64,000 bases of DNA, from the NCBI RefSeq assembly GCF_040529045.1, contig NZ_CP131914.1, forward strand, positions 790,501 through 854,500. Reading direction: 5' to 3'. Origin of the DNA: Xanthomonas indica. GTDB taxonomy: Bacteria > Pseudomonadota > Gammaproteobacteria > Xanthomonadales > Xanthomonadaceae. The notes under the pieces were generated by a model, which ran no database searches, was not told where the DNA came from, and worked only from the letters and a program-made list of their open reading frames with translations. How positions within the stretch are numbered: the first letter of the stretch is position 1; the number at the start of each line of letters is the position of its first letter. A program made the position numbers and the translations under genes. This document shows positions 1 to 64,000 of the stretch, piece by piece.

Positions 1-1
1 C

Positions 2-3000
2 GACGCACTGGGCCTGCACGCCAGCGGTGCCATCGACAGCCAGGGCGAACTGATCGCCAAGCGCGACCTGCAGCTCGACGCCGCGCGCATCGCCAGCACC
101 GGCCAGCTCGGCAGCCAGAGCGGCCAGGTGACGCTGACCAGCCAGGGCGACCTGACTTTGGGCGGCACCGTCGCCGCCGCCACCGGACTCAGCGCGCGGG
201 CACAGGGCGATCTGCTGCAGGCCGGCACGCTCAGCGCGCAGGCACTGGACCTGCGCGCAGGGCGCGACCTGTCGCTTGGCGGCCAACTCGCCACCACGCA
301 AGGACTGCAGGCGCAGGCGCAGCGCGACCTGCAAGTGAACGGCAGCCTCAGCGCCGGCCAGGACGCCACCCTGCAGGCCGGCGGCACCCTGCGCAGCGGC
401 AACCAGAGCGTGCTGCACAGCGCCGGCGCGCTGCAGTTGAACGGCGCGGCCATCGACAGCCAGGGCACCGTCGACGCCGGCACCACGCTGGCGATGACCA
501 GCACGGGCGATCTCGCACTCGGTGGCCTGGTGCAGTCCGCTTCGACGCTCGACCTACGCGCCACCGGTGCCCTTAACAATGCCGCCCAGGTGGTTGCCGG
601 CACCGACCTGAGCATTACCGCCGCCAGCGCCACCAACAGCGCCAGCGGCATGCTCGCCGCCCTGGGCAATGGCACCTTCACCGTGAGCGGTCTGCTCAGC
701 AACGCCGGCGCGCTGCGTGCGCGCCAGCGCCTGCAACTGGACGTCGGTTCGCTGCAGCAGACCGGCCGCAGCTACGGCGTGCAGCGCCTGGCGCTGACCG
801 CCAATGGCGCCATCGACAACCGCGGCGATCTGATCGCCGGCAGCGCCTTGCGCGTGCAGGCGGCCAGCGTCGCCAGCAGCGGCCAGCTCGGCAGCGAAAC
901 CGGCGACGTGGCCCTGGTCAGCCAGGGCGATCTGACTCTGGGCGGCACCCTGGCCTCGGCCGGCGCCTTCAGCGCACAGGCCGGCGGTGCGCTGACCCAG
1001 AGCGGCGCCTTGAGCGCGGCGACCACGCTGCAACTGCAGGCGCATGGCGACCTGACCGTGGCCGGTACGCTCAACGCCAACCAGGTCGTGCTCGGCAGCG
1101 ACGCCGGCGTGCTCCAGCACGGCACCGTCAGCGGCGCCGACATCGCGCTGCAGGGCCAGCGCATCGACAACGCCGGGCAGACCCTGTCCAGCGGCAATCT
1201 GCGCCTGAGCGGCGGCAACGTCGCCATCGGCGGTGTGGCGGCGGCGGGCGTGCGCGCCGATGGCGGCCTCGGCAACAGCGGCGCGCTGACCCTGCATGCC
1301 GATGGCACGCTCAGCGCCAGCGGCCGTCTGATCGCCGCCGGCAACCTCGCCGCCGATGCCACGCAACTCGCGCTGGCCGGCAGCACCGCCCGCGTCGGCG
1401 GCGATGTCGCGCTGACCGCGAGCGGCGACGTAGATCACCGCGGCGCCGACCTGCTGGCCGGCGGCCTGCTCACCGTGCGCGCCGGTGGCGCGCTGGACAA
1501 CAGCGCGCTCAACGGCGTCGGCGGCACACTACAGGCGGCGGGCCTGGACCTGGGCGCGGCGACGCTGCGCAACGGCAGCGGCAGCCTGGTGCAGAGCGGC
1601 AGCGGCACCACTCGCATCGCCGTCACCGGCGCGTTCGACAACGGCAGCGGCCGTCTGGTCAGCAACGGCAGCGCCCTGCAACTGGGCGCGGCGTCGATCA
1701 ACAACGCGCAAGGGCGCATCGAACACGCCGGTAGCGGCACGCTCACGGTCAGCAGCAGCGGCGCCCTCGGCAATGCCGGCGGTCGCATCCTCACCCAGGG
1801 CCAGCTGCAACTCAGCGCCGGCAGCACGCTCGACAACCAGGGCGGCGCCATTGCCGCGGCCGGCGATGCCAGCGTCACCGCGGCCGGACTGGGCAACGTC
1901 GGCGGCAACGTGTCCGCGCGCGGCCTGAACCTGCAACTGGGCAACGGCGCGCTCGACAACCGTAGCGGCGTGCTGCAGGCCGCCGGCGGCAGCCTCGTGC
2001 TGCGCGCCGACAGCCTCGACAACCGCGGCGGCACGCTGCAGGCGGTGAGCGCCAACGGTGCCGGCGGCGATCTGCGCGCCGATCTGGCGCATGCGCTGAC
2101 CAACGATGGCGGCCTGCTCGGCGCCAGTACCGATCTGGCCCTCAGCGCGGAGAACGTCAGCAACAGCGCCGGCACCCTGCAGGCCGGGCGCGACCTGGCG
2201 TTGACCACGCGTGGCCAGCTCGACAATCACCAGAGCGGCCGCATCGGCGCCGCCCGCGATCTCAGCGTCGCGGTCACCGGTGCGCTGCTCAACAGCGGCG
2301 GCCAGCTCGACAGCGGCAACGCCATGACCCTGTCCGGCGGCCGCATCGACAACAGCCAGGGCAGCATCGCCAACAACGGCGGCGGCCTCACCCGGCTCAC
2401 CACCGGCGGCGAGTTGCGCAACGTCGGCGGCAGCCTGGGCGGGCGCGGCAGCGTCGTGCTCGACGCCGCCAGCATCGCCAACGCCAGCGGGCAACTGGTG
2501 GCCGGCGGCGACCTGATTGCCAACACCAATGCGCTCGACAACCAGGGCGGCAACGCCTACGCCGGCGGCAGCATGCTGTTGCAGCGGAGCGGTGCCACGC
2601 TCGACAACCGCAACGGCAAGATCAAGGCCGAACAGGCGGTGCGCCTGACCCTGCAGAGCCTGAGCAACAGCGGCGGGCAGATCGGCGCCGGCAGCAGCGC
2701 CGGTGGCGCGGGCGACGTGGTCATCGACACCGTCGGCTTCGACGGCGGCGGCAGCATCCTCGGCCAGAACCTGCTCGACCTGACCATCCGTAGCGACTAC
2801 ACCCATCGCGCCGGTGCCGACATCACCAGCAATGGCGATTTCCGCCTGGCGGTGGGCGGCAACTTCGTCAACGCCTCGGCGCTGCAGGCCGGGCGCAGCC
2901 TCGGCATCAATGCCAGCAGCATCAACAATGTGGCCGGCGCCAGCATGCGCTCGGGCAACGTGCAGTTGAACACCGGCGGCAGCGTCACCAACGCCGGCGA

Positions 3001-6000
3001 CCTCTCCGCCAGCGGCAACCTGCAGGTCACTGCCGGGTCGGTGTCCAACACCGGCAGCCTGGTCGGCGGCAACGTGCTGGTGGATACCGGCACCCTGGTC
3101 AATGGCGCCGATCTCGGCGGCGCCACCGACAACGCCGCCTACGGCAGCGCGCTGATCGGCGCCACCAGCGGCATGACCTTGCTGGTGCGCGACCAACTGG
3201 TCAACCGCGACGCGAAGATCTTCAGCCTCGGCAACATCGCCATCGGCGCCGCGCGCGACGGCAACGGTACCCTCACCGCGCGCACCGGCACGCTGGACAA
3301 CGTCTCGGGCAGCATCGAAGCCGATGGCAGCATCCTGATCGCGGCCAATCAGATCAACAATCGGCGGCGCACGATCGCCACGGCGACCTCGGCCATGACC
3401 GCGGACGAGCGCGCCGCGGCGAACCAGGCGATGCCGGAGCAGGAACTGCGCAACGACCCGGAACCTGCTGGTCATCGTGGCCACAATCTCGGGTTGTTCC
3501 GGACCTTCGACGCACAGTCGCGCGAACGCGTGACCGCGGCCAGCGCCGAAGGCCGGATCGTGGCCGGTGGCAACATCGCGCTGTCCGGCAGCGTCGCCAA
3601 CACCGCGTCCACCATCGCGGCGGGCGGCGGCCTGTGGGTCAACCAGCGCGGCGTGTCCGGTCTGGCCGACGGCATGATCGGCGGCAACGAAAGCGTGCTC
3701 AACCAGGCGCTCGCGCTGAAGCAGACGGTGAACTACACCGACACCGAGTACACCGACAGCCCGCGTTCCGGCGGCTGCACGCCGCCCCCGGGCAAGACGG
3801 CCTGCAGTATCGACGACTCCGAATCGCAGTCGGGAACCGGCAGCATCGGCGGCACGCGAGCGTCCGTCGTTGGAACCGGCACACTGCAGAACACATACAT
3901 CGCCCTCGCCGCCAACATGACCGGCGGCCAGGGCGTGGCGATCAACGGCGCCACCATCAGCAACGGCGCGGTCGGCAGCGATGGCCGCAGCATCAGCGGC
4001 GCCGCCTTCAATGCCACCCAGGGTGGCGTCCTGAACCGTCGCGGCGCGCAGAGCGCTGGCGGCGCCGGCGGGATCGCCGTGCAGGCGCAGACCGCGGCCG
4101 CCACCGGCAAGGCTGCGGTCGGCAACCGCATCGTTGCCGCCAGCCTCGATGCCATCCGCATCGACGACGGCCAGGCCACCCTGGCCAACGGCGGCAGCGC
4201 CACTGCGTCCCAGGTCCAGGCCAGCGGCGTGCAGGCCCAGCTCGGCGGTGCCAGCAGCGGCAGCCGCAGCCAGGTCCAGGCCGGCACCGCGCAGGCGGTG
4301 CTCACCGCTGGCACCGTGCCCGGCCAATACCAGCAGGTCGACCCCGGCACCGGCCAGGTGCCGCAAGTGGTCGGCGGCGTCGGTGCGCCGCTGGGTAACA
4401 TCGTGTTGCCGATGGGCGGACTGTATCGCTTGGTCGGCAGCAGCGGCGCCAGCGTCAACACGCTGGGCCGCGCCGCCAACGGCCTGGGCGGGGTCAAGGC
4501 CAACAACAGCGCCCCCGGCCGCCGCTACCTGATCGAGACCGATCCGCGCTTCGTCGACTACAACAACTTCATCAGCAGCGACTACCTGCTCGACAAGCTC
4601 GGCGTGGATCCGCAGTGGACCCAGACCCGCCTGGGCGATGGCTTCTACGAACAGCGTCTGGTCCTGGACCAGATCACCCAGCTCACCGGCCGCCGCTACC
4701 TGGGCAACTATGCCGACGGCGTGGCGCAGTACCGTGCGCTGCTGGACGGCGGCGTGGCCGAGGCCGACGCCTTGCACTTGAGCGTGGGCGTGGCGCTGAC
4801 CGCCGATCAGGTCGCCGCGCTGACCCACGACATCGTGTGGATGGTGGAACAGGAGTATCAGGGCCAGAAGGTGCTGGTGCCGGTGGTGTACCTGTCGTCG
4901 AAGACCGCGCTGACCCTGCGCAGCGACGGCGCGCTGCTGGCCGGCGGCGCGGGAGACACCGTGCTCAACGCCACGGCCGATCTGAGCAACAGCGGCACCA
5001 TCAGCGGCGCCAACGTCAGCGCCACCGCCGGCAACCTGCTCAATCAGGGTCGCATCGCGTCCGGTGGCACGGTGGCACTGCAGGCCAAGCAGGATCTGCT
5101 GAACCTCGGCGGCCAGATCGCCGGTCGCGACGTGCTGCTCAGCGCCGGTCGCGACCTGACCAGCAGCACCAGCGGCGATGCCATGAATGGGCGCTCCAGC
5201 ATCGTGGCGCAGGGCAATCTGCTGCTGCAGGCGGGGCGCGACATCAGCCTCACCGGAACCACGGTCCAGACGGGCAACAGCGCAGCGCTGCAGGCCGGGC
5301 GTGACCTGATCCTGCAACCCACCGCCAGCACGCGGGAGAAGGGGGAGCTGCACGATGGTGTAGGCACCAGCCTGACCATCGGCAACAACCTGTCCCTGCA
5401 GGCCGGCAACGACCTGCAACTGCACGGCGTGACGATCGCCGCCGGCGGCGACGCCGCGTTGCAGGCCGGCCACGACTTGTCGCTGACCCCGGCCACCGAC
5501 GCCAACGGCAAGGCGACGGTGCGCACCAGCATCGATACAGGCGGCAGCCTGCAACTGGCCGCCGGCAACGACCTGACCATTCGCCAGGCGCAGGTTACCG
5601 CCGACGGCAACCTGATCGCTTCCGCCGGCCACGACCTCAACGTGACCTCGGTACTGGGCGACAGCCACACCGTTACCGAGGCGAGCCGCCAGGGCAAGAC
5701 CAAGGTCGTCACCACCACGACCACCCAGGACATCGACCAGCAGTCACTCAACGCTGGCGGCAACCTGGTGTTCAGCGCCGGCCACGACGTCAACCTGACC
5801 GCCGCCAAGCTCGACGCCGGCAACGGCCTGGCCGTGGTCGCCGGCAACGACCTCAACAGCACCACGCTGACCACGGTCGACAGCAGCACCACCCTGGAGA
5901 CGCGCAAGCGCTACAAGCAGACCACCAGCACCCGCGACGAGACCGTCCACGGCACCGAGTTCACCGCTGGCGGCGACATCGCCCTGCAGTCTGGCCACGA

Positions 6001-9000
6001 CGTGAACCTGACCGCGGCCAACGTGTTCACCGACAAGGGCACGCTGGCCGTGTCCGCCGGCAACGACGTCAACCTGCTCGCCGAGCAGGAGCAGCACGAC
6101 GCCGTGCAGGACATGCAGAAGAAGAAAAAGGGCTTCCTGTCCAGCAAGACCACGACGACGCATGACGAGTGGCACGACAGCCTGGCCGTGGGCACGTCGC
6201 TGGACGCTGGCAGCGTGCAGATCAAGGCAGGCAACGACATCGCCGTGGTCGGCTCGACCGTCCTGGCCCAGCAGGACGCGCGACTGGTGGCCGGCAACGA
6301 TGTGGCCATCGTCTCGGCGCAGGACCAGAGCAGCGAAGCGCACAGCAGCGCCCAGAAGAAGTCCGGCTTCAGCGCCAGCTTCTCCGGCGGCGTGGCCAGC
6401 CTCGGCTACGGCAAGTCGCGCAGCAGCAGCGACAGCAGCACCGAGAGCACCACCCAGGTGGCCTCGGCAGTCGGTGCCAAGAACGGCAATCTGCTGATCA
6501 ATGCGGGCGATCACCTGACCATCGGTGCCTCCGACGTCGCCGCCGGCAAGGACCTGACCCTGGTGGCCAAGGACATCGCGCTGCTCGCGGCACAGGACAC
6601 GGTGGACAACCAGTCCAACCAGTCGAGCAAGTCCAGCGGCTTCTCCATCGGCGTGACCTACGACCCGGCCGCGGCGTATCGCAGCGCACGCGACTCGGCG
6701 ACCAGCAACATGCCCGACAGCGGTTCGACCATGGGCAAGCTCAGCCGCCGCGCCGAGGGCGATACGGCCGGCACCGCGGCCGCACTTACCCCAGTGGTGA
6801 TCCAGGCCGGATCGCATAGCTCCACTGCCGGTCAGAACGACAGCACCAGTACCGCGCGGGTGAGCCAGGTCAGCGCCGGCGGCAACCTGACCCTGCTCGC
6901 CAGCGACGGCTCGATCACCAGCCAGGGCACGCAACTGTCGGCCGAGGGCAACGCGCTGTTGCTGGCGAGCCAGAACATCGACCTGGGCGTGGCGCATACC
7001 ACCGAGTCCAGCGGCAACGACAGCCGCGGCAAGGGCTGGAGCTTCAACAATGCGGCGGGCCTGCCGTTCGGCAACTACAACCAGAAGGGCAACGGCAACG
7101 GCCAGACCGATACCATCACCGGCACGCAACTGTCGGTGGGCGGCAACGCCAACCTGAGCACGACCAAGGGCGACATCACCCTGACCGCCAGCAATATCGC
7201 GTCAACGGGCGATGTGACCATGCATGCCGCCGGCGACCTGACCATCCAGAGCGGGCAGGACACCGCCGGCAACGCCAACGTCTCGGACAACAAGGCGATC
7301 GGCACGGTGGTCATCTCCGACACCGAGCGCTTCTCCGGCTATCACACCGAGAAGCACCGCGACGACAACGCCACGGTGACGCAGGTGGCCAGCAGCGTGG
7401 GCAGCCTGGGCGGCAACGTCAACCTGAGCGCAGGCGGCACCTACACGCAGAGCGCCAGCAACGTGGTCGCGGCCAAGGACGTGGACGTGACTGCCGCGTC
7501 GATCCAACTGCTCACCGCCAACGACAGCCATGCCGCGTCCTCGCAGGACGACACGCTGAAGATCGGTGCGTTCGCGCGGGTGAAGTCGCCACTGATCGAC
7601 CTGATCAACAACGTCGATGCGGCGCGCAACTCCGACGGCAGGCTGTCGGCGATGCAGGGCATGGCGGCAGTGGCCAACGGCTATCAGGCCGCCAGTGCGA
7701 TCAGCAGCATCGCGCAAAACGGTGGCAGCGGCGCGCTGGTCAGCGTGGAAGCGGGCGTGGGCTATGCCACCAGCACGGAGAAGTACAAAGCCGGCAGCCA
7801 GACCGCGCAAGGCTCGACCATCAGCGGCGGCGGCAACGTCAGCCTGACCAGCACCAGCGGCGACCTGCACGTGGTGCAGGGCAACCTGAAGGCCGGCGAC
7901 ACCCTGAGCCTGGACGCAGCGCGCGACCTGGTGCTGGAAGCAGGCAACTCCTCGGGTTCGGAACAGAGCAAGGGCAGCAATGCTGGGTTGGAAGTGGGCG
8001 TGGGCGCATCGGTCGGCGCGCAGACCGGCGTCTATGCCTATGTGCAGGCCAGCGTCGGCAGCCATTCCTCCAACGCCGACAGCGCCACGTGGAAGAACAC
8101 GGAGCTGGCCGCGCAGAACATCGCCCTCACCTCGAAGGGCGACACCACGCTGCGCGGCGCAGTAGCCAAGGCCGACCGCATCGACGTGCAGACCGGCGGC
8201 GATCTGACCATCGAGTCGCTGCAGGACACCTCGAACATCCAGTCCAAGGAGAGCGGCTATGGCGGCCGCATCCAGGTGTCCTTCGGCACCGCCTGGGACG
8301 CCAGCGGCTACGCCAGCACCGCCAACGCCAACGGCACCTCCTCCGGCGTGACCGAACAGTCGGGCCTGTTCGCCGGCAAGGGGGGCTACCACGTCGATGC
8401 GGGCAATGTGAACCTGGTCGGCGGCGCCATCGCCAGCACCAATGCGGACAATAGCGAACTGACCGCCACCTCGCTGACCTTCAGCGACCTGCAGAACCGG
8501 ATGGGCTACTCGGCCAGTTCTGGCAGCCTCGCTGGCGGGTTCGGTAGTAGCGGTACTGGTCAATCGTCTACCGGGGCCGATGGCAGCACGGTGGGCGGGC
8601 AGGCACGAGACATCGGCAACACGATTGCCAACGGCAACTACGGCTCAGTCAACAGCGGCGGGCTGGGCGGCGGGCTGCCGATGTCCCAGAGCGGCAACGA
8701 CAGCACGACCACGCGCGCCACGCTGACCGAAGGCAACATCACGATCGGCGGCAAGCGCACCACGGCGGCTGAGACGGGCATCAACACCGATGCCAGCAAG
8801 GCGACCGAGGCGCTGGCGACGCTGCCGGACGTGCGCAAGGTGTTGGCCGAACAGCAGGCCATGGGCGCGGCCGCCGGGACCGTGCTGGAGACCAGTCGGC
8901 AGGTGGCAGGTGACATCGCAGCCAACGCGGCACAAAAGACTGCCGAGGCGCGCGATGCCTACCTGGAAGGCCTGAACGGCGATCAACAAGCGGCGTTCGC

Positions 9001-10606
9001 GAAGCTGGACCCAACTCAGCAGCAGGATCTGTTGCTGAGCCAGAGTGCAGCCTACCGAGATGCCTATACCAGCCAAACCCAATGGGGCACGGGTGGCGAG
9101 TACAGCCGCGCCTTGCAGGCAGTGACCACCGCACTGGTGGGCGGGGTGTCGGGCCAGAGCGGCACGCAGGCGGCAAGCAACGCGCTGGCGCCGTACGCGG
9201 CGCAACTGATCGGGCGGACCTTCGATGGCGACCACGGCAGCGACCCGAATGCGGCAGCGCAATTGCTCTCGCATGCGCTGCTGGGTGCTGTGCTGGCCGA
9301 GGCCAACGGCAGTTCGGCCGCAGGCGGTGCACTGGTCGGCGCCGGTGGTGAGCTGGCGGCCCAGTACCTGACAAAGACGCTCTACGGCGCCGACGCCAAG
9401 CCGAGCGACCTGTCAGAGCAGGACAAGCAGACGATTCTGGCACTGTCGCAGGCGGTTGGCGCGCTGGTCGGCGGGATCACGGGCGGAAGCTTGAATGACA
9501 CCGCCGTCGGCAGTGCGATCACGCGCAATGCGGTCGAAAACAACCGCATGCTGACGGACATAGAAATCAATCGGATCAAGGAACTAAGCAAGGGTGATAC
9601 CGCCGAAGAGGCACGGCTCACTGCAGCCGCATGCGCGCTAGTGAAATGCTCTGCTCAATATGCGGATGGTAGTGAAGAACAAAAATTCTGGGCAGCTGTT
9701 GAAGCCGCGGGTGTTCCGCTCAAAGACGAGCAAGATCTGCTGTCGACGCAGACGTACAAAAATTTCGGCACAAGTCTCGCAGCAAAAACGGGCAAAGCGC
9801 CTGACGAGCAACTGTTCGACTATGGGGTGTTGGATGTAGCGACAGATGCTACGACGAAGTGGGATAACAGCAATGGACATCCCTTTGCGCGCTTGGGCGG
9901 TGCATTACAAGCAGCAACGGGCGCAGCAGCCATGTCCGCAGGTAGCGGAGGATGCTTAGAGACCGCCATTTCTTGTGTACTTATACCTTGGGGTGCAGAT
10001 CAGACTGCCGCCGGCTTTGAAACGGCGGCAACGGGTGAAGCGACGTCCACGTTAGGTGGAATGCTACTCAGCAAAACAGGGCTGCCCACGCCTTATGCAG
10101 AAGCGCTCTATTCCCTAATTGGATTTGTTCCATCTGGCGCGGTTCCCAGTTTGGGTAGATCAGCGGGGACTCTGCCGATAAAAAATCTCGAGCCAGTAGA
10201 TGCAGTGGTAGATGATGCCGCACGCCTTGGATTGGGAACGCCAAACAACTTGTTGCCGGATGCAATATGGGGCGATGGTATGATCAATCACCCTGTGCGA
10301 GTAAATAACCGAGTGTTGGAAAACCCTCGTATTGGTAGCGCCAACAAATTGGATGATGGACAACACGGCTTCAGTGATTTTATTGATAACTATGCAGATG
10401 ATGCATCTGTATTTAGCATACCAGTCAGGGGGCCTAAAGGTGTAATACTAGGAACCGCGGAGCTGAGACAATTGGAAGGATCCAATAGAGGCGTGAACGG
10501 TGTCTTCGAATGGATTGTTGACAGTGATGGAGTGACGCATAGGCGATTTATCCCTGGTGGGAAAGTTACAGGCTATCCTAATCAGACGCCCAGCAGAGGA
10601 AAGTAG
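2..10606 (+). CDS. CdiA/FhaB-type hemagglutinin-repeat toxin, 5' partial
   Basis: The frame is open from base 2, so about 3,534 residues are visible; the signal peptide and secretion domain lie outside the window. Bases 2-3360 and about 5000-8500 encode beta-helix FHA repeats of about 20 residues (DLxLGGxLxAxxxLxAxAxGDL style). A non-repeat block at about 4530-4900 (YLIETDPRF, then LGDGFYEQRL) is the segment typically found between the FHA-1 and FHA-2 regions of CdiA/FhaB. An Ala/Gly-rich pretoxin region follows, and a VENN motif at 9533-9544. After VENN about 354 residues remain; their codons are clearly more AT-rich than the rest, and the end reads THRRFIPGGKVTGYPN. By family knowledge such proteins are exported by an outer-membrane CdiB/FhaC partner (not seen) and deliver the C-terminal tip into neighbouring bacteria. 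The tip's activity is not recognised. An immunity candidate starts 7 bases downstream. Confidence 0.9.
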   Translation, partial: DALGLHASGAIDSQGELIAKRDLQLDAARIASTGQLGSQSGQVTLTSQGDLTLGGTVAAATGLSARAQGDLLQAGTLSAQALDLRAGRDLSLGGQLATTQGLQAQAQRDLQVNGSLSAGQDATLQAGGTLRSGNQSVLHSAGALQLNGAAIDSQGTVDAGTTLAMTSTGDLALGGLVQSASTLDLRATGALNNAAQVVAGTDLSITAASATNSASGMLAALGNGTFTVSGLLSNAGALRARQRLQLDVGSLQQTGRSYGVQRLALTANGAIDNRGDLIAGSALRVQAASVASSGQLGSETGDVALVSQGDLTLGGTLASAGAFSAQAGGALTQSGALSAATTLQLQAHGDLTVAGTLNANQVVLGSDAGVLQHGTVSGADIALQGQRIDNAGQTLSSGNLRLSGGNVAIGGVAAAGVRADGGLGNSGALTLHADGTLSASGRLIAAGNLAADATQLALAGSTARVGGDVALTASGDVDHRGADLLAGGLLTVRAGGALDNSALNGVGGTLQAAGLDLGAATLRNGSGSLVQSGSGTTRIAVTGAFDNGSGRLVSNGSALQLGAASINNAQGRIEHAGSGTLTVSSSGALGNAGGRILTQGQLQLSAGSTLDNQGGAIAAAGDASVTAAGLGNVGGNVSARGLNLQLGNGALDNRSGVLQAAGGSLVLRADSLDNRGGTLQAVSANGAGGDLRADLAHALTNDGGLLGASTDLALSAENVSNSAGTLQAGRDLALTTRGQLDNHQSGRIGAARDLSVAVTGALLNSGGQLDSGNAMTLSGGRIDNSQGSIANNGGGLTRLTTGGELRNVGGSLGGRGSVVLDAASIANASGQLVAGGDLIANTNALDNQGGNAYAGGSMLLQRSGATLDNRNGKIKAEQAVRLTLQSLSNSGGQIGAGSSAGGAGDVVIDTVGFDGGGSILGQNLLDLTIRSDYTHRAGADITSNGDFRLAVGGNFVNASALQAGRSLGINASSINNVAGASMRSGNVQLNTGGSVTNAGDLSASGNLQVTAGSVSNTGSLVGGNVLVDTGTLVNGADLGGATDNAAYGSALIGATSGMTLLVRDQLVNRDAKIFSLGNIAIGAARDGNGTLTARTGTLDNVSGSIEADGSILIAANQINNRRRTIATATSAMTADERAAANQAMPEQELRNDPEPAGHRGHNLGLFRTFDAQSRERVTAASAEGRIVAGGNIALSGSVANTASTIAAGGGLWVNQRGVSGLADGMIGGNESVLNQALALKQTVNYTDTEYTDSPRSGGCTPPPGKTACSIDDSESQSGTGSIGGTRASVVGTGTLQNTYIALAANMTGGQGVAINGATISNGAVGSDGRSISGAAFNATQGGVLNRRGAQSAGGAGGIAVQAQTAAATGKAAVGNRIVAASLDAIRIDDGQATLANGGSATASQVQASGVQAQLGGASSGSRSQVQAGTAQAVLTAGTVPGQYQQVDPGTGQVPQVVGGVGAPLGNIVLPMGGLYRLVGSSGASVNTLGRAANGLGGVKANNSAPGRRYLIETDPRFVDYNNFISSDYLLDKLGVDPQWTQTRLGDGFYEQRLVLDQITQLTGRRYLGNYADGVAQYRALLDGGVAEADALHLSVGVALTADQVAALTHDIVWMVEQEYQGQKVLVPVVYLSSKTALTLRSDGALLAGGAGDTVLNATADLSNSGTISGANVSATAGNLLNQGRIASGGTVALQAKQDLLNLGGQIAGRDVLLSAGRDLTSSTSGDAMNGRSSIVAQGNLLLQAGRDISLTGTTVQTGNSAALQAGRDLILQPTASTREKGELHDGVGTSLTIGNNLSLQAGNDLQLHGVTIAAGGDAALQAGHDLSLTPATDANGKATVRTSIDTGGSLQLAAGNDLTIRQAQVTADGNLIASAGHDLNVTSVLGDSHTVTEASRQGKTKVVTTTTTQDIDQQSLNAGGNLVFSAGHDVNLTAAKLDAGNGLAVVAGNDLNSTTLTTVDSSTTLETRKRYKQTTSTRDETVHGTEFTAGGDIALQSGHDVNLTAANVFTDKGTLAVSAGNDVNLLAEQEQHDAVQDMQKKKKGFLSSKTTTTHDEWHDSLAVGTSLDAGSVQIKAGNDIAVVGSTVLAQQDARLVAGNDVAIVSAQDQSSEAHSSAQKKSGFSASFSGGVASLGYGKSRSSSDSSTESTTQVASAVGAKNGNLLINAGDHLTIGASDVAAGKDLTLVAKDIALLAAQDTVDNQSNQSSKSSGFSIGVTYDPAAAYRSARDSATSNMPDSGSTMGKLSRRAEGDTAGTAAALTPVVIQAGSHSSTAGQNDSTSTARVSQVSAGGNLTLLASDGSITSQGTQLSAEGNALLLASQNIDLGVAHTTESSGNDSRGKGWSFNNAAGLPFGNYNQKGNGNGQTDTITGTQLSVGGNANLSTTKGDITLTASNIASTGDVTMHAAGDLTIQSGQDTAGNANVSDNKAIGTVVISDTERFSGYHTEKHRDDNATVTQVASSVGSLGGNVNLSAGGTYTQSASNVVAAKDVDVTAASIQLLTANDSHAASSQDDTLKIGAFARVKSPLIDLINNVDAARNSDGRLSAMQGMAAVANGYQAASAISSIAQNGGSGALVSVEAGVGYATSTEKYKAGSQTAQGSTISGGGNVSLTSTSGDLHVVQGNLKAGDTLSLDAARDLVLEAGNSSGSEQSKGSNAGLEVGVGASVGAQTGVYAYVQASVGSHSSNADSATWKNTELAAQNIALTSKGDTTLRGAVAKADRIDVQTGGDLTIESLQDTSNIQSKESGYGGRIQVSFGTAWDASGYASTANANGTSSGVTEQSGLFAGKGGYHVDAGNVNLVGGAIASTNADNSELTATSLTFSDLQNRMGYSASSGSLAGGFGSSGTGQSSTGADGSTVGGQARDIGNTIANGNYGSVNSGGLGGGLPMSQSGNDSTTTRATLTEGNITIGGKRTTAAETGINTDASKATEALATLPDVRKVLAEQQAMGAAAGTVLETSRQVAGDIAANAAQKTAEARDAYLEGLNGDQQAAFAKLDPTQQQDLLLSQSAAYRDAYTSQTQWGTGGEYSRALQAVTTALVGGVSGQSGTQAASNALAPYAAQLIGRTFDGDHGSDPNAAAQLLSHALLGAVLAEANGSSAAGGALVGAGGELAAQYLTKTLYGADAKPSDLSEQDKQTILALSQAVGALVGGITGGSLNDTAVGSAITRNAVENNRMLTDIEINRIKELSKGDTAEEARLTAAACALVKCSAQYADGSEEQKFWAAVEAAGVPLKDEQDLLSTQTYKNFGTSLAAKTGKAPDEQLFDYGVLDVATDATTKWDNSNGHPFARLGGALQAATGAAAMSAGSGGCLETAISCVLIPWGADQTAAGFETAATGEATSTLGGMLLSKTGLPTPYAEALYSLIGFVPSGAVPSLGRSAGTLPIKNLEPVDAVVDDAARLGLGTPNNLLPDAIWGDGMINHPVRVNNRVLENPRIGSANKLDDGQHGFSDFIDNYADDASVFSIPVRGPKGVILGTAELRQLEGSNRGVNGVFEWIVDSDGVTHRRFIPGGKVTGYPNQTPSRGK

Positions 10607-10613
10607 TAAATTT

Positions 10614-11078
10614 ATGAATCGAGCTTTAGGTGTGCTGATGTCTTTAGGCCTCGTGGACTGGGGGACTTTGGTTGTTGGGAAAAAGAGAGGCTGGATCGGT
10701 AAGGATGATGTAATTGATTACTGTAATTATATTTTGAGAAAATCTCATGATGAGAAGGCAATATCTATGTTGGTAGTGGATGAGGCTTCGGAGGAGGATT
10801 TCTTCGACGCGTTATATAAAAACGCTGGCCCATTTGAAGAGTTTGTTGAACAGGAAAAATGGAGACTTGCTTTCTTAGTTTATATATCGAATTTGAATTC
10901 TGATGATAATGAGAAGATACGGCTGCTTCAGGAAGTCTACGCGGATTTCTATTATCCGGAAGATATGGCAGAATGTAGTATTTATGGAGGCGGAAGAGGA
11001 GATCCGCTAGCCGCAATGATGCGAGTGATAGCAGAGCTTTCTAAAAAACTTTGCATTAAAAATAATATAATAAATTAA
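10614..11078 (+). CDS. probable CdiI-type immunity protein (DUF2247-like)
   Basis: A 154-residue soluble protein with no signal peptide, beginning 7 bases after the toxin stop codon. The ATG at 10614 is preferred to an in-frame ATG at 10557 inside the toxin gene, because AGAGGAAAG lies about 10 bases upstream of it. The codons are AT-rich like the toxin tip, unlike the surrounding chromosome. Features such as WGTLVVGKKRGWIGKDDVID near the N-terminus and EVYADFYYPED near residue 120 recall the DUF2247 family; this is from memory, not a search. Position directly behind a VENN-type toxin is the standard place for a cognate immunity gene, so neutralising the C-terminal toxin in the cytoplasm is the inferred role. 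Confidence 0.7.
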   Translation: MNRALGVLMSLGLVDWGTLVVGKKRGWIGKDDVIDYCNYILRKSHDEKAISMLVVDEASEEDFFDALYKNAGPFEEFVEQEKWRLAFLVYISNLNSDDNEKIRLLQEVYADFYYPEDMAECSIYGGGRGDPLAAMMRVIAELSKKLCIKNNIIN

Positions 11079-11118
11079 TTTTCATTTTAGTTTTAGCCCT
11101 CTGGAATTCACTCGATGC

Positions 11119-11247
11119 CTAAATCGAACGGTGTACATCATCTTGAAGATTCATGGCAACCTGATCGCTGATCACGACATCGATGTGAGGTAAGAGTTTA
11201 TCTACAGCCGTACCGCCGCCGACCAGCCCGCCAAGAAAGAACCAAGC
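11119..11247 (-). pseudogene. possible remnant of a coding sequence (42 codons)
   Basis: On the minus strand a stop-free run of 42 codons reads AWFFLGGLVGGGTAVD then KLLPHIDVVISDQVAMNLQD and ends at a TAG at 11121-11119. It has no start codon or ribosome site, and a TGA bounds it upstream. The composition looks protein-like rather than random. It lies in the otherwise empty space behind the toxin/immunity pair, where displaced cassette fragments are common. I do not recognise the family; it may also be chance. Confidence 0.25.
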
Positions 11248-11389
11248 TCACGTGCATCACCCGGTATTCTTCAGCACGTGCTCGCCGTCGGCATGGTAAG
11301 GGCAAGGCACCATGATTTGTTGCGTCAGCCTACAGAGCCGAGACTGTCAAGCAGTATGCTTCAACCCTGACCAGCAAGCAGTCCACACA

Positions 11390-12040
11390 ATGACCGACAC
11401 CCCCACCATCCCCGTTCTCTCCACCATCGAAGCCCGCGCCCTCGGCTGTCTGATCGAGAAGGAGGCGACCACGCCGGATGCGTATCCGCTCACGGTCAAT
11501 GCGACGGTGGTGGCGGCCAATCAGAAGACGTCGCGAGAGCCGGTGATGGCGTTGAGCCCGGGCGATGTGCAGCACGCGCTGCGGCAACTGGAGGGGCGCG
11601 GATTGGTGCGGCAGCAGTTCTCATCGCGCGCCGAGCGCTACGAGCATCGGTTGGCGGCGGCGCTGGATCTGACCCAGCAACAGGTGGCCTTGCTCGGCCT
11701 GCTGCTGTTGCGCGGCCCGCAGACGGTCAATGAGTTGCTGACACGCGCCGAGCGCATGGCGCGCTTTGCCGATGCGGACGATGTCCGTCATCAGTTGGAA
11801 CGGCTGGCACAGCGCCAGTTGGCGGTGCAGTTGCCGCGCGCCAGCGGGCAGCGCGAGGACCGCTACATGCATCTGCTCACCGGTCCGGTGGATGCGGAGG
11901 CGTTGGCAGCCACGTTCAAGGCGCGGCCGGCGGCGTCGGGGAATGACGAACTGGAAAGCCGGGTGCAGGCGCTGGAGGCCGAGGTGGCGGAGTTGCGCGA
12001 GATCGTGGCGCAGTTGCAGGCGCAGCGCGGCTCCGAGTGA
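11390..12040 (+). CDS. YceH family (DUF480/UPF0502) protein
   Basis: A 216-residue cytoplasmic protein with the YceH signature near the N-terminus ([16 protein letters not shown], then [12 protein letters not shown] and NQKTSREPV). The family folds as two winged-helix domains; its function is not established. The last 35 residues form a heptad-like coiled coil ([19 protein letters not shown]), usual for the family. The ATG at 11390 is chosen over an upstream ATG at 11312 because homology begins here and the length matches the family (about 215). It stands alone on the plus strand, after the CDI island. Confidence 0.85.
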
Positions 12041-12094
12041 CGCGGCGCGTGTCTGTCCTCTAAAGGTAGTCTCCCGCAAACACGGAGGCTCACG

Positions 12095-12163
12095 TGTAGG
12101 AGCGGCTTCAGCCGCGATGCGCTCTACAGGGGATGCCTGTCGCGGCTGAAGCCGCTCGTACAG
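12095..12163. repeat. inverted pair of GTAG-type REP palindromes
   Basis: Two copies of a short palindrome (core GGAGCGGCTTCAGCCGC) face each other at 12095-12117 and 12139-12161, separated by about 20 bases, so the whole unit can fold into a long hairpin. The motif starts with GTAG, as in REPs associated with RAYT transposases in xanthomonads. It lies between a plus-strand and a minus-strand gene end and may act as a bidirectional transcription end. Confidence 0.8.
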
Positions 12164-12266
12164 TTGCGACGACAGATGCCGCTACGCCACGGCAAAGGCG
12201 CATTGCTAAAACCACTTGGAAAAACGCCAAGTCGCTCATCGAGCACAGCGGCCCGCGATCGCAGGA

Positions 12267-12809
12267 TCACGCCACCTCTACCTGCGGAATCACCGCCAAC
12301 ATATCAGTCACACCGACATCGGCACCCGCCTGGCTGAGCAAGGTGGTGGCCTGGCCGCGGTGGTGGGTCTGGTGGTTGAAGAAGTGCAGCAGCAGGTCGC
12401 CGAAGCGCCGGCAGTGCGATTCGCCGCGGGTATTGCGATAGCGCAGCGCCACATCGAGATCGTCGGGCTGCAGTTCCGTCATCCAGGCGGCGATCGTTGC
12501 ATCCAGCGCCTCGCGCTGCGTCCGCAGGTCCGCCAGACAGTCGGCCTGCGGCATGTCCAGGGCGGGCGGGACCGGCTTGGCGGCGATGGCCTGCAGCGCC
12601 GGGTGCCGGGCCGGATGCTGGGCGAAGCGCTGTAGCCAGATCGTATCCGCCACCACCAGGTGGTTGAGCGTGCCCAACAGCGATCCGAAGAAGGCGCCGC
12701 GCGGCTCGGCGATGGCGGTGTCCGGCAGGGTCGCGGCCGCGGCGTAGAGACGCTGGTTCATCCAGTGGCTGTAGTTGGCGAACAGCCGCAGTGTGTGCAA
12801 GGTGTCCAT
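12267..12809 (-). CDS. DinB family protein
   Basis: A 180-residue protein of the DinB/YfiT-like four-helix-bundle superfamily. Signature features: MDTLHTLRLFANYSHWMNQR at the N-terminus, LNHLVVADTIWLQRF near residue 50, and HFFNHQTHHRGQ near residue 140, which supply the usual three-histidine metal site. Members are metal-dependent thiol transferases or unknown stress proteins; the substrate here cannot be told. The start at 12809 follows the stop of the upstream GNAT gene by 2 bases, so the two are probably co-transcribed and translationally coupled. The length is normal for the family. Confidence 0.85.
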   Translation of the reverse strand: MDTLHTLRLFANYSHWMNQRLYAAAATLPDTAIAEPRGAFFGSLLGTLNHLVVADTIWLQRFAQHPARHPALQAIAAKPVPPALDMPQADCLADLRTQREALDATIAAWMTELQPDDLDVALRYRNTRGESHCRRFGDLLLHFFNHQTHHRGQATTLLSQAGADVGVTDMLAVIPQVEVA

Positions 12810-12811
12810 GC

Positions 12812-13348
12812 TCAGGCGTGCTCCTGGGGGGCGTGCAGTTCGCACAGATGGAGTTCGACCTCGGCCGCTTCCGGGCTCAGGCGCACGCGTCCCTGGGCGA
12901 TGAAGCCCAGCGCGGCCAGCAGCCGCAGCGAGCGTGCATTGCCTGGTGCCACGATCGCGTAGACCCGCGGCAGCGCCAGCACGCTGCGCGCGTACTCCAG
13001 CACGGCGCGCGCCGCCTCGCTGGCGTAGCCCTGGCCCGCGTAGGGCTGCAGCAGGGCGTAGCCCAGGTCGGGCGCGGGCAGGGTCGGCCGCAGCACCAGC
13101 CCGGCCACGCCAATCCAGGCGCCGTCGTCGCGACCCTCCACCGCATACAGGCCGAAGCCGTGCTCGGCGTAGCTGCGCACTGAGCCGTCGGCGAGATAGC
13201 GGCTGGCCTGGGCTTCGTCGCGCACGCCGCGGTCGCCGATGTGCGCCAGGAAGCCGGGGTCGTTGAGCAGGGCCAGCATCGGCGTCGCATCGCGCTCGGG
13301 GTCCAGCCGGCGCAGCACCAGGCGTGGGGTCTCGATCACGGTGGACAT
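12812..13348 (-). CDS. GNAT family N-acetyltransferase (RimJ/RimL type)
   Basis: A 178-residue acetyltransferase. The opening STVIETPRLVLRRLDPERDA is the classic start of RimJ/RimL-like GNATs, and the acetyl-CoA loop is seen as QPYAGQGYASEAARAVLEYA, followed by VAPGNARSLRLLAALGF. ATG 13348 is supported by AGGAG 8 bases upstream; a longer frame upstream to 13483 lacks homology. It is the first gene of a two-gene unit with the DinB protein. The acceptor substrate is unknown. Confidence 0.85.
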   Translation of the reverse strand: MSTVIETPRLVLRRLDPERDATPMLALLNDPGFLAHIGDRGVRDEAQASRYLADGSVRSYAEHGFGLYAVEGRDDGAWIGVAGLVLRPTLPAPDLGYALLQPYAGQGYASEAARAVLEYARSVLALPRVYAIVAPGNARSLRLLAALGFIAQGRVRLSPEAAEVELHLCELHAPQEHA

Positions 13349-13554
13349 GCGGCGCTCCTGCGGGTCAGGCGGCCAGCGTGGCGCCGCCGCCGTGGCTTGG
13401 CAAGCAGTGCGAGCGGCCCGCGTTTCGTGGGGGCATCTGCGTGCCACAGCCCGAAAGACATCCCTGCGCAGTGGCCGCGGCACCCGACATCCCGGTCACA
13501 CATAACAAACGTCTAGTTAACAGCTTCACATGGGGTGCCGGTATTCTGACGCCC

Positions 13555-15336
13555 ATGCGACCCATCCCCCGTCTCGCCACCTTCCTGTCCCTGCTCTCGC
13601 TGGCCGGCCTCGCCGAGGCCCGCGGCGTCATCGAGAAAGTACAAATCGAGGGGCTGAACAAGGACGAAGACGAGGCGATGATCGAGAACATCCAGGTCTC
13701 GCTGTCGCTGTACGACGCCATCGGCAAGGACCAGGGCGAGTCGCGCCTGGAGTATCTGCTGAGCCAGGCCGAACGGCAGACCCGGCAGGCGCTGGAGCCG
13801 TTCGGCTATTTCACTCCCACCATCACTGTCGACGCGCCGCGCCAGGACGACAAGCTGACCGTGGTGGTGCACGTGGACAAGGGCGAGCCGATCCGGGTGC
13901 GCAATTTCCATGTAGGCATCACCGGCCCGGCCGAGGACGACCGCTACCTGGGCGAGGACCTGAAGAACTTCCGCCCGCGCCAGGGCGACATCTTCGTCAG
14001 TAGCGTCTACGAGACCAGCAAGGTCACCATCACCCGGCGCCTGGCCGAGCGCGGCTACTTCGATGCCGACTTCACCCAGCGCAAGGTCGAGGTGACCCGC
14101 GCCGACCACGCCGCCGACATCGACCTGAGCTGGGACAGCGGCCGCCGCTACAACATGGGGCCGATCCGCTTCCACCAGGACTACTTCAACCAGAAGCTGT
14201 TCGATCCGCTGGTGTACTGGAAGGAAGGCAGCTACTACCACGAAGGCAAGCTCGACCGTCTGCGCGAGTCGCTGGTCAAGCTCGACTACTTCAGCGTGAT
14301 CGACATCCAGCCCAAGCCGGAAGAGGCCGACGCCAACGGCGAGGTGCCGGTGGACGTCAACCTCACCCGCGCCAAGCGCAGCATCTACACCGCTGGTCTC
14401 AGCTACGGCAGCGAGAGCGGCGCCGGCGTGCGCCTGGGCGTGGACCGCCGCTACGTCAATGCGCGCGGGCACAAGCTCAGCACCCAGCTGGATTACGCCC
14501 AGAAGCGCAAGAGCTTCATCACCAGCTACCGGATCCCGGCGTTCCGCTGGCTCGACGGCTGGTACACCACCTCGCTGCGCGTCTACGACGAGCAGACCGA
14601 CTACATCGACCTGCGCAACGTCAAGCTCACCGGCAGTCGCAGCGGCCAGATCAACGAGCACTGGACCGCCATCGCCTCGATCAACGCGTTGCGCGAGCGC
14701 TGGCGCTACGCCACCGACGAGGTGTTCGACGGCGCGCTGTACCAGACCTCGACGCTGTTCTATCCGCAGATCGAAGCCGACTACGTGGGCGTGGACGACA
14801 AGGTGTTCCCGCGCAAGGGTTTCAGCGGCAACATCAGCCTGCGCGGCGGCGCGGAGGGCGCGGGTTCGGATGCCAGCTTCGTGCAGGCGAACATGCGGGT
14901 GAACTGGTTCCACGGCATCGGCGACAACGACCGCCTGATCCTGCGCGGCGAAGCCGGCAGCACCTGGACCGACGCGCTGGTGGCGATGCCGCCGAGCCTG
15001 CGGTTCTTCGCCGGCGGCGACAACAGCATCCGCGGCTATGCGTTCCGCGAGGTCGGCCCGCGCACGCCGCGGCCGGATCGCTTCGCGCTGGGTGCCAAGC
15101 ACGTGCTCACCGGCAGCGCCGAGTACGAGCACTACTTCAAGGGCGGCCCGTGGGGCGGCGCGGTGTTCGTCGACAGCGGCAGCGCCTTCGACGATACGCC
15201 GGATTGGCACACCGGCGTCGGCTTCGGCCTGCGCTGGCGCTCGCCGGTCGGCCCGGTGCGGGTGGACATCGCCCATGGCTTGAACGATCCCGACTCGCAG
15301 TTCCAGCTCTACCTCAACATCGGAGCCAACCTGTGA
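13555..15336 (+). CDS. tamA: TamA, outer-membrane Omp85 subunit of the TAM complex
   Basis: 593 residues. A signal peptide (about residues 1-22, ending GLAEA) is followed by three POTRA-like segments (about 23-265) and a 16-strand Omp85 barrel to the C-terminus. The barrel carries FAGGDNSIRGYAF (the RGY loop of TamA/BamA) and ends DSQFQLYLNIGANL. Known role: with TamB, assembly of some outer-membrane proteins and phospholipid transport across the periplasm. The start at 13555 sits right before a good signal peptide; the in-frame sequence upstream to 13324 is not protein-like. tamB overlaps its stop codon, so both are made from one transcript. Confidence 0.93.
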   Translation: MRPIPRLATFLSLLSLAGLAEARGVIEKVQIEGLNKDEDEAMIENIQVSLSLYDAIGKDQGESRLEYLLSQAERQTRQALEPFGYFTPTITVDAPRQDDKLTVVVHVDKGEPIRVRNFHVGITGPAEDDRYLGEDLKNFRPRQGDIFVSSVYETSKVTITRRLAERGYFDADFTQRKVEVTRADHAADIDLSWDSGRRYNMGPIRFHQDYFNQKLFDPLVYWKEGSYYHEGKLDRLRESLVKLDYFSVIDIQPKPEEADANGEVPVDVNLTRAKRSIYTAGLSYGSESGAGVRLGVDRRYVNARGHKLSTQLDYAQKRKSFITSYRIPAFRWLDGWYTTSLRVYDEQTDYIDLRNVKLTGSRSGQINEHWTAIASINALRERWRYATDEVFDGALYQTSTLFYPQIEADYVGVDDKVFPRKGFSGNISLRGGAEGAGSDASFVQANMRVNWFHGIGDNDRLILRGEAGSTWTDALVAMPPSLRFFAGGDNSIRGYAFREVGPRTPRPDRFALGAKHVLTGSAEYEHYFKGGPWGGAVFVDSGSAFDDTPDWHTGVGFGLRWRSPVGPVRVDIAHGLNDPDSQFQLYLNIGANL

Positions 15337-18300
15337 GCGCGCCGATCGAGCCGACGTCGCCCGCCGCGCCGCCGCCGCGGCGCCCGCGTTTCTATCGGCG
15401 CAAGCGGTTCTGGTGGGGTTCGGCGCTGACCGTGGCCGGGCTGGTGTTGCTGGCGGTGATCGCGCTGTACTGGCTGCTGCAGACCGTGGCCGGGCGCGAC
15501 GTCCTGCTGGCGCAGGTGGTGGCGCGGCTGCCGGCCGGCTCCACGCTCACCTGGGAGCGCGCCGAAGGGCCGCTGGCCGGTCCGCTGACCCTGCACAACC
15601 TGGACTTCCGCTACAACGAGATCCACTTCACCGCCGAGCGCGCCTACCTCGATCCGGACATCCGCCCGCTGCTCGGGCGCAAGCTGCAACTGGACGCGCT
15701 GGAACTGACCAACGCCACGCTCAACCTGGCCAAGAGCGACGAACCGTTCGAACTGCCGCGCTGGCCGCAGTCGCTGCCGCAGATCGAAGTGCCGCTGGCC
15801 CTGCAGGCCGACCGCATCGCCATCGACGGCCTGCGCATTACCCAGGCCCAGCAGCCGATGATCGACATCCGCACGCTGCGCGGCGGCGTGGAAGTGGCCA
15901 ACGGCGAGTTCCGCGCCACCCAGGTGGTGGTGAACAGCGACCGCGGCGATTTCCGCGTCAATGGCGATTACCTGCCGGGCCAGGACTACAAGGCCGACCT
16001 CACCGCCAGTGCCGTGCTGCCGGCCGCGCGCGGGCGCACCCCGGCGCGCCTGGGCCTGGTCGCGCGCGGCGACCTGGACAAGATGGAAGTGGCCATCGCC
16101 GGCAACGCGCCGGCGCCGCTGCGCGCCACCCTGGTGTTCACCGGCCGCACCGATCCGGTGTGGGAGTTCGCTGCCAGCAGCAAGGCGCTGGATCCGTCGC
16201 TGCTGGTGCCGCCGGCCGACGACGCCCCGGCGTCCGTGCCGCTGGCCTTCGACCTGCGTGCCAAGGGCAAGGGCGGCAATGCCGACCTGCAAGGCGAGCT
16301 ATCGCGCGACGGGCAAAAGCTCGTGCTCGATCCCTCGCACCTGAGCCTGGACAACCAGGTGCTCACCGTCGCGCCGCTGCAGCTGCGCGCGTTCGACGGG
16401 CAATTGCGCCTGCGCGGCACCGCCGATCTGCGCGACCCGGACAATGCGCAGTTGCGCTTCGCGGTCAACGCCAGCGGCATGACCTTCACCACTGCGCCGG
16501 ATCCGTCCACCCCGGACGCGCCAGCGGTGCCGATCAAACTGGTCGAGGCCAACCTGGGTGTGGCCGGCACGATGAAACAGTGGGCCACCTACGGCGAGGC
16601 CACTGTCGCCCGCGGCAAGGACAGCGCCAACCTGCTGCTGGACGTGCGCGGCGACGATCGCCAGGCGCAGTTGAAGCAGGTGCGCGCGACCATGCCCAGC
16701 GGCACCCTCGACCTCGGCGGCATCGTGGCCTGGGTGCCGGAGTTGAACTGGGACGTGCAAGGCACGCTGGCTGGGTTCGACCCGGGCTACTTCGCGCCGG
16801 GCTGGGACGGCAAGCTGTCCGGCACCTTCGCCTCGCAGGGCAAGCAGTTGCCGCCGCGGCCGGACGGCAGCGCCGCCGGCTACCAGGCCACGCTCGACAT
16901 CCCGCGCTTGAACGGACGCCTGCGCAGCCGCGCCCTCGACGCCAACGCCAAGCTCGCCCTGCAGGGCAGCCAGGGCGAGGGCAAGCTGCAGCTGAGCCTG
17001 GGCGACAGCCGCCTGCAGGCGCAGGGCAAGGTCGGCGACCAGCTCGACATCGATGCGCAACTGCAGCCGCTGCAACTGGCCGACCTGCTGCCCGGCGGCG
17101 CCGGCAGCCTGCGCGGCAGCGTGCAGGTCAAGGGCCGCCGCGATGCGCCGGACCTCACCGCCGACCTCACCGGCAACGGCCTGAAGTGGGACAGCTACGG
17201 CGCCGACAGCCTCAGCCTGCGCGGGCGCCTGCCCTGGCGCGGCAACGGTGGTGAACTCGCCCTGCGCGGCAGTGCGATCAATGCCGGCGTGCTGCTGCAG
17301 ACGCTGAGCGTGGATGCGCGTGGCGCGGTGGAGAACCTGCAACTCGATGCCAAGACCCAGAACGACATGGGCGCATTGGCCCTGGCCGGGCAGGTGCGCC
17401 GCGATGGCGCGCGTTGGCAGGGCGCCTTGAACACGCTGCGCATCGCCCCGGCCAAGGGCGAACCGTGGCAACTGCGGCAGGCTGCGAACTTCAGTGTGGC
17501 CGGCAATGCCTTCAGCCTGTCCGAGAGCTGCCTGGCGCCGGGCAGCGGCGGCGCGTTGTGCGTGTCCGCCGACTGGCCGAAGCAGGGCCTGACCCTGCGC
17601 GGCGACGCCCTGCCGCTGGCCCTGGTGCAGCCATGGCTGCCGCCCAACAGCGGCCGCAAGATGTACCTGCGCGGCGACCTGTCCATCGACGGCAGCTTCA
17701 AGCCGGCCGGCAATGCCTGGCAGGGCTCGCTGCGCCTGGCCTCGCGCGAGGGCGGCCTGCGCCTGGGCGACAACGCGCGTGGCGAACTGCTGCGCTACGA
17801 CCAGTTCAGTTTCGTCACCGATTTCAGCGCCCAGCACATCCACTCCAAGCTCGGCATCGGCTTCCAGGGCGACGGCTTCGTCGATGCCACCGTCGACACC
17901 GGCTGGGATGCGTACGCGCCGCTGACCGGCGAGATCTACATGAACATGGCGCGGCTGTACTGGCTGGAGCTGTTCTCGCCCGACCTGGTCCGGCCCAAGG
18001 GCCTGGTCGAAGGCCACGTCAGCCTGCGCGGCACCCGCTCGCAGCCGGCGATGGGCGGCGACGCCACGCTGAGCAACTTCACCGGCGAACTGCCGGCGCT
18101 GGGCCTGACCCTGAGCGAAGGCAAGGGCCGTTTCGACGCGCAGCCGGACGGCTCGGCGCGCATCGTCGCCTCGGTGAAGTCCGGCGAGGGTACGCTCAAT
18201 GTCGATGGCGGCCTGTCCTGGTACGGCGACCGCACGCCGTTGCAGTTGAACATCCGCGGCACCAACGTGCTGGTGTCCAACACCGCGGAACTGCGCGCGG

Positions 18301-19172
18301 TGGCCAATCCCGACCTGCAGTTCGGCATCGCCAACAACACCATGATGCTGAGCGGCCAGGTCACCGTGCCGTCGGCCGACATCGACCTGGAGCGGCTGGA
18401 CCGCGGCACTTCGTTGTCCGAGGACGTGGTGGTGCTGGACCCGGCCGATCCCGAGGCCACGCCGACTTCGCCGCTGGAAATGGACCTGCGCGTGACCCTG
18501 GGCGATCAGGTCAAGATGGCCGGCTTCGGCCTCAAGGGCGCTCTGACCGGCGCCATGCAGGTGCGCTCGCGGCCGGGCCGCGAGATGGCCGCCACCGGCG
18601 GGCTGGACGTCAGCGGCAAGTACAAGGCGTACGGGCAGGACCTGACCATCACCCGCGGTCAGCTCACCTGGAGCAACAACATCGTCTCCGACCCGCGCAT
18701 CAACATCCGCGCGCAGCGCCAGGTCGCCGACGTCACCGCCGGCATCGACGTCACTGGCCGCGCCACCGCCCCGCATGCGGATGTGTGGTCCGACCCGTCG
18801 ATGTCGCAGTCCGAAGCGATGTCCTACCTGGTGCTGGGCCGCAGCCTCAGCAACACCAGCAGTGCCGAAGCCGACCAGGTCACCGCTGCGGCCAGCGCCC
18901 TGTCGGCCGGCAGCGGCCTGCTCGCCTCGCAACTCGGCGCCAAGCTCGGCTTCGACGATGCCGGCGTCAGCCAGTCCCGCGCCCTCGGCGGCTCGGTGGT
19001 GGGCTTCGGCAAATACCTCTCGCCGAAACTCTACGTCAGCTACGGCGTGTCGCTGATCGGCAGCGGCTCGGTCTTGACGCTGAAGTATCTGCTCGGCCGC
19101 GGCTTCGATGCCGAGGTGGAATCGAGCACGGTGGAGAATCGTGGGTCGGTGAATTGGCGGAAGGAGAAGTAG
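15333..19172 (+). CDS. tamB: TamB, inner-membrane anchored translocation/assembly module
   Basis: 1,279 residues from a GTG that overlaps the tamA stop codon (GTGA), which implies translational coupling. After a Pro/Arg-rich cytoplasmic tail, one membrane anchor (about residues 28-52, WWGSALTVAGLVLLAVIALY) precedes a long beta-rich AsmA/TamB-like body forming a lipid-conducting groove. The C-terminal 350 residues are the conserved TamB (DUF490) domain, with WSDPSMSQSEAMSYLVLGR near the end and the terminal SLIGSGSVLTLKYLLGRGF. It partners TamA to bridge inner and outer membranes. Length is normal for the family. Confidence 0.93.
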   Translation: MSAPIEPTSPAAPPPRRPRFYRRKRFWWGSALTVAGLVLLAVIALYWLLQTVAGRDVLLAQVVARLPAGSTLTWERAEGPLAGPLTLHNLDFRYNEIHFTAERAYLDPDIRPLLGRKLQLDALELTNATLNLAKSDEPFELPRWPQSLPQIEVPLALQADRIAIDGLRITQAQQPMIDIRTLRGGVEVANGEFRATQVVVNSDRGDFRVNGDYLPGQDYKADLTASAVLPAARGRTPARLGLVARGDLDKMEVAIAGNAPAPLRATLVFTGRTDPVWEFAASSKALDPSLLVPPADDAPASVPLAFDLRAKGKGGNADLQGELSRDGQKLVLDPSHLSLDNQVLTVAPLQLRAFDGQLRLRGTADLRDPDNAQLRFAVNASGMTFTTAPDPSTPDAPAVPIKLVEANLGVAGTMKQWATYGEATVARGKDSANLLLDVRGDDRQAQLKQVRATMPSGTLDLGGIVAWVPELNWDVQGTLAGFDPGYFAPGWDGKLSGTFASQGKQLPPRPDGSAAGYQATLDIPRLNGRLRSRALDANAKLALQGSQGEGKLQLSLGDSRLQAQGKVGDQLDIDAQLQPLQLADLLPGGAGSLRGSVQVKGRRDAPDLTADLTGNGLKWDSYGADSLSLRGRLPWRGNGGELALRGSAINAGVLLQTLSVDARGAVENLQLDAKTQNDMGALALAGQVRRDGARWQGALNTLRIAPAKGEPWQLRQAANFSVAGNAFSLSESCLAPGSGGALCVSADWPKQGLTLRGDALPLALVQPWLPPNSGRKMYLRGDLSIDGSFKPAGNAWQGSLRLASREGGLRLGDNARGELLRYDQFSFVTDFSAQHIHSKLGIGFQGDGFVDATVDTGWDAYAPLTGEIYMNMARLYWLELFSPDLVRPKGLVEGHVSLRGTRSQPAMGGDATLSNFTGELPALGLTLSEGKGRFDAQPDGSARIVASVKSGEGTLNVDGGLSWYGDRTPLQLNIRGTNVLVSNTAELRAVANPDLQFGIANNTMMLSGQVTVPSADIDLERLDRGTSLSEDVVVLDPADPEATPTSPLEMDLRVTLGDQVKMAGFGLKGALTGAMQVRSRPGREMAATGGLDVSGKYKAYGQDLTITRGQLTWSNNIVSDPRINIRAQRQVADVTAGIDVTGRATAPHADVWSDPSMSQSEAMSYLVLGRSLSNTSSAEADQVTAAASALSAGSGLLASQLGAKLGFDDAGVSQSRALGGSVVGFGKYLSPKLYVSYGVSLIGSGSVLTLKYLLGRGFDAEVESSTVENRGSVNWRKEK

Positions 19173-19194
19173 TGCGCCGTTTGAGTACGGCGCA
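19173..19194 (+). terminator. hairpin after tamB
   Basis: TGCGCCGT (19173-19180) pairs perfectly with ACGGCGCA (19187-19194) around a 6-base loop, starting right at the tamB stop. There is no following T run, so it is only a possible terminator. Confidence 0.4.
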
Positions 19195-19568
19195 TGCTGC
19201 AACCGCAAAATCTCCTTGACAGCCTCGGGTGCGGTCTATCACAGTTCCGCCGGGGATCCAGATCGCGGCAGCATTACAGCATTTCGGCAGCGCTATGCGC
19301 CGACATGGCTGCGCCCAGTGATCCCCAGGGCACGATACTGAAACCAGGGGGAAACATGGATTGTCGCTTCGGCACCGGCTTGCCTGTCACACAGCTGCGC
19401 AATACGTCGCGATTGCCGCCCTAGCAGCCTCGTCCCATACCGGCGCCCCGTTTCCGGGCGCGTGCCGGCCTGCAGCACATCCAGATATCGACCGTGTCCC
19501 TGCCGCGCACGCCAGTCGCGCGCTGCAGCCTTCGCACCGGTTGCCGACTGCTTTCTTGAGACTTCTCT
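19195..19568. other. 374-base gap upstream of the YD-repeat gene
   Basis: No convincing gene. TTGACA at 19216-19221 with TATCAC 15 bases further on is the only promoter-like pair seen; if used it would give a leader of more than 300 bases before the YD-repeat gene. No REP palindrome is present. Confidence 0.4.
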
Positions 19569-22500
19569 ATGGATAGGTTCCAGACGTTCTCCCGGCTGCG
19601 CGCAGGACTGGCGCTGTTGGCCCTCGGATATGCAGCCACCGCCGTTGCGGACGAATTGCGGTACGACCAGAGGTACGTCGAGCGCATCAAGCAATCGCAG
19701 GAAATCGGACGCTTGAGCGTCGATTCTTTCGGCGAGCAGGTCAGCCTGAAGAACGGCAGCGTGGTGTTCAACTGGACGGACATCGACATCCCCGGCAACA
19801 GCAAGCTGCCGGTCCGTCTGCAGCGCACGCACGTCGTGGAAGACGACGGTGCGGGGCGCAGTGGAAAGCTCGACGGTTTCGGCGTTGGCGGTTCGTTCGA
19901 TGTGCCGTACCTGATGGGTGTGTTCAGCACGAACGGCTGGCAGGTGTACGGCAATAGCCCGAATAGTCGCTGCAGTCAGCCCGCAGAACCACCGAGCTAT
20001 ACCATCCCCGCCCGGGACTATTGGTCAGGCAACAATCTGCACATCCCGGGGTCGGGCGATCGCCAGATGCTCATGGGTCCTTCGACGCAGTTGCCGGCAC
20101 CGAACAACGGCGCAAGCTATCCCTGGATCACCAAGGATTTTTGGCGCTTCTCCTGCCTGGCGAGTACCAAGAACGGCTATCCGGGCGAAGGATTCGTGGC
20201 GCTGTCGCCGGAAGGCGACAAATACTATTTCGACTGGGTGGTCAGCAAGACCCACCCATCCATCTCCAAGCGGATGGGGAACTACTCCGCAAGCGCGTCG
20301 ATGTCGCGTCTAGCAGTGTTTTTCCTGGCCACACGGGTCGAGGATCGCTTCGGCAATTGGGTTACCTACACCTACAACGGCGACCAGTTGTCGCGGATCG
20401 ACGCCAGCGATGGCCGCTACATTCGGGTGACCGGAACTTCCGGTGCCAACATCACGTCGGTCGAATCCAGCATCGGCAACTGGACCTATTCGTACGGCGA
20501 CAAGTCGTTGACGGTGACGCAACCGGATAATGCCCAGTCGCGCTACGTGCAGAGCGGCGACATGATCATTACGCCGACGCCTGCCTTGCCGCTCTATCAA
20601 GATCCTCCGCGCTGCCCGGCGCCGGAGATGTCGACCGGCAACTTTACCTACGCCGTCACGTTGCCCAGCAATGCCACGGCAACCTATGCGTTCTCGGTGA
20701 AGCGGCATTTCCGCCACAACATCCCCAAGCAGTGCAACAGCTTCATGGATGCGGCCGGTCCGAGTACCAGCTATCAGTACCTGACCATCCCCAACTTCTC
20801 GGACAACTTCACCCTGGTCAGCAAGTCGATCAGCGGCCCTGGCTTGCCATCGATGCAGTGGTCGTATACCTACGGCATCGGTGCTGGCGGGCTGGCCTTT
20901 GCGGAAACCTGTCAGCGACCCAACCTGCCGCCGACCGCTTGCAGAAAGTCAATGCAGACCGAGGTGCGCGGTCCTGAAAACGACTTCAAGCGCTACACCT
21001 TCGGTGCCTGGTACAACTTGAACGAAGGGCTGGATCTGGGTGTGGAAGACGGTTCGTACACCAGCAGTTCGTCTGGGGATACCGTGAATATCCTCAGCGC
21101 GAGTGTGAACGACTACGTCACCAGCGATGAGGTCGCCAATCAGCCGTTTCCGAATTTCGTCGGTTCTGGGCATGGATCGAACGAAGACGACGTCTCCATT
21201 GCGGGGCTCAGGCCGCTCAAGCGCACCACCATCACCCAGGATGGCGGCACCTTCCAGATGGCGGTGAACAGCTTCGACGTGTTCGCACGCCCCACCAGCG
21301 TGACCCGCTCCAGTGCGTTCAATACTCGCACGGAGGCCACCGCGTACTACGACAACCTCAACCTGTGGGTCATCGGTCAGGTCGCGTCCGTGACAAAGAC
21401 GGCACCCGGCGATTCACAGGAGATGTCCGCCAACACGTACGACGCTGCGACCGCGCTGCCGACGCGTTTCTCGCGGTTCGGCAAGACCATCCAGACGGTT
21501 GCTTACAATGGCGACGGAACGGTGGCGAAGGTCACCGACGGAAATGGCAATGCCACCAGCCTCAGCGGCTGGAAACGCGGCATGCCGCAGGGCATCACCT
21601 ATGCGGACGGCACTAGCGACACGGCCGTCATCGATGACCGTGGCCTGATTAGCTCGGCGACCGACGAAAACGGGTACGCGACCAGCTACGCCTACGATGC
21701 CATGGGGCGATTGACCAACATCGCTTATCCCAGCGGCGATACCGTCGCCTGGGCGTCGACGGGCCTGGCGTTCGAGCAGGTGAACGCCACCGAATTCGGT
21801 CTGCCTGCAGGGCATTGGCGGCATACGGTGTCAACTGGCAACGCCAGGAAGGTCACCTACCTCGATGGCCTGTGGCGGCCGGTGCTGACCCAGGAGTACG
21901 ACGCAGCGAACGCGGGCGCCACCCAGCGGTTCAGCCGGTTTAGCTACGACCATCAGGGGCACACCTTATTCGCCTCCTACCCGGGCACGTCCGATCAACT
22001 GTCGACCGGCACGTGGACGCAGTACGACGCGCTCGGCCGGACCACGTCGGTGTCCCAGGACTCCGAACAGGGCCTGCTGACGACGAAGACGGAGTACCTG
22101 ACTGGTAACCAGATGCGCGTGACCAATCCGCGGGGCAACCAGACCCTGTCCGGCTATCAGGTCTTCGACCGCCCAGGCTACGACGCGCCGGTCTGGTTCC
22201 AGCATCCGGAGGGCGCCACCACCGAGATCAATCGCGACATCTTCGGCAAGCCGCTGTCCATCCGCCGCCGTGACGCCAACGGCACCGTGTCGGTCACTCG
22301 CAGCTACGTCTACGACACCTACCAGCAACTGTGCAAGACGGTGGAACCGGAAACCGGTGCCACCGCCAATGGCTATGACGCTGCTGGCAACCTGGTGTGG
22401 AGCGCGGCTGGCCTGTCGCTGTCCAGTACCACGTCGTGCGATGCGGATTCGGCCTTCGCTTCCGGCCGCCGGGTCGACCGCAGCTATGACGTGCGCAATC

Positions 22501-23774
22501 GGATCAAGGCGCTGAGCTTCCCGGATGGCAACGGCAACCAGGCCTGGAGCTACTGGCCGGATGGGGCGGTCAAGCAGATCACCACCACCAACAACGGTGT
22601 CGCCACCTACAACAGCTACGCCTACAACAAGCGCCGCTTGCTGATCGCGGAGAGCCAGGGCCAGGCCGATGGCGAGACCTGGGCGCTGGGTTACGCCTAC
22701 GATGCCAGCGGCAACCTGGCCGCGCATCGCTATCCGTCCGGGCAAACGGTGGACTATGCACCCAATGCCCTGGGCCAACCGACCCAGGCCGGCAGCTATG
22801 CCACCGGCGTGAGCTACTACCCGAACGGCGCGATCAAGCAGTTCACCTACGGCAACGGTATCGTCCACACGATGACGCAGAACGCGCGTCAGTTGCCGGA
22901 TACCAGCCAGGATGCCTACGGCGGCACGGCGTTCCTCAGCGATGGCTACGACTACGACGCCAATGGCAATGTCGCAGGTATTAGCGACGGCGCCACGGGC
23001 CGCAACCAGCGCGGCAACCGCACCATGACCTATGACGGCATGGATCGGCTGACCAAGGCCGAGTCGCCGATGTTTGGCACTGCCACCTACAGCTACGACG
23101 TCCTCGACAACCTGACCCACGTCGTCGCGCCGGGCCGCGATCACTACTACTGCTACGACAGCAATTGGCAGCTCACCAACGTCAAGACCGGCAGTTGCGG
23201 CGGCAGCACGGTCATCGGCATGAGCTACGACCCGCAGGGCAACCTCAGCAACAAGAACGGCCAGGCCTTCGTCTTCGACTACGGTAACCGCCTGCGCCAG
23301 GCGACCGGCAAGGAGACCTACCGCTACGACGGCAACGGCCGTCGCACGTTGGCGCTGCAGAGCGCCGGCAACATCGGCTCGCTGTACGACCAGTCCGGGG
23401 CGTTGCGCTTCCAGAAGAACCAGCGCCAGTCCAAGTCCACCGACTACATCCTGCTTGGCGGCAGCCTGGTTGCCGAAGCCGACTGGCCGTTGGGACAGGC
23501 GCTCTCGGTCAAGGACTACGTCAACTGGAACCCGGTCTCCGGCGCAACCCGCTACGTGGTGGAAGAGAGCGTGGATGGCGTTACCTGGACCTCGGTGTAC
23601 GACGGCAACCAGGCGAACTGGACCTCCTTGGCCAGGCCGGCGGGCACCTACTCATATCGCGTGACGGCATGCACGGCGGACGGTAACTGCACTGCGGCGT
23701 CGAACGTGACGCATGACCAGCGGCCTGCAGTGGATATCGTGCCGTTGCTGTATCAGCTGCTGTTGAACGGCTAA
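19569..23774 (+). CDS. secreted YD/RHS-repeat shell protein without core domain
   Basis: 1,401 residues. A signal peptide (about 1-27, ending AVA) is followed by the usual start of xanthomonad RHS-repeat proteins (FGEQVSLKNGSVVF, then GNSKLPVRLQRT). From about residue 560 to 1300 there are many YD repeats (YDAMGRLTNIAYPSGD, YDGMDRLTKAES, YRYDGNGRRTLALQ), which form a spiralling beta-shell. The chain then runs TDYILLGGSLVAEAD and, instead of the expected RHS core (HTDGLGS and so on), ends in an about 85-residue fibronectin-III-like domain (NWNPVSGATRYVVEES onward). The missing core is found as a separate gene at 24737. The protein probably acts outside the cell; partner and target are unknown. 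The start is the ATG giving the signal peptide; the ribosome site is weak. Confidence 0.85.
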   Translation: MDRFQTFSRLRAGLALLALGYAATAVADELRYDQRYVERIKQSQEIGRLSVDSFGEQVSLKNGSVVFNWTDIDIPGNSKLPVRLQRTHVVEDDGAGRSGKLDGFGVGGSFDVPYLMGVFSTNGWQVYGNSPNSRCSQPAEPPSYTIPARDYWSGNNLHIPGSGDRQMLMGPSTQLPAPNNGASYPWITKDFWRFSCLASTKNGYPGEGFVALSPEGDKYYFDWVVSKTHPSISKRMGNYSASASMSRLAVFFLATRVEDRFGNWVTYTYNGDQLSRIDASDGRYIRVTGTSGANITSVESSIGNWTYSYGDKSLTVTQPDNAQSRYVQSGDMIITPTPALPLYQDPPRCPAPEMSTGNFTYAVTLPSNATATYAFSVKRHFRHNIPKQCNSFMDAAGPSTSYQYLTIPNFSDNFTLVSKSISGPGLPSMQWSYTYGIGAGGLAFAETCQRPNLPPTACRKSMQTEVRGPENDFKRYTFGAWYNLNEGLDLGVEDGSYTSSSSGDTVNILSASVNDYVTSDEVANQPFPNFVGSGHGSNEDDVSIAGLRPLKRTTITQDGGTFQMAVNSFDVFARPTSVTRSSAFNTRTEATAYYDNLNLWVIGQVASVTKTAPGDSQEMSANTYDAATALPTRFSRFGKTIQTVAYNGDGTVAKVTDGNGNATSLSGWKRGMPQGITYADGTSDTAVIDDRGLISSATDENGYATSYAYDAMGRLTNIAYPSGDTVAWASTGLAFEQVNATEFGLPAGHWRHTVSTGNARKVTYLDGLWRPVLTQEYDAANAGATQRFSRFSYDHQGHTLFASYPGTSDQLSTGTWTQYDALGRTTSVSQDSEQGLLTTKTEYLTGNQMRVTNPRGNQTLSGYQVFDRPGYDAPVWFQHPEGATTEINRDIFGKPLSIRRRDANGTVSVTRSYVYDTYQQLCKTVEPETGATANGYDAAGNLVWSAAGLSLSSTTSCDADSAFASGRRVDRSYDVRNRIKALSFPDGNGNQAWSYWPDGAVKQITTTNNGVATYNSYAYNKRRLLIAESQGQADGETWALGYAYDASGNLAAHRYPSGQTVDYAPNALGQPTQAGSYATGVSYYPNGAIKQFTYGNGIVHTMTQNARQLPDTSQDAYGGTAFLSDGYDYDANGNVAGISDGATGRNQRGNRTMTYDGMDRLTKAESPMFGTATYSYDVLDNLTHVVAPGRDHYYCYDSNWQLTNVKTGSCGGSTVIGMSYDPQGNLSNKNGQAFVFDYGNRLRQATGKETYRYDGNGRRTLALQSAGNIGSLYDQSGALRFQKNQRQSKSTDYILLGGSLVAEADWPLGQALSVKDYVNWNPVSGATRYVVEESVDGVTWTSVYDGNQANWTSLARPAGTYSYRVTACTADGNCTAASNVTHDQRPAVDIVPLLYQLLLNG

Positions 23775-23867
23775 GTCCAGCCGGCGGCGGTTGGAGCCCT
23801 TTGCTGCCGCGGCGAAGGGCTATAGGCGGTAAAAAACGACAATAACGGATCAAAAAAGGGGGATGAA

Positions 23868-24212
23868 ATGAGCTTCAAGATAATGGGGTTGCTGTTGGCG
23901 ATTGCAGCATCATGCTTTTCTTGCGAGGCGGTCGCTGCCATGCAAGTGGTCTGGACTGGGAAAATCACCTACGTCGAGAATGGCTGGTACGGCGAAGGCA
24001 TGGTGATTCATACCTCCAACGATGGACCATCCGGGTGTTCGGCCCCCCTGAACGACTTCGCGATCGACAAGGATCATCCATCGTACAAAGAGTTGACGGC
24101 GATGGCGCTGGCTGCATACACCAGTAATTCGGACGTCGAACTCCTGGTCGACTCGGGCGTCTGCCTTTTCGGTAATCGCACCAAAGTCATTTCAATACGG
24201 CTGAAGAAATAA
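23868..24212 (+). CDS. small secreted protein, island family copy 1
   Basis: 114 residues with a signal peptide (about 1-24) and a mature part of about 90 residues containing three cysteines. A strong ribosome site (GGGGGATG) precedes the ATG at 23868. The mature region (TGKITYVENGWYGEG, then one Cys, then ELTAMALAAYTSNSD and a Cys before VISIRLKK) has the same layout as the next gene, so the two are paralogues. The fold pattern, a central helix followed by Cys-linked strands, loosely recalls B-subunit-like (SubB-type) small proteins, but this is a guess. It lies directly behind the YD-repeat gene and may be a former or present immunity or accessory factor. Confidence 0.65.
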   Translation: MSFKIMGLLLAIAASCFSCEAVAAMQVVWTGKITYVENGWYGEGMVIHTSNDGPSGCSAPLNDFAIDKDHPSYKELTAMALAAYTSNSDVELLVDSGVCLFGNRTKVISIRLKK

Positions 24213-24279
24213 GAGATTACGATGAGGTCACGCTCATTTGCATGGCGAACATCGATCCAATTTCAGGAAGAGAAGCAAT

Positions 24280-24591
24280 ATGAAATGTGAAAGAGGCTTG
24301 CTGTTGATGCTCGCTTTGCTGAGTTGGCACGCATCGGCAAACGAATCGATGCAGAACCTCGACGTCGTGAAGTTGGGCACTTACCAAGCCCATACCGACC
24401 ATTTCGTCTGGCTGTCGGAAACGCCAGCGGAATGCAAGGCAGCCGTACCGGGAAATGCTGTCTTGCATTTTCAAGACGATCAACCGGGTGGCAAGGCACT
24501 GCTGGCCGTCTTGATGACGGCGTTGACGAACAAGCGCAAGGTCGATGTGCAGAGCAATGGCTGCGACATCGTCGAGATCTACTTGAAGTAA
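24280..24591 (+). CDS. small secreted protein, island family copy 2
   Basis: 103 residues with a signal peptide (about 1-20, ending SANE) and two Cys in the mature part. ATG 24280 is preceded by AGGAAGAG. The C-terminal half (GKALLAVLMTALTNKRKVD, Cys, IVEIYLK) matches the layout of the neighbouring 114-residue protein at 23868-24212: conserved Cys, a helix of small residues, a V-rich strand, a second Cys and a terminal I-x-LK. No function is known. The position between an Rhs shell gene and an Rhs toxin gene suggests an accessory or immunity role. Confidence 0.65.
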   Translation: MKCERGLLLMLALLSWHASANESMQNLDVVKLGTYQAHTDHFVWLSETPAECKAAVPGNAVLHFQDDQPGGKALLAVLMTALTNKRKVDVQSNGCDIVEIYLK

Positions 24592-24736
24592 GCCTGCTCT
24601 GACGGAGTCTACGCCGTAGGTTTCGTTGGGTACGTTGCACCGTAATGTTGATATGGGAAGCGTTGTCGATTCGACGTCCATGAGAAAAGTCGACTCTACA
24701 TCGTACATCTATGGTTCCAACTCGCAAGGACGAGTG

Positions 24737-25672
24737 ATGTCAAATTTCCAGGGGATTCGTGCGGTGATGCGCCTGATGGCTGCTACCGTGCTTTCATTGT
24801 TCGTCGCTTTTGGCGCGTTGGCGCAGACGGTCCGCTATATTCATACAGACGGATTAGGATCTTTGGTGTTGGCCACGGACAAAGATAGAAACATCATAGA
24901 GCGTAGTGAGTATGAGCCATATGGATACCTTTTGAATCGCCCTGCGATAGATGGACCGGGTTATACGGGGCATGTCACAGATGTCTCGACAACATTCACA
25001 TACATGCAGCAACGGTATTATGATCCCTTGCTTGGAAGGATGCTTAGTGTGGATCCCATAACTGTTAATCAGAGCAAAGATCTGAGACAGTTCGGCCGTT
25101 ATAACTATTCTTATGGAAACCCTTATAAGTTTATCGATCCAGATGGGCGGATCGTGAAGCTTGCAGATCTTAAAGACAAGAAAGCTATAGAGGGTATGAT
25201 TCGAAGCAGGAGTGCTGGAAAATTCAAGTTTGACAAAGATGGAAAATTAAAGCAAAGCAAGTCATCAGCAAACCAAAAAGGACGTTCTACTTATTATCAA
25301 AGTAAGCTAAATGCAGCAATCGACAGCAGTGAGACAATTACAGTTGGCATAAATTCGACATTCACTGACCCAATGAGCGGGAATCAAGAGGACGTGGACA
25401 GCGCCGCTGGTGGAGGTGTAACTGTAGGTAGAACACACGGCGGTGATCAAGAGGTAACAATTTCAGGAAATCCTTTGAATTCTCTAAAGGACACCTCTGG
25501 AGCGCAGCTTCGTGACGATCCGGCAGACATTCTGATGCACGAGATGGTGGGGCATGCGATACCTCACGTTGTGGGATCTGATACCGGAAATGCAGTGGAT
25601 AATGAAAACAAAGCGCGTAGTGAGATTCCCGGGAGCGGGATACGCGCTGCCGAGCCATGGCACGGAGAGTAA
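24737..25672 (+). CDS. secreted RHS-core protein with HExxxH metalloprotease tip (toxin)
   Basis: 311 residues from ATG 24737 (upstream AAGGACGAG; an in-frame ATG at 24626 is less likely because it would bury the signal peptide). A signal peptide (about 1-31, ending GALAQ) is followed by the RHS-associated core (YIHTDGLGSLVLATD, YEPYGYLLNRP, YMQQRYYDPLLGRMLSVDP, YSYGNPYKFIDPDGR; about residues 32-137). After DPDGR, the normal toxin junction, come about 170 variable residues with a zinc-protease-like motif H268-E269-x3-H273 (LMHEMVGHAIP) and GNAVDNENKAR. This resembles the HE(L/M)(I/V)GHA motif of M91-type Rhs protease toxins. GC content is far below that of the chromosome. An own signal peptide on an Rhs tip is unusual. 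The likely target is extracytoplasmic; the next gene is the presumed immunity protein. Confidence 0.75.
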   Translation: MSNFQGIRAVMRLMAATVLSLFVAFGALAQTVRYIHTDGLGSLVLATDKDRNIIERSEYEPYGYLLNRPAIDGPGYTGHVTDVSTTFTYMQQRYYDPLLGRMLSVDPITVNQSKDLRQFGRYNYSYGNPYKFIDPDGRIVKLADLKDKKAIEGMIRSRSAGKFKFDKDGKLKQSKSSANQKGRSTYYQSKLNAAIDSSETITVGINSTFTDPMSGNQEDVDSAAGGGVTVGRTHGGDQEVTISGNPLNSLKDTSGAQLRDDPADILMHEMVGHAIPHVVGSDTGNAVDNENKARSEIPGSGIRAAEPWHGE

Positions 25673-25677
25673 TTCAT

Positions 25678-26046
25678 ATGAAGCTCAAAATCGGCGTGCT
25701 GTTGCTATTTTTTGTCCTTCCAATCACTGGCATTTGTAATTATCAAAAGGAAATGGATCTGCAAGAAAAGGCTGCTCAATCTGAGTTGGTTGTGATCGCG
25801 CGGGTTGATTCAATATATGAAGCTGGATGTAAAGTTAACTTTATCTGCGCAAGACTCCACGTAGAAAAATTTTTAAAAGGTTCAGCTGAGGGTGATCTGC
25901 AATTTGCATTTCACGGTCCTTTGGCAGAACTTAACTCCACATGCTGTAAAAGTGGAAAATATTATCTTGTTTTTCTAAAAAAACTAGATAGTTCGAATTG
26001 GGCTTCGGTAAATGGACCATTTGGCGTCTATGACTTACCAGAATAA
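25678..26046 (+). CDS. small secreted TIMP/NTR-like protein, presumed immunity factor
   Basis: 122 residues starting 6 bases after the toxin stop (GGAGAG is the ribosome site). Signal peptide about residues 1-19; the mature chain would begin at or next to Cys20. The mature region (SELVVIARVDSIY, then LHVEKFLKGSAEGDLQFAF, Cys pair 89-90, KYYLVFLKK) follows the pattern of bacterial TIMP/NTR-like proteins, in which a strand A(D/E)LVVxAKV, an FxVEKxLKG strand and a GxxYLVF strand build an OB-fold barrel. Metazoan TIMPs inhibit zinc proteases through an N-terminal Cys. Next to an HExxxH toxin, an inhibitor role is attractive but inferred. AT-rich like the toxin. Confidence 0.65.
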   Translation: MKLKIGVLLLFFVLPITGICNYQKEMDLQEKAAQSELVVIARVDSIYEAGCKVNFICARLHVEKFLKGSAEGDLQFAFHGPLAELNSTCCKSGKYYLVFLKKLDSSNWASVNGPFGVYDLPE

Positions 26047-26312
26047 GGTGTGGTTATGGCCGATTTAGAATAGAAATTCTAATCCGCATGTAAATTAATA
26101 TAATTAATTTTGGCTTGGTGCCATATTTTACCGGTGTTCAGTGTTCGCTGGGCCGTTAGAATTTGCCAAGGGCGCCAATAGAGCAGTAGAGATGGCTAAG
26201 CTTAGCCGTGCAAATTCCCCGATGCATGTATGTTGAGCAATGTCGCCGCTTGCGCGTCGACAAAACGCAAGCTAAGGTCGAGGCCACTCACATCTCAGGC
26301 AATTGAATACCT

Positions 26313-28454
26313 GTGCCAAATTGCCTAGCAGCCTCACTCACCCTAAACCTCGCCCTGATCACCGCCGCCCATGCCGACGAAGGCATGTGGATCCCATCGC
26401 AGATGCCGGAGTTAGCCAAGCCCTTGCGTGAGGCGGGATTCCAGGGCGATCCAAGCACGCTCGCGGAAGTGGTCCAGCCACCGTTGAGCGCAGTGGTGAA
26501 GATTGGGGGCGGGACCGGGGCGTTCGTGTCCGGGGACGGGTTGTTGTTGACCAATCACCACGTCGCCTACGGGGTGATCCAGTACAACACCTCGGTCAAG
26601 GAGAACCTGATCGAGAACGGATTCATCGCGCGGGATCGCGCCGACGAGCGTGCGGCCAATCCGGATTTCCGGGTGCTGGTGACGGTGGGCTTCGACAAGG
26701 TCACCGATCAGGTGCTGGGGCCGGCCAGGGGCAAGACCGGGCGGGCCTACTACGATGCGGTGGATGTGGCGAGCAAGCGTATCGTCGCCGTCTGCGAGCG
26801 CGAGGCCGGGGTGCGCTGCAGCGTGGCCAACATGTATTACGGCACCGATTTCTACCGGATCCGCCAGCTGGAACTGCGCGACGTGCGCCTGGTGTATGCG
26901 CCGCCGCGGGCGATCGGCAACTACGGCGACGAGATCGACAACTTCATGTGGCCGCGGCACAGCGGCGATTTCACCTTGCTGCGCGCCTACGTGGGCAAGG
27001 ACGGCAAGCCGGCGGACTACAGCGCCGATAACGTGCCCTACCAGCCGCCGGCGCATCTGCAGATCGCCGCCGATGGGCCGAAGGCCGGCGATTTCGCGAT
27101 GCTGGCCGGTTACCCAGGCATCACCTATCGGCACCGCACGGCGGCCGAGTTCGCCGAGCAGGTGGAGGCGACGTTGCCGCAGCGGGTGGCGGTGCTGGAC
27201 CAGTTGATCGGGGTGATCGAGGCGGCCGGCAAGACCGATGCGGAGGCACGCACGCGCTATGCGTCGCAGCTGCAGTCGCTGAAGAACAACCGCAAGCGGG
27301 CCGCTGGCGAACTGGAAGGGCTGCAGCGCAGCGATGCGGTGCGGCTACGCGCCGAGGACGAGCGCGGCATGCTCGCGGCCACGCACGGCAGCGACGCGCG
27401 CGATATCGCGGCGCTGCAGAAGGTGCTCGGCCAGGCTTCGGCATTGCGCGAGCGCGATCTGCTGCTGGGGTTGATCGCCACGCAGACCCAGGCGCTGCGT
27501 TCGGCGCTGACGCTGGAGCGGCTGCGGCTGGAAGCGGGCAAGCCGGACGATCAACGCGAGAGCGGCTATCAGCAGCGCGATCTGGCGCTGATCGAGGGCA
27601 TGCTCAAGCAGGTGCAGCGTCGCTATTCGTCGGCCGTGGAGAAGGCGCTTCTGACGACGCTGCTGACCCGCTACCAGCAGCTGCCGGAGGCGCAGCGGGT
27701 GCCGGAGTTCGATGCGGCGTTCGGGCGGACCCCGGCGCAATTGCAGACGGTGCTGGACAAGGCGTATGCCGGCACCGCGCTGGGCACCGAGGCCGAGCGC
27801 CTGTCCCGCTTCGCTGCCGCGCGCGAAGGCAAGGCGCCTGCGGCCGATCCGTTGCTGGCGCTGGCCGCCAAGCTGGTGCCGGCGCAGCTGCGGCTGGACG
27901 ACGCGCGCAAGGCGCGCGAGGGCGAGCAGTTGCGGCTGCGCCCGGCCTACATGCGTGCGCTGTTCGCCTGGCGCAAGCAGCAGGGCCGTGCAGTGTATCC
28001 GGACGCCAACAGCACGCTGCGGATCAGCTATGGCCGTGTGGAGCCGCTGGCGCCGCGCGATGCGGTGAGCTTCGCGCCGCTGACCACGGTGGCTGGCATC
28101 GTCGAGAAGAACACCGGCAAGGAACCGTTCGATGCGCCCAAGCCGCTGCTGGCGGCGATCGCCAAGGGCGATTTCGGCAGCACCGTCGATCCGCAGTCGA
28201 AGACGCAGCCGGTGAACTTCCTGACCAACCTGGACACCACCGGCGGCAACTCCGGCTCGCCGGTGCTCAATGCGCGCGGTGAGCTGATCGGGCTGAACTT
28301 CGACAGCAACTGGGAAGCGGTCAGCGCCAGCTGGTGGTACGACCCGCGCTACAAGCGCGCGATCCATGTGGACATGCGCTACCTGCGCTGGCTGATGGCC
28401 AAGGTGTATCCGGCGCCGCAATTGCTGAAGGAGTTGAACGTTCCGCAGGAGTGA
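26313..28454 (+). CDS. S46 family dipeptidyl peptidase (DPP7/DPP11 type)
   Basis: 713 residues. S46 enzymes are periplasmic exopeptidases releasing dipeptides from oligopeptide N-termini. The start of the mature enzyme (DEGMWIPSQMPELAKPL), the catalytic histidine region TNHHVAYG (His82/His83) and the serine motif GGNSGSPV (Ser647) are all present, with the usual FDSNWEAVSASWWYDP near the end. The family length (about 700) is matched. The GTG at 26313 is the only start between an in-frame TGA at 26304 and the mature sequence. The resulting leader MPNCLAASLTLNLALITAAHA lacks basic residues, which is odd and may mark a damaged 5' end at the border of the toxin island. Substrate preference cannot be told. 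Confidence 0.9.
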   Translation: MPNCLAASLTLNLALITAAHADEGMWIPSQMPELAKPLREAGFQGDPSTLAEVVQPPLSAVVKIGGGTGAFVSGDGLLLTNHHVAYGVIQYNTSVKENLIENGFIARDRADERAANPDFRVLVTVGFDKVTDQVLGPARGKTGRAYYDAVDVASKRIVAVCEREAGVRCSVANMYYGTDFYRIRQLELRDVRLVYAPPRAIGNYGDEIDNFMWPRHSGDFTLLRAYVGKDGKPADYSADNVPYQPPAHLQIAADGPKAGDFAMLAGYPGITYRHRTAAEFAEQVEATLPQRVAVLDQLIGVIEAAGKTDAEARTRYASQLQSLKNNRKRAAGELEGLQRSDAVRLRAEDERGMLAATHGSDARDIAALQKVLGQASALRERDLLLGLIATQTQALRSALTLERLRLEAGKPDDQRESGYQQRDLALIEGMLKQVQRRYSSAVEKALLTTLLTRYQQLPEAQRVPEFDAAFGRTPAQLQTVLDKAYAGTALGTEAERLSRFAAAREGKAPAADPLLALAAKLVPAQLRLDDARKAREGEQLRLRPAYMRALFAWRKQQGRAVYPDANSTLRISYGRVEPLAPRDAVSFAPLTTVAGIVEKNTGKEPFDAPKPLLAAIAKGDFGSTVDPQSKTQPVNFLTNLDTTGGNSGSPVLNARGELIGLNFDSNWEAVSASWWYDPRYKRAIHVDMRYLRWLMAKVYPAPQLLKELNVPQE

Positions 28455-28775
28455 GTGGGGCGGGTTGGGACGCATGTCGCTTGGCATTGCCTCTAGCGAA
28501 ATAGGGCATGCCCTGTGCCCTGGTGCGGCGGCGGCATCGTCCGCCGTTGCTTCGGAAGCGTGAGCCCTTAGCGCTCGCCTCGATGCATTGTGCTGTTGGA
28601 GATCAGAAAGACGATCCCGATACCGGACACGTTCATGCGTCGGGACTGAAGTCCCTCCACAATGAGCATCATGCGCTGTGGTCGGGAGACTGAAGTGACG
28701 GGTGTGGGCTGTTGCTCTTGAATGCGCCGGCCGCGGCTCACTCCGCGCCTGCGATGCAGGGCTTAGACTGACCCG
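28455..28775. other. gene-free spacer with one REP palindrome
   Basis: No supported gene. One reversed copy of the GGAGGGACTTCAGTCCC-type palindrome lies at 28638-28660. Nothing else recognisable. Confidence 0.6.
28638..28660 (-). repeat. REP palindrome, GGAGGGACTTCAGTCCC type
   Basis: Reads CGTCGGGACTGAAGTCCC plus TCCAC on the plus strand, a near-exact reverse copy of the elements at 29731 and 59701. Stem of 7 pairs around CTGAAG-type loop. Confidence 0.75.
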
Positions 28776-29387
28776 ATGAAAGCTCTTGTCGCCACGCCAC
28801 TGCCGCGTGGGTTCTACGCCCGCGATGCGCGCGAGGTCGCGCCTGAGTTGTTGAACACCTTGCTCGTCACCGCCGATGGCCGTTGCGGGCGCATCGTCGA
28901 GGTGGAGGCCTACTGCGGTGCGGAGGATCCGGCGGCGCATTCGTTCCGGGGCATGACCCCGCGCACGCGGGTGATGTTCGGCCCGCCCGGGCATCTGTAT
29001 GTGTACTTCATCTACGGCATGCATTGGGCGCTCAATGCGGTGTGCGGCGGTGCGCCGGGGCATGCGGTGCTGATCCGCGCCCTGGCACCGGTGGCCGGGG
29101 TCGAGGCGATGCAGCTGGCACGCGGCGCGGTGCGCACGGCCGATCTCACCCGTGGGCCGGGGCGGCTGGCCAAGGCGCTGGGCGTGTCGGGCGCGGACAA
29201 CGGGCTGGACCTGACCACGCGGCAGTCGCGCCTCTGGCTGGGTCAGGACGGGACGCCGCCGCCTGCCGCGCCGGTCGTCACCACGCGGATCGGCATCAGC
29301 AAGGCGATGGAGGCGCCGTGGCGCTGGCATGTGCCGGGCGATCCGAACGTGTCGCGTTTCGTGGCGGGGCGGGTGAGGCAGCGCTAG
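28776..29387 (+). CDS. 3-methyladenine DNA glycosylase, AAG/MPG type
   Basis: 203 residues. Base-excision repair enzyme of the alkyladenine glycosylase (Pfam AAG) family, removing alkylated purines. Seen: the active-site segment [17 protein letters not shown] with catalytic Glu44, the intercalating-tyrosine region [32 protein letters not shown], and the family ending [14 protein letters not shown]. Length is typical. It is a single gene flanked by REP-containing spacers. Confidence 0.92.
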
Positions 29388-29538
29388 TAGTGCGGCGCGT
29401 GTGGGCATCGTCGCTCTCCAAGTTGCACGAAATCAGCGCCTTGCCGGTCGCCGTAAGCTGATCGCATTGCATGCCCTCGTGATGGAAGAGGCTCCGGCTC
29501 GAATGCGGGAACGTGGCTGAGGCATCTTCTTCTCGTTC

Positions 29539-29561
29539 GTCGCGGCTGAAGCCGCTCCTAC
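29539..29561 (-). repeat. REP palindrome, GGAGCGGCTTCAGCCGC type
   Basis: GTCGCGGCTGAAGCCGCTCC then TAC: a perfect reverse copy of the element at 61281-61304. Confidence 0.8.
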
Positions 29562-29730
29562 GAAAAGCGGTTGACGCTCGTGTGGTGCTACCCACAACAC
29601 TCAAAAAAACGAGCTAGGTTGCGCGCCGCGTCACTGTGCTGGGAACCGTCGCAAGACGCATCCTATGAGTAGGCGCTGGGATAGCGAAGTGGCTTCCGAC
29701 ACGCAGCGTCACGGCCAGCTGGCATGCCAT

Positions 29731-29755
29731 TGTGGGAGGGACTTCAGTCCCGACG
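29731..29755 (+). repeat. REP palindrome, GGAGGGACTTCAGTCCC type
   Basis: TGTGGGAGGGACTTCAGTCC then CGACG: identical to the element at 59701-59725. Confidence 0.8.
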
Positions 29756-30025
29756 CGCGGTCTCATTGGTGCGAAGACGATTACGCCCCAGCTAGGACTA
29801 TTCCCGGATTGGGGAAGAGCAGTGCCTACAGCAGCACGCATGTTCCCTATTCACGCAAATTCGAAAGAGTTCACGCGGCCACCGCCACAGCACAGTGCAT
29901 GCGGCATTCGCCGACCACGCATAAGCAGCGCATTGCACGCATTCATGCCGCACACACACCGCACTCGCATCACGGGAATGCAGCGCGACCCAGGCTGCAG
30001 GTTCTCCCTACGTCGAGATGCCGCC

Positions 30026-30259
30026 ATGAAAGTGCTCAACATCGTCACCCTGGTTCTGTTGATTGTTGGCGGGCTCAACTGGGGGTTGGTCGGCCTGTTC
30101 CAGTTCGACCTGGTCGCGGCGCTGTTCGGCGGCCAGGACGCGCCGCTGTCGCGCGTGGTCTATGCGCTGGTCGGTCTCTCGGCGCTGTGGCAACTGGTCC
30201 CGTTGTTCACCAATCGCCATGAGCCGGTGCGGCATGCCGAGCATGCGCCGCATCGCTGA
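30026..30259 (+). CDS. DUF378 family small membrane protein
   Basis: 77 residues with two predicted membrane helices (about 5-28 and 43-63). The opening MKVLNIVTLVLLIVGGLNWG and LVGLFQFDLVAALFG are characteristic of DUF378 (YuzA-like) proteins, whose function is unknown. ATG 30026 is chosen because the family starts exactly here; the longer in-frame sequence upstream is not protein-like. A His-rich tail follows the second helix. Confidence 0.85.
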   Translation: MKVLNIVTLVLLIVGGLNWGLVGLFQFDLVAALFGGQDAPLSRVVYALVGLSALWQLVPLFTNRHEPVRHAEHAPHR

Positions 30260-30413
30260 GTGGCCAGCGGCCGGTGCGCGCGATCCCGATGTCGTGGTGT
30301 CGGGATCGTCGTGGCTGGGCGTGGTCATGTGGTGGCGTTGTCTGGTGCGTCCGATCCTGCGGCACCACCGCGCCAGGCACCGCCTCTCCTGCTGAGGCGG
30401 CGCCGGCACCAAC

Positions 30414-30959
30414 CTAGGCGATCGTAACGGTGGCATCCAAGTGCGCGATGGCATCGGCCACGACCGTGGCGAACGGTGCGTCCACGTCCACCGAGATCAC
30501 GTCGGGCTCGTCTAGTGGCAGTTCCAGCGTATCGAGCTGGCTCTGCAGCAGTGCCGGCGGCATGAAGTGACCATGCCGCGCAGCCAGGCGTTGGGCGATC
30601 ACATGCGCCGCCGCATGCAGGAACACGAAACGCATCGGCACCCCAGTGTCCCGCAACTGCTGCCGGTGCGCCTTGCGCAGCCCGGAAAAGGCCAGCACGA
30701 CGCTCTGCCCGGCATCGACCGATGCGCGCAGGCGTTGCGCCAGGGCCGCGACCCAGGGCGCGCGCTGTGCATCGCTGAGCGGGATGCCGTGCGCCATCTG
30801 CGCCTTGGCGGCGGCGCTGTGGAAATCGTCCGCGTCCAGGAAGGTCAGCCGGTAGTGCGCCGCCAGTGCCTGGGCGACGCTGGTCTTGCCGCTGCCGGAG
30901 ACGCCCATCGCGATGATGGCTTCGGCGCGCGGCGAAAGTGACGAGGCGGGTTCGGTCAC
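30414..30959 (-). CDS. gntK: gluconokinase (GntK type)
   Basis: 181 residues. Phosphorylates gluconate to 6-phosphogluconate with ATP, feeding the Entner-Doudoroff or pentose phosphate pathway. Seen: P-loop MGVSGSGKTSVAQALA near residue 19, FLDADDFHSAAAKAQMAHGI (substrate region), ALAQRLRASVDAGQSVVLAFSG-type helix and strand, and GHFMPPALLQSQLDTLE. The GTG at 30959 gives the family length; no nearby ATG precedes the P-loop except the one inside it. It stands alone, without gluconate transporter or GntR regulator in view. Confidence 0.88.
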   Translation of the reverse strand: MTEPASSLSPRAEAIIAMGVSGSGKTSVAQALAAHYRLTFLDADDFHSAAAKAQMAHGIPLSDAQRAPWVAALAQRLRASVDAGQSVVLAFSGLRKAHRQQLRDTGVPMRFVFLHAAAHVIAQRLAARHGHFMPPALLQSQLDTLELPLDEPDVISVDVDAPFATVVADAIAHLDATVTIA

Positions 30960-31106
30960 GTGGTGCGGTCCTGTGGGGTCTGGCGCATGATGCCAGCGTG
31001 GGCGTTGTGTGGACGTGCAGTGCAGCTGTAACCGGGTCGTGCACCAGTCCTGGCATCTGCGGTTGGTGGGCGCGCCGGGGGAACCGTGTTCTGCCATGGA
31101 CCATCG

Positions 31107-31131
31107 CGTCGGGGCTGAAGCCCCTCCCACA
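31107..31131 (-). repeat. REP palindrome, intermediate variant
   Basis: CGTCGGGGCTGAAGCCCCTC then CCACA: same frame as the GGAGGGACTTCAGTCCC type but with GGGGC/GCCCC in the stem; compensating changes keep the pairing, which supports selection on the hairpin. Confidence 0.7.
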
Positions 31132-31188
31132 GGGACGCCAGCCGGCACTCCTGGTTCCGCACCCCGCGCTTGCATCTTCCCGCGGTGT

Positions 31189-33615
31189 CTACGTCGTCGC
31201 GTTCGCCGTCTCGACCAGGTCGTCCCACTGCAGCCGCGTGCCGGAGGCGTCGTCGCTATCCTGCAGGGTGCGGCGGACGGCGCGGCGCATGGCCCGGCTG
31301 ATCCAGGTCTGCAGGTCGCGACCGGACTGGCCTTCGCTGCGATCGGCAACCCAGGCTGCCGCGGCGTCGGCGTCGAGATCCAGCGGTTTGCCGCGCAGCA
31401 GGCGCGCGACGATGGCGACACGCGCATCGCGGTCGGGCAGGGCGATGACGATCTGCCGGTCCAGCCGCGACAGCAACGCCGGGTCGATCGCGGCGGCATG
31501 GTTGCTGGCGGCCAGCAGGAACACCTGGCCCGCGTGGCTGGCGACGCCGTCCAGTTCCTGCAGCAGCTGGCCGACGATCTCGCGGGTGTAGGCGTCGTCG
31601 CCGTCGGCACCGCGCGCCGGCGCGACGATGTCGAGTTCGTCGACGAACACGATGCACGGCGCTTGCGCCCGCGCGCGCTCGAATGCGGCCTGCACGCGCT
31701 GGCCGGACTGGCCGAGATAGCCGGCCTTGAGGTCGGCGCTGCTCAGGGCGATGAAGGCCAGGCCCGACTGGCTGGCCAGGATCCGCGCGACCTGGGTCTT
31801 GCCGGTGCCCGGCGGGCCGACCATCAGGATGCCGCGTGGCACCGGCACACCGAGCTTGGCCAGGGTCTCGGCATTGCGCAGTTCCTTGCCCAGGCCGACG
31901 AACTCCTCGACCGTGGCCGCCGGCAGCACGATGTCGTCCCAGCCGAGCGTGGCGACGGCGGTGGAGCCTTTGCCACGCAGCGCGCGCAGTTGGGTCAGCA
32001 AGGTGGCATTGTCCAGCGTTCCGTCCACGCACTCGGCGGCCACCCGCGCGACCAGCGTGTGCAGGTCGCGGCCCGAGAGGCCGCTGCTGTCGGCGATCAC
32101 CTGCGTGTCCGGCTTCAGCGCGAAACCGGCACGTCGCAGTTCGGCGCCGAGGATGCGGGCGCGCGCCGCGGCGTCGGGCAGGCCGATGGCAATGCTGGCG
32201 GTGAAGCGCGACAGGATCGCGTCGTCCAGCAGCGCCGGGCGGTTGGTCGCGCCGATCACCAGCACCTGCCCGTGCGCGGCATGGAAGCCGTCCCATTCGG
32301 CGAGAAAGGTCTGCACCAGTTCGGCGCTGAAGCTGTCGCTGTCGGCGCTGCCGCGGCGTGCGAACACGCTTTCGCATTCGTCGATGAACAGAATCGACGG
32401 TGCGTGCTCGCGGCAGCGCTGCCAGATCGCCTGCACCTTGGGGCCGGTATGGCCGACGTGCGCGGCCTTCAGGTCGGCCACGCCCAGCGCCTCGACGTGG
32501 CAGCCGGCATGGCGTGCCAGCTTGCGCGCGATCAGGGTCTTGCCGGTGCCCGGCGGCCCGTGCAGGAGCATGCCTTTCGGCGCCGGCTGGCGTCCGGACA
32601 CGAACAGGTCCATCAGTTTCAGGATCTGATCGAGCGTGGTGTCGGGCAGGGCGATGTCGGCCCAATGCCGCTGCACCGCGTCCAGGCTCTGCAGCCGCTG
32701 CTGCAGCGCGCGTTGCTGGCCGTGCGCGGCATCCCAGGCCTGCACATGCTCGTGCAGCGGGGCGATCGGGGCCGCGTCCTCCATCGCGTCCTGCGCGAGC
32801 GCCAGCGCCACCGCGTGCAGCGCCTGTGGCGCGGCCTCGGTCACGGTGGGGTCGAGGACGATGCAGGCCGCCGCATGGTCGCCGCCGGGCAGCACGATCA
32901 GGGCGAGCAGGCGTGGTTCCGCGGCGCCGTCGTGCAAGGCGAGCAGGCGTGCACCGGACAGAGCGCCGTGCGTGGCCGGCACCGTCCAACGGCCGTGCAG
33001 GGCGCGCTGCGGCCATGGCGCGCGGGTCACCGCGTACGTCGGCCCCGCATCGCGCTGCCCGGTGTCGGCCACCTGCGCCAGCGCCAGCGACGTGCGTGCG
33101 AACGCCTGCAGCGCGCGCCGTTCGGCATGGCTGTGGTGCCAGGCCAGCAACTGCGCGCCGGCTACGACCAGCAGGCTATACGCGGCCAGCGAGGGCAGCA
33201 GGCTCTGCAGCAGCAGGCCGCCATCGCCGTGCAGGCCGACCTGTCGCCACCAGTCCAGGAAGCCGCGCGTCTCGCCCAGCCAGTGTGCGCTTGTCCACGG
33301 CAGGACCAACACCAGCATGCCGATCAAGGCCGCACGCCAGCGCCAGTCCGGCAGCAATGGCCGCAGCAGCAGCGCCGGCCCCCAGGCGCGGCGGCGTTCG
33401 CGCCGCACCGCCGCCCGCGCCGCGGTCCTGGCGTGCGCCATGAAGCGGCGCCGGATCGCGGCCACCGCCTGCTCCACCGCCGGCAGATGCCGCTCCACCT
33501 CCGCCTCGGCCTGCGCCTGGCGCGTCTGCGCCTGCTGCAATTGCGTGTGCAGGCGCTGCGTCTGCTGCTGCAGCGACGGCGGGGGCGTCGGCACGGCGGC
33601 CGGGATGCCGGACAT
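31189..33615 (-). CDS. membrane-anchored tandem AAA+ ATPase
   Basis: 808 residues. N-terminal coiled coil (about 15-60), basic linker, two membrane helices (about 91-112 and 139-160), a middle domain (about 165-335), then two AAA modules. Module 1: Walker A GPPGTGKT 353-360, Walker B ILFIDE 408-413, ATNRPALLDDAILSRF. Module 2: Walker A 600-607, Walker B IVFVDE 655-660, LDRQIVIALPDRDARVAI with arginine finger. Both sites look intact. There is no FtsH-type protease domain or HExxH, so this is a Cdc48/Vps4-like remodelling ATPase, not a protease. Substrate unknown. It lies alone between gluconokinase and a gene-free region on the same strand as gluconokinase but 229 bases apart. Confidence 0.8.
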   Translation of the reverse strand: MSGIPAAVPTPPPSLQQQTQRLHTQLQQAQTRQAQAEAEVERHLPAVEQAVAAIRRRFMAHARTAARAAVRRERRRAWGPALLLRPLLPDWRWRAALIGMLVLVLPWTSAHWLGETRGFLDWWRQVGLHGDGGLLLQSLLPSLAAYSLLVVAGAQLLAWHHSHAERRALQAFARTSLALAQVADTGQRDAGPTYAVTRAPWPQRALHGRWTVPATHGALSGARLLALHDGAAEPRLLALIVLPGGDHAAACIVLDPTVTEAAPQALHAVALALAQDAMEDAAPIAPLHEHVQAWDAAHGQQRALQQRLQSLDAVQRHWADIALPDTTLDQILKLMDLFVSGRQPAPKGMLLHGPPGTGKTLIARKLARHAGCHVEALGVADLKAAHVGHTGPKVQAIWQRCREHAPSILFIDECESVFARRGSADSDSFSAELVQTFLAEWDGFHAAHGQVLVIGATNRPALLDDAILSRFTASIAIGLPDAAARARILGAELRRAGFALKPDTQVIADSSGLSGRDLHTLVARVAAECVDGTLDNATLLTQLRALRGKGSTAVATLGWDDIVLPAATVEEFVGLGKELRNAETLAKLGVPVPRGILMVGPPGTGKTQVARILASQSGLAFIALSSADLKAGYLGQSGQRVQAAFERARAQAPCIVFVDELDIVAPARGADGDDAYTREIVGQLLQELDGVASHAGQVFLLAASNHAAAIDPALLSRLDRQIVIALPDRDARVAIVARLLRGKPLDLDADAAAAWVADRSEGQSGRDLQTWISRAMRRAVRRTLQDSDDASGTRLQWDDLVETANATT

Positions 33616-33820
33616 CAGCGGGGGCGGGCGCAGGTGGTCACCGCGCGCATCTTAGCCCGAGCGCCGGTGGGGCGGCGGTGGCTGGCTGCAGGTTGGATGT
33701 TGCCCGCGCTGGACACGGCAGGCAGGCGCGTGAAGCGGTTGCTGCCGTGGGAGTAGGCATCTTGGAGAAAGCTAGGGCGCGAGGCGCAGGGCGGGTCTTT
33801 AGACCATCGCGGCTTCGTTG

Positions 33821-33843
33821 GTCGCAGCTGAAGCCGCTCCTAC
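33821..33843 (-). repeat. degenerate REP palindrome, GGAGCGGCTTCAGCCGC type
   Basis: GTCGCAGCTGAAGCCGCTCC then TAC; one stem mismatch (A for G) compared with the copy at 29539-29561. Confidence 0.65.
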
Positions 33844-33866
33844 GCATGGATTGCAGCTCCATGATG

Positions 33867-33906
<40 letters not shown>

Positions 33907-34189
33907 CGGTTGTTGCCTTTGCATTATCGGGCTCCCTTCCGAAGCGGCGGCCAGCGCGGGGAAAAACCCGAAGGGCGGCGCACATGGACGTGCGCCGTCC
34001 GCGGCAGGGGCAGGGCTCGCCGGAAAAAGGCAAAGCATTGCTTCGCCCCGGCGGGCGGGCTGGCGCCGTGAGGCGACTGCCCCGGACTTGGCTGCAAAGC
34101 AGCCAAGCCCCTTCCGCGGATCCCCGGGCTGGACGCGGACCCGGAGCGCGCAGCGCGGAGGGCGCGTAGGCAGGGCGCGCTTTCTTTTG

Positions 34190-34223
34190 GTTACTTTTCT
34201 TTGCGCGAGCAAAGAAAAGTAAC
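34190..34223. repeat. perfect 15-bp inverted repeat
   Basis: GTTACTTTTCTTTGC (34190-34204) pairs with GCAAAGAAAAGTAAC (34209-34223) around GCGA. It is part of a larger palindromic block; it lacks a flanking gene end, so a terminator role is not clear. Confidence 0.75.
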
Positions 34224-34328
34224 TCGCCGCAAGGCGAAAGCTTTGCTTTTGCTGTTGTCGTTGCTGCGGCTGTTGCGTTTGGAAGCTTGAAAGCAACAGA
34301 AAAGGCTTTCGCCTGATGGCGAGCTACT

Positions 34329-34420
34329 TTGATCAGCCTTCGGCTACTCAGAAGCGCTTCTTAGCTTGTGCAAAGAAACGTAACCAAAGAAGCGCTCCAC
34401 CACAGCCGAAGGCTGATCAA
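34329..34420. repeat. nested inverted repeat of 17-bp arms
   Basis: TTGATCAGCCTTCGGCT (34329-34345) is exactly complementary to AGCCGAAGGCTGATCAA (34404-34420). Inside, GAAGCGCTTCTT (34351-34362) partly pairs with AAGAAGCGCT (34387-34396). The whole could extrude as a cruciform or fold as a long hairpin. Confidence 0.8.
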
Positions 34421-34583
34421 GCACACCTCGCCGTGGCTGCCGCGCCCGGGGGGCCATAAAGCAATAGCAACACCAGCCCGGGGCACGCGCAGCCCAAGCG
34501 AGACGCAGCGAGCCCCGAACTCCCGACTACGCCGAAACGCATCCCACCCTCTAGACTGCACCCATCGTCGGGGGGACTCGCCT

Positions 34584-37500
34584 TTGGTTTCCAGTTGGAT
34601 CCTGCTGCTGGTATCGGTCGGCTATGCGGCGCTGCTGTTCGCGGTGGCGTGGTGGGGCGATCGCCGTCCGCTGTACCCGGAGCGGCCGTGGCTGCGGCCG
34701 GCGGTGTACAGCCTGGCGCTGGCCGTGTACTGCTCGTCGTGGACCTTTTACGGCGCGGTCGGCAGCGCGGTGCGCAACGGCGCCGGCTATCTGCCGATCT
34801 ACCTGGGCCCGTTGCTGATGCTGCTGTTCGGCTGGCGCATCGTCGAGCGCCTGGCGCTGATCGCGCGCAGCGAGAACACCGTGTCCATCGCCGACTTCAT
34901 CTCCTCGCGCTACGGCCGTTCGCGGCGCCTGGCCGCGCTGGTGGCGGTGATCGCCCTGATCGGCGTGGTGCCGTACCTGGCGCTGCAGTACAAGGCGGTG
35001 GCGATGAGCCTGCAGGTGCTCAGCGGCCAGTCCAGCGCCGGCGCGCCGTTCTACGCCGATCCCGCGCTGTACGTGGCCTTGGGCATGGCGCTGTTCGCCA
35101 CGCTGTTCGGCACGCGGCAGGTCGATGCCACCGAGCACCACCACGGCATGATGCTGGCGATCGCGCTGGAGTCGGTGGTCAAGCTGCTGGCGATGGTGGC
35201 GGTGGGCGTGTTCGCCTATGTCTGGCTGTCCGCGCGCGACGGCGGCCAGGTGCTGGCGTCGACGCGCACGCTGTTCCAGAACACGCCGCCGGTGGGCTTC
35301 ATCTCGCAGACCCTGCTCAGCTTCCTGGCGCTGGTGTGCCTGCCGCGGCAGTTCCACGTGGCGGTGGTGGAGTGCAGCGACATCGGCGACATCCGCAAGG
35401 CGCGCTGGCTGTTCGGCCTGTACCTGGTGCTGATCTCGGCGATGGTGGTGCCGATCGCCGCGGCCGGCATCGCGCTGTTCGGTGGCGGCGACGTGGCCGA
35501 TGACAGCATTGTGCTGGCGCTGCCGCTGGCCGAAAGCCGCACCGCACTGGCGCTGGTCGCCTACGTCGGCGGCTTCTCCGCCGCCACCGGCATGGTCATC
35601 GTCTCCAGCATCGCGCTGGCGACGATGATCAGCAACGACCTGGTGATGCCGGTGCTGCTGCGCCGCCGCGGGCACCAGGCCGCCGGCGCCGACGTGGCCT
35701 CGAAGGTGCTGTGGATCCGCCGCCTGGCGATCCTGCTGCTGGCGCTGATCGCCTATGGCTACTACCGCAGCAGCAGCAACGACACCACGCTGGCCTCGTA
35801 CGGGCTGATGGCCTTCGCCGCGGTGGCGCAGTTCGCGCCGGGGGTGATCGGCGGGCTGTACTGGCGTGGCGCCAGCCGCAAGGGCGTGGAGACCGGGATG
35901 GTACTGGGCTTCGCCACCTGGATCTACACGCTGTTGCTGCCGGCGCTGACCCAGGCTGGCTGGCTGGCGCCGGCCTGGTTGCTGGACGGGCCGTTCGGCA
36001 TCTCCTGGCTGCGCCCGCAGCAGCTGTTCGGCATGAGCGGCTGGGACCAGCTGGCGCACGGCACGTTCTGGTCGCTGCTGGTCAACGTCGGCACGATGAT
36101 GCTGGTGTCGGCGCGCTGGCGCCCGGGCCTGGACGAGCGCCTGCGCGCGGCACCGTTCCTGGAGCCGTACTCGCAGCGCCCGGCGGTGGCCGGAGACTGG
36201 CTGGGGCAGGTGCGCGTGGTCGACCTGCAGGCGCTGGCCGAACGCATGGTCGGCGAGCGTCACGCCCGTCGCGCCTTCGCCGAACAGGCGCAACTGCTTG
36301 GCCGCGAGCCGCAGCCCACCGCCGTGGCCGACCGCGTCTGGGTGCAGTTCACCGAGCGCCTGCTCGCCGCCTCGATCGGTGCGGCCTCCGCGCGCCTGGT
36401 GCTGACCAGCCTGCTGCGCGGCTCGGGCATGGACCTGGGCGAAGTGGTGGCGGTGCTCGACGAGGCCGGGCAGGAGCTGCGCTTCAACCGCGAGATCCTG
36501 TCCACCACGCTGGAGAACATCAGCGCCGGGGTCAGCGTGGTCGATCCGGCGATGCGCCTGACCGCGTGGAACCGCCGCTACCAGCAGATGTTCGGCTATC
36601 CCGACGGCATGCTCTACGTCGGCCGCCCGGTCGCCGACCTGATCCGCTACAACGCCGAGCGCGGCGAACTGGGCGGCGGCCAGGTGGAGGACCAGATCGC
36701 CCGCCGCATCGCGCACATGCGCGCCGGCACCCCGCACGTGTTCGAACGCACCCGCAGCGACGGCAAGGTGATCGAGATGCGCGGCCAGCCGCTGCCCGGC
36801 GGCGGCTACGTCACCAGCTACAACGACATCACCGACTACAAGCGCGCCGAGCAGGCGCTGCTCGAGGCCAACGAGACCCTGGAACAGCGCGTGGCCGAGC
36901 GCTCGCGCGAGGCCGAGCTGGCGCAGCAGTCCAAGACCCGCTTCCTGGCCGCGATCAGCCATGACGTGCTGCAGCCGCTCAACGCCGCGCGGCTGTTCGC
37001 CTCGGCCCTGCGCGACGCGCACCAGAACGAGGAGCAGCGGCATCTGGCCGAGCGCGTGGACGCCTCGCTGCGTGCGGCCGAGGAGCTGCTGGACGGCCTG
37101 CTCGACGTGTCGCGGCTGGATGCCGGCGGCCTGCGCCCGACCATCGAGGACGTCGATGCCGGCCTGCTGTTGCGCGAACTGGCCGCGCAGTACAGCCCGA
37201 TCGCCGCCGGCCGCGGCCTGCGCCTGCACGTGTACGCGCGGCCGCTGTGGGTGCGCAGCGACCGCCGGCTGCTGCGCCGGGTGCTGCAGAATTTCCTCGC
37301 CAACGCGCTGCGCTACACCCGCCAGGGCCGCATCGTGCTGGGCATGCGCCGCCGCGGCGCGACGCTGGAACTGCAGGTCTGGGATACCGGCCCGGGCATC
37401 CCGCCGCACCACATGCAGCAGATCTTCGACGAGTTCCAGCGCTACCAGCAGCCATTCGACTGGGGCGAGCAGGGGCTGGGCCTGGGCCTGTCGATCTGCC

Positions 37501-38015
37501 AGCGCATCTCGCGCCTGCTCGGCCATGACCTGGATGCGCGCAGCCGCGTCGGCCACGGCAGCATGTTCTCCATCACCGTGCCGCGGGCGGCGCCGCCGCC
37601 GCAGGCGCAGCAACGCCCGCCGCGCGCCGCGGCCGCGGCCGACTCGCTGGCCGGGCTGCGCGTGCTGTGCGTGGACAACGACCAGGAAATCCTCGACGGC
37701 ATGCGCGCGCTGCTCGGGCGCTGGCAGGTCGAGGTGATCTGCGCCAGCACCGTGGACGAGGCGCTGGCGCAGGCCGCGCGCGCGCCGCACGTGATGCTGG
37801 TCGACTACCACCTGCACGACCGGCTCGACGGCCTGGAGACCCTGGATGCGTTACGCGAGGCGATGCCCGGGCCGGTGGCCGGCGCGTTGCTCACCGCCGA
37901 CGGCCGCGACGAACTGAAACTGCAGGCGCGCGAGCGCGGCTACCGGCTGCTGACCAAACCGGTCAAGCCGGCCTCGTTGCGCGCCTTCCTCACCGCCTAC
38001 CACGATCCGATCTAG
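34584..38015 (+). CDS. hybrid histidine kinase with N-terminal Na+/solute-symporter domain (CrbS/MxtR-like)
   Basis: 1,143 residues from the TTG at 34584, preceded by GGGGGGACTCG; sequence further upstream is repeat DNA. Residues about 1-500 carry some 12-13 membrane helices of an SSS-family symporter domain (GAVGSAVRNGAGYLPIYLGP; FISSRYGRSRRLAALVAVIA). Then a PAS domain (about 630-750, ISAGVSVVDPAMRLTAWNRR), a coiled coil, the phosphoacceptor AAISHDVLQPLNAAR with His793, an ATPase domain (DTGPGIPPHH; GLGLGLSICQRIS) and a C-terminal receiver (about 1026-1140) with Asp1074 in MLVDYHLHD. This order matches CrbS/MxtR-type kinases, which in Vibrio and Pseudomonas act with a LuxR-type regulator on acs. 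Such a regulator lies beside acs 17 kb away. The ligand is unknown. Confidence 0.85.
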   Translation: MVSSWILLLVSVGYAALLFAVAWWGDRRPLYPERPWLRPAVYSLALAVYCSSWTFYGAVGSAVRNGAGYLPIYLGPLLMLLFGWRIVERLALIARSENTVSIADFISSRYGRSRRLAALVAVIALIGVVPYLALQYKAVAMSLQVLSGQSSAGAPFYADPALYVALGMALFATLFGTRQVDATEHHHGMMLAIALESVVKLLAMVAVGVFAYVWLSARDGGQVLASTRTLFQNTPPVGFISQTLLSFLALVCLPRQFHVAVVECSDIGDIRKARWLFGLYLVLISAMVVPIAAAGIALFGGGDVADDSIVLALPLAESRTALALVAYVGGFSAATGMVIVSSIALATMISNDLVMPVLLRRRGHQAAGADVASKVLWIRRLAILLLALIAYGYYRSSSNDTTLASYGLMAFAAVAQFAPGVIGGLYWRGASRKGVETGMVLGFATWIYTLLLPALTQAGWLAPAWLLDGPFGISWLRPQQLFGMSGWDQLAHGTFWSLLVNVGTMMLVSARWRPGLDERLRAAPFLEPYSQRPAVAGDWLGQVRVVDLQALAERMVGERHARRAFAEQAQLLGREPQPTAVADRVWVQFTERLLAASIGAASARLVLTSLLRGSGMDLGEVVAVLDEAGQELRFNREILSTTLENISAGVSVVDPAMRLTAWNRRYQQMFGYPDGMLYVGRPVADLIRYNAERGELGGGQVEDQIARRIAHMRAGTPHVFERTRSDGKVIEMRGQPLPGGGYVTSYNDITDYKRAEQALLEANETLEQRVAERSREAELAQQSKTRFLAAISHDVLQPLNAARLFASALRDAHQNEEQRHLAERVDASLRAAEELLDGLLDVSRLDAGGLRPTIEDVDAGLLLRELAAQYSPIAAGRGLRLHVYARPLWVRSDRRLLRRVLQNFLANALRYTRQGRIVLGMRRRGATLELQVWDTGPGIPPHHMQQIFDEFQRYQQPFDWGEQGLGLGLSICQRISRLLGHDLDARSRVGHGSMFSITVPRAAPPPQAQQRPPRAAAAADSLAGLRVLCVDNDQEILDGMRALLGRWQVEVICASTVDEALAQAARAPHVMLVDYHLHDRLDGLETLDALREAMPGPVAGALLTADGRDELKLQARERGYRLLTKPVKPASLRAFLTAYHDPI

Positions 38016-38137
38016 GAACCGTCGCGCGTCTTTGTAACGGCAATGTATGCACTCTGTGGCGGCCGCCGGCGCGGCCGGCGTGGCGCACGGCGCGGGCGGG
38101 CGGCTAAGGTGGCGGACCGCCCACGACCCGCCTGCGC

Positions 38138-39994
38138 ATGACCTCCCTGGACACCACCGCGATGCCGTCGCTCCCGGACCTGCTGGCGGCGCTGGAGGCC
38201 GGCCAGGCACAGACGCTCGAACACGGTGCCCGCGCCTACCTGCGGCAGCACCCGGACGATGTGCTGGCCAGCAGCCTGCTGGCGATGAGCCTGCAGATGC
38301 AGGGCCAGCCGGCGCCGGCCGCCGCCGTGTACCGCAGGCTGGCCGAGCGCGAACCGCACGAGGTCGCGCACTGGAACAACCTCGGCACGGCGTTGCGCGA
38401 AGCCGGCGAACCCGGCCCGGCAGGCGAGGCCTATCTGCGCGCCTGCGCGCTGGCGCCGGACGATCCGCTGCCGCACCACAACCTGGGCCTGCTGGCGATG
38501 GACGCCGGCGACTACGCCGCGGCCCGCGAACACCTGCTCGATGCGCACGCGCTGGCGCCGCAGGCGCCGCCGCTGTGCGTGCACGCGGCGATGGCCTGCC
38601 ACGAATGCGGCGACTTCCAGCGCGTGCAGGCGCTGATCGCCGGCTGGCGGCAGTGGCCGCCGCTGGACCCGGACACCACCGTGGAGCTGGCTTGGCTGTT
38701 GTCGCAGGGCGGCGAGACCGATGCGGCCTGCGGGCTGTTGCGCGCCTGCGCCGAGGGGCCGATGGCGCAGCCGGCCCGGGCCTGGTCGCGGTTGGTGCTG
38801 GTGCTCGAACGCGCCAACCGCTTGCCGCAGGCGCGGGAGGCCGCCGCGCAGCTGCCGCCGCCGGAGCGGATCGACGACCCCGACGTGCGCCAGGACGCCA
38901 GCAATGCGCTGGCGGTGCTGGCCATGCGCGATGGCCACTGGCCGCAGGCGCATGCGCTGCTGCGCGGGCTGCTGGCCACCGGCAGCGCGGTGGACCGGCG
39001 CAAGCAGAGCAACCTGTTCTTCGCCCTGGCGCGGGTCTGCGATCGCCTGGGCCTGTACGACCAAGCGCTGGACGCCTGCGCGCAGGGCCATGCCGGCCAG
39101 GTCGAGGGCCTGGCCGCACTGGTGCCGGAACTGGCGGCGGCGGATGCGCCGCCGCTGCCGGTCGCACGGCATCGCTGGGATCCGGCGCGCCATGCCGCGG
39201 CGCGGCCGGTGACGGCGCCGGCCATGCTGGATTCGCCGATCTTCGTGGTCGGCTTCCCGCGCTCGGGCACCACCTTGCTGGAGCAGATGCTCGACGCCCA
39301 CCCGCAACTGGTGGCGATGGACGAGCGGCCGTTCCTGCAGGGGCTGGCCGATCGCCTGGAGGCGCGCGGCGTGGCCTGGCCGGACGGACTGGGCGAGCTC
39401 GACGATGCCGCCTGCGACGCGCTGCGCGCCGAGTACTGGCAGGCGGTGCGCGGGGTGGTGCAACTGCAGCCGGGCCAGCGCCTGATCGACAAGAACCCGC
39501 TGAACCTGCTGCGCCTGCCGCTGATCCGGCGCCTGTTCCCGGAGGCGCCGGTGATCCTGGCGCTGCGCCATCCCTGCGACGTGTTGCTGAGCTGCTACAT
39601 GCAGGCGTTCCGCTCGCCGGCCTTCGCCCTGCTATGCGCCAGCCTGCCACGGCTGGCCCGCGGCTATGCCGACGCGATGGACTTCTGGCTGTATCACGCC
39701 GCCCTGCTGCAGCCGCGCACGCTGGAGTTGCGCTACGAGGACCTGGTCGCCGACCCGCAGGCGCAGGTGGCGCGCCTGGGGCAGTTCCTGCAACTGCCGC
39801 AACCGGAGCAACTGCTGGAGTACCAGCGGCATGCACAAGGCAAGGGCTTCATCAGCACGCCGAGCTATGCGCAGGTGGTGGAAGGCATCAACCGCAAGGC
39901 CCTGGACCGCTGGCACGCCTACCGGGACGCCTTCGCGCCGGTGCTGCCGGTGCTGCAACCGTTCCTGGATCGCTGGGACTACGCCGGCGGTTGA
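38138..39994 (+). CDS. TPR-sulfotransferase
   Basis: 618 residues, soluble. The first 330 residues are TPR-like helical repeats (AHWNNLGTALREAGEPGPAG; PHHNLGLLAMDAGDYAAARE). The C-terminal half is a PAPS-dependent sulfotransferase domain: 5'-phosphosulfate loop VVGFPRSGTTLLEQML near residue 370, IDKNPLNLLRLPLIRRLFP, the 3'-phosphate segment LALRHPCDVLLSCYMQAF near residue 475, and LRYEDLVADPQAQV near 530. It would transfer sulfate from PAPS to an unknown acceptor. The next two genes are a TonB receptor and a 2OG oxygenase; a TPR-sulfotransferase beside a TonB receptor is a recurring arrangement in xanthomonads and alphaproteobacteria. It begins 122 bases after the kinase. Confidence 0.88.
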   Translation: MTSLDTTAMPSLPDLLAALEAGQAQTLEHGARAYLRQHPDDVLASSLLAMSLQMQGQPAPAAAVYRRLAEREPHEVAHWNNLGTALREAGEPGPAGEAYLRACALAPDDPLPHHNLGLLAMDAGDYAAAREHLLDAHALAPQAPPLCVHAAMACHECGDFQRVQALIAGWRQWPPLDPDTTVELAWLLSQGGETDAACGLLRACAEGPMAQPARAWSRLVLVLERANRLPQAREAAAQLPPPERIDDPDVRQDASNALAVLAMRDGHWPQAHALLRGLLATGSAVDRRKQSNLFFALARVCDRLGLYDQALDACAQGHAGQVEGLAALVPELAAADAPPLPVARHRWDPARHAAARPVTAPAMLDSPIFVVGFPRSGTTLLEQMLDAHPQLVAMDERPFLQGLADRLEARGVAWPDGLGELDDAACDALRAEYWQAVRGVVQLQPGQRLIDKNPLNLLRLPLIRRLFPEAPVILALRHPCDVLLSCYMQAFRSPAFALLCASLPRLARGYADAMDFWLYHAALLQPRTLELRYEDLVADPQAQVARLGQFLQLPQPEQLLEYQRHAQGKGFISTPSYAQVVEGINRKALDRWHAYRDAFAPVLPVLQPFLDRWDYAGG

Positions 39995-40274
39995 GTCGCG
40001 TGCGCTTGTCTGAACCGTTCCCGTCTGCCGGTTGAACGGCAAAAACGCAGTGCGCGTTGCACCCGGTTGTAGCGGCGTTTTTGTCAGCCGCTGGCGCACG
40101 CCGGCACACCGAAACAACACCCTTCTTATAAAAAACTAACAAGTGCCTGACGGTCCCGTAATGGACCGCTGGCCCGAGGCATCCATTTCACCCGCCGCGC
40201 CTTCGGTGCGTTCGGGACGTTCGCGCGCGGCGCACAGTGCCGGCGCTTGTCGCACATCACACGAGGTCTTCCCG

Positions 40275-43031
40275 ATGTCCGTAGCAAAGAACAGACTCGC
40301 TCACGCCGTTTGCCTGGCCATGGCGACGCTTCCCGCCACGCTCTACGCGCAGAGCGCTGCACCGGCGGCGTCCGCGTCCGGCGATGCGCCGGTGACCCTG
40401 GACAAGCTGACCGTCACCGGTTCGCTGGTGCGTCGCGTGGATGTGGAGACCGCCAGCCCGGTCGCCGTGGTCGATCGCCAGCAGATCCAGCAGAGCGGCA
40501 AGCAGACCCTGGGCGACCTGTTGCAGGCGCTGCCCGGCATCGCCGGCGCCGCGACCAACCCGCAGGTCAACAATGGCGGCGGCGACGGCGCCTCGACCAT
40601 CTCGCTGCGCGGCCTTGGCGACCAGCGCACGCTGATCCTGATCGACGGCCACCGCATCCAGAACAACGACGTCAACTCGATCCCGGCCAACATGATCGAC
40701 CATGTCGAAGTGCTGAAGGTCGGCGCCTCGGCGATGTACGGCTCCGACGCGATCGGCGGCGTGGTCAACTTCATCCTGCGCAAGAACTTCGAAGGCGGCG
40801 AAGTCTCCGCCAACTACGGCCAGACCAGCCGCGGCGACGGCGCGCGCCAGGGCGGCAGCTTCACCTTCGGCAAGACCTGGGACCGCGGCAACGTCGTGGT
40901 CGGCCTGGACTACAACAAGCAGAAGGACGTCTCCAGCGCCAACCGCGCGTTCTCCAAGTACGCGATGTACCTGTCCAGCGGCAGCGTCTACAAGGGCGGT
41001 TCCAGCCGCACGCCCAGCGGCTACTACAAGCTGCCGGCGGCGACCCTGGCGGCCAACGGCTGCAGCGCCAACGGCGCGCTGACCAGCAACGGCAGCGGCG
41101 GCTACAAGTGCTACAGCGCCTCGGCCGACGCCTACAACTACCAGGCGGAGAACCTGCTGCTGACCCCGCAGCAGCGCGTCGGCGGCTTCGTGCTCGGCAG
41201 CTTCAACATCACCGACTCCATGCAGGCGTACGTCAACGCCTACCACAACCACACCATGTCGAACTTCGCGATCGCGCCGCTGCCGTTCGACGCGCAGAAC
41301 GACGGCATCACCATCGCCGCCAACAACCCGTACAACCCGTTCGGCGTGGAATTCGGCCCCAACGGCTACGAGTTCCGTTCGCGCTTCACCACCCTGGGCC
41401 AGCGCGAAGGCTTCTACGACACCGCCACCGACCAGGACGTGATCGGCCTGAAGGGCGGCATCGGCGACAGCAGTTGGGTGTGGGACACCAACTTCAACTA
41501 CGGTCACTATCGCCAGCGCAACTGGAGCCACGGCTACGTCGACTACGCCGCGCTGCAGAGCGCGATCGACAGCGGGCAGGTCAACATCTTCGACCAGAAC
41601 AACGCCAACACCATCGCCTGGCTGAAGAGCAACGAATCGATTCCGCGCCAGGAAACCACCACCATCATGCGCCAGTGGGAAGCCAGCGCCAACGGTAGCC
41701 TGTGGGAGATGCCGGCCGGCGCCGCGCAGCTGGCGGTGGGCGCGCTGTACCGCAAGGAGAGCCTGAACTCCACGGTGTCGGCCAATGCGCTGATCAACAG
41801 CGACAACACCTGCGCGGTCTCCTCCGAAGCGTGCTCCTCGCCGCTGAGCGGCAGCTTCAACGTCAAGGAGGCGTACGCCCAGCTGTTCGTGCCGGTGCTG
41901 GAGCAGTCCTCCCCGGTCGGCGCGCTCAACCTGACCCTGAGCGACCGCTACTCCGACTACAGCAGCGTGCGCTCGGGCAACAACAGCGCCTCGTTCCAGG
42001 TGGAATGGCGTCCGATCCACGACCTGATGGTGCGCGGCACCGCGGCGCAGGTGTTCCGTGCGCCGACGATCAGCGACATCTACCAGGGCCCGACCGCCGA
42101 CTCGCCGAACTTCGTCGATCCGTGCATCGGCTACAGCGGCAGCGGCCACGCCAATGCCTGCGCCGGCGTGCCGGCCGGCTGGAACGGCTCGGGCCTGTCG
42201 CAGACCAACGGCATCGTGTCCGGGTCCAGCTATGTCGGTTATCAGCTCAAGCCGGAGAAGGGCACCTCCTTCGACTACGGCCTGGTCTACAGCCCCGAGT
42301 ACGTGCCGGGCCTGTCGGTCAACCTCGACTGGTGGAAGGTCAAGCTCAACGACCTGATCCAGTCGATCTCCGCGCAGACCGTGGCCGACCTCTGCTACAA
42401 CGACGACAACAGCCCGTACTGCAGCTACATCCACCGCTACGGCGCGGGTACCGTCAGCGCCGGCAACATCAACTACATCCAGACGCCGGTCGTGAACATC
42501 GGCAAGCTCAACACCCAGGGCATCGACCTCGGCGCCAACTACGTGCTGCCGGAGACCGCGTTCGGCAAGTTCACCGTGGCCGTGGACAGCACCTACCTGC
42601 ACCGCTACGACATCGACACCGGAGACACGGTGGTGCACATGGCCGGCCGCTACAACTCGTCCTACGGCAACTACACGCACTGGCGCGCGCACGCCCAGGT
42701 CGGCTGGAAGCTGGGCAACTGGGATGCGAGCTGGACCACCCGCTGGATCGGCAAGGTGCAGGTCGGCAGTGGCGACCTGAGCCAGAACATGTCCGCCGAT
42801 GCGGCGTTCAAGGGCGTGGTGCTGGACTACGGCAGCTACATGTACCACAACCTGCAGGTGGGCTACGACATGGCCGGGGCCAACCTGCGCCTGGACCTGG
42901 GCGTGGACAACCTGACCAACAAGCAGCCGCCGGTCATGTACCAGAACAACGTGTTGAACGCGAACACCGACGTGAGCACCTACGACACGCTCGGCCGCTA
43001 CTACTGGATGCGGGCCACCTACCGCTTCTGA
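40275..43031 (+). CDS. TonB-dependent outer-membrane receptor
   Basis: 918 residues. Signal peptide about 1-26 (ending LYAQ), Ala-rich linker, plug domain with LDKLTVTGSLVRR as the TonB-box region and TLGDLLQALPGIAG, SLRGLGDQRTLILIDGHRI, VLKVGASAMYGSDAIGGVVN. The remainder is a 22-strand barrel, ending with aromatic YRF. Family: receptors for large or scarce ligands. The motif set (GSxxRR, LIDGHR) is that of the very large xanthomonad/caulobacter TBDT family without a known ligand. ATG 40275 was chosen because it gives the signal peptide; upstream in-frame sequence from 40143 is not convincing. Loop regions contain several Cys pairs (for example CAVSSEAC). Confidence 0.92.
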   Translation: MSVAKNRLAHAVCLAMATLPATLYAQSAAPAASASGDAPVTLDKLTVTGSLVRRVDVETASPVAVVDRQQIQQSGKQTLGDLLQALPGIAGAATNPQVNNGGGDGASTISLRGLGDQRTLILIDGHRIQNNDVNSIPANMIDHVEVLKVGASAMYGSDAIGGVVNFILRKNFEGGEVSANYGQTSRGDGARQGGSFTFGKTWDRGNVVVGLDYNKQKDVSSANRAFSKYAMYLSSGSVYKGGSSRTPSGYYKLPAATLAANGCSANGALTSNGSGGYKCYSASADAYNYQAENLLLTPQQRVGGFVLGSFNITDSMQAYVNAYHNHTMSNFAIAPLPFDAQNDGITIAANNPYNPFGVEFGPNGYEFRSRFTTLGQREGFYDTATDQDVIGLKGGIGDSSWVWDTNFNYGHYRQRNWSHGYVDYAALQSAIDSGQVNIFDQNNANTIAWLKSNESIPRQETTTIMRQWEASANGSLWEMPAGAAQLAVGALYRKESLNSTVSANALINSDNTCAVSSEACSSPLSGSFNVKEAYAQLFVPVLEQSSPVGALNLTLSDRYSDYSSVRSGNNSASFQVEWRPIHDLMVRGTAAQVFRAPTISDIYQGPTADSPNFVDPCIGYSGSGHANACAGVPAGWNGSGLSQTNGIVSGSSYVGYQLKPEKGTSFDYGLVYSPEYVPGLSVNLDWWKVKLNDLIQSISAQTVADLCYNDDNSPYCSYIHRYGAGTVSAGNINYIQTPVVNIGKLNTQGIDLGANYVLPETAFGKFTVAVDSTYLHRYDIDTGDTVVHMAGRYNSSYGNYTHWRAHAQVGWKLGNWDASWTTRWIGKVQVGSGDLSQNMSADAAFKGVVLDYGSYMYHNLQVGYDMAGANLRLDLGVDNLTNKQPPVMYQNNVLNANTDVSTYDTLGRYYWMRATYRF

Positions 43032-43037
43032 GTGGAG

Positions 43038-43069
43038 CCGGCGCCGCCCGCACACGCGGGCGGCGCCGG
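43038..43069 (+). terminator. strong hairpin after the TonB receptor gene
   Basis: A 13-bp perfect GC-rich stem (43038-43050 with 43057-43069) and 6-base loop 7 bases after the stop codon; no T run. Confidence 0.55.
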
Positions 43070-43080
43070 AGCGTGCGACA

Positions 43081-43108
43081 CGGCGCGCCCCTCCGGGCGC
43101 GCCGTTCT
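43081..43108 (+). terminator. second hairpin, followed by TTCTG
   Basis: CGGCGCGCCC pairs perfectly with GGGCGCGCCG around CTCC (43081-43104), followed by TTCTG. With the preceding stem it may separate the receptor transcript from the oxygenase gene, whose start is 19 bases further on. Confidence 0.5.
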
Positions 43109-43122
43109 GCTGCGGGGGCAGC

Positions 43123-43716
43123 ATGCCGATGTGCCTGAACCACACCGACCTGCGCCACTACGTCCGCGTCTACGACGGGGCACTGGAGCCGGGCTTCTGC
43201 GCGCAACTGATCGCGCAATTCGAACACAGCGCCGCCCAGCACAGCCGCAATGGCGCCGGCCAGCGCGCCGGGCTGGACGACAGCGCCTGGACCGAACTCA
43301 ACGTCACCCGTCTCGCCGATCCCGCGTTCCAGGGCTTTTTCATCGAGCAGGTGCGCGCGGCGCTGGCCCGCTACAACGCCGAGCTCGGGCTGTCCGCCGA
43401 AGTGCCGTGGCGCCCACGCCTGGCCGACCTGCGGATCAAGCGCTACCGCGCCGATGCCGGCGAACGCTTCCAGCCGCACTTCGACGCCTGCGACGCGGAG
43501 ACCGGCCGCTACCTGGTGTTCCTGTGGTACCTCAACGACGTGGCCGAGGGCGGGCATACCCGCTTCCTCGACCTGGACCTGGAGGTCGCCCCGCGCGCCG
43601 GGCGCCTGCTGGTGTTCCCGCCGTACTGGATGTTCCTGCACGCCGGCCTGCCGCCGCGCAGCGGCGACAAGTACATCCTGTCCACCTATCTCGAATTCAC
43701 CGCCAAGCCGGCCTGA
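43123..43716 (+). CDS. 2-oxoglutarate/Fe(II)-dependent oxygenase (prolyl-hydroxylase-like)
   Basis: 197 residues, cytoplasmic. The double-stranded beta-helix iron site is visible: His119 and Asp121 in RFQPHFDACD, His173 in MFLHAGLPP, and the 2-oxoglutarate-binding basic residue Lys183 in SGDKYILSTYLEF. LVFLWYLNDVAEGGHTRF is the usual strand pair of P4H-like members. It would hydroxylate an unknown protein, peptide or small molecule. Third gene of the sulfotransferase / TonB receptor / oxygenase group. Confidence 0.87.
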   Translation: MPMCLNHTDLRHYVRVYDGALEPGFCAQLIAQFEHSAAQHSRNGAGQRAGLDDSAWTELNVTRLADPAFQGFFIEQVRAALARYNAELGLSAEVPWRPRLADLRIKRYRADAGERFQPHFDACDAETGRYLVFLWYLNDVAEGGHTRFLDLDLEVAPRAGRLLVFPPYWMFLHAGLPPRSGDKYILSTYLEFTAKPA

Positions 43717-43808
43717 CCCAGGACGCCGTCAATGCGGGATGGGCACGCACGTCACCGCACATCCCCACTCCCGAATCCCGAATCCCGGCCGCACCAGCGC
43801 CCCGTCGA

Positions 43809-44384
43809 TCAACCTGCACCATGCAGATGCTCGAACAGGATGGTGCTGCCGATCGCGATCAGCAGCGCGCCGCCGACGATCTCGGCGCGCTTGCCGGCGA
43901 GCGTGCCGAGCGCGCGGCCGAGCATGATGCCCAGGGTGACCATGGTCAGCGTGCACAGGCCGATGATCGCCGCGACCTCGACGATGTTCACGTCGAGGAA
44001 GGCCAGGCCGACGCCGACCGCCATCGCGTCGATGCTGGTGGCAAAGCCGGTGGCGGCCAGGTTCCAGAAGCCGTGGCGCTTGGGCGCGGCGTCCTCGGGC
44101 GCGTCGGTCTCCGGCTTGAGGCCGGCGACGATCATGTGCACGCCCAGCGCGCCGAGCAGGCCGAAGGCGATCCAGTGGTCGAAGGCGACCACGTACTTGG
44201 CCGCGGCCTGGCCCAGCGCCCAGCCCAGCGCCGGGGTCAGCGCCTCGATGCAGCCGAAGATCAGGCCGGCGCGCAGCGCATCGGCCCAGCGCGGCCGCTG
44301 CATCGCCGCGCCCTTGCCGACCGCCGCGGCGAAGGCGTCGGTCGACATGGCGATGCCGAGCAGCAGAATCGAAAGAAACGACAT
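43809..44384 (-). CDS. mntP: MntP manganese efflux pump
   Basis: 191 residues with six membrane helices in two repeats. The family motifs [17 protein letters not shown] (first helix, conserved Asp) and [19 protein letters not shown] (fourth helix, conserved Asp) are present, as is the pattern [14 protein letters not shown]. It exports Mn2+ and protects against manganese excess. ATG 44384 follows a leader carrying a yybP-ykoY element, the known Mn2+-sensing riboswitch, so expression should rise with Mn2+. The gene is convergent with the oxygenase gene and divergent from the valine operon. Confidence 0.93.
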
Positions 44385-44439
44385 GGGGAACCGTACCGGG
44401 ACAGGCGACAACGACGAGCGCGCGCGCCCGGCCGTCGCC

Positions 44440-44570
44440 TTGCGCACTCGCCGCTGGTCTCGCCAACCGAACTGGCTGCCCGTACCACGGCGCATCGGCC
44501 GAGTCTGTTGATACGGGCGCTGTCCGCACCGGGCGGACAGCAGGCTACTCCCCAAGGGGACGCGCAGTCT
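44440..44570 (-). promoter_or_regulatory. yybP-ykoY manganese riboswitch of mntP
   Basis: On the minus strand the leader contains CCTTGGGGAGTAGCCTGC (GGGGAGTAGC at 44553-44544) followed by hairpins, CAACAGACTCGG, and GGCGAGACC (GAGACC at 44461-44456). These are the two conserved loops that dock to form the Mn2+ site in yybP-ykoY RNAs. The element lies about 60-170 bases upstream of the mntP ATG; ends are approximate. Confidence 0.88.
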
Positions 44571-44881
44571 AACAGTCGCCAACTGCAGCGAACATCCCTG
44601 GAACGCACGCGAACCTGCAGCTTCTCTTCTTAGCATCGGCTATAGCGGCACGTGCTGGCGGGCGTCCCGTGCGGGACGTCGCGGCGGCCAGGTGCGGCGG
44701 CGATCGTGCGGCGCGCTGGATGTTGTCGCTGCGTCCTGTACACGCCTGTCGTGCACGCCCGTCGCTGCGGGCGACCGTCGCTTCTGCGCTGTCGGCATTC
44801 GTGCGCTGCGTGCCGGCGCCCACACCGCGCGCTGCGCTGCAGCGTGTTGCCGCCGCCGCGGCGCGACTACACTGGCCACGC
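44571..44881. other. spacer between two divergent riboswitch leaders
   Basis: No gene supported; the GC-rich frames here are not protein-like. It must hold the mntP promoter on the minus strand and the mmsA-operon promoter on the plus strand. Confidence 0.6.
44847..44873 (+). promoter_or_regulatory. possible promoter for the B12 riboswitch operon
   Basis: TTGCCG (44847-44852) and TACACT (44868-44873) are separated by 15 bases; transcription would begin just before the riboswitch at about 44884. Spacing is short, so this is tentative. Confidence 0.35.
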
Positions 44882-44883
44882 TT

Positions 44884-45056
44884 CAGGTGCCTGGTCGTCG
44901 CAAGATGCGCCGGGTGAAACGGGAAGCCGGTCCGATGCCGGCGCTGCCCCCGCAACGGTAGGCGAGAACACCCGACAACAGACCACTGCGCAAGCGGGAA
45001 GGTGTCGGGGTAATGCGATCGCGCATTGCTCGCAAGCCCGGAGACCGGCCTGACGC
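44884..45056 (+). promoter_or_regulatory. cobalamin riboswitch
   Basis: All classic B12-element blocks are present in order: GTGCCTGG at the start, CGGGTGAAACGGGAAGCCGG (44911-44930), TCCGATGCCGGCGCTGCCCC CGCAACGGTA split over 44931-44960 (the B12 box with CCCGCAAC), and AAGCCCGGAGACCGGCCTGA (45033-45052). B12 elements normally lower expression of the downstream gene when adenosylcobalamin is plentiful. The next gene, 140 bases on, is mmsA, an unusual target; the only open frame directly downstream on this strand is that operon. Confidence 0.93.
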
Positions 45057-45196
45057 GGACGTCCTGCGACGTTCTTTCTCGGGTGTTGCGGTGGGCAACC
45101 TGACGAGCCGAACGACGTCGGGGCCCTGCGCCGCGCGTTCGCTTGTCCTGTCCATCGCCGCCCGCCCGGTGGTGATGCGATGAGGAGACAGGACCC

Positions 45197-46720
45197 GTGA
45201 ACCAGATGACCCGGACCCGCGCCGAGGTGGCGACCGTCAAGCTCTTGATCGACGGCGCGTTCGTCGAATCCAGCAGCAGCCAATGGCGCGAGGTGGTCGA
45301 TCCGGCGACCCAGGACGTGCTCGCACGCGTGCCCTTCGCCACCGTCGCGGAAGTCGACGCCGCCGTGGCCGCCGCGCAACGCGCGTTCGCCAGCTGGCGC
45401 AAGACGCCGATCGGCGTCCGCGCGCGGATCTTCCTCACCTACCAGCAGCTGATCCGGGCGCACATGGGCGAGCTGGCGGCGATCCTCACCCGCGAGCAGG
45501 GCAAGACCCTGGCCGACGCGGAAGGCGATGTCTTCCGCGGCCTGGAAGTGGTGGAACAGGCCGCGGCGATCGGCAACCTGCAACTGGGCGAACTGGCCAA
45601 CAACGTCGCCAACGGCGTGGATACCTACACGCTGCTGCAGCCGCTGGGCGTGTGCGCCGGCATCACCCCGTTCAATTTCCCGGCGATGATTCCGCTGTGG
45701 ATGTTCCCGATGGCCATCGCCACCGGCAACACCTTCGTGCTCAAGCCGTCCGAGCAGGATCCGCTGGTGACCATGCGGCTGGTCGAACTGGCCTTGCAGG
45801 CGGGCGTGCCCAAGGGCGTGCTGAACGTCGTCCATGGCGGCGCCGAGGTGGTCGATGCACTGTGCGACCACGCCGACATCAAGGCGCTGTCGTTCGTCGG
45901 CTCCACCAAGGTCGGCACCCACGTGTACCAGCGCGCGGCGCTGGCCGGCAAACGCGTGCAATGCATGATGGGCGCCAAGAACCACGCGGTGGTGTTGCCG
46001 GATGCGCCGCGCGCGCAGACCCTCGACGCGCTGGTGGGCGCGGCCTTCGGCGCCGCCGGCCAGCGTTGCATGGCAGCCTCGACGGTGGTGCTGGTCGGCG
46101 AGGCGCAGCAGTGGATTCCCGACCTGGTGGCCAGGGCGCAGACACTGAAGGTCAACGCCGGCAGCGAACCCGGCACCGACCTGGGCCCGGTGATCTCGCG
46201 CAGCGCGCGCGAGCGCATCGAAGCGTTGATCGCCGCCGGCATCGCCGAGGGCGCGACGCTGGAACTGGACGGGCGCAACCCGACGGTGCCCGGTTTCGCG
46301 CACGGCAACTTCGTCGGCCCGACGATCTTCTCCGGGGTCGCACCGGGCATGCGCATCTACGACGAAGAGATCTTCGGCCCGGTGCTGGTGATCCTGGAGG
46401 CGGCCACGCTGGAGGACGCGATCGCCCTGGTCAACGCCAATCCGAACGGCAACGGCACGGCGCTGTTCACCCAATCCGGCGCCGCCGCACGCAGGTTCCA
46501 GGAGGAGATCGACGTCGGCCAGGTCGGCATCAACGTGCCGATCCCGGTGCCGGTGCCGCTGTTCTCCTTCACCGGGTCGCGCGCCTCCAAGCTCGGCGAC
46601 CTCGGCCCCTACGGCAAGCAGGCGGTGCAGTTCTACACGCAGACCAAGACCGTCACCGCGCGCTGGTTCGACGACGCCGGCGCCGGCCAGGGCGTCAACA
46701 CCACGATCCGCCTGTCGTGA
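45197..46720 (+). CDS. mmsA: methylmalonate-semialdehyde dehydrogenase (CoA-acylating)
   Basis: 507 residues. Converts methylmalonate semialdehyde, NAD+ and CoA to propionyl-CoA, the last step of valine breakdown. Family marks: [43 protein letters not shown] with catalytic Cys291, and [21 protein letters not shown], diagnostic of MmsA rather than other aldehyde dehydrogenases. The GTG at 45197 has GAGGAGAC upstream. It is the first gene of a six-gene overlapped operon behind a cobalamin riboswitch. Confidence 0.93.
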
Positions 46721-47910
46721 TGGCCACGGCGATGCAGTGGCCGCTGGAGCAGCCGGCCGATGCCGGCCTGGACGAGGCGCAGCGCGCCTATCGCGAGGCC
46801 GCGCGCGGCTTCGCCCAGGCCGAACTGGCGCCGCACGCGGCGCGCTGGGATGCGGACGGGATCTTCCCGCGCGAGGCGATCGGCCGGGCCGGCGAACTCG
46901 GTTTCTGCGGCCTGTACGTGGACGAGGACGCCGGCGGCAGCGGACTGTCGCGCCTGGATGCGGCGATCGTGTTCGAGGAACTGGCCGCGGTCGATCCGTC
47001 CACCGCCGCCTTCATCAGCATCCACAACATGGCCACCTGGATGCTGACCCGTTTCGCCACGCCGGCGGTGCGCAAGGACTGGGGCGCGGCGCTGGCCAGC
47101 GGCCGCAAGCTGGCCTCGTACTGCCTGACCGAACCCGGCGCGGGGTCCGACGCGGCCGCGCTGAAGACCCGCGCGGTGCGCGATGGCGACGGCTACCGCA
47201 TCGACGGCAGCAAGGCCTTCATTTCCGGCGCCGGCGCGACCGACCTGCTGGTGGTGATGGCGCGCACCGGCGAGGACGGCGCGCGCGGCATCAGCGCCTT
47301 CGCGGTGCCGGCCGATGCGGCGGGAATCGGCTACGGGCGCAACGAGGACAAGCTGGGCTGGCACAGCCAGCCGACCCGCGCGGTGAGCTTCGACGGCGTG
47401 CGCGTGCCGCTGGCGCATCGCCTGGGCGAGGAGGGCGAGGGCTTCCGCATCGCGATGCGCGGCCTCGACGGCGGCCGCCTCAACATCGCCGCGTGCTCGC
47501 TGGGCGCGGGGCAGGGCGCGCTGGACGCGGCGCGGCGCTATCTGGGCGAGCGTCGCCAGTTCGGCAAGAAGCTCGCCGAGTTCCAGGCCCTGCAGTTCAC
47601 CCTGGCCGACATGGCCACGCAACTGGTCGCTGCGCGGCAGATGGTGCACACCGCTGCGCGCAAGCTCGATGCCGGCGCCCGCGATGCGACGGTGTGGTGC
47701 GCGATGGCCAAGCGCTTCGCCACCGATGCGGGCTTTTCGATCTGCAACGACGCGCTGCAGCTGCATGGCGGTTACGGCTACATCCGCGAGTATCCGGTCG
47801 AACGCCTGCTGCGCGACAGCCGCGTGCACCAGATCCTGGAGGGCACCAACGAAATCATGCGCGTGATCGTCGCGCGCCACCTGCTGAACACCGAAGAGGA
47901 ATTGCGATGA
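46720..47910 (+). CDS. acyl-CoA dehydrogenase, probably isobutyryl-CoA dehydrogenase
   Basis: 396 residues, FAD-dependent. The ATG overlaps the mmsA stop codon by one base (TGATG). Seen: SYCLTEPGAGSDAAALKTRA, the FAD and substrate region; ERRQFGKKLAEFQALQF; and LHGGYGYIREYPVERLLRDS followed by ILEGTNEIMRVIVARHLL, where the catalytic Glu of short-chain enzymes is in EGTNE. In the valine pathway this enzyme oxidises isobutyryl-CoA to methacrylyl-CoA; operon context gives the specificity. Confidence 0.9.
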   Translation: MATAMQWPLEQPADAGLDEAQRAYREAARGFAQAELAPHAARWDADGIFPREAIGRAGELGFCGLYVDEDAGGSGLSRLDAAIVFEELAAVDPSTAAFISIHNMATWMLTRFATPAVRKDWGAALASGRKLASYCLTEPGAGSDAAALKTRAVRDGDGYRIDGSKAFISGAGATDLLVVMARTGEDGARGISAFAVPADAAGIGYGRNEDKLGWHSQPTRAVSFDGVRVPLAHRLGEEGEGFRIAMRGLDGGRLNIAACSLGAGQGALDAARRYLGERRQFGKKLAEFQALQFTLADMATQLVAARQMVHTAARKLDAGARDATVWCAMAKRFATDAGFSICNDALQLHGGYGYIREYPVERLLRDSRVHQILEGTNEIMRVIVARHLLNTEEELR

Positions 47911-48716
47911 GCGTTGCCGACACCTCCTACCGCAACCGGGACTGGACCGGGCTGGGCCTGCAGATCGACGGCCACACCGCCGTGGTCACCCTGTCCAATC
48001 CGCCGGCCAACACCTGGACCGTGCAGAGCCTGCGCGCGCTAGGCGAGCTGGTCGGCGCGCTGGACGCGGATCGCGAGATCTATGCCCTGGTACTGGTCGG
48101 TGCCGGCGAGAAGTTCTTCAGCGCCGGTGCCGACCTCAACCAGTTCGCCGACGGCGACAAGGCGCTGGCGCGCGAGGCGGCGCGGCGTTTCGGCGAGGCC
48201 TTCGAGGCGCTGAGCGGATTCCGCGGCGTCAGCATCGCCGCGATCAACGGCTATGCGATGGGCGGCGGACTCGAAGCGGCCTTGGCCTGCGACCTGCGCA
48301 TTGCCGAGGCGCAGGCGCAGATGGCCCTGCCCGAGGCGACGGTGGGCCTGCTGCCCTGCGCCGGCGGCACCCAGCACCTGCCGCGGCTGGTCGGCGAGGG
48401 TTGGGCCAAGCGCATGATCCTGCTCGGCGAACGCGTCGATGCCGAGACCGCGCTGCGGATCGGCCTGGTCGAAGAGGTGGTGCCGACCGGGCAGGCGCTG
48501 GCGCGCGCGCTGGAGTGGGCGGCCAAGGCGGCGCGGCAGAGTCCGATCAGCGTGGCCGCGGCCAAGCGCCTGGTGCAGGCGACCCGCACGCAGTCGCATG
48601 CGAGCGCATTGGTCAGCGAACGCGAGGCGTTCGTGGACCTGTTCGACAGCGCCGACCAGGCCGAGGGCGTCAATGCCTTCCTCGGCAAGCGCGCCCCTGT
48701 ATGGAGCAACGCGTGA
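47907..48716 (+). CDS. enoyl-CoA hydratase (methacrylyl-CoA hydratase role)
   Basis: 269 residues of the crotonase fold; overlaps the previous stop by ATGA. The CoA-binding ring and oxyanion hole are visible in KFFSAGADLNQFADGD and AINGYAMGGGLEAALACDLRI, with the catalytic-Glu segment ALPEATVGLLPCAGGTQHLP. In this operon it would hydrate methacrylyl-CoA to 3-hydroxyisobutyryl-CoA. Specificity is inferred from neighbours. Confidence 0.88.
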   Translation: MSVADTSYRNRDWTGLGLQIDGHTAVVTLSNPPANTWTVQSLRALGELVGALDADREIYALVLVGAGEKFFSAGADLNQFADGDKALAREAARRFGEAFEALSGFRGVSIAAINGYAMGGGLEAALACDLRIAEAQAQMALPEATVGLLPCAGGTQHLPRLVGEGWAKRMILLGERVDAETALRIGLVEEVVPTGQALARALEWAAKAARQSPISVAAAKRLVQATRTQSHASALVSEREAFVDLFDSADQAEGVNAFLGKRAPVWSNA

Positions 48717-49888
48717 GCGCCTCCGCTGCCGACGATGCCGCGGTGCTGTTCGAGATGCGGGCCGCGGGCGATGGCCGTCGCATCGGGATCGCCACGCTCA
48801 ATGCGCCGCGCACCCTCAACGGGCTGTCGCTGGAGATGGCGCGCCTGCTGGATGCGCAACTGACGCAATGGGCGCAGGACCCGACGCTGGCGCTGGTGGT
48901 GCTGCAGGGCGCGGGCGAGAAGGCGTTCTGCGCCGGCGGCGACCTCCATGGCCTGTATCGCGGGATGCGTGAGCGTGTCGCGCACGGCACTACCACGCCG
49001 GCGGACCCGCGCGGCGATGCGCACGCCGAGGCCTTCTTCGAAACCGAGTACCGCCTCGACTACCGCATCCACACCTTCCCCAAGCCGGTGCTGTGCTGGG
49101 GCCACGGCATCGTGATGGGCGGCGGGATCGGGCTGATGGCGGGCGCCAGCCACCGCGTGGTCGGCGAACGGTCCCGGCTCGCCTTCCCCGAGATCAGCAT
49201 CGGCCTGTTCCCCGACGTCGGCGGCAGCTGGCTGCTGTCGCGGGTGCCGGCGCAGGCGGGCCTGTTCCTGGCGCTGACCGGCGCGCCGCTCGGTGCCGGC
49301 GATGCGATCTACGCTGGCATGGCCGATGTGCACGTGCCGGAGGCCGCGCGCGCGGCGGTGCTGGCCGCCCTGCAGGAGACGCCTTGGCCGGCCGCTGCGC
49401 AGGACACGGCGCGCGCGCTGGACGCGCTGCTGGCCCGCTTCGCCACGCCGGCGCCGGCCGGTCCGTTGCAGCGGCACGCCGCGGCGATCGCCGATGCCTG
49501 CGCGCATCCCACGCTGGACGCGGTGGTGGCGGCGATCGCCGGCCTCGATGCCGCCGACCCATGGATCGCGACGGCACAGGCCACGCTGGCCGCCGGCGCG
49601 CCGGGCTCGGCACGGCTGGCCTTCGAACTGCAGCGGCGCGCCGCATCGCTGTCCTTGGCCGAGGTGTTCCGCCAGGAGTACACCGTGGCCCTGCACTGCA
49701 CCGCGCATGGCGACTTCGCCGAAGGCATCCGCGCGTTGCTGATCGACAAGGACCGCGCCCCGCGCTGGCAGCCGGCCACCCTCGACGCCGCGTCCGCGGC
49801 GTGGGCGCGCGACTTCTTCCATGCGCCCTGGCCGGCGCAGGCCCACCCCCTGGCCGATCTCGGCCGTCACACGGAGACCCGCGCATGA
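48713..49888 (+). CDS. 3-hydroxyisobutyryl-CoA hydrolase
   Basis: 391 residues of the crotonase superfamily, HIBCH subgroup. Seen: [44 protein letters not shown] split across residues about 120-150, [20 protein letters not shown] with the hydrolase-type Glu and Asp, and the late [19 protein letters not shown] typical of HIBCH. The GTG at 48713 overlaps the previous stop (GTGA) and has GGAG 6 bases upstream; an ATG at 48701 is possible but has no ribosome site. Releases 3-hydroxyisobutyrate for MmsB. Confidence 0.9.
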
Positions 49889-50775
49889 GCCGGATCGCCT
49901 TCATCGGCCTGGGCAACATGGGCGGCCCGATGGCCGTCAACCTGGTCAGGGCCGGGCACGTGGTGCGCGTGTTCGACCTCAACCCCGCCGCCCTCGCGGC
50001 CGCCGCCGCCGCCGGCGCGCACGCCGCCGACAGTGCGGTGGCCGCGGTCGCCGAGGCCGAGGTGGTGATCTCGATGCTGCCGGCCAGCCGCCACGTCGAA
50101 GCCCTGTTCCTCGGTACGGAGGGACTGCTCGCGCACATTCCCGCGGGCGCCCTGCTCATCGACAGCAGCACGATTGCGCCCGCCTCGGCGCGCACGCTGG
50201 CCGCCGCGGCAGTGGCGCGTGGCCTGCAGCCGCTGGATGCGCCGGTGTCCGGCGGTACCGCCGGCGCCGCCGCGGGCACCTTGACCTTCATCGTCGGCGG
50301 CGCGGCCGCCACCCTGGAGCGCGCGCGCCCAGTGCTGGAGGCGATGGGCCGCAACATCTTCCACATGGGCGAGGCCGGTGCCGGGCAGGTCGCCAAGCTC
50401 TGCAACAACATGGCGCTGGGGGTGATCATGGCCGCGACCGCCGAAGCGCTGGCGCTGGGCGCGGCGCATGGCCTGGATCCGGCGGCGCTGTCGCGGATGA
50501 TGGCGGTCAGCACCGGCCGCAGCTGGGCCACCGAGGTCTGCAACCCATGGCCGGGCGTGCTGGACCAGGCGCCGGCCTCGCGCGGCTACCGCGGCGGCTT
50601 CGGCAGCGACCTGATGCTCAAGGACCTGGGCCTGGCGGCGGAAGCGGCGATGGCCACCGGCGCGGCGATCCCGCTCGGCGAACTGGCGCGCAACCTGTAC
50701 GCGCTGAACCGCCGCCAGGGCCGCGGCGCCCTGGATTTCTCCAGCGTCGTCCAGCTGCTCGCGGAGGCGCCATGA
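49885..50775 (+). CDS. mmsB: 3-hydroxyisobutyrate dehydrogenase
   Basis: 296 residues, NAD+-dependent, oxidising 3-hydroxyisobutyrate to methylmalonate semialdehyde, the substrate of MmsA. Seen: Rossmann start [20 protein letters not shown], substrate loop [20 protein letters not shown], and catalytic Lys in [14 protein letters not shown], then [14 protein letters not shown]. Overlaps its upstream and downstream neighbours by ATGA, so all genes of this operon are translationally coupled. Confidence 0.93.
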
Positions 50776-51437
50776 GCACTGTCCGCGAGCGCCTGACCCT
50801 GCCCGGCGGCAGTGGACGCCTGCTGCTGCACTCGTGCTGCGCGCCGTGCTCGGGCGAGCTGATGGAATCGTTCGTGGAGTCCGGCATCGACTACACGGTG
50901 TTCTTCTACAACCCCAACATCCACCCGGCCAGGGAATACGAGCTGCGCAAGCAGGAGAACATCCGCTTCGCCGAGCAACATGGCGTGCCCTTCGTCGATG
51001 CCGACTACGACACCGACAATTGGTTCGCGCGTGCCCGGGGCATGGAGAACGCCCCCGAGCGCGGCATCCGCTGCACCATGTGCTTCGACATGCGCTTCGA
51101 GCGCACTGCGCTGTATGCGCACGAGCACGGCTATGCGGTGATGACCAGTTCGCTGGGCATTTCGCGCTGGAAGGACATGCGCCAGATCACCGACAGCGGC
51201 ATCCGCGCGGCCGCACCGTACCCGGACCTGACCTACTGGGACTACAACTGGCGCAAGCACGGCGGCGCCGCGCGCATGGTCGAGATCAGCAAGCGCGAGC
51301 GCTTCTACCAGCAGGAGTACTGCGGTTGCGTGTATTCGCTGCGCGACACCAATCGCCACCGCCGCGCGCAGGGCCGCGAGCGGATCAAGCTCGGCGTGCT
51401 GTTCTATGGCGACGACGAGGGCAAGCCGTCGGACTGA
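50772..51437 (+). CDS. queH: epoxyqueuosine reductase QueH (cobalamin-independent)
   Basis: 221 residues of the DUF208 family. QueH performs the last step of queuosine synthesis in tRNA, reducing epoxyqueuosine, and replaces the B12-dependent enzyme QueG. Seen: N-terminal [11 protein letters not shown] (Cys22, Cys23, Cys26), [32 protein letters not shown], and [15 protein letters not shown], giving the full set of cluster and active-site cysteines. The ATG overlaps the mmsB stop (ATGA), so queH is the last gene of an operon headed by a cobalamin riboswitch. That placement fits a B12-saving role. Confidence 0.92.
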
Positions 51438-51554
51438 GCCTCGCCTGCAGGCCGGACACCGGCGCGGGACCGCGATGCGGCGCGCCACGTGCACCTTGGC
51501 GCGCGGGAGGGCGGAGCGGTAGACGCAAACCGGGGCCGCGCGAGCGCTGCCGGC

Positions 51555-52220
51555 TCAGTCCTCTTCCGGCGGCAGCACGATGGCGTCGCTGTCGATGGCC
51601 AGCTTGCCGGCCAGCAGCACCGCCTGGGTGCGGTTGGTGACGCCGAGCTTGCGCAGGATCGCGGTGACGTGCGCCTTGATCGTGGCCTCGGACACGCCCA
51701 GGTCGTAGGCGATCTGCTTGTTGAGGCTGCCGGCGCCGAGCATCTGCAGCACGCGGAACTGCTGCGGGGTCAGTTCGCGCAGGCGCTGGCCGACCTCGCG
51801 CTCGGCGCGGTCGGTGGGCGGCACGTTGTGCGCTTCCGGCGGCGCCCAGTGTTCGCCGTCCAGCACCGTGCCCAGGGCCAGGCCGATGGTGTCCGAATCG
51901 GCCGACTTGGGAATGAAGCCGAACGCGCCGTGGTCCAGCGCGCGCCGCATCACCGTCGGCTCCTCGCGCGCGGACACCACCACCACCGGCAACTGCGGAT
52001 GCAGCGCGCGCATGTGCACCAGCGCGCTGAAGCCCTGCGCGCCGGGCATGTTGAGATCCATCAGCAGCAGATCGGCATCGGCATGGCGCTCGGCCAGCGC
52101 GTACAGCGTCTCGACACTGTCGGCCTCGTACAACTGCACCCCGGGCATCACCCGCTGCACCGCCCCGCGCAGCGCCTCGCGGAACAGGGGATGGTCGTCG
52201 GCGATCAGCAGGGTGGGCAT
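51555..52220 (-). CDS. NarL/LuxR-type response regulator, CrbR/ErdR-like
   Basis: 221 residues. Receiver domain (about 1-120): acidic pair in LLIADDHPLFREAL, phosphoacceptor Asp55 in LLLMDLNMPG, switch residues in VVVVSAREEP and lysine in GFIPKSADS. A LuxR-type helix-turn-helix follows (about 150-210; LTPQQFRVLQMLGAGSLNKQ, SEATIKAHVTAILRKLGVTN). It lies 155 bases downstream of acs on the same strand. CrbR/ErdR regulators adjoin or control acs in Vibrio and Pseudomonas; the matching symporter-domain kinase is at 34584-38015. Direct control of acs is inferred. Confidence 0.87.
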   Translation of the reverse strand: MPTLLIADDHPLFREALRGAVQRVMPGVQLYEADSVETLYALAERHADADLLLMDLNMPGAQGFSALVHMRALHPQLPVVVVSAREEPTVMRRALDHGAFGFIPKSADSDTIGLALGTVLDGEHWAPPEAHNVPPTDRAEREVGQRLRELTPQQFRVLQMLGAGSLNKQIAYDLGVSEATIKAHVTAILRKLGVTNRTQAVLLAGKLAIDSDAIVLPPEED

Positions 52221-52242
52221 TTGGAAGGCCGGGAGTGGGGAA

Positions 52243-52362
52243 CCGGGAATGGGGAATGGCAACGGCAAAAGCAACGGCAAAAGCAACGCGTCGGGCGCCT
52301 GCGTGAATGAAGCGACGGGGAATGGCTTTTTCCATTCCCCATTCTCGATTCCCCATTCCCGG
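52243..52362. repeat. imperfect inverted repeat element between regulator and acs
   Basis: CCGGGAATGGGGAATGG (52243-52259) and, reversed, CGATTCCCCATTCCCGG ending at 52362 bound about 85 bases that hold two direct copies of GGCAAAAGCAAC. A similar short motif, CCCGAATCCCGAATCCCGG, occurs near 43770-43790, so this is a dispersed xanthomonad repeat. Confidence 0.65.
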
Positions 52363-52375
52363 CGCGCGTAGCGCG

Positions 52376-54319
<1,944 letters not shown>

Positions 54320-54534
54320 GGTTCCCTCTGCAATGAACGGGGCGCCGCATGCGGCGGCGCGTCAACGCGCAGTGTGCCGCATCCGGCGTCAGGCGCACAC
54401 GCGTCGGGCCTTAGACGATGGTCGTAACTCAGCCGACGTTCGACTAATGGCCAATAGGCGCGGCCGGCGCGCTCGCGCACGCTGGGCTACGGCCGTGCGC
54501 ATGCGTGCGGCCATCCATTATTCGGGAGGGAGTA

Positions 54535-55947
54535 ATGAGCAACCGCATCGCATCCTTGGCGCGCCGCCCGTTGGCGGCCGCGCTCTTGGTGGCCCTGGTC
54601 GCGCCTGGCGCGGCCTTCGCCCAAGGCAAACCCTCGGCGCGCGAACAGGCGCTGGAGACCCGCGTGGCCGAGCTGGAGCGGCAGGTGCAGCAACTGCTGT
54701 CCGCGCAGCAACAGCAACAGGGGCAGATCACGCAGACCCAGACCGAGGTCGCCGCGGTCCGCTCCAGCCAGGCCGCGCCGCCGCCGGCACCCCCGGCACC
54801 GCCGGCCGGCAAGGCGCCGATCCAGGTCACCACCATCACCCCGGGCGCGGCGCCCGGCACCACGTTCAAGGTCGGCGGCTTCATCAAGGCCGACTTCCTG
54901 GCCACCCGCACCGGCGACGGCCAACTCGCCGACGATGCCACCGGCCGCGCGCTGTACCTGCCCGGGCAGACCCCGGTGGGCGGCGCCAAGTCCGGCACCG
55001 ACTACAACGCCCACGCCAAGTTCTCGCGGATCAACTTCGGCGTGGACAGCGTCACCGAGGGCGGCAACAAGGCCGGCGCGCTGGTGGAACTGGACTTCTT
55101 CGGCAACGCGCTGGGCACCCAGACCGCCACCAACACCTACGGCGCCACCCTGCGCCACGCCTACATGTACTGGAACCACTGGCTGGCCGGCCAGACCTGG
55201 TCCAACTTCATGGACCCGGCGGCGCTGCCGGAAGCGGCCGATTTCATCGGCCCCACCGACGGCGTGGTGTTTGTGCGCCAGGCGCAGCTGCGCTATACCA
55301 ACGGCGGCTTCAGCATCGCCCTGGAGAACCCGGAAACCACCCTGTACACGCGCAGCGCGGCCGGCGTGGTCAGCACCGCCAGCTCCGACCGTGGCGCGCT
55401 GCCGGACCTGACCGTGCGCTACGGCTGGAAGGGCGACTGGGGCAGCTTCGGCGTCGCCGGCGTGGTCGGCCAGCAGAAGGTCGACAACCGCGCCACCGGC
55501 GCCGACGCCAGCAAGGCCTCCGGCGGCCTGACCCTGGGCGGCAAGTGGGTGGCCAGCGACAGCGACAGCCTGTTCTACCAGCTCACCGGCGGCGAAGGCA
55601 TCGGCCGCTACATCGGCCTGGGCATCGCCCAGAACGCGGTGTACGACGCGGCCGATCGCGACCTGGACACGGTCGGGGTGGTCGCCGGCTACGTCGGCTG
55701 GCGGCATGCGTTCTCGCCCAAGCTGCGCACCAACCTGATCTACGCGCGCAGCGACTACGACAACGACACCGCGCGCACCGGCCTGGGCGTGACCAAAAGC
55801 GTGCAGAGCATCCGCGGCAACGTCTTCTATTCGCCGTTGCCCAAGGTCGATATCGGCGCCGAGCTGATGTACGGCAAGCGCGAGATCGAAAGCGGCGCCA
55901 AGGGCGACATCACCCGCCTGCAGTTCACCACCAAGTACAGCTTCTGA
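54535..55947 (+). CDS. DcaP-like outer-membrane porin
   Basis: 470 residues. Signal peptide about 1-29 (ending AFAQ), coiled coil about 32-65 ([20 protein letters not shown]), a Pro/Ala linker, then a 16-strand barrel beginning [16 protein letters not shown] and ending FTTKYSF with terminal Phe. The coiled coil plus GGFIKADF start is the DcaP-type trimeric porin pattern, which passes small carboxylates. ATG 54535 has GGGAGGG upstream. First gene before a DUF485 protein and the acetate permease, so uptake of acetate or related acids across the outer membrane is the likely job. Confidence 0.85.
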
Positions 55948-55980
55948 TCCGCGCTGCGGTCACTACCCCGGAGGCACCAC

Positions 55981-56298
55981 ATGACCCTCTCCAACGACGC
56001 GCTGATCGCCAAGATCGACGCCAATCCGAAGTACCACGCGCTCAAGCGCCAGCGCAACGCGCTGGGCTGGACGCTGACCATCCTGATGCTGCTGGCCTAC
56101 TTCGGCTTCATCGGCCTGATCGCCTTCGACAAGGCGTTCCTGGCCCAGCCGATGGGCAGCGGCGTCACCACCATCGGCATTCCGATCGCGATCGGGGTGA
56201 TGGTCTTCACCATCGCCATCACCGCCATCTACGTGCGTCGCGCCAACACCGTGTACGACCAGCTGACCGCCGACATCCTCGAGGACGCCCGCCAATGA
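55981..56298 (+). CDS. DUF485 inner-membrane protein (YjcH-like)
   Basis: 105 residues with two membrane helices (about 28-50 and 65-87) after a short cytoplasmic start ([16 protein letters not shown]). DUF485 proteins are nearly always encoded directly before actP, as here, where the actP start overlaps the stop (ATGA). The role in acetate transport is not established. Confidence 0.9.
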
Positions 56299-58025
56299 GC
56301 AAGCACCTGCGCTTCCTTCTGCTGCTGCTGGCCGCGCTGCTGCCGGCCGGCGCGGCCCTGGCCGCCGGCGGCGATGTCGGCCAGACCGACAAGCAGCCGA
56401 CCAACTGGGTGGCGATCGGGATGTTCGCCTTCTTCGTCGCCGGCACCCTGTGGATCACCAAGTGGGCGGCGAAGAAGACCCGCTCGGCGTCCGATTTCTA
56501 CACCGCCGGCGGCGGCATCACCGGCTTCCAGAACGGCCTGGCGATCGCCGGCGACTACATGTCGGCGGCCTCGTTCCTGGGCATCACCGCGGCGGTGATG
56601 ACCAATGGCTACGACGGCCTGATCTACGCCATCGGCTTCCTGGTCGGCTGGCCGATCCTGACCTTCCTGATGGCCGAGCGCCTGCGCAACCTCGGCAAGT
56701 ACACCTTCGCCGACGTGGCCGGCTACCGCTTCGCGCCGACCGCGATCCGCACCTTCGCCGCCTCCGGCACGCTGGTGGTGGTGCTGTTCTACCTGATCGC
56801 GCAGATGGTCGGCGCCGGCGCGCTGATCAAGCTGCTGTTCGGCCTGGACTACTGGGTGGCGGTGAGCCTGGTCGGCGTGCTGATGATGGTCTACGTGCTG
56901 TTCGGCGGCATGACCGCCACCACCTGGGTGCAGATCATCAAGGCGGTGCTGCTGCTGACCGGCGTGACGTTCATGGCGGTGGCGATCATGTGGCACTTCA
57001 ACTTCAGCTTCGAGGCGCTGTTCGCCGAGGGCGTGCGGGTGAAGACCGCGGTGGCGGCCAACGGCGGCGCCTCGCCGGAAGAGGCGGCCAGCGCCGGCCT
57101 GTCGATCATGGGCCCGGGCGGCTTCGTCAAGGATCCGATCTCGGCGATCTCCTTCGGCATGGCGCTGATGTTCGGTACCGCCGGCCTGCCGCACATCCTG
57201 ATGCGCTTCTTCACCGTCCCCGACGCCAAGCAGGCGCGCAAGTCGGTGCTGTGGGCCACCACCTGGATCGGCTACTTCTACATCCTGATCTTCATCATCG
57301 GCTTCGGCGCCATCGCCCTGGTGCTGACCAACCCGCAGTTCGCCGACGTCGCCACCGGCACCATCCACGGCGGCAAGGGCGCGGCCAACATGGCGGCGGT
57401 GCTGGTCGGCAATGCGGTGGGCGGCAACGTGTTCATGGGCTTCATCTCCGCGGTGGCCTTCGCCACCATCCTGGCGGTGGTCGCCGGCCTGACCCTGTCC
57501 GGCGCCTCGGCGGTGTCCCACGACCTGTACGCCACGGTGATCAAGAAGGGCAATCCGGCCCCCGGCTCGGAACTGAAGGTGTCGCGCGTCACCACCATCG
57601 CCCTGGGCGTGATCGCGGTGCTGCTGGGCATCGTGTTCGAGAAGCAGAACGTGGCCTTCATGGTGTCGCTGGCCTTCGCCATCGCCGCATCGGCCAACTT
57701 CCCGGTGCTGATCCTGTCCTTGCTGTGGAAGAACTGCACCACCCGCGGCGCGGTGATCGGCGGCTTCCTGGGCCTGATCTCCTCGCTGGTGCTGACCGTG
57801 CTGTCGCCGTCGGTATGGGTGGACACGCTGGGCAACCCGACCGGCTCGGCGCCGTTCCCGTACACCTCGCCGGCGCTGTTCTCGGTGACCATCGGCTTCG
57901 TCGGCATCTGGCTGTTCTCGGTGCTGGACCGCAGCGCGCAGGCCGGCAAGGAACGTGCCGCGTTCAAGGCGCAGCAGATCCGCGCCGAGACCGGGCTGGG
58001 CGCCTCGCGCGGGTCGGGGCACTGA
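56295..58025 (+). CDS. actP: acetate permease ActP (SSS family)
   Basis: 576 residues with an N-terminal signal-like helix and about 13 membrane helices. Na+/solute symporter that takes up acetate and other short monocarboxylates. Seen: [39 protein letters not shown], the sodium-symporter segment [19 protein letters not shown], and [19 protein letters not shown]. Overlaps the DUF485 gene by ATGA. It works with the divergent acs gene: import, then activation. Confidence 0.95.
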
Positions 58026-58048
58026 GCATCGACACGGCTGTCATCGAC

Positions 58049-58075
58049 AGGACGCCGGCCTCGTGCCGGCGTCCT
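58049..58075 (+). terminator. hairpin after actP
   Basis: AGGACGCCGGC pairs perfectly with GCCGGCGTCCT (11 bp) around CTCGT, 24 bases after the actP stop. T-poor tail. Confidence 0.6.
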
Positions 58076-58207
58076 GCGTTGGAGCGATCGCGACGTTGTC
58101 GGCATCAGCATCTGCGCCTGCCGATCTGAGGCGCTGACCGAGTGCCGGCGCGCGCTGGTCGCCGCACGCTGGCGTCACGGCCATGTGGCCGATGACGAGG
58201 CAAGACG

Positions 58208-58705
58208 ATGACACGCCCATTGAATCCGCAGGAATTCCAGGTCGCCGACAAAGCGCTGGCAAACGCCGTGGCCCTCTGCAACCACGTCCTCGGGCTGTCC
58301 GATCAGGCGCTCGCCGGCCTGGTCGGCAAGCATTTCGACAGCCGCGGCACCCCCGCGCATCTGGACGGCTACCGTCGGGACTACCGACAGATCGTCGAGG
58401 CGCTGCAGCGGCTGGACCGCACGACCGCGTTCGAGTTCGACGAGCACGAGGCCGAGGACACGATCGCGTACGTGTGGCCGAACAATCCGCAGCGCATCTA
58501 CCTGTGCGCGGCATACTTCACCCTGGATGCGGTGGAGCAGGCGGGGACCCTGGTTCACGAGGCGTCGCACTGGGCGGTGGTGCGGGGCACCGACGACCAT
58601 GCTTATGGCGAGCGGCAGGTCCGTGCGCTGTCCTATACGCTCAAGCGCAACACCGCCGATGCCTACGAGTTGCTGGTCGAGGACCTGGCACGGACGGGCG
58701 GATGA
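58208..58705 (+). CDS. M35/aspzincin-type metallopeptidase-like protein
   Basis: 165 residues with no signal peptide or membrane helix. The aspzincin signature is complete: LVHEASHW (His117, Glu118, His121) followed by GTDDHAYG (127-134), the GTxDxxYG motif that supplies the third zinc ligand Asp130. In deuterolysins and Lys-specific endopeptidases this domain sits in secreted enzymes; a stand-alone intracellular form of this size is less usual. ATG 58208 has GAGGCAAG upstream. No immunity-like or secretion gene adjoins it. Confidence 0.8.
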   Translation: MTRPLNPQEFQVADKALANAVALCNHVLGLSDQALAGLVGKHFDSRGTPAHLDGYRRDYRQIVEALQRLDRTTAFEFDEHEAEDTIAYVWPNNPQRIYLCAAYFTLDAVEQAGTLVHEASHWAVVRGTDDHAYGERQVRALSYTLKRNTADAYELLVEDLARTGG

Positions 58706-58736
58706 CGGCGGCAGCGCAGTGCTGAGTTGCCGCAGG

Positions 58737-58766
58737 CGACGCCGGCCCAAGGGCCGGCGTCGTCGT
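58737..58766 (+). terminator. hairpin after the aspzincin gene
   Basis: CGACGCCGGCCC pairs with GGGCCGGCGTCG (12 bp) with only AA between, followed by TCGTCTGT. Confidence 0.6.
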
Positions 58767-58821
58767 CTGTGCGGCGAGGCGGCGTTACCATGACCGCCCG
58801 CTGCCTTCGTCGTGCCACCGC

Positions 58822-59505
58822 ATGCGCTACCGCTGGATCCTGTTCGACGCCGACGACACCCTGTTCCACTTCGACGCCTTCGCCGGCCTGCAGCGCATGT
58901 TCGCCGGCTACGGCGTGCAGTTCGGCGAAGCCGAGTACGCCGCCTACACCGCCTGCAACCGGCCGCTGTGGGTGCAGTACCAGAACGGGGCGATCACGGC
59001 GCTGCAATTGCAGCAGCGCCGGTTCGCCGACTGGGCGCAGCGCCTGCAGACCGCGCCGGAGACCTTGAACGCGGCGTTCCTGGCGGCGATGGCCGAACTG
59101 TGTGCGCCGCTGGATGGGGCGGTGGACCTGCTCGACGCCCTGCGCGGACGCGCCCGCCTGGGCCTGGTCACCAACGGCTTCGGCGCGCTGCAGACCGCCC
59201 GCCTGCAGCGCACCGGCCTGCACGATCGCTTCGAGGTGATCGCCATCTCCGAGGTGGTGGGCGTGGCCAAGCCGCACCCTGCGATCTTCGCGCACGCGCT
59301 GGCGCAGCTGGGCGATCCGCCGCCGGCGCAGGTGCTGATGGTCGGCGACAACCCGCAGGCGGACATCGCCGGCGGCCTGGCCGCGGGCCTGCACACCTGC
59401 TGGTTCAATGCGCATGGCGCCGCCGCGCCGGAGGGCATCGTGCCGCACCACGAAGTCGCCTCGCTGGCGCAGCTGCAGGCGTGGCTGCTGGAAGAACCCG
59501 CATAG
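58822..59505 (+). CDS. HAD-family nucleotidase, YjjG type
   Basis: 227 residues. HAD motifs: I, ILFDADDTLFHFD with the nucleophile Asp and general acid; II, LGLVTNGFGALQTARL; III, Lys in VGVAKPHPAIF; IV, MVGDNPQADIAGG. The helical cap and the YjjG-like openings FDADDTLF match pyrimidine 5'-nucleotidases that clear non-canonical nucleotides. Substrate is inferred from family only. A single gene between two hairpin-rich spacers. Confidence 0.87.
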   Translation: MRYRWILFDADDTLFHFDAFAGLQRMFAGYGVQFGEAEYAAYTACNRPLWVQYQNGAITALQLQQRRFADWAQRLQTAPETLNAAFLAAMAELCAPLDGAVDLLDALRGRARLGLVTNGFGALQTARLQRTGLHDRFEVIAISEVVGVAKPHPAIFAHALAQLGDPPPAQVLMVGDNPQADIAGGLAAGLHTCWFNAHGAAAPEGIVPHHEVASLAQLQAWLLEEPA

Positions 59506-59540
59506 CCGGGTGGATGCGCGGCAGCGCCTGAGGTCATCGG

Positions 59541-59564
59541 GTCGGGACTGAAGTCCCTCCCACA
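59541..59564 (-). repeat. REP palindrome, GGAGGGACTTCAGTCCC type
   Basis: GTCGGGACTGAAGTCCCTCC then CACA, reverse orientation; shortly after the HAD gene. Confidence 0.8.
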
Positions 59565-59606
59565 GGTGCAAACTCCAGTCCGCAGCGATGCTGACATGTG
59601 CTCCCT

Positions 59607-59630
59607 TGTAGGAGGGACGTTAGTCCCGAC
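59607..59630 (+). repeat. REP palindrome, variant loop
   Basis: TGTAGGAGGGACGTTAGTCC then CGAC: loop GTTA instead of TTCA, and TGTAGG start like the other REP family. Confidence 0.75.
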
Positions 59631-59700
59631 AGCGGAAGGGTGGGGCTGTCGGTCCCGGAACGGTATGCCGCAGCATCTCGCTCTGTTGCTCCTGCGCCTT

Positions 59701-59725
59701 TGTGGGAGGGACTTCAGTCCCGACG
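59701..59725 (+). repeat. REP palindrome, GGAGGGACTTCAGTCCC type
   Basis: Identical over 25 bases to the copy at 29731-29755. Confidence 0.8.
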
Positions 59726-59816
59726 CGACACACCCTCAGACCCGGGGTCTCGGCCGCATGCTGCCGACCCATGGCATGGCGCACGACAGCCGCAACCGCC
59801 ATCGTATAGTGCGCCC

Positions 59817-61253
59817 ATGCCGACCTCCGTTGCCGACGCCGCTTCCGCCGACACGCCGCTTGCGGCCTTGCCCGTCACCCTGCAGCGCCTGCGCGCGGCC
59901 TGGCAATCGGCCAAGCCGGATCGCACGCAACGCCGCGAGGACCTGCTGCGGTTGCGCGCGGCGCTGAAGCGGCGGCTGCCGGAGATGGCCGATGCCATCG
60001 CCGCCGATTTCGGCCACCGTTCGCGCCACGAATCGCTGCTGGCCGATGGCATGACCGTGCTCGGCGAGATCGATCATCTGTTGCGCCACCTCACGCGCTG
60101 GATGCGCCCGCAGCGGGTCGGCGCCGGCTGGCGGCTGTGGCCGGCGCGGGCGGAAGTGCGGCCGGTGCCGGTCGGCGTGGTCGGGGTGATCGCGCCCTGG
60201 AACTACCCGGTCAACCTGGCGCTGATCCCGCTGGCCACCGCCATCGCCGCCGGCAACCACGTCTATCTCAAACCCTCCGAGCACACCCCGCGCAGCGCGC
60301 AGTTCCTGCAGTCGCTGCTGGCCGAGGTGTTCCCGCCGCAGCGGGTGGCGGTGGCGCTGGGCGGGGCCGAGGTGGCGTCGGCGTTCGCCGCGCTGCCGCT
60401 GGACCACCTGGTGTTCACCGGGTCCACCGCGGTCGGGCGCAAGGTGATGGCCGCCGCCGCGCCCAACCTGACCCCGCTGACCCTGGAACTGGGCGGCAAG
60501 TCGCCGGCCATCGTCTGCGCCGACTACCCGCTGGAACAGGCCGCCGCGCGCCTGGCCACCGGCAAGTGGTTCAACGCCGGGCAGACCTGCATCGCCCCGG
60601 ACTACGTGCTGGTCGACGCCGGCCGCGAGGCGGCGCTGGTGCAGGCGCTGCGTGCGCAGGTGCTGGCGCGCTACGGCGATTTCGCCAGTGCCGAGGACTA
60701 CACCCGCATCGTCAACGACGGCCAGTACCGGCGCCTGCGCAGCTATCTGGACGATGCCCGTGCGCGCGGCCTGGAGGTCATCGAACTGGCCACGGTGGAG
60801 CGCGAACGCGCCGAGCGCGAGCGGCTGATCGTGCCGACCGTGGTGTTGCAGCCGGGCGACGACGCAGTGCTGATGCAGGAGGAGATCTTCGGCCCGATCC
60901 TGCCGGTGCGCAGCTACCGCTCGCTGGATGCGGCCATCGCCGAGATCAACAGCCGCGACCGGCCGCTGGCGCTGTATCCCTTCAGCCACGACCGCGCGCG
61001 CATCGAGAGCATCCTGCATGCCACCGTCGCCGGCGGCGTCACCGTCAACGACAGCCTGCTGCACTTCGCCGCCAACGCGCTGCCGTTCGGCGGCATCGGC
61101 CCCAGCGGCATGGGCGCCTACCACGGCCGCGCCGGCTTCGACGCTTTCAGCAAGGCCTTGCCGATCCTGTGGCAGGCCCGCCGCGCCGGCAGCGACCTGC
61201 TGAAGCCGCCGTACGCGCGGATCGCGCGCATGCTTTCGTTCCTGGTGCGGTGA
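59817..61253 (+). CDS. calB: aldehyde dehydrogenase, coniferyl-aldehyde type
   Basis: 478 residues. NAD(P)+-dependent; CalB-type enzymes oxidise coniferyl and similar aromatic aldehydes to acids. Seen: GVVGVIAPWNYPVNLALIPL, FTGSTAVGRKVMAAAA, LTLELGGKSPAIV with the general-base Glu, AGQTCIAPDYVLV with catalytic Cys258, and QEEIFGPILPVRSY. The DFGHRSRHESLLADGMTVLG start and the SKALPILWQARR end are those of the coniferyl/class-3 group. ATG 59817 has the expected homology start; upstream frame is REP DNA. The exact aldehyde is not certain. Confidence 0.85.
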   Translation: MPTSVADAASADTPLAALPVTLQRLRAAWQSAKPDRTQRREDLLRLRAALKRRLPEMADAIAADFGHRSRHESLLADGMTVLGEIDHLLRHLTRWMRPQRVGAGWRLWPARAEVRPVPVGVVGVIAPWNYPVNLALIPLATAIAAGNHVYLKPSEHTPRSAQFLQSLLAEVFPPQRVAVALGGAEVASAFAALPLDHLVFTGSTAVGRKVMAAAAPNLTPLTLELGGKSPAIVCADYPLEQAAARLATGKWFNAGQTCIAPDYVLVDAGREAALVQALRAQVLARYGDFASAEDYTRIVNDGQYRRLRSYLDDARARGLEVIELATVERERAERERLIVPTVVLQPGDDAVLMQEEIFGPILPVRSYRSLDAAIAEINSRDRPLALYPFSHDRARIESILHATVAGGVTVNDSLLHFAANALPFGGIGPSGMGAYHGRAGFDAFSKALPILWQARRAGSDLLKPPYARIARMLSFLVR

Positions 61254-61715
61254 GCGGGACGTCGCGATAGGGCACCTGCGTGTAGGAGCGGCTTCAGCCG
61301 CGACGAGGCGTTACCGGTAGAGCGTCGCGGCTGAAGCCGCTCCTACAAGAAAATGTGTGCACTAGAAGCCTGCTTCAGCCGCGACCGGCGAAGCCCAGGC
61401 CCGATCCCGCGGGTGCACGCGTCGGTCGGCGCTCACAGATGTGGTCCGACCGACCCGTCACCGGGACGCACCGCAAACCCAGACGGCACCAAAGCGCGGC
61501 GCAGTCCACAGTCCATCACCGGGTCGTGCACCGGAAATAAATAATTCACAGTAAGTTATTAGGTTCTCGCCCGACGCCGCCGCCGATCACGGTGGCTCAG
61601 GCTCCTGCGCGAGACGTCCGTGCGGAGCGCACCACACGAGCTGCCGTCATGCGTCGACCTGACCGGCGCTCGTCCCCCATGTCTTCCCCTTTCCTTCAGA
61701 ACCGGACGCAGCCCA
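61254..61715. other. 462-base spacer with a REP pair
   Basis: No gene supported. Contains the inverted REP pair at 61281-61347. An AT-rich stretch near 61535-61565 (AAATAAATAATTCACAG) may be part of the promoter of the next gene. Confidence 0.6.
61281..61347. repeat. inverted pair of GTAG-type REP palindromes
   Basis: Forward copy 61281-61304 and reverse copy 61324-61347 of the GGAGCGGCTTCAGCCGC element, about 20 bases apart. Same layout as the pair at 12095-12163, with perfect arms. Confidence 0.85.
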
Positions 61716-62819
61716 ATGAAGATCGCATTGTTTCCCTCGCCCCTGGCACGCGCCTGCCGCGCGCTCGCCGCCCTGGCGGTGCTGGCCGTCGTGCCGCAGC
61801 TGGCCATGGCCAACTGCAACGACACCGTCGGCACCAAGATGAGCAACATCCTGTTCGCCGACAGCAGCGGCGACACCATGGTGCTGGCCCACCGCGGTCT
61901 GTGGGGCAAGTACGGCAACTTCCCCGACATGCCGGAAAACTCGCGTGGCGCGCTGCAGCTGGCCAACGACCAGTGCATGGACGGCGTGGAACTGGACATC
62001 AAGATGACCAGCGACGGCGTGCCGGTGGTGCTGCACGACTGGAACCTGGGCCGCACCACCAACGTCTGGACCAGCCGTGCCGGCGAGACCAAGTACGACC
62101 CGATGACCAACCAGGGCTACAACCCGTCGATCACCGTGACCCCGTGGTCGGTGGTGAGCGGCCTGTTCCTGCTGACCCCCGACCGCCGCACCACCACCGG
62201 CTACCACGTGCCGCGCGTGGACGAGCTGTTCTCCTACTTCAAGGCGCACGGCCTGAAGACCCCGATCGTGTTCGACATCAAGACCGCCGACGCGGTCCGT
62301 GCGGTGTCGCGTGCGGCCGACGCCGCGTTCTCGGCGGCCTCGCCCAGCTTCGTCGCGGCCAAGGTCAACGCCACCCTGTACCCGAGCCGCTCGGCGTTCC
62401 GTGCCGATGGCAGCAGCATGGTCGGCATCCCGGTGTTCACCACCAACATGCTGACCAAGATCAACGTCAACAATGCCGTCTCGGCCTGGCTGGACACCAA
62501 GCAGGCGATGGAGATCAACGTCAAGCAGGTCGGCGGCCTGTTGCAGGACGAGGCCGATCGCGTGCGCGAACGCGGCGTGCGCGTGGGCGTGTTCCAGGCG
62601 ATTCCGGACAGCCCGCGCGCCGGGGAGTTCTACCAGAACAGCGGCGCCTGCTGCTATCGGCTGTCGGACCTGTACTTCTCCTATTCCGGCGGCCGCGACA
62701 CCGCCGACAACCGTGGCGATCTCAACTTCATCGTCAACCAGGAGGCGTTCAGCCTGATCACCACCGACGATCCGAAGGCGGCGATCGCCTACCTCAAGGC
62801 GCGCGACAAGCACGACTGA
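61716..62819 (+). CDS. secreted glycerophosphodiester phosphodiesterase family protein
   Basis: 367 residues. Signal peptide about 1-32 (ending AMA). TIM-barrel GDPD marks: LAHRGLWGKY (first catalytic His), MPENSRGALQLA, GVELDIKMTSDGVPVVLHDW (metal Glu and Asp, second catalytic His), FDIKTADAV and EINVKQVGGLLQDEADRV. Known family reaction: hydrolysis of glycerophosphodiesters to alcohol and glycerol-3-phosphate, but the long central inserts (residues about 120-165) mark a divergent subgroup. ATG 61716 gives the signal peptide. A terminator follows. Confidence 0.85.
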   Translation: MKIALFPSPLARACRALAALAVLAVVPQLAMANCNDTVGTKMSNILFADSSGDTMVLAHRGLWGKYGNFPDMPENSRGALQLANDQCMDGVELDIKMTSDGVPVVLHDWNLGRTTNVWTSRAGETKYDPMTNQGYNPSITVTPWSVVSGLFLLTPDRRTTTGYHVPRVDELFSYFKAHGLKTPIVFDIKTADAVRAVSRAADAAFSAASPSFVAAKVNATLYPSRSAFRADGSSMVGIPVFTTNMLTKINVNNAVSAWLDTKQAMEINVKQVGGLLQDEADRVRERGVRVGVFQAIPDSPRAGEFYQNSGACCYRLSDLYFSYSGGRDTADNRGDLNFIVNQEAFSLITTDDPKAAIAYLKARDKHD

Positions 62820-62834
62820 GTCCTGGTACGTCTG

Positions 62835-62863
62835 GCGGCCGGCCCTGCGGTCGGCCGCTTTTT
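62835..62863 (+). terminator. rho-independent terminator
   Basis: A 10-bp stem (62835-62844 with 62849-62858, one G-T pair) and CTGC loop, directly followed by TTTTT at 62859-62863: a textbook intrinsic terminator after the phosphodiesterase gene. Confidence 0.8.
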
Positions 62864-62913
62864 GCGGCCGCGGCGCTCCGCCGCCGCGCGCCGCCTCTTT
62901 CCCGGAGAAGCGC

Positions 62914-63798
62914 ATGTTCCTTCCTTTCGCCAAGTCCGCCTTCGCCAAGTCCGTCGTGCTGGCCGCCTGCGCGCTGAGCGCCGTCGCCGCGCTGGCCGCG
63001 CCCGTCGCCGACCGCGGTGCCACCGATCCGGTGGTCCTGCGCGTGGGCGCACAGCAGTTCACCGCCAGCGAGTACCGCGCGCTGGTCGGCAATGACGTCC
63101 GCAGCCTCGCCAAGATCGACGACCCGTCCATCGTGCGCCGTTTCGCCGATCGCGCCATCCTGCTGGAGCAGGCCAGGCAGCAGCATCTGCAGGACGATCC
63201 TGTGGTGGCCGCGCGCCTGCGCCAGGCCGCCGACGCGATCCTGGCCGACGCCGCGAAGGCGCGGCTCGGGACCGATGTGCAGATCGACGAGGCGAGGCTG
63301 CGCCAGCAGTTCGCCGCGCACCCGGACGACTACACCGAATACCATCTGCGGCATCTGTTCGTCGCGCTGCGCCCGCAGGGCGGACCGCGTGCCGGGCAAA
63401 CGCTGAGCGAGGCGCACGCGCTGCAGCGCGCCGAGGCGCTCAAGCGTCAGCTCGACGGCGGCGCCGACTTCGCCACGTTGGCGAAGCGCGAATCCGACGA
63501 CGCCGCCAGCGCCGGCGAGGGCGGGCAGCTGTCGCCGACCTTCGGCCGCTACCTGGCCGATGCCTTCGTCGCGCCGATCCGCCAGCTTGCGGTAGATCAG
63601 GTGTCTGCGCCGGTACGCGGCCCCGATGGCTATCACCTGATCCGCCTGGATGCGAAGACCGATGCGACGTTCGAGACGGCGCGCGGGCAGATCGCCCTGC
63701 AGTTGCGCGAGCAGGCCGCCGACTACGCCATGCAGCGGCTGCGCGCGGCGCAGCCGATCGCCTTCGACCGCGCGGCCTACGCGGCCGCGGCGCAGTGA
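62914..63798 (+). CDS. periplasmic peptidyl-prolyl isomerase, parvulin (PpiC) type
   Basis: 294 residues. Signal peptide about 1-29, a helical SurA/PrsA-like N-terminal part (VLRVGAQQFTASEYRALVG; RFADRAILLEQARQQHL), then a parvulin domain (about 140-255): YHLRHLFVALRPQ, GGADFATLAKRESDDAASAG, EGGQLSPTFGRYLADAFV, GPDGYHLIRLDAK. It would assist folding of exported proteins. The next gene begins 2 bases after its stop, so they form an operon. Confidence 0.88.
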   Translation: MFLPFAKSAFAKSVVLAACALSAVAALAAPVADRGATDPVVLRVGAQQFTASEYRALVGNDVRSLAKIDDPSIVRRFADRAILLEQARQQHLQDDPVVAARLRQAADAILADAAKARLGTDVQIDEARLRQQFAAHPDDYTEYHLRHLFVALRPQGGPRAGQTLSEAHALQRAEALKRQLDGGADFATLAKRESDDAASAGEGGQLSPTFGRYLADAFVAPIRQLAVDQVSAPVRGPDGYHLIRLDAKTDATFETARGQIALQLREQAADYAMQRLRAAQPIAFDRAAYAAAAQ

Positions 63799-63800
63799 GC

Positions 63801-64000
63801 ATGGCGGGGTCGCGGCGCCGCCTGCTCTGGCTCGGCGGCGCAGCCGTGGCGGCGGTGGCGCTCGCGGCCATGCGGACGCCATCGGCGGCAGTGCCCGCCG
63901 CGCCCCCGCGCGCGGCGGCGCTGGCGCCCTCGCCACGACCGCCAGCGTTGAGCACGCCGATGCCCTCCGCGTCCGCCGGCACCGCGCCCGACGCGACACC
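63801..64000 (+). CDS. Ala/Pro-rich exported or anchored protein, 3' partial
   Basis: Begins with ATG 63801, two bases after the isomerase stop, and runs off the window (66 codons seen). A basic start (GSRRRLLWLGG) and a hydrophobic helix (about 8-24) form a signal peptide or anchor; the rest is Ala/Pro/Ser-rich and of low complexity. Function not recognisable from the visible part. Confidence 0.55.
   Translation, partial: MAGSRRRLLWLGGAAVAAVALAAMRTPSAAVPAAPPRAAALAPSPRPPALSTPMPSASAGTAPDAT

Follow-up and report, generated by a model that had tools for sequence, protein, structure and literature searches.

Cobalamin riboswitches preceding metE and nrdAB share a simple logic, whereby vitamin B12 shuts off a B12-free stand-in for a B12-dependent enzyme; both are found in the Xanthomonas indica genome analysed here. 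The riboswitch described below belongs to the same aptamer family and would obey the same logic, but it heads a five-enzyme route together with an unrelated tRNA enzyme, so that one transcript would stand in for the B12 enzymes of two separate pathways. The closest described gene set is the mmsA3 valine operon of Cupriavidus necator, with genes equivalent to those here; knock-outs showed that growth on valine and isobutyrate depends on it (PMC6572756, sections available). Those sections report a gene for an AraC-type regulator upstream and describe no riboswitch, in contrast with our locus. The propionate shunt of Caenorhabditis elegans uses similar enzyme classes and shows the same sign of B12 regulation as we propose here (PMC4951191, sections available). 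However, its genes answer to propionate through transcription, whereas an RNA aptamer is present here and IcmF is the likely target of the bypass. Lastly, QueH is known as an alternative to the epoxyqueuosine reductase that requires a cobamide (PMC6461909, in the part available). Neither queH nor a valine operon was found to be governed by a B12 riboswitch, as proposed here, in the available portions of the literature searched (PMC3766115, PMC9600662, PMC2667541, PMC4951191, PMC6572756, PMC11071462, PMC10481361, PMC6461909, PMC8123684 and PMC7857596), although an earlier listing in older B12-regulon papers, supplements or regulon databases is possible.

The window, i.e. the whole 64-kb stretch of DNA that was analysed, contains a single RF00174 match above the gathering score. 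This cobalamin riboswitch aptamer (44868..45067, plus strand) covers the full model (positions 1-189) with 108.7 bits, against a gathering score of 31.5, and an E-value of 2.7e-26. The first-pass annotation, made from the sequence alone, had placed a B12 element upstream of mmsA and called for this covariance search, which bore it out. The mmsA gene follows after 129 bases (45197..46720; TIGR01722, MMSDH, 732 bits, cut-off 448.5). It is succeeded on the same strand by genes for an acyl-CoA dehydrogenase (46720..47910), an enoyl-CoA, probably methacrylyl-CoA, hydratase (47907..48716; NF006566, 434 bits, cut-off 286), a 3-hydroxyisobutyryl-CoA hydrolase (48713..49888; NF004127, 347 bits, cut-off 274), the 3-hydroxyisobutyrate dehydrogenase MmsB (49885..50775; TIGR01692, 398 bits, cut-off 291.6) and the cobalamin-independent epoxyqueuosine reductase QueH (50772..51437; PF02677, 210 bits, cut-off 23.5). 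Consecutive genes overlap by 1, 4, 4, 4 and 4 bases. The gene coordinates and family matches thus agree with the order read earlier, from mmsA to queH with short overlaps, and with a cobalamin riboswitch at the head of six overlapping genes the operon can be regarded as putatively B12-responsive, as was then suggested.

The acyl-CoA dehydrogenase harbours the Pfam domains of that family, and its best solved relative is human ACAD8 (1RX0; 449 bits, the next one scoring 317); it is probably an isobutyryl-CoA dehydrogenase. With its substrate assigned by similarity, the operon brings together the enzymes of distal valine degradation: isobutyryl-CoA dehydrogenase, hydratase, hydrolase, HIBADH and MMSDH. 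Alignment of the QueH protein with the solved QueH 7LC5 showed that the CCAP, RCxxC and YCGC Cys motifs are retained, and the queH product reads as a predicted B12-independent stand-in for QueG. A consensus scan of positions 44500-51800 bore on the possibility, raised in the first reading, of a terminator and a separate promoter between the riboswitch and mmsA. It detected no sigma-70-like promoters, the only promoter type scanned for, and four terminator-like sites, compared with 2.1 (sd 1.8) in shuffled sequences; one of the four (45054-45068) coincides with the aptamer's own 3' edge.

The mmsA leader contains a candidate expression platform, a hairpin at 45137..45202 on the plus strand (-36.1 kcal/mol, z -5.4), and none of 200 shuffled sequences was equally stable. 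In this structure, positions 45145-45152 pair with 45187-45194, and 45137-45142 with 45197-45202, which include the start codon; the Shine-Dalgarno sequence GAGGA sits in a bulge. Enclosure of the start codon in the modelled hairpin suggests translational OFF control. The median fold z was -2.4 in 20 leaders with a riboswitch and -0.65 in 20 leaders devoid of one; the scored Shine-Dalgarno sequence was paired in 15 of the former but also in 9 of the latter. Between the aptamer and the hairpin lies a linker block with the consensus CTCGGGTGTTGCGGYGGGCAACCNGRCGAGC (45078..45108, plus strand), a candidate switching element that is common, with variation, to the 17 riboswitch-mmsA leaders of alignment A3. 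Duplex energies were better than those of 95% of shuffles for the hairpin arms in 6/17 leaders and for the linker pairing in 5/17. An alternative structure, in which the linker block pairs with the 5' arm of the hairpin, was better than the shuffle mean in 16 of the 17 leaders, but in just five was it matched by 5% of the shuffles or fewer; we consider it suggestive only and did not retain it. In A3 itself, the two arms of the hairpin align poorly.

Four RF00174-type riboswitches were found in the genome, ahead of the mmsA operon, nrdAB, metE and btuB. The riboswitch-metE gene coexists with metH (1232 bits), a pair that follows the B12-bypass logic, as nrdAB probably does as well. The counterparts whose presence the first-pass annotation had proposed to check were sought in the same genome: QueG (499 bits) is encoded as well as QueH, and so is a 2-methylcitrate synthase (NF009006, 708 bits). 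Among the PF01642 matches there is no methylmalonyl-CoA mutase, and the only mutase found is an IcmF, a B12-dependent fused mutase/GTPase (NF045497, 1658 bits, curated cut-off 1500). Consequently, the link drawn in that annotation between MmsA, propionyl-CoA and a B12-dependent mutase had to be given up, and with it methylmalonyl-CoA mutase as the bypassed enzyme. A better link would be isobutyryl-CoA, the entry substrate of the operon, which judging by similarity IcmF and the operon dehydrogenase share. The best solved relative of this IcmF is that of C. metallidurans (4XC6); a Tyr replaces Phe in the motif GSYPYT (GSFPYT in C. metallidurans), and the Gln of KEDQxQNTCIF is retained. We take the Phe and Gln positions to be substrate-pocket residues that mark substrate choice. 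Because of the Tyr at the first of these, it is less than certain that the enzyme acts on isobutyryl-CoA.

The aptamer, the gene content, IcmF and QueG thus occur in one genome. Our preferred reading, to which we give a probability of roughly 0.7, is that an OFF switch responding to B12 controls a B12-independence operon, the valine genes bypassing IcmF and queH bypassing QueG. We infer its ligand response and fluxes as follows. When B12 is plentiful, adenosylcobalamin would occupy the aptamer and the mmsA start region would be held closed in the hairpin; isobutyryl-CoA derived from valine would be converted to butyryl-CoA by IcmF, and QueG would reduce epoxyqueuosine. When B12 is scarce, mmsA would be translated, followed in turn by the overlapping genes. 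Isobutyryl-CoA would then be oxidized by the classical B12-free route to propionyl-CoA, which would probably enter the methylcitrate pathway, and QueH would take over from QueG. Repression would extend to queH because the six overlapping reading frames are likely to couple its translation to that of the first gene. The operon is therefore better regarded as a pair of B12 bypasses sharing a transcript than as the connection between valine catabolism and queuosine modification proposed in the first reading.

If this reading is true, the B12-free counterpart of IcmF is a whole route rather than an isozyme, placed under the vitamin's own riboswitch, and two kinds of target are added to the B12 regulon. 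The cell would probably make the B12-free stand-ins only under vitamin shortage. It would also explain why some bacteria have both QueG and QueH, and it would make B12 a simple handle on the fate of branched-chain acyl-CoA and on tRNA queuosine. As a rule for genome analysis, finding a B12 riboswitch on an operon with no obvious relation to the vitamin suggests that a B12 enzyme of equivalent function is encoded at another locus.

The five valine genes might instead form a B12-free propionate shunt as in C. elegans, converting propionyl-CoA to acetyl-CoA via acrylyl-CoA and 3-hydroxypropionate. The enzyme classes are similar at each step, and among NCBIfam models the dehydrogenase scores best with acryloyl-CoA reductase, although its 363 bits fall short of that model's cut-off (640). 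In addition, the available sections of the cited reports state that five shunt genes of the worm are repressed by B12 (PMC4951191) and that MmsA enzymes accept both semialdehydes (PMC6572756). Nevertheless, we consider this alternative unlikely. With IcmF as the only PF01642 mutase found, there is no methylmalonyl-CoA route in sight to bypass, and the genome has a methylcitrate synthase. Moreover, the dehydrogenase is by far closest to isobutyryl-CoA dehydrogenase, and the worm's fourth enzyme is an ADHFE1-type protein rather than an MmsB (PMC4951191, same sections).

Analyses of related genomes revealed that the riboswitch precedes valine-type operons in 20/20 genomes with a mutase and in 0/21 without, the mutase being identified as IcmF by NCBIfam in three genomes and detected by PF01642 alone in all others. 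In the source genome's family (149 genomes), PF01642 mutases were found in 124, six of which also have a valine-type operon, and not in the remaining 25, 20 of which have one. The riboswitch precedes the valine-type mmsA in 6/6 of the former and 0/20 of the latter, four of these 20 mutase-less genomes being 85-90% complete. The five genomes with neither mutase nor operon (G007, G024, G041, G047 and G080) are 72-86% complete. Five of the mutase-less genomes were identified by elimination from the matches listed. In the sister family the riboswitch is present in 11/11 cases, each with a mutase, but this offers no contrast since 29 of the 30 genomes tested there have the enzyme. Named Luteibacter and two Lysobacter loci with a mutase all carry it (3/3), unlike a mutase-less Luteibacter MAG (L115, 0/1). 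Upstream of three riboswitch-less mmsA genes (L053, L063 and L249) the model gave weak hits of 15.6-16.6 bits, which were taken as noise.

On an mmsA tree built with a quick method, in which riboswitch and mutase labels were entered as identical, the riboswitch label needs two changes and there are just two independent pairs, one of which depends on a MAG of unknown completeness. The match between riboswitch and mutase thus amounts to about two independent changes and is phylogenetically thin. The riboswitch-bearing mmsA genes form one clade that mixes the two families, so that a single event could largely account for the pattern. The operon could then have come about by chance, through gene order or horizontal transfer, its B12 control having little metabolic meaning. 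This appears improbable to us, as 17 leaders have retained both the aptamer and the linker block and, in the source genome's family, valine operon and mutase are mostly mutually exclusive, with the riboswitch present where both occur.

The distribution of queH adds to the B12-independence reading and bears on whether the riboswitch serves queH alone, with the valine genes as passengers. In the source genome's family, QueH was found in 14 genomes, 13 of which also have QueG; in ten of the 14, all with QueG, the gene set that includes queH lies behind a riboswitch. In G018, the QueH genome without QueG, the riboswitch lies downstream of queH, and no riboswitch was found near queH in the QueG-bearing G017 and G092. 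Outside the family, QueG above the cut-off is absent from 53 of 56 QueH genomes, and none of the 30 QueH loci inspected has a riboswitch; none was found near queH in G370, G438 and G482, which like G017 and G092 count against the reading. Within the family, queH ends 6/6 riboswitch-mmsA operons and 0/20 others, from which the idea of a switch for queH alone arose. In further gene orders of relatives, queH follows a riboswitch-metE unit, a lone riboswitch or a riboswitch with a MetE-like gene, which fits this idea and also upholds the earlier proposal that it stands in for QueG. However, queH is absent within the stretch read in six of the 11 riboswitch-valine operons of the sister family; the switch is therefore not there for queH alone, and we dropped this very unlikely explanation.

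An extension of the preferred reading, to which we give even odds, is that the operon is a mobile B12-independence cassette, one riboswitch-led unit bypassing IcmF and QueG that has been exchanged between the order's two families, the riboswitch being kept only where the host retains IcmF. Recruitment of queH to B12 riboswitches would have occurred on three or more occasions: as the last gene of the valine operon, downstream of riboswitch-metE (or directly behind a riboswitch, possibly because metE was lost), and behind the MetE-like gene. In a riboswitch tree where several long branches meet, one branch (SH-aLRT 93) sets the mmsA riboswitches apart, and those of Stenotrophomonas queH and metE-queH cluster with the metE riboswitch of the X. 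indica genome (93).

The Rfam search matched the cobalamin family over its full length at 44868-45067 of the plus strand (108.7 bits), the only RNA above the gathering score in the 64-kb window. mmsA begins 129 bases 3' of this riboswitch and is followed by genes for an acyl-CoA dehydrogenase, an enoyl-CoA hydratase, a 3-hydroxyisobutyryl-CoA hydrolase, MmsB and QueH, with overlaps of 1-4 bases. A consensus scan detected no sigma-70-like promoter inside the operon. The first-pass annotation of a B12 riboswitch heading a valine-degradation operon that ends in queH was correct to within ~20 bases. Upstream lie genes for a TonB-dependent receptor (40143-43031, plus strand) and the manganese efflux pump MntP (43812-44636, minus strand); no Rfam family scored above gathering for either in the window.

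Four cobalamin riboswitches were found in the 4.8-Mb, single-contig genome of X. indica. Of the remaining three, one lies ahead of genes for a B12-independent ribonucleotide reductase pair and a flavodoxin (963995), one ahead of metE (minus strand, 997979) and one ahead of a gene for a btuB-type receptor (minus strand, 1362170). The operon riboswitch is of the same kind as the B12 riboswitches on metE and nrdAB. The genome also codes for the B12-dependent MetH (1232 bits, the match covering its C-terminal two thirds) and for QueG (499 bits), the cobalamin-dependent counterpart that QueH had been proposed to replace. A B12-dependent mutase had been evoked on the onward route of propionyl-CoA; the sole PF01642 protein found is IcmF, B12-dependent and a probable isobutyryl-CoA mutase (1658 bits for a cut-off of 1500), and 2-methylcitrate synthase is present (708 bits). 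The top solved relative of the operon dehydrogenase is human isobutyryl-CoA dehydrogenase ACAD8 (1RX0; 449 bits versus 317 for the runner-up), and in Cupriavidus necator growth on valine and isobutyrate requires an equivalent operon (PMC6572756). The operon route and IcmF would compete for one metabolite, with B12 needed by one route alone.

In Xanthomonadaceae, the PF01642 mutase was found in 124 of 149 genomes, five of the absences being assigned by elimination. A valine-type mmsA, sharing 77-100% identity with that of the window (25 sampled next-scoring or partial loci are at 47-53%), is present in 26 of the 149 (25 at loci L051-L075, plus a split copy in G092), six with the mutase and 20 without. 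Genomes G007, G024, G041, G047 and G080, whose completeness is 72-86%, have neither. The riboswitch precedes mmsA in all six genomes with the mutase versus none of the 20 without. Valine-type mmsA occurs in 11 of the 147 genomes searched in the sister family (L200-L210), each with riboswitch and mutase; this family gives no contrast, since 29 of the 30 genomes tested out of the 147 have the mutase. Four more named loci add to these: riboswitch and mutase occur together in Luteibacter L112 and in Lysobacter L113 and L116, and neither occurs in the Luteibacter MAG L115. Pooling all samples, the riboswitch is found in 20/20 cases with the mutase versus 0/21 without, L114 and L117, apparently identical to G593 and G541, each being counted once.

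A quick tree was built with 40 valine-type mmsA proteins, 20 with and 20 without the riboswitch (G092 omitted). All 20 riboswitch-bearing proteins and L115 form one clade (SH-aLRT 96), in which both families are interleaved. The riboswitch label requires two changes on this tree and terminal queH five, and mutase versus riboswitch yields two independent pairs, both in agreement. The correlation is perfect by count yet rests on about two events. The interleaving of the families on the mmsA tree suggests transfer between them.

A hairpin ahead of the mmsA start (-36.1 kcal/mol, z -5.4) pairs 45137-45142 with 45197-45202, which includes the start codon, and 45145-45152 with 45187-45194; the Shine-Dalgarno GAGGA sits in its bulge. 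Leaders are more stable in 20 riboswitch operons than in 20 without (median z -2.4 versus -0.65), and the scored Shine-Dalgarno is paired in 15/20 versus 9/20, a smaller difference. Judging from its family, the aptamer would bind its ligand, and control would probably be translational OFF at mmsA, reaching queH via the overlapping frames. The riboswitch targets appear to be new, as does a single transcript that carries two unrelated probable bypasses, of IcmF and of QueG; our literature search, which did not reach key older papers, revealed no such case.

QueH is found in 14 and QueG in 143 of the 149 Xanthomonadaceae genomes, with both in 13 of the 14 QueH genomes. queH closes the valine operon in six of the 14; the G048 copy, though terminal in its riboswitch-valine operon, is broken into two reading frames (L042:6356-7004). 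Three Stenotrophomonas genomes, including G071 and G098, harbour the riboswitch immediately 5' of a lone queH, whereas their valine operons carry no such element. In G001, a MetE-like gene (NF005085, 416 bits) sits between riboswitch and queH; a SAH riboswitch (RF01057, 44.6 bits) lies nearby on the opposite strand (L038:4694-4803). G018, the only one of the 14 in which QueG was not found, has a cobalamin riboswitch downstream of queH, overlapping the start of the next, 677-residue frame (L040:8845-11807). The G030 queH locus is interrupted by the contig end. No riboswitch was found near queH in G017 and G092, though QueG is present; there, queH adjoins genes for a MetR-like regulator, MesX, MesD and an FMN reductase. 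The adjoining set is one for a B12-independent methionine synthase that requires oxygen (PMC7857596).

This neighbourhood, with its MetR-like LysR gene, is shared by Xanthomonas and some other Proteobacteria (L039:7437-11939, L046, L148, L157, L161, L163, L167, L174, L175, L179 and L183; L167 is the L039 contig and L161 the L046 contig). Even where no riboswitch is present, queH clusters with a B12-independent methionine synthase. The top 80 named QueH loci, out of at least 571, include 20 with a riboswitch before the queH-bearing gene set: five valine operons, nine lone queH and six metE-queH. The latter order is that of Stenotrophomonas-like loci L118, L124, L128, L142, L169 and L173; L128 carries a Bacillus subtilis title and may be mislabelled or contaminated. 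Outside the 20, in L187 (Devosia), a riboswitch heads metE some kilobases before queH. The other 59 loci showed none with a model built from riboswitches of this order, which may miss distant ones. In a class-level draw, QueH was present in 58/369 genomes. Of these, 56 are outside the family, and QueG above the cut-off was absent from 53 of the 56, and Rfam detected no riboswitch within 1.5 kb at 30 inspected out-of-family QueH loci. None was seen in G370, G438 and G482, out-of-family genomes with both QueH and QueG, the G482 contig being only 3.1 kb.

At L236:2744-12240, a riboswitch-valine-queH operon is convergent with a second, riboswitch-metE unit. Lastly, G138 has an amino-acid dehydrogenase gene near icmF (L198:11877-12980), a location that would be consistent with the use of branched-chain amino acids; its top-scoring model is that of tryptophan dehydrogenase ScyB, which it matches at 410 bits, under the cut-off.
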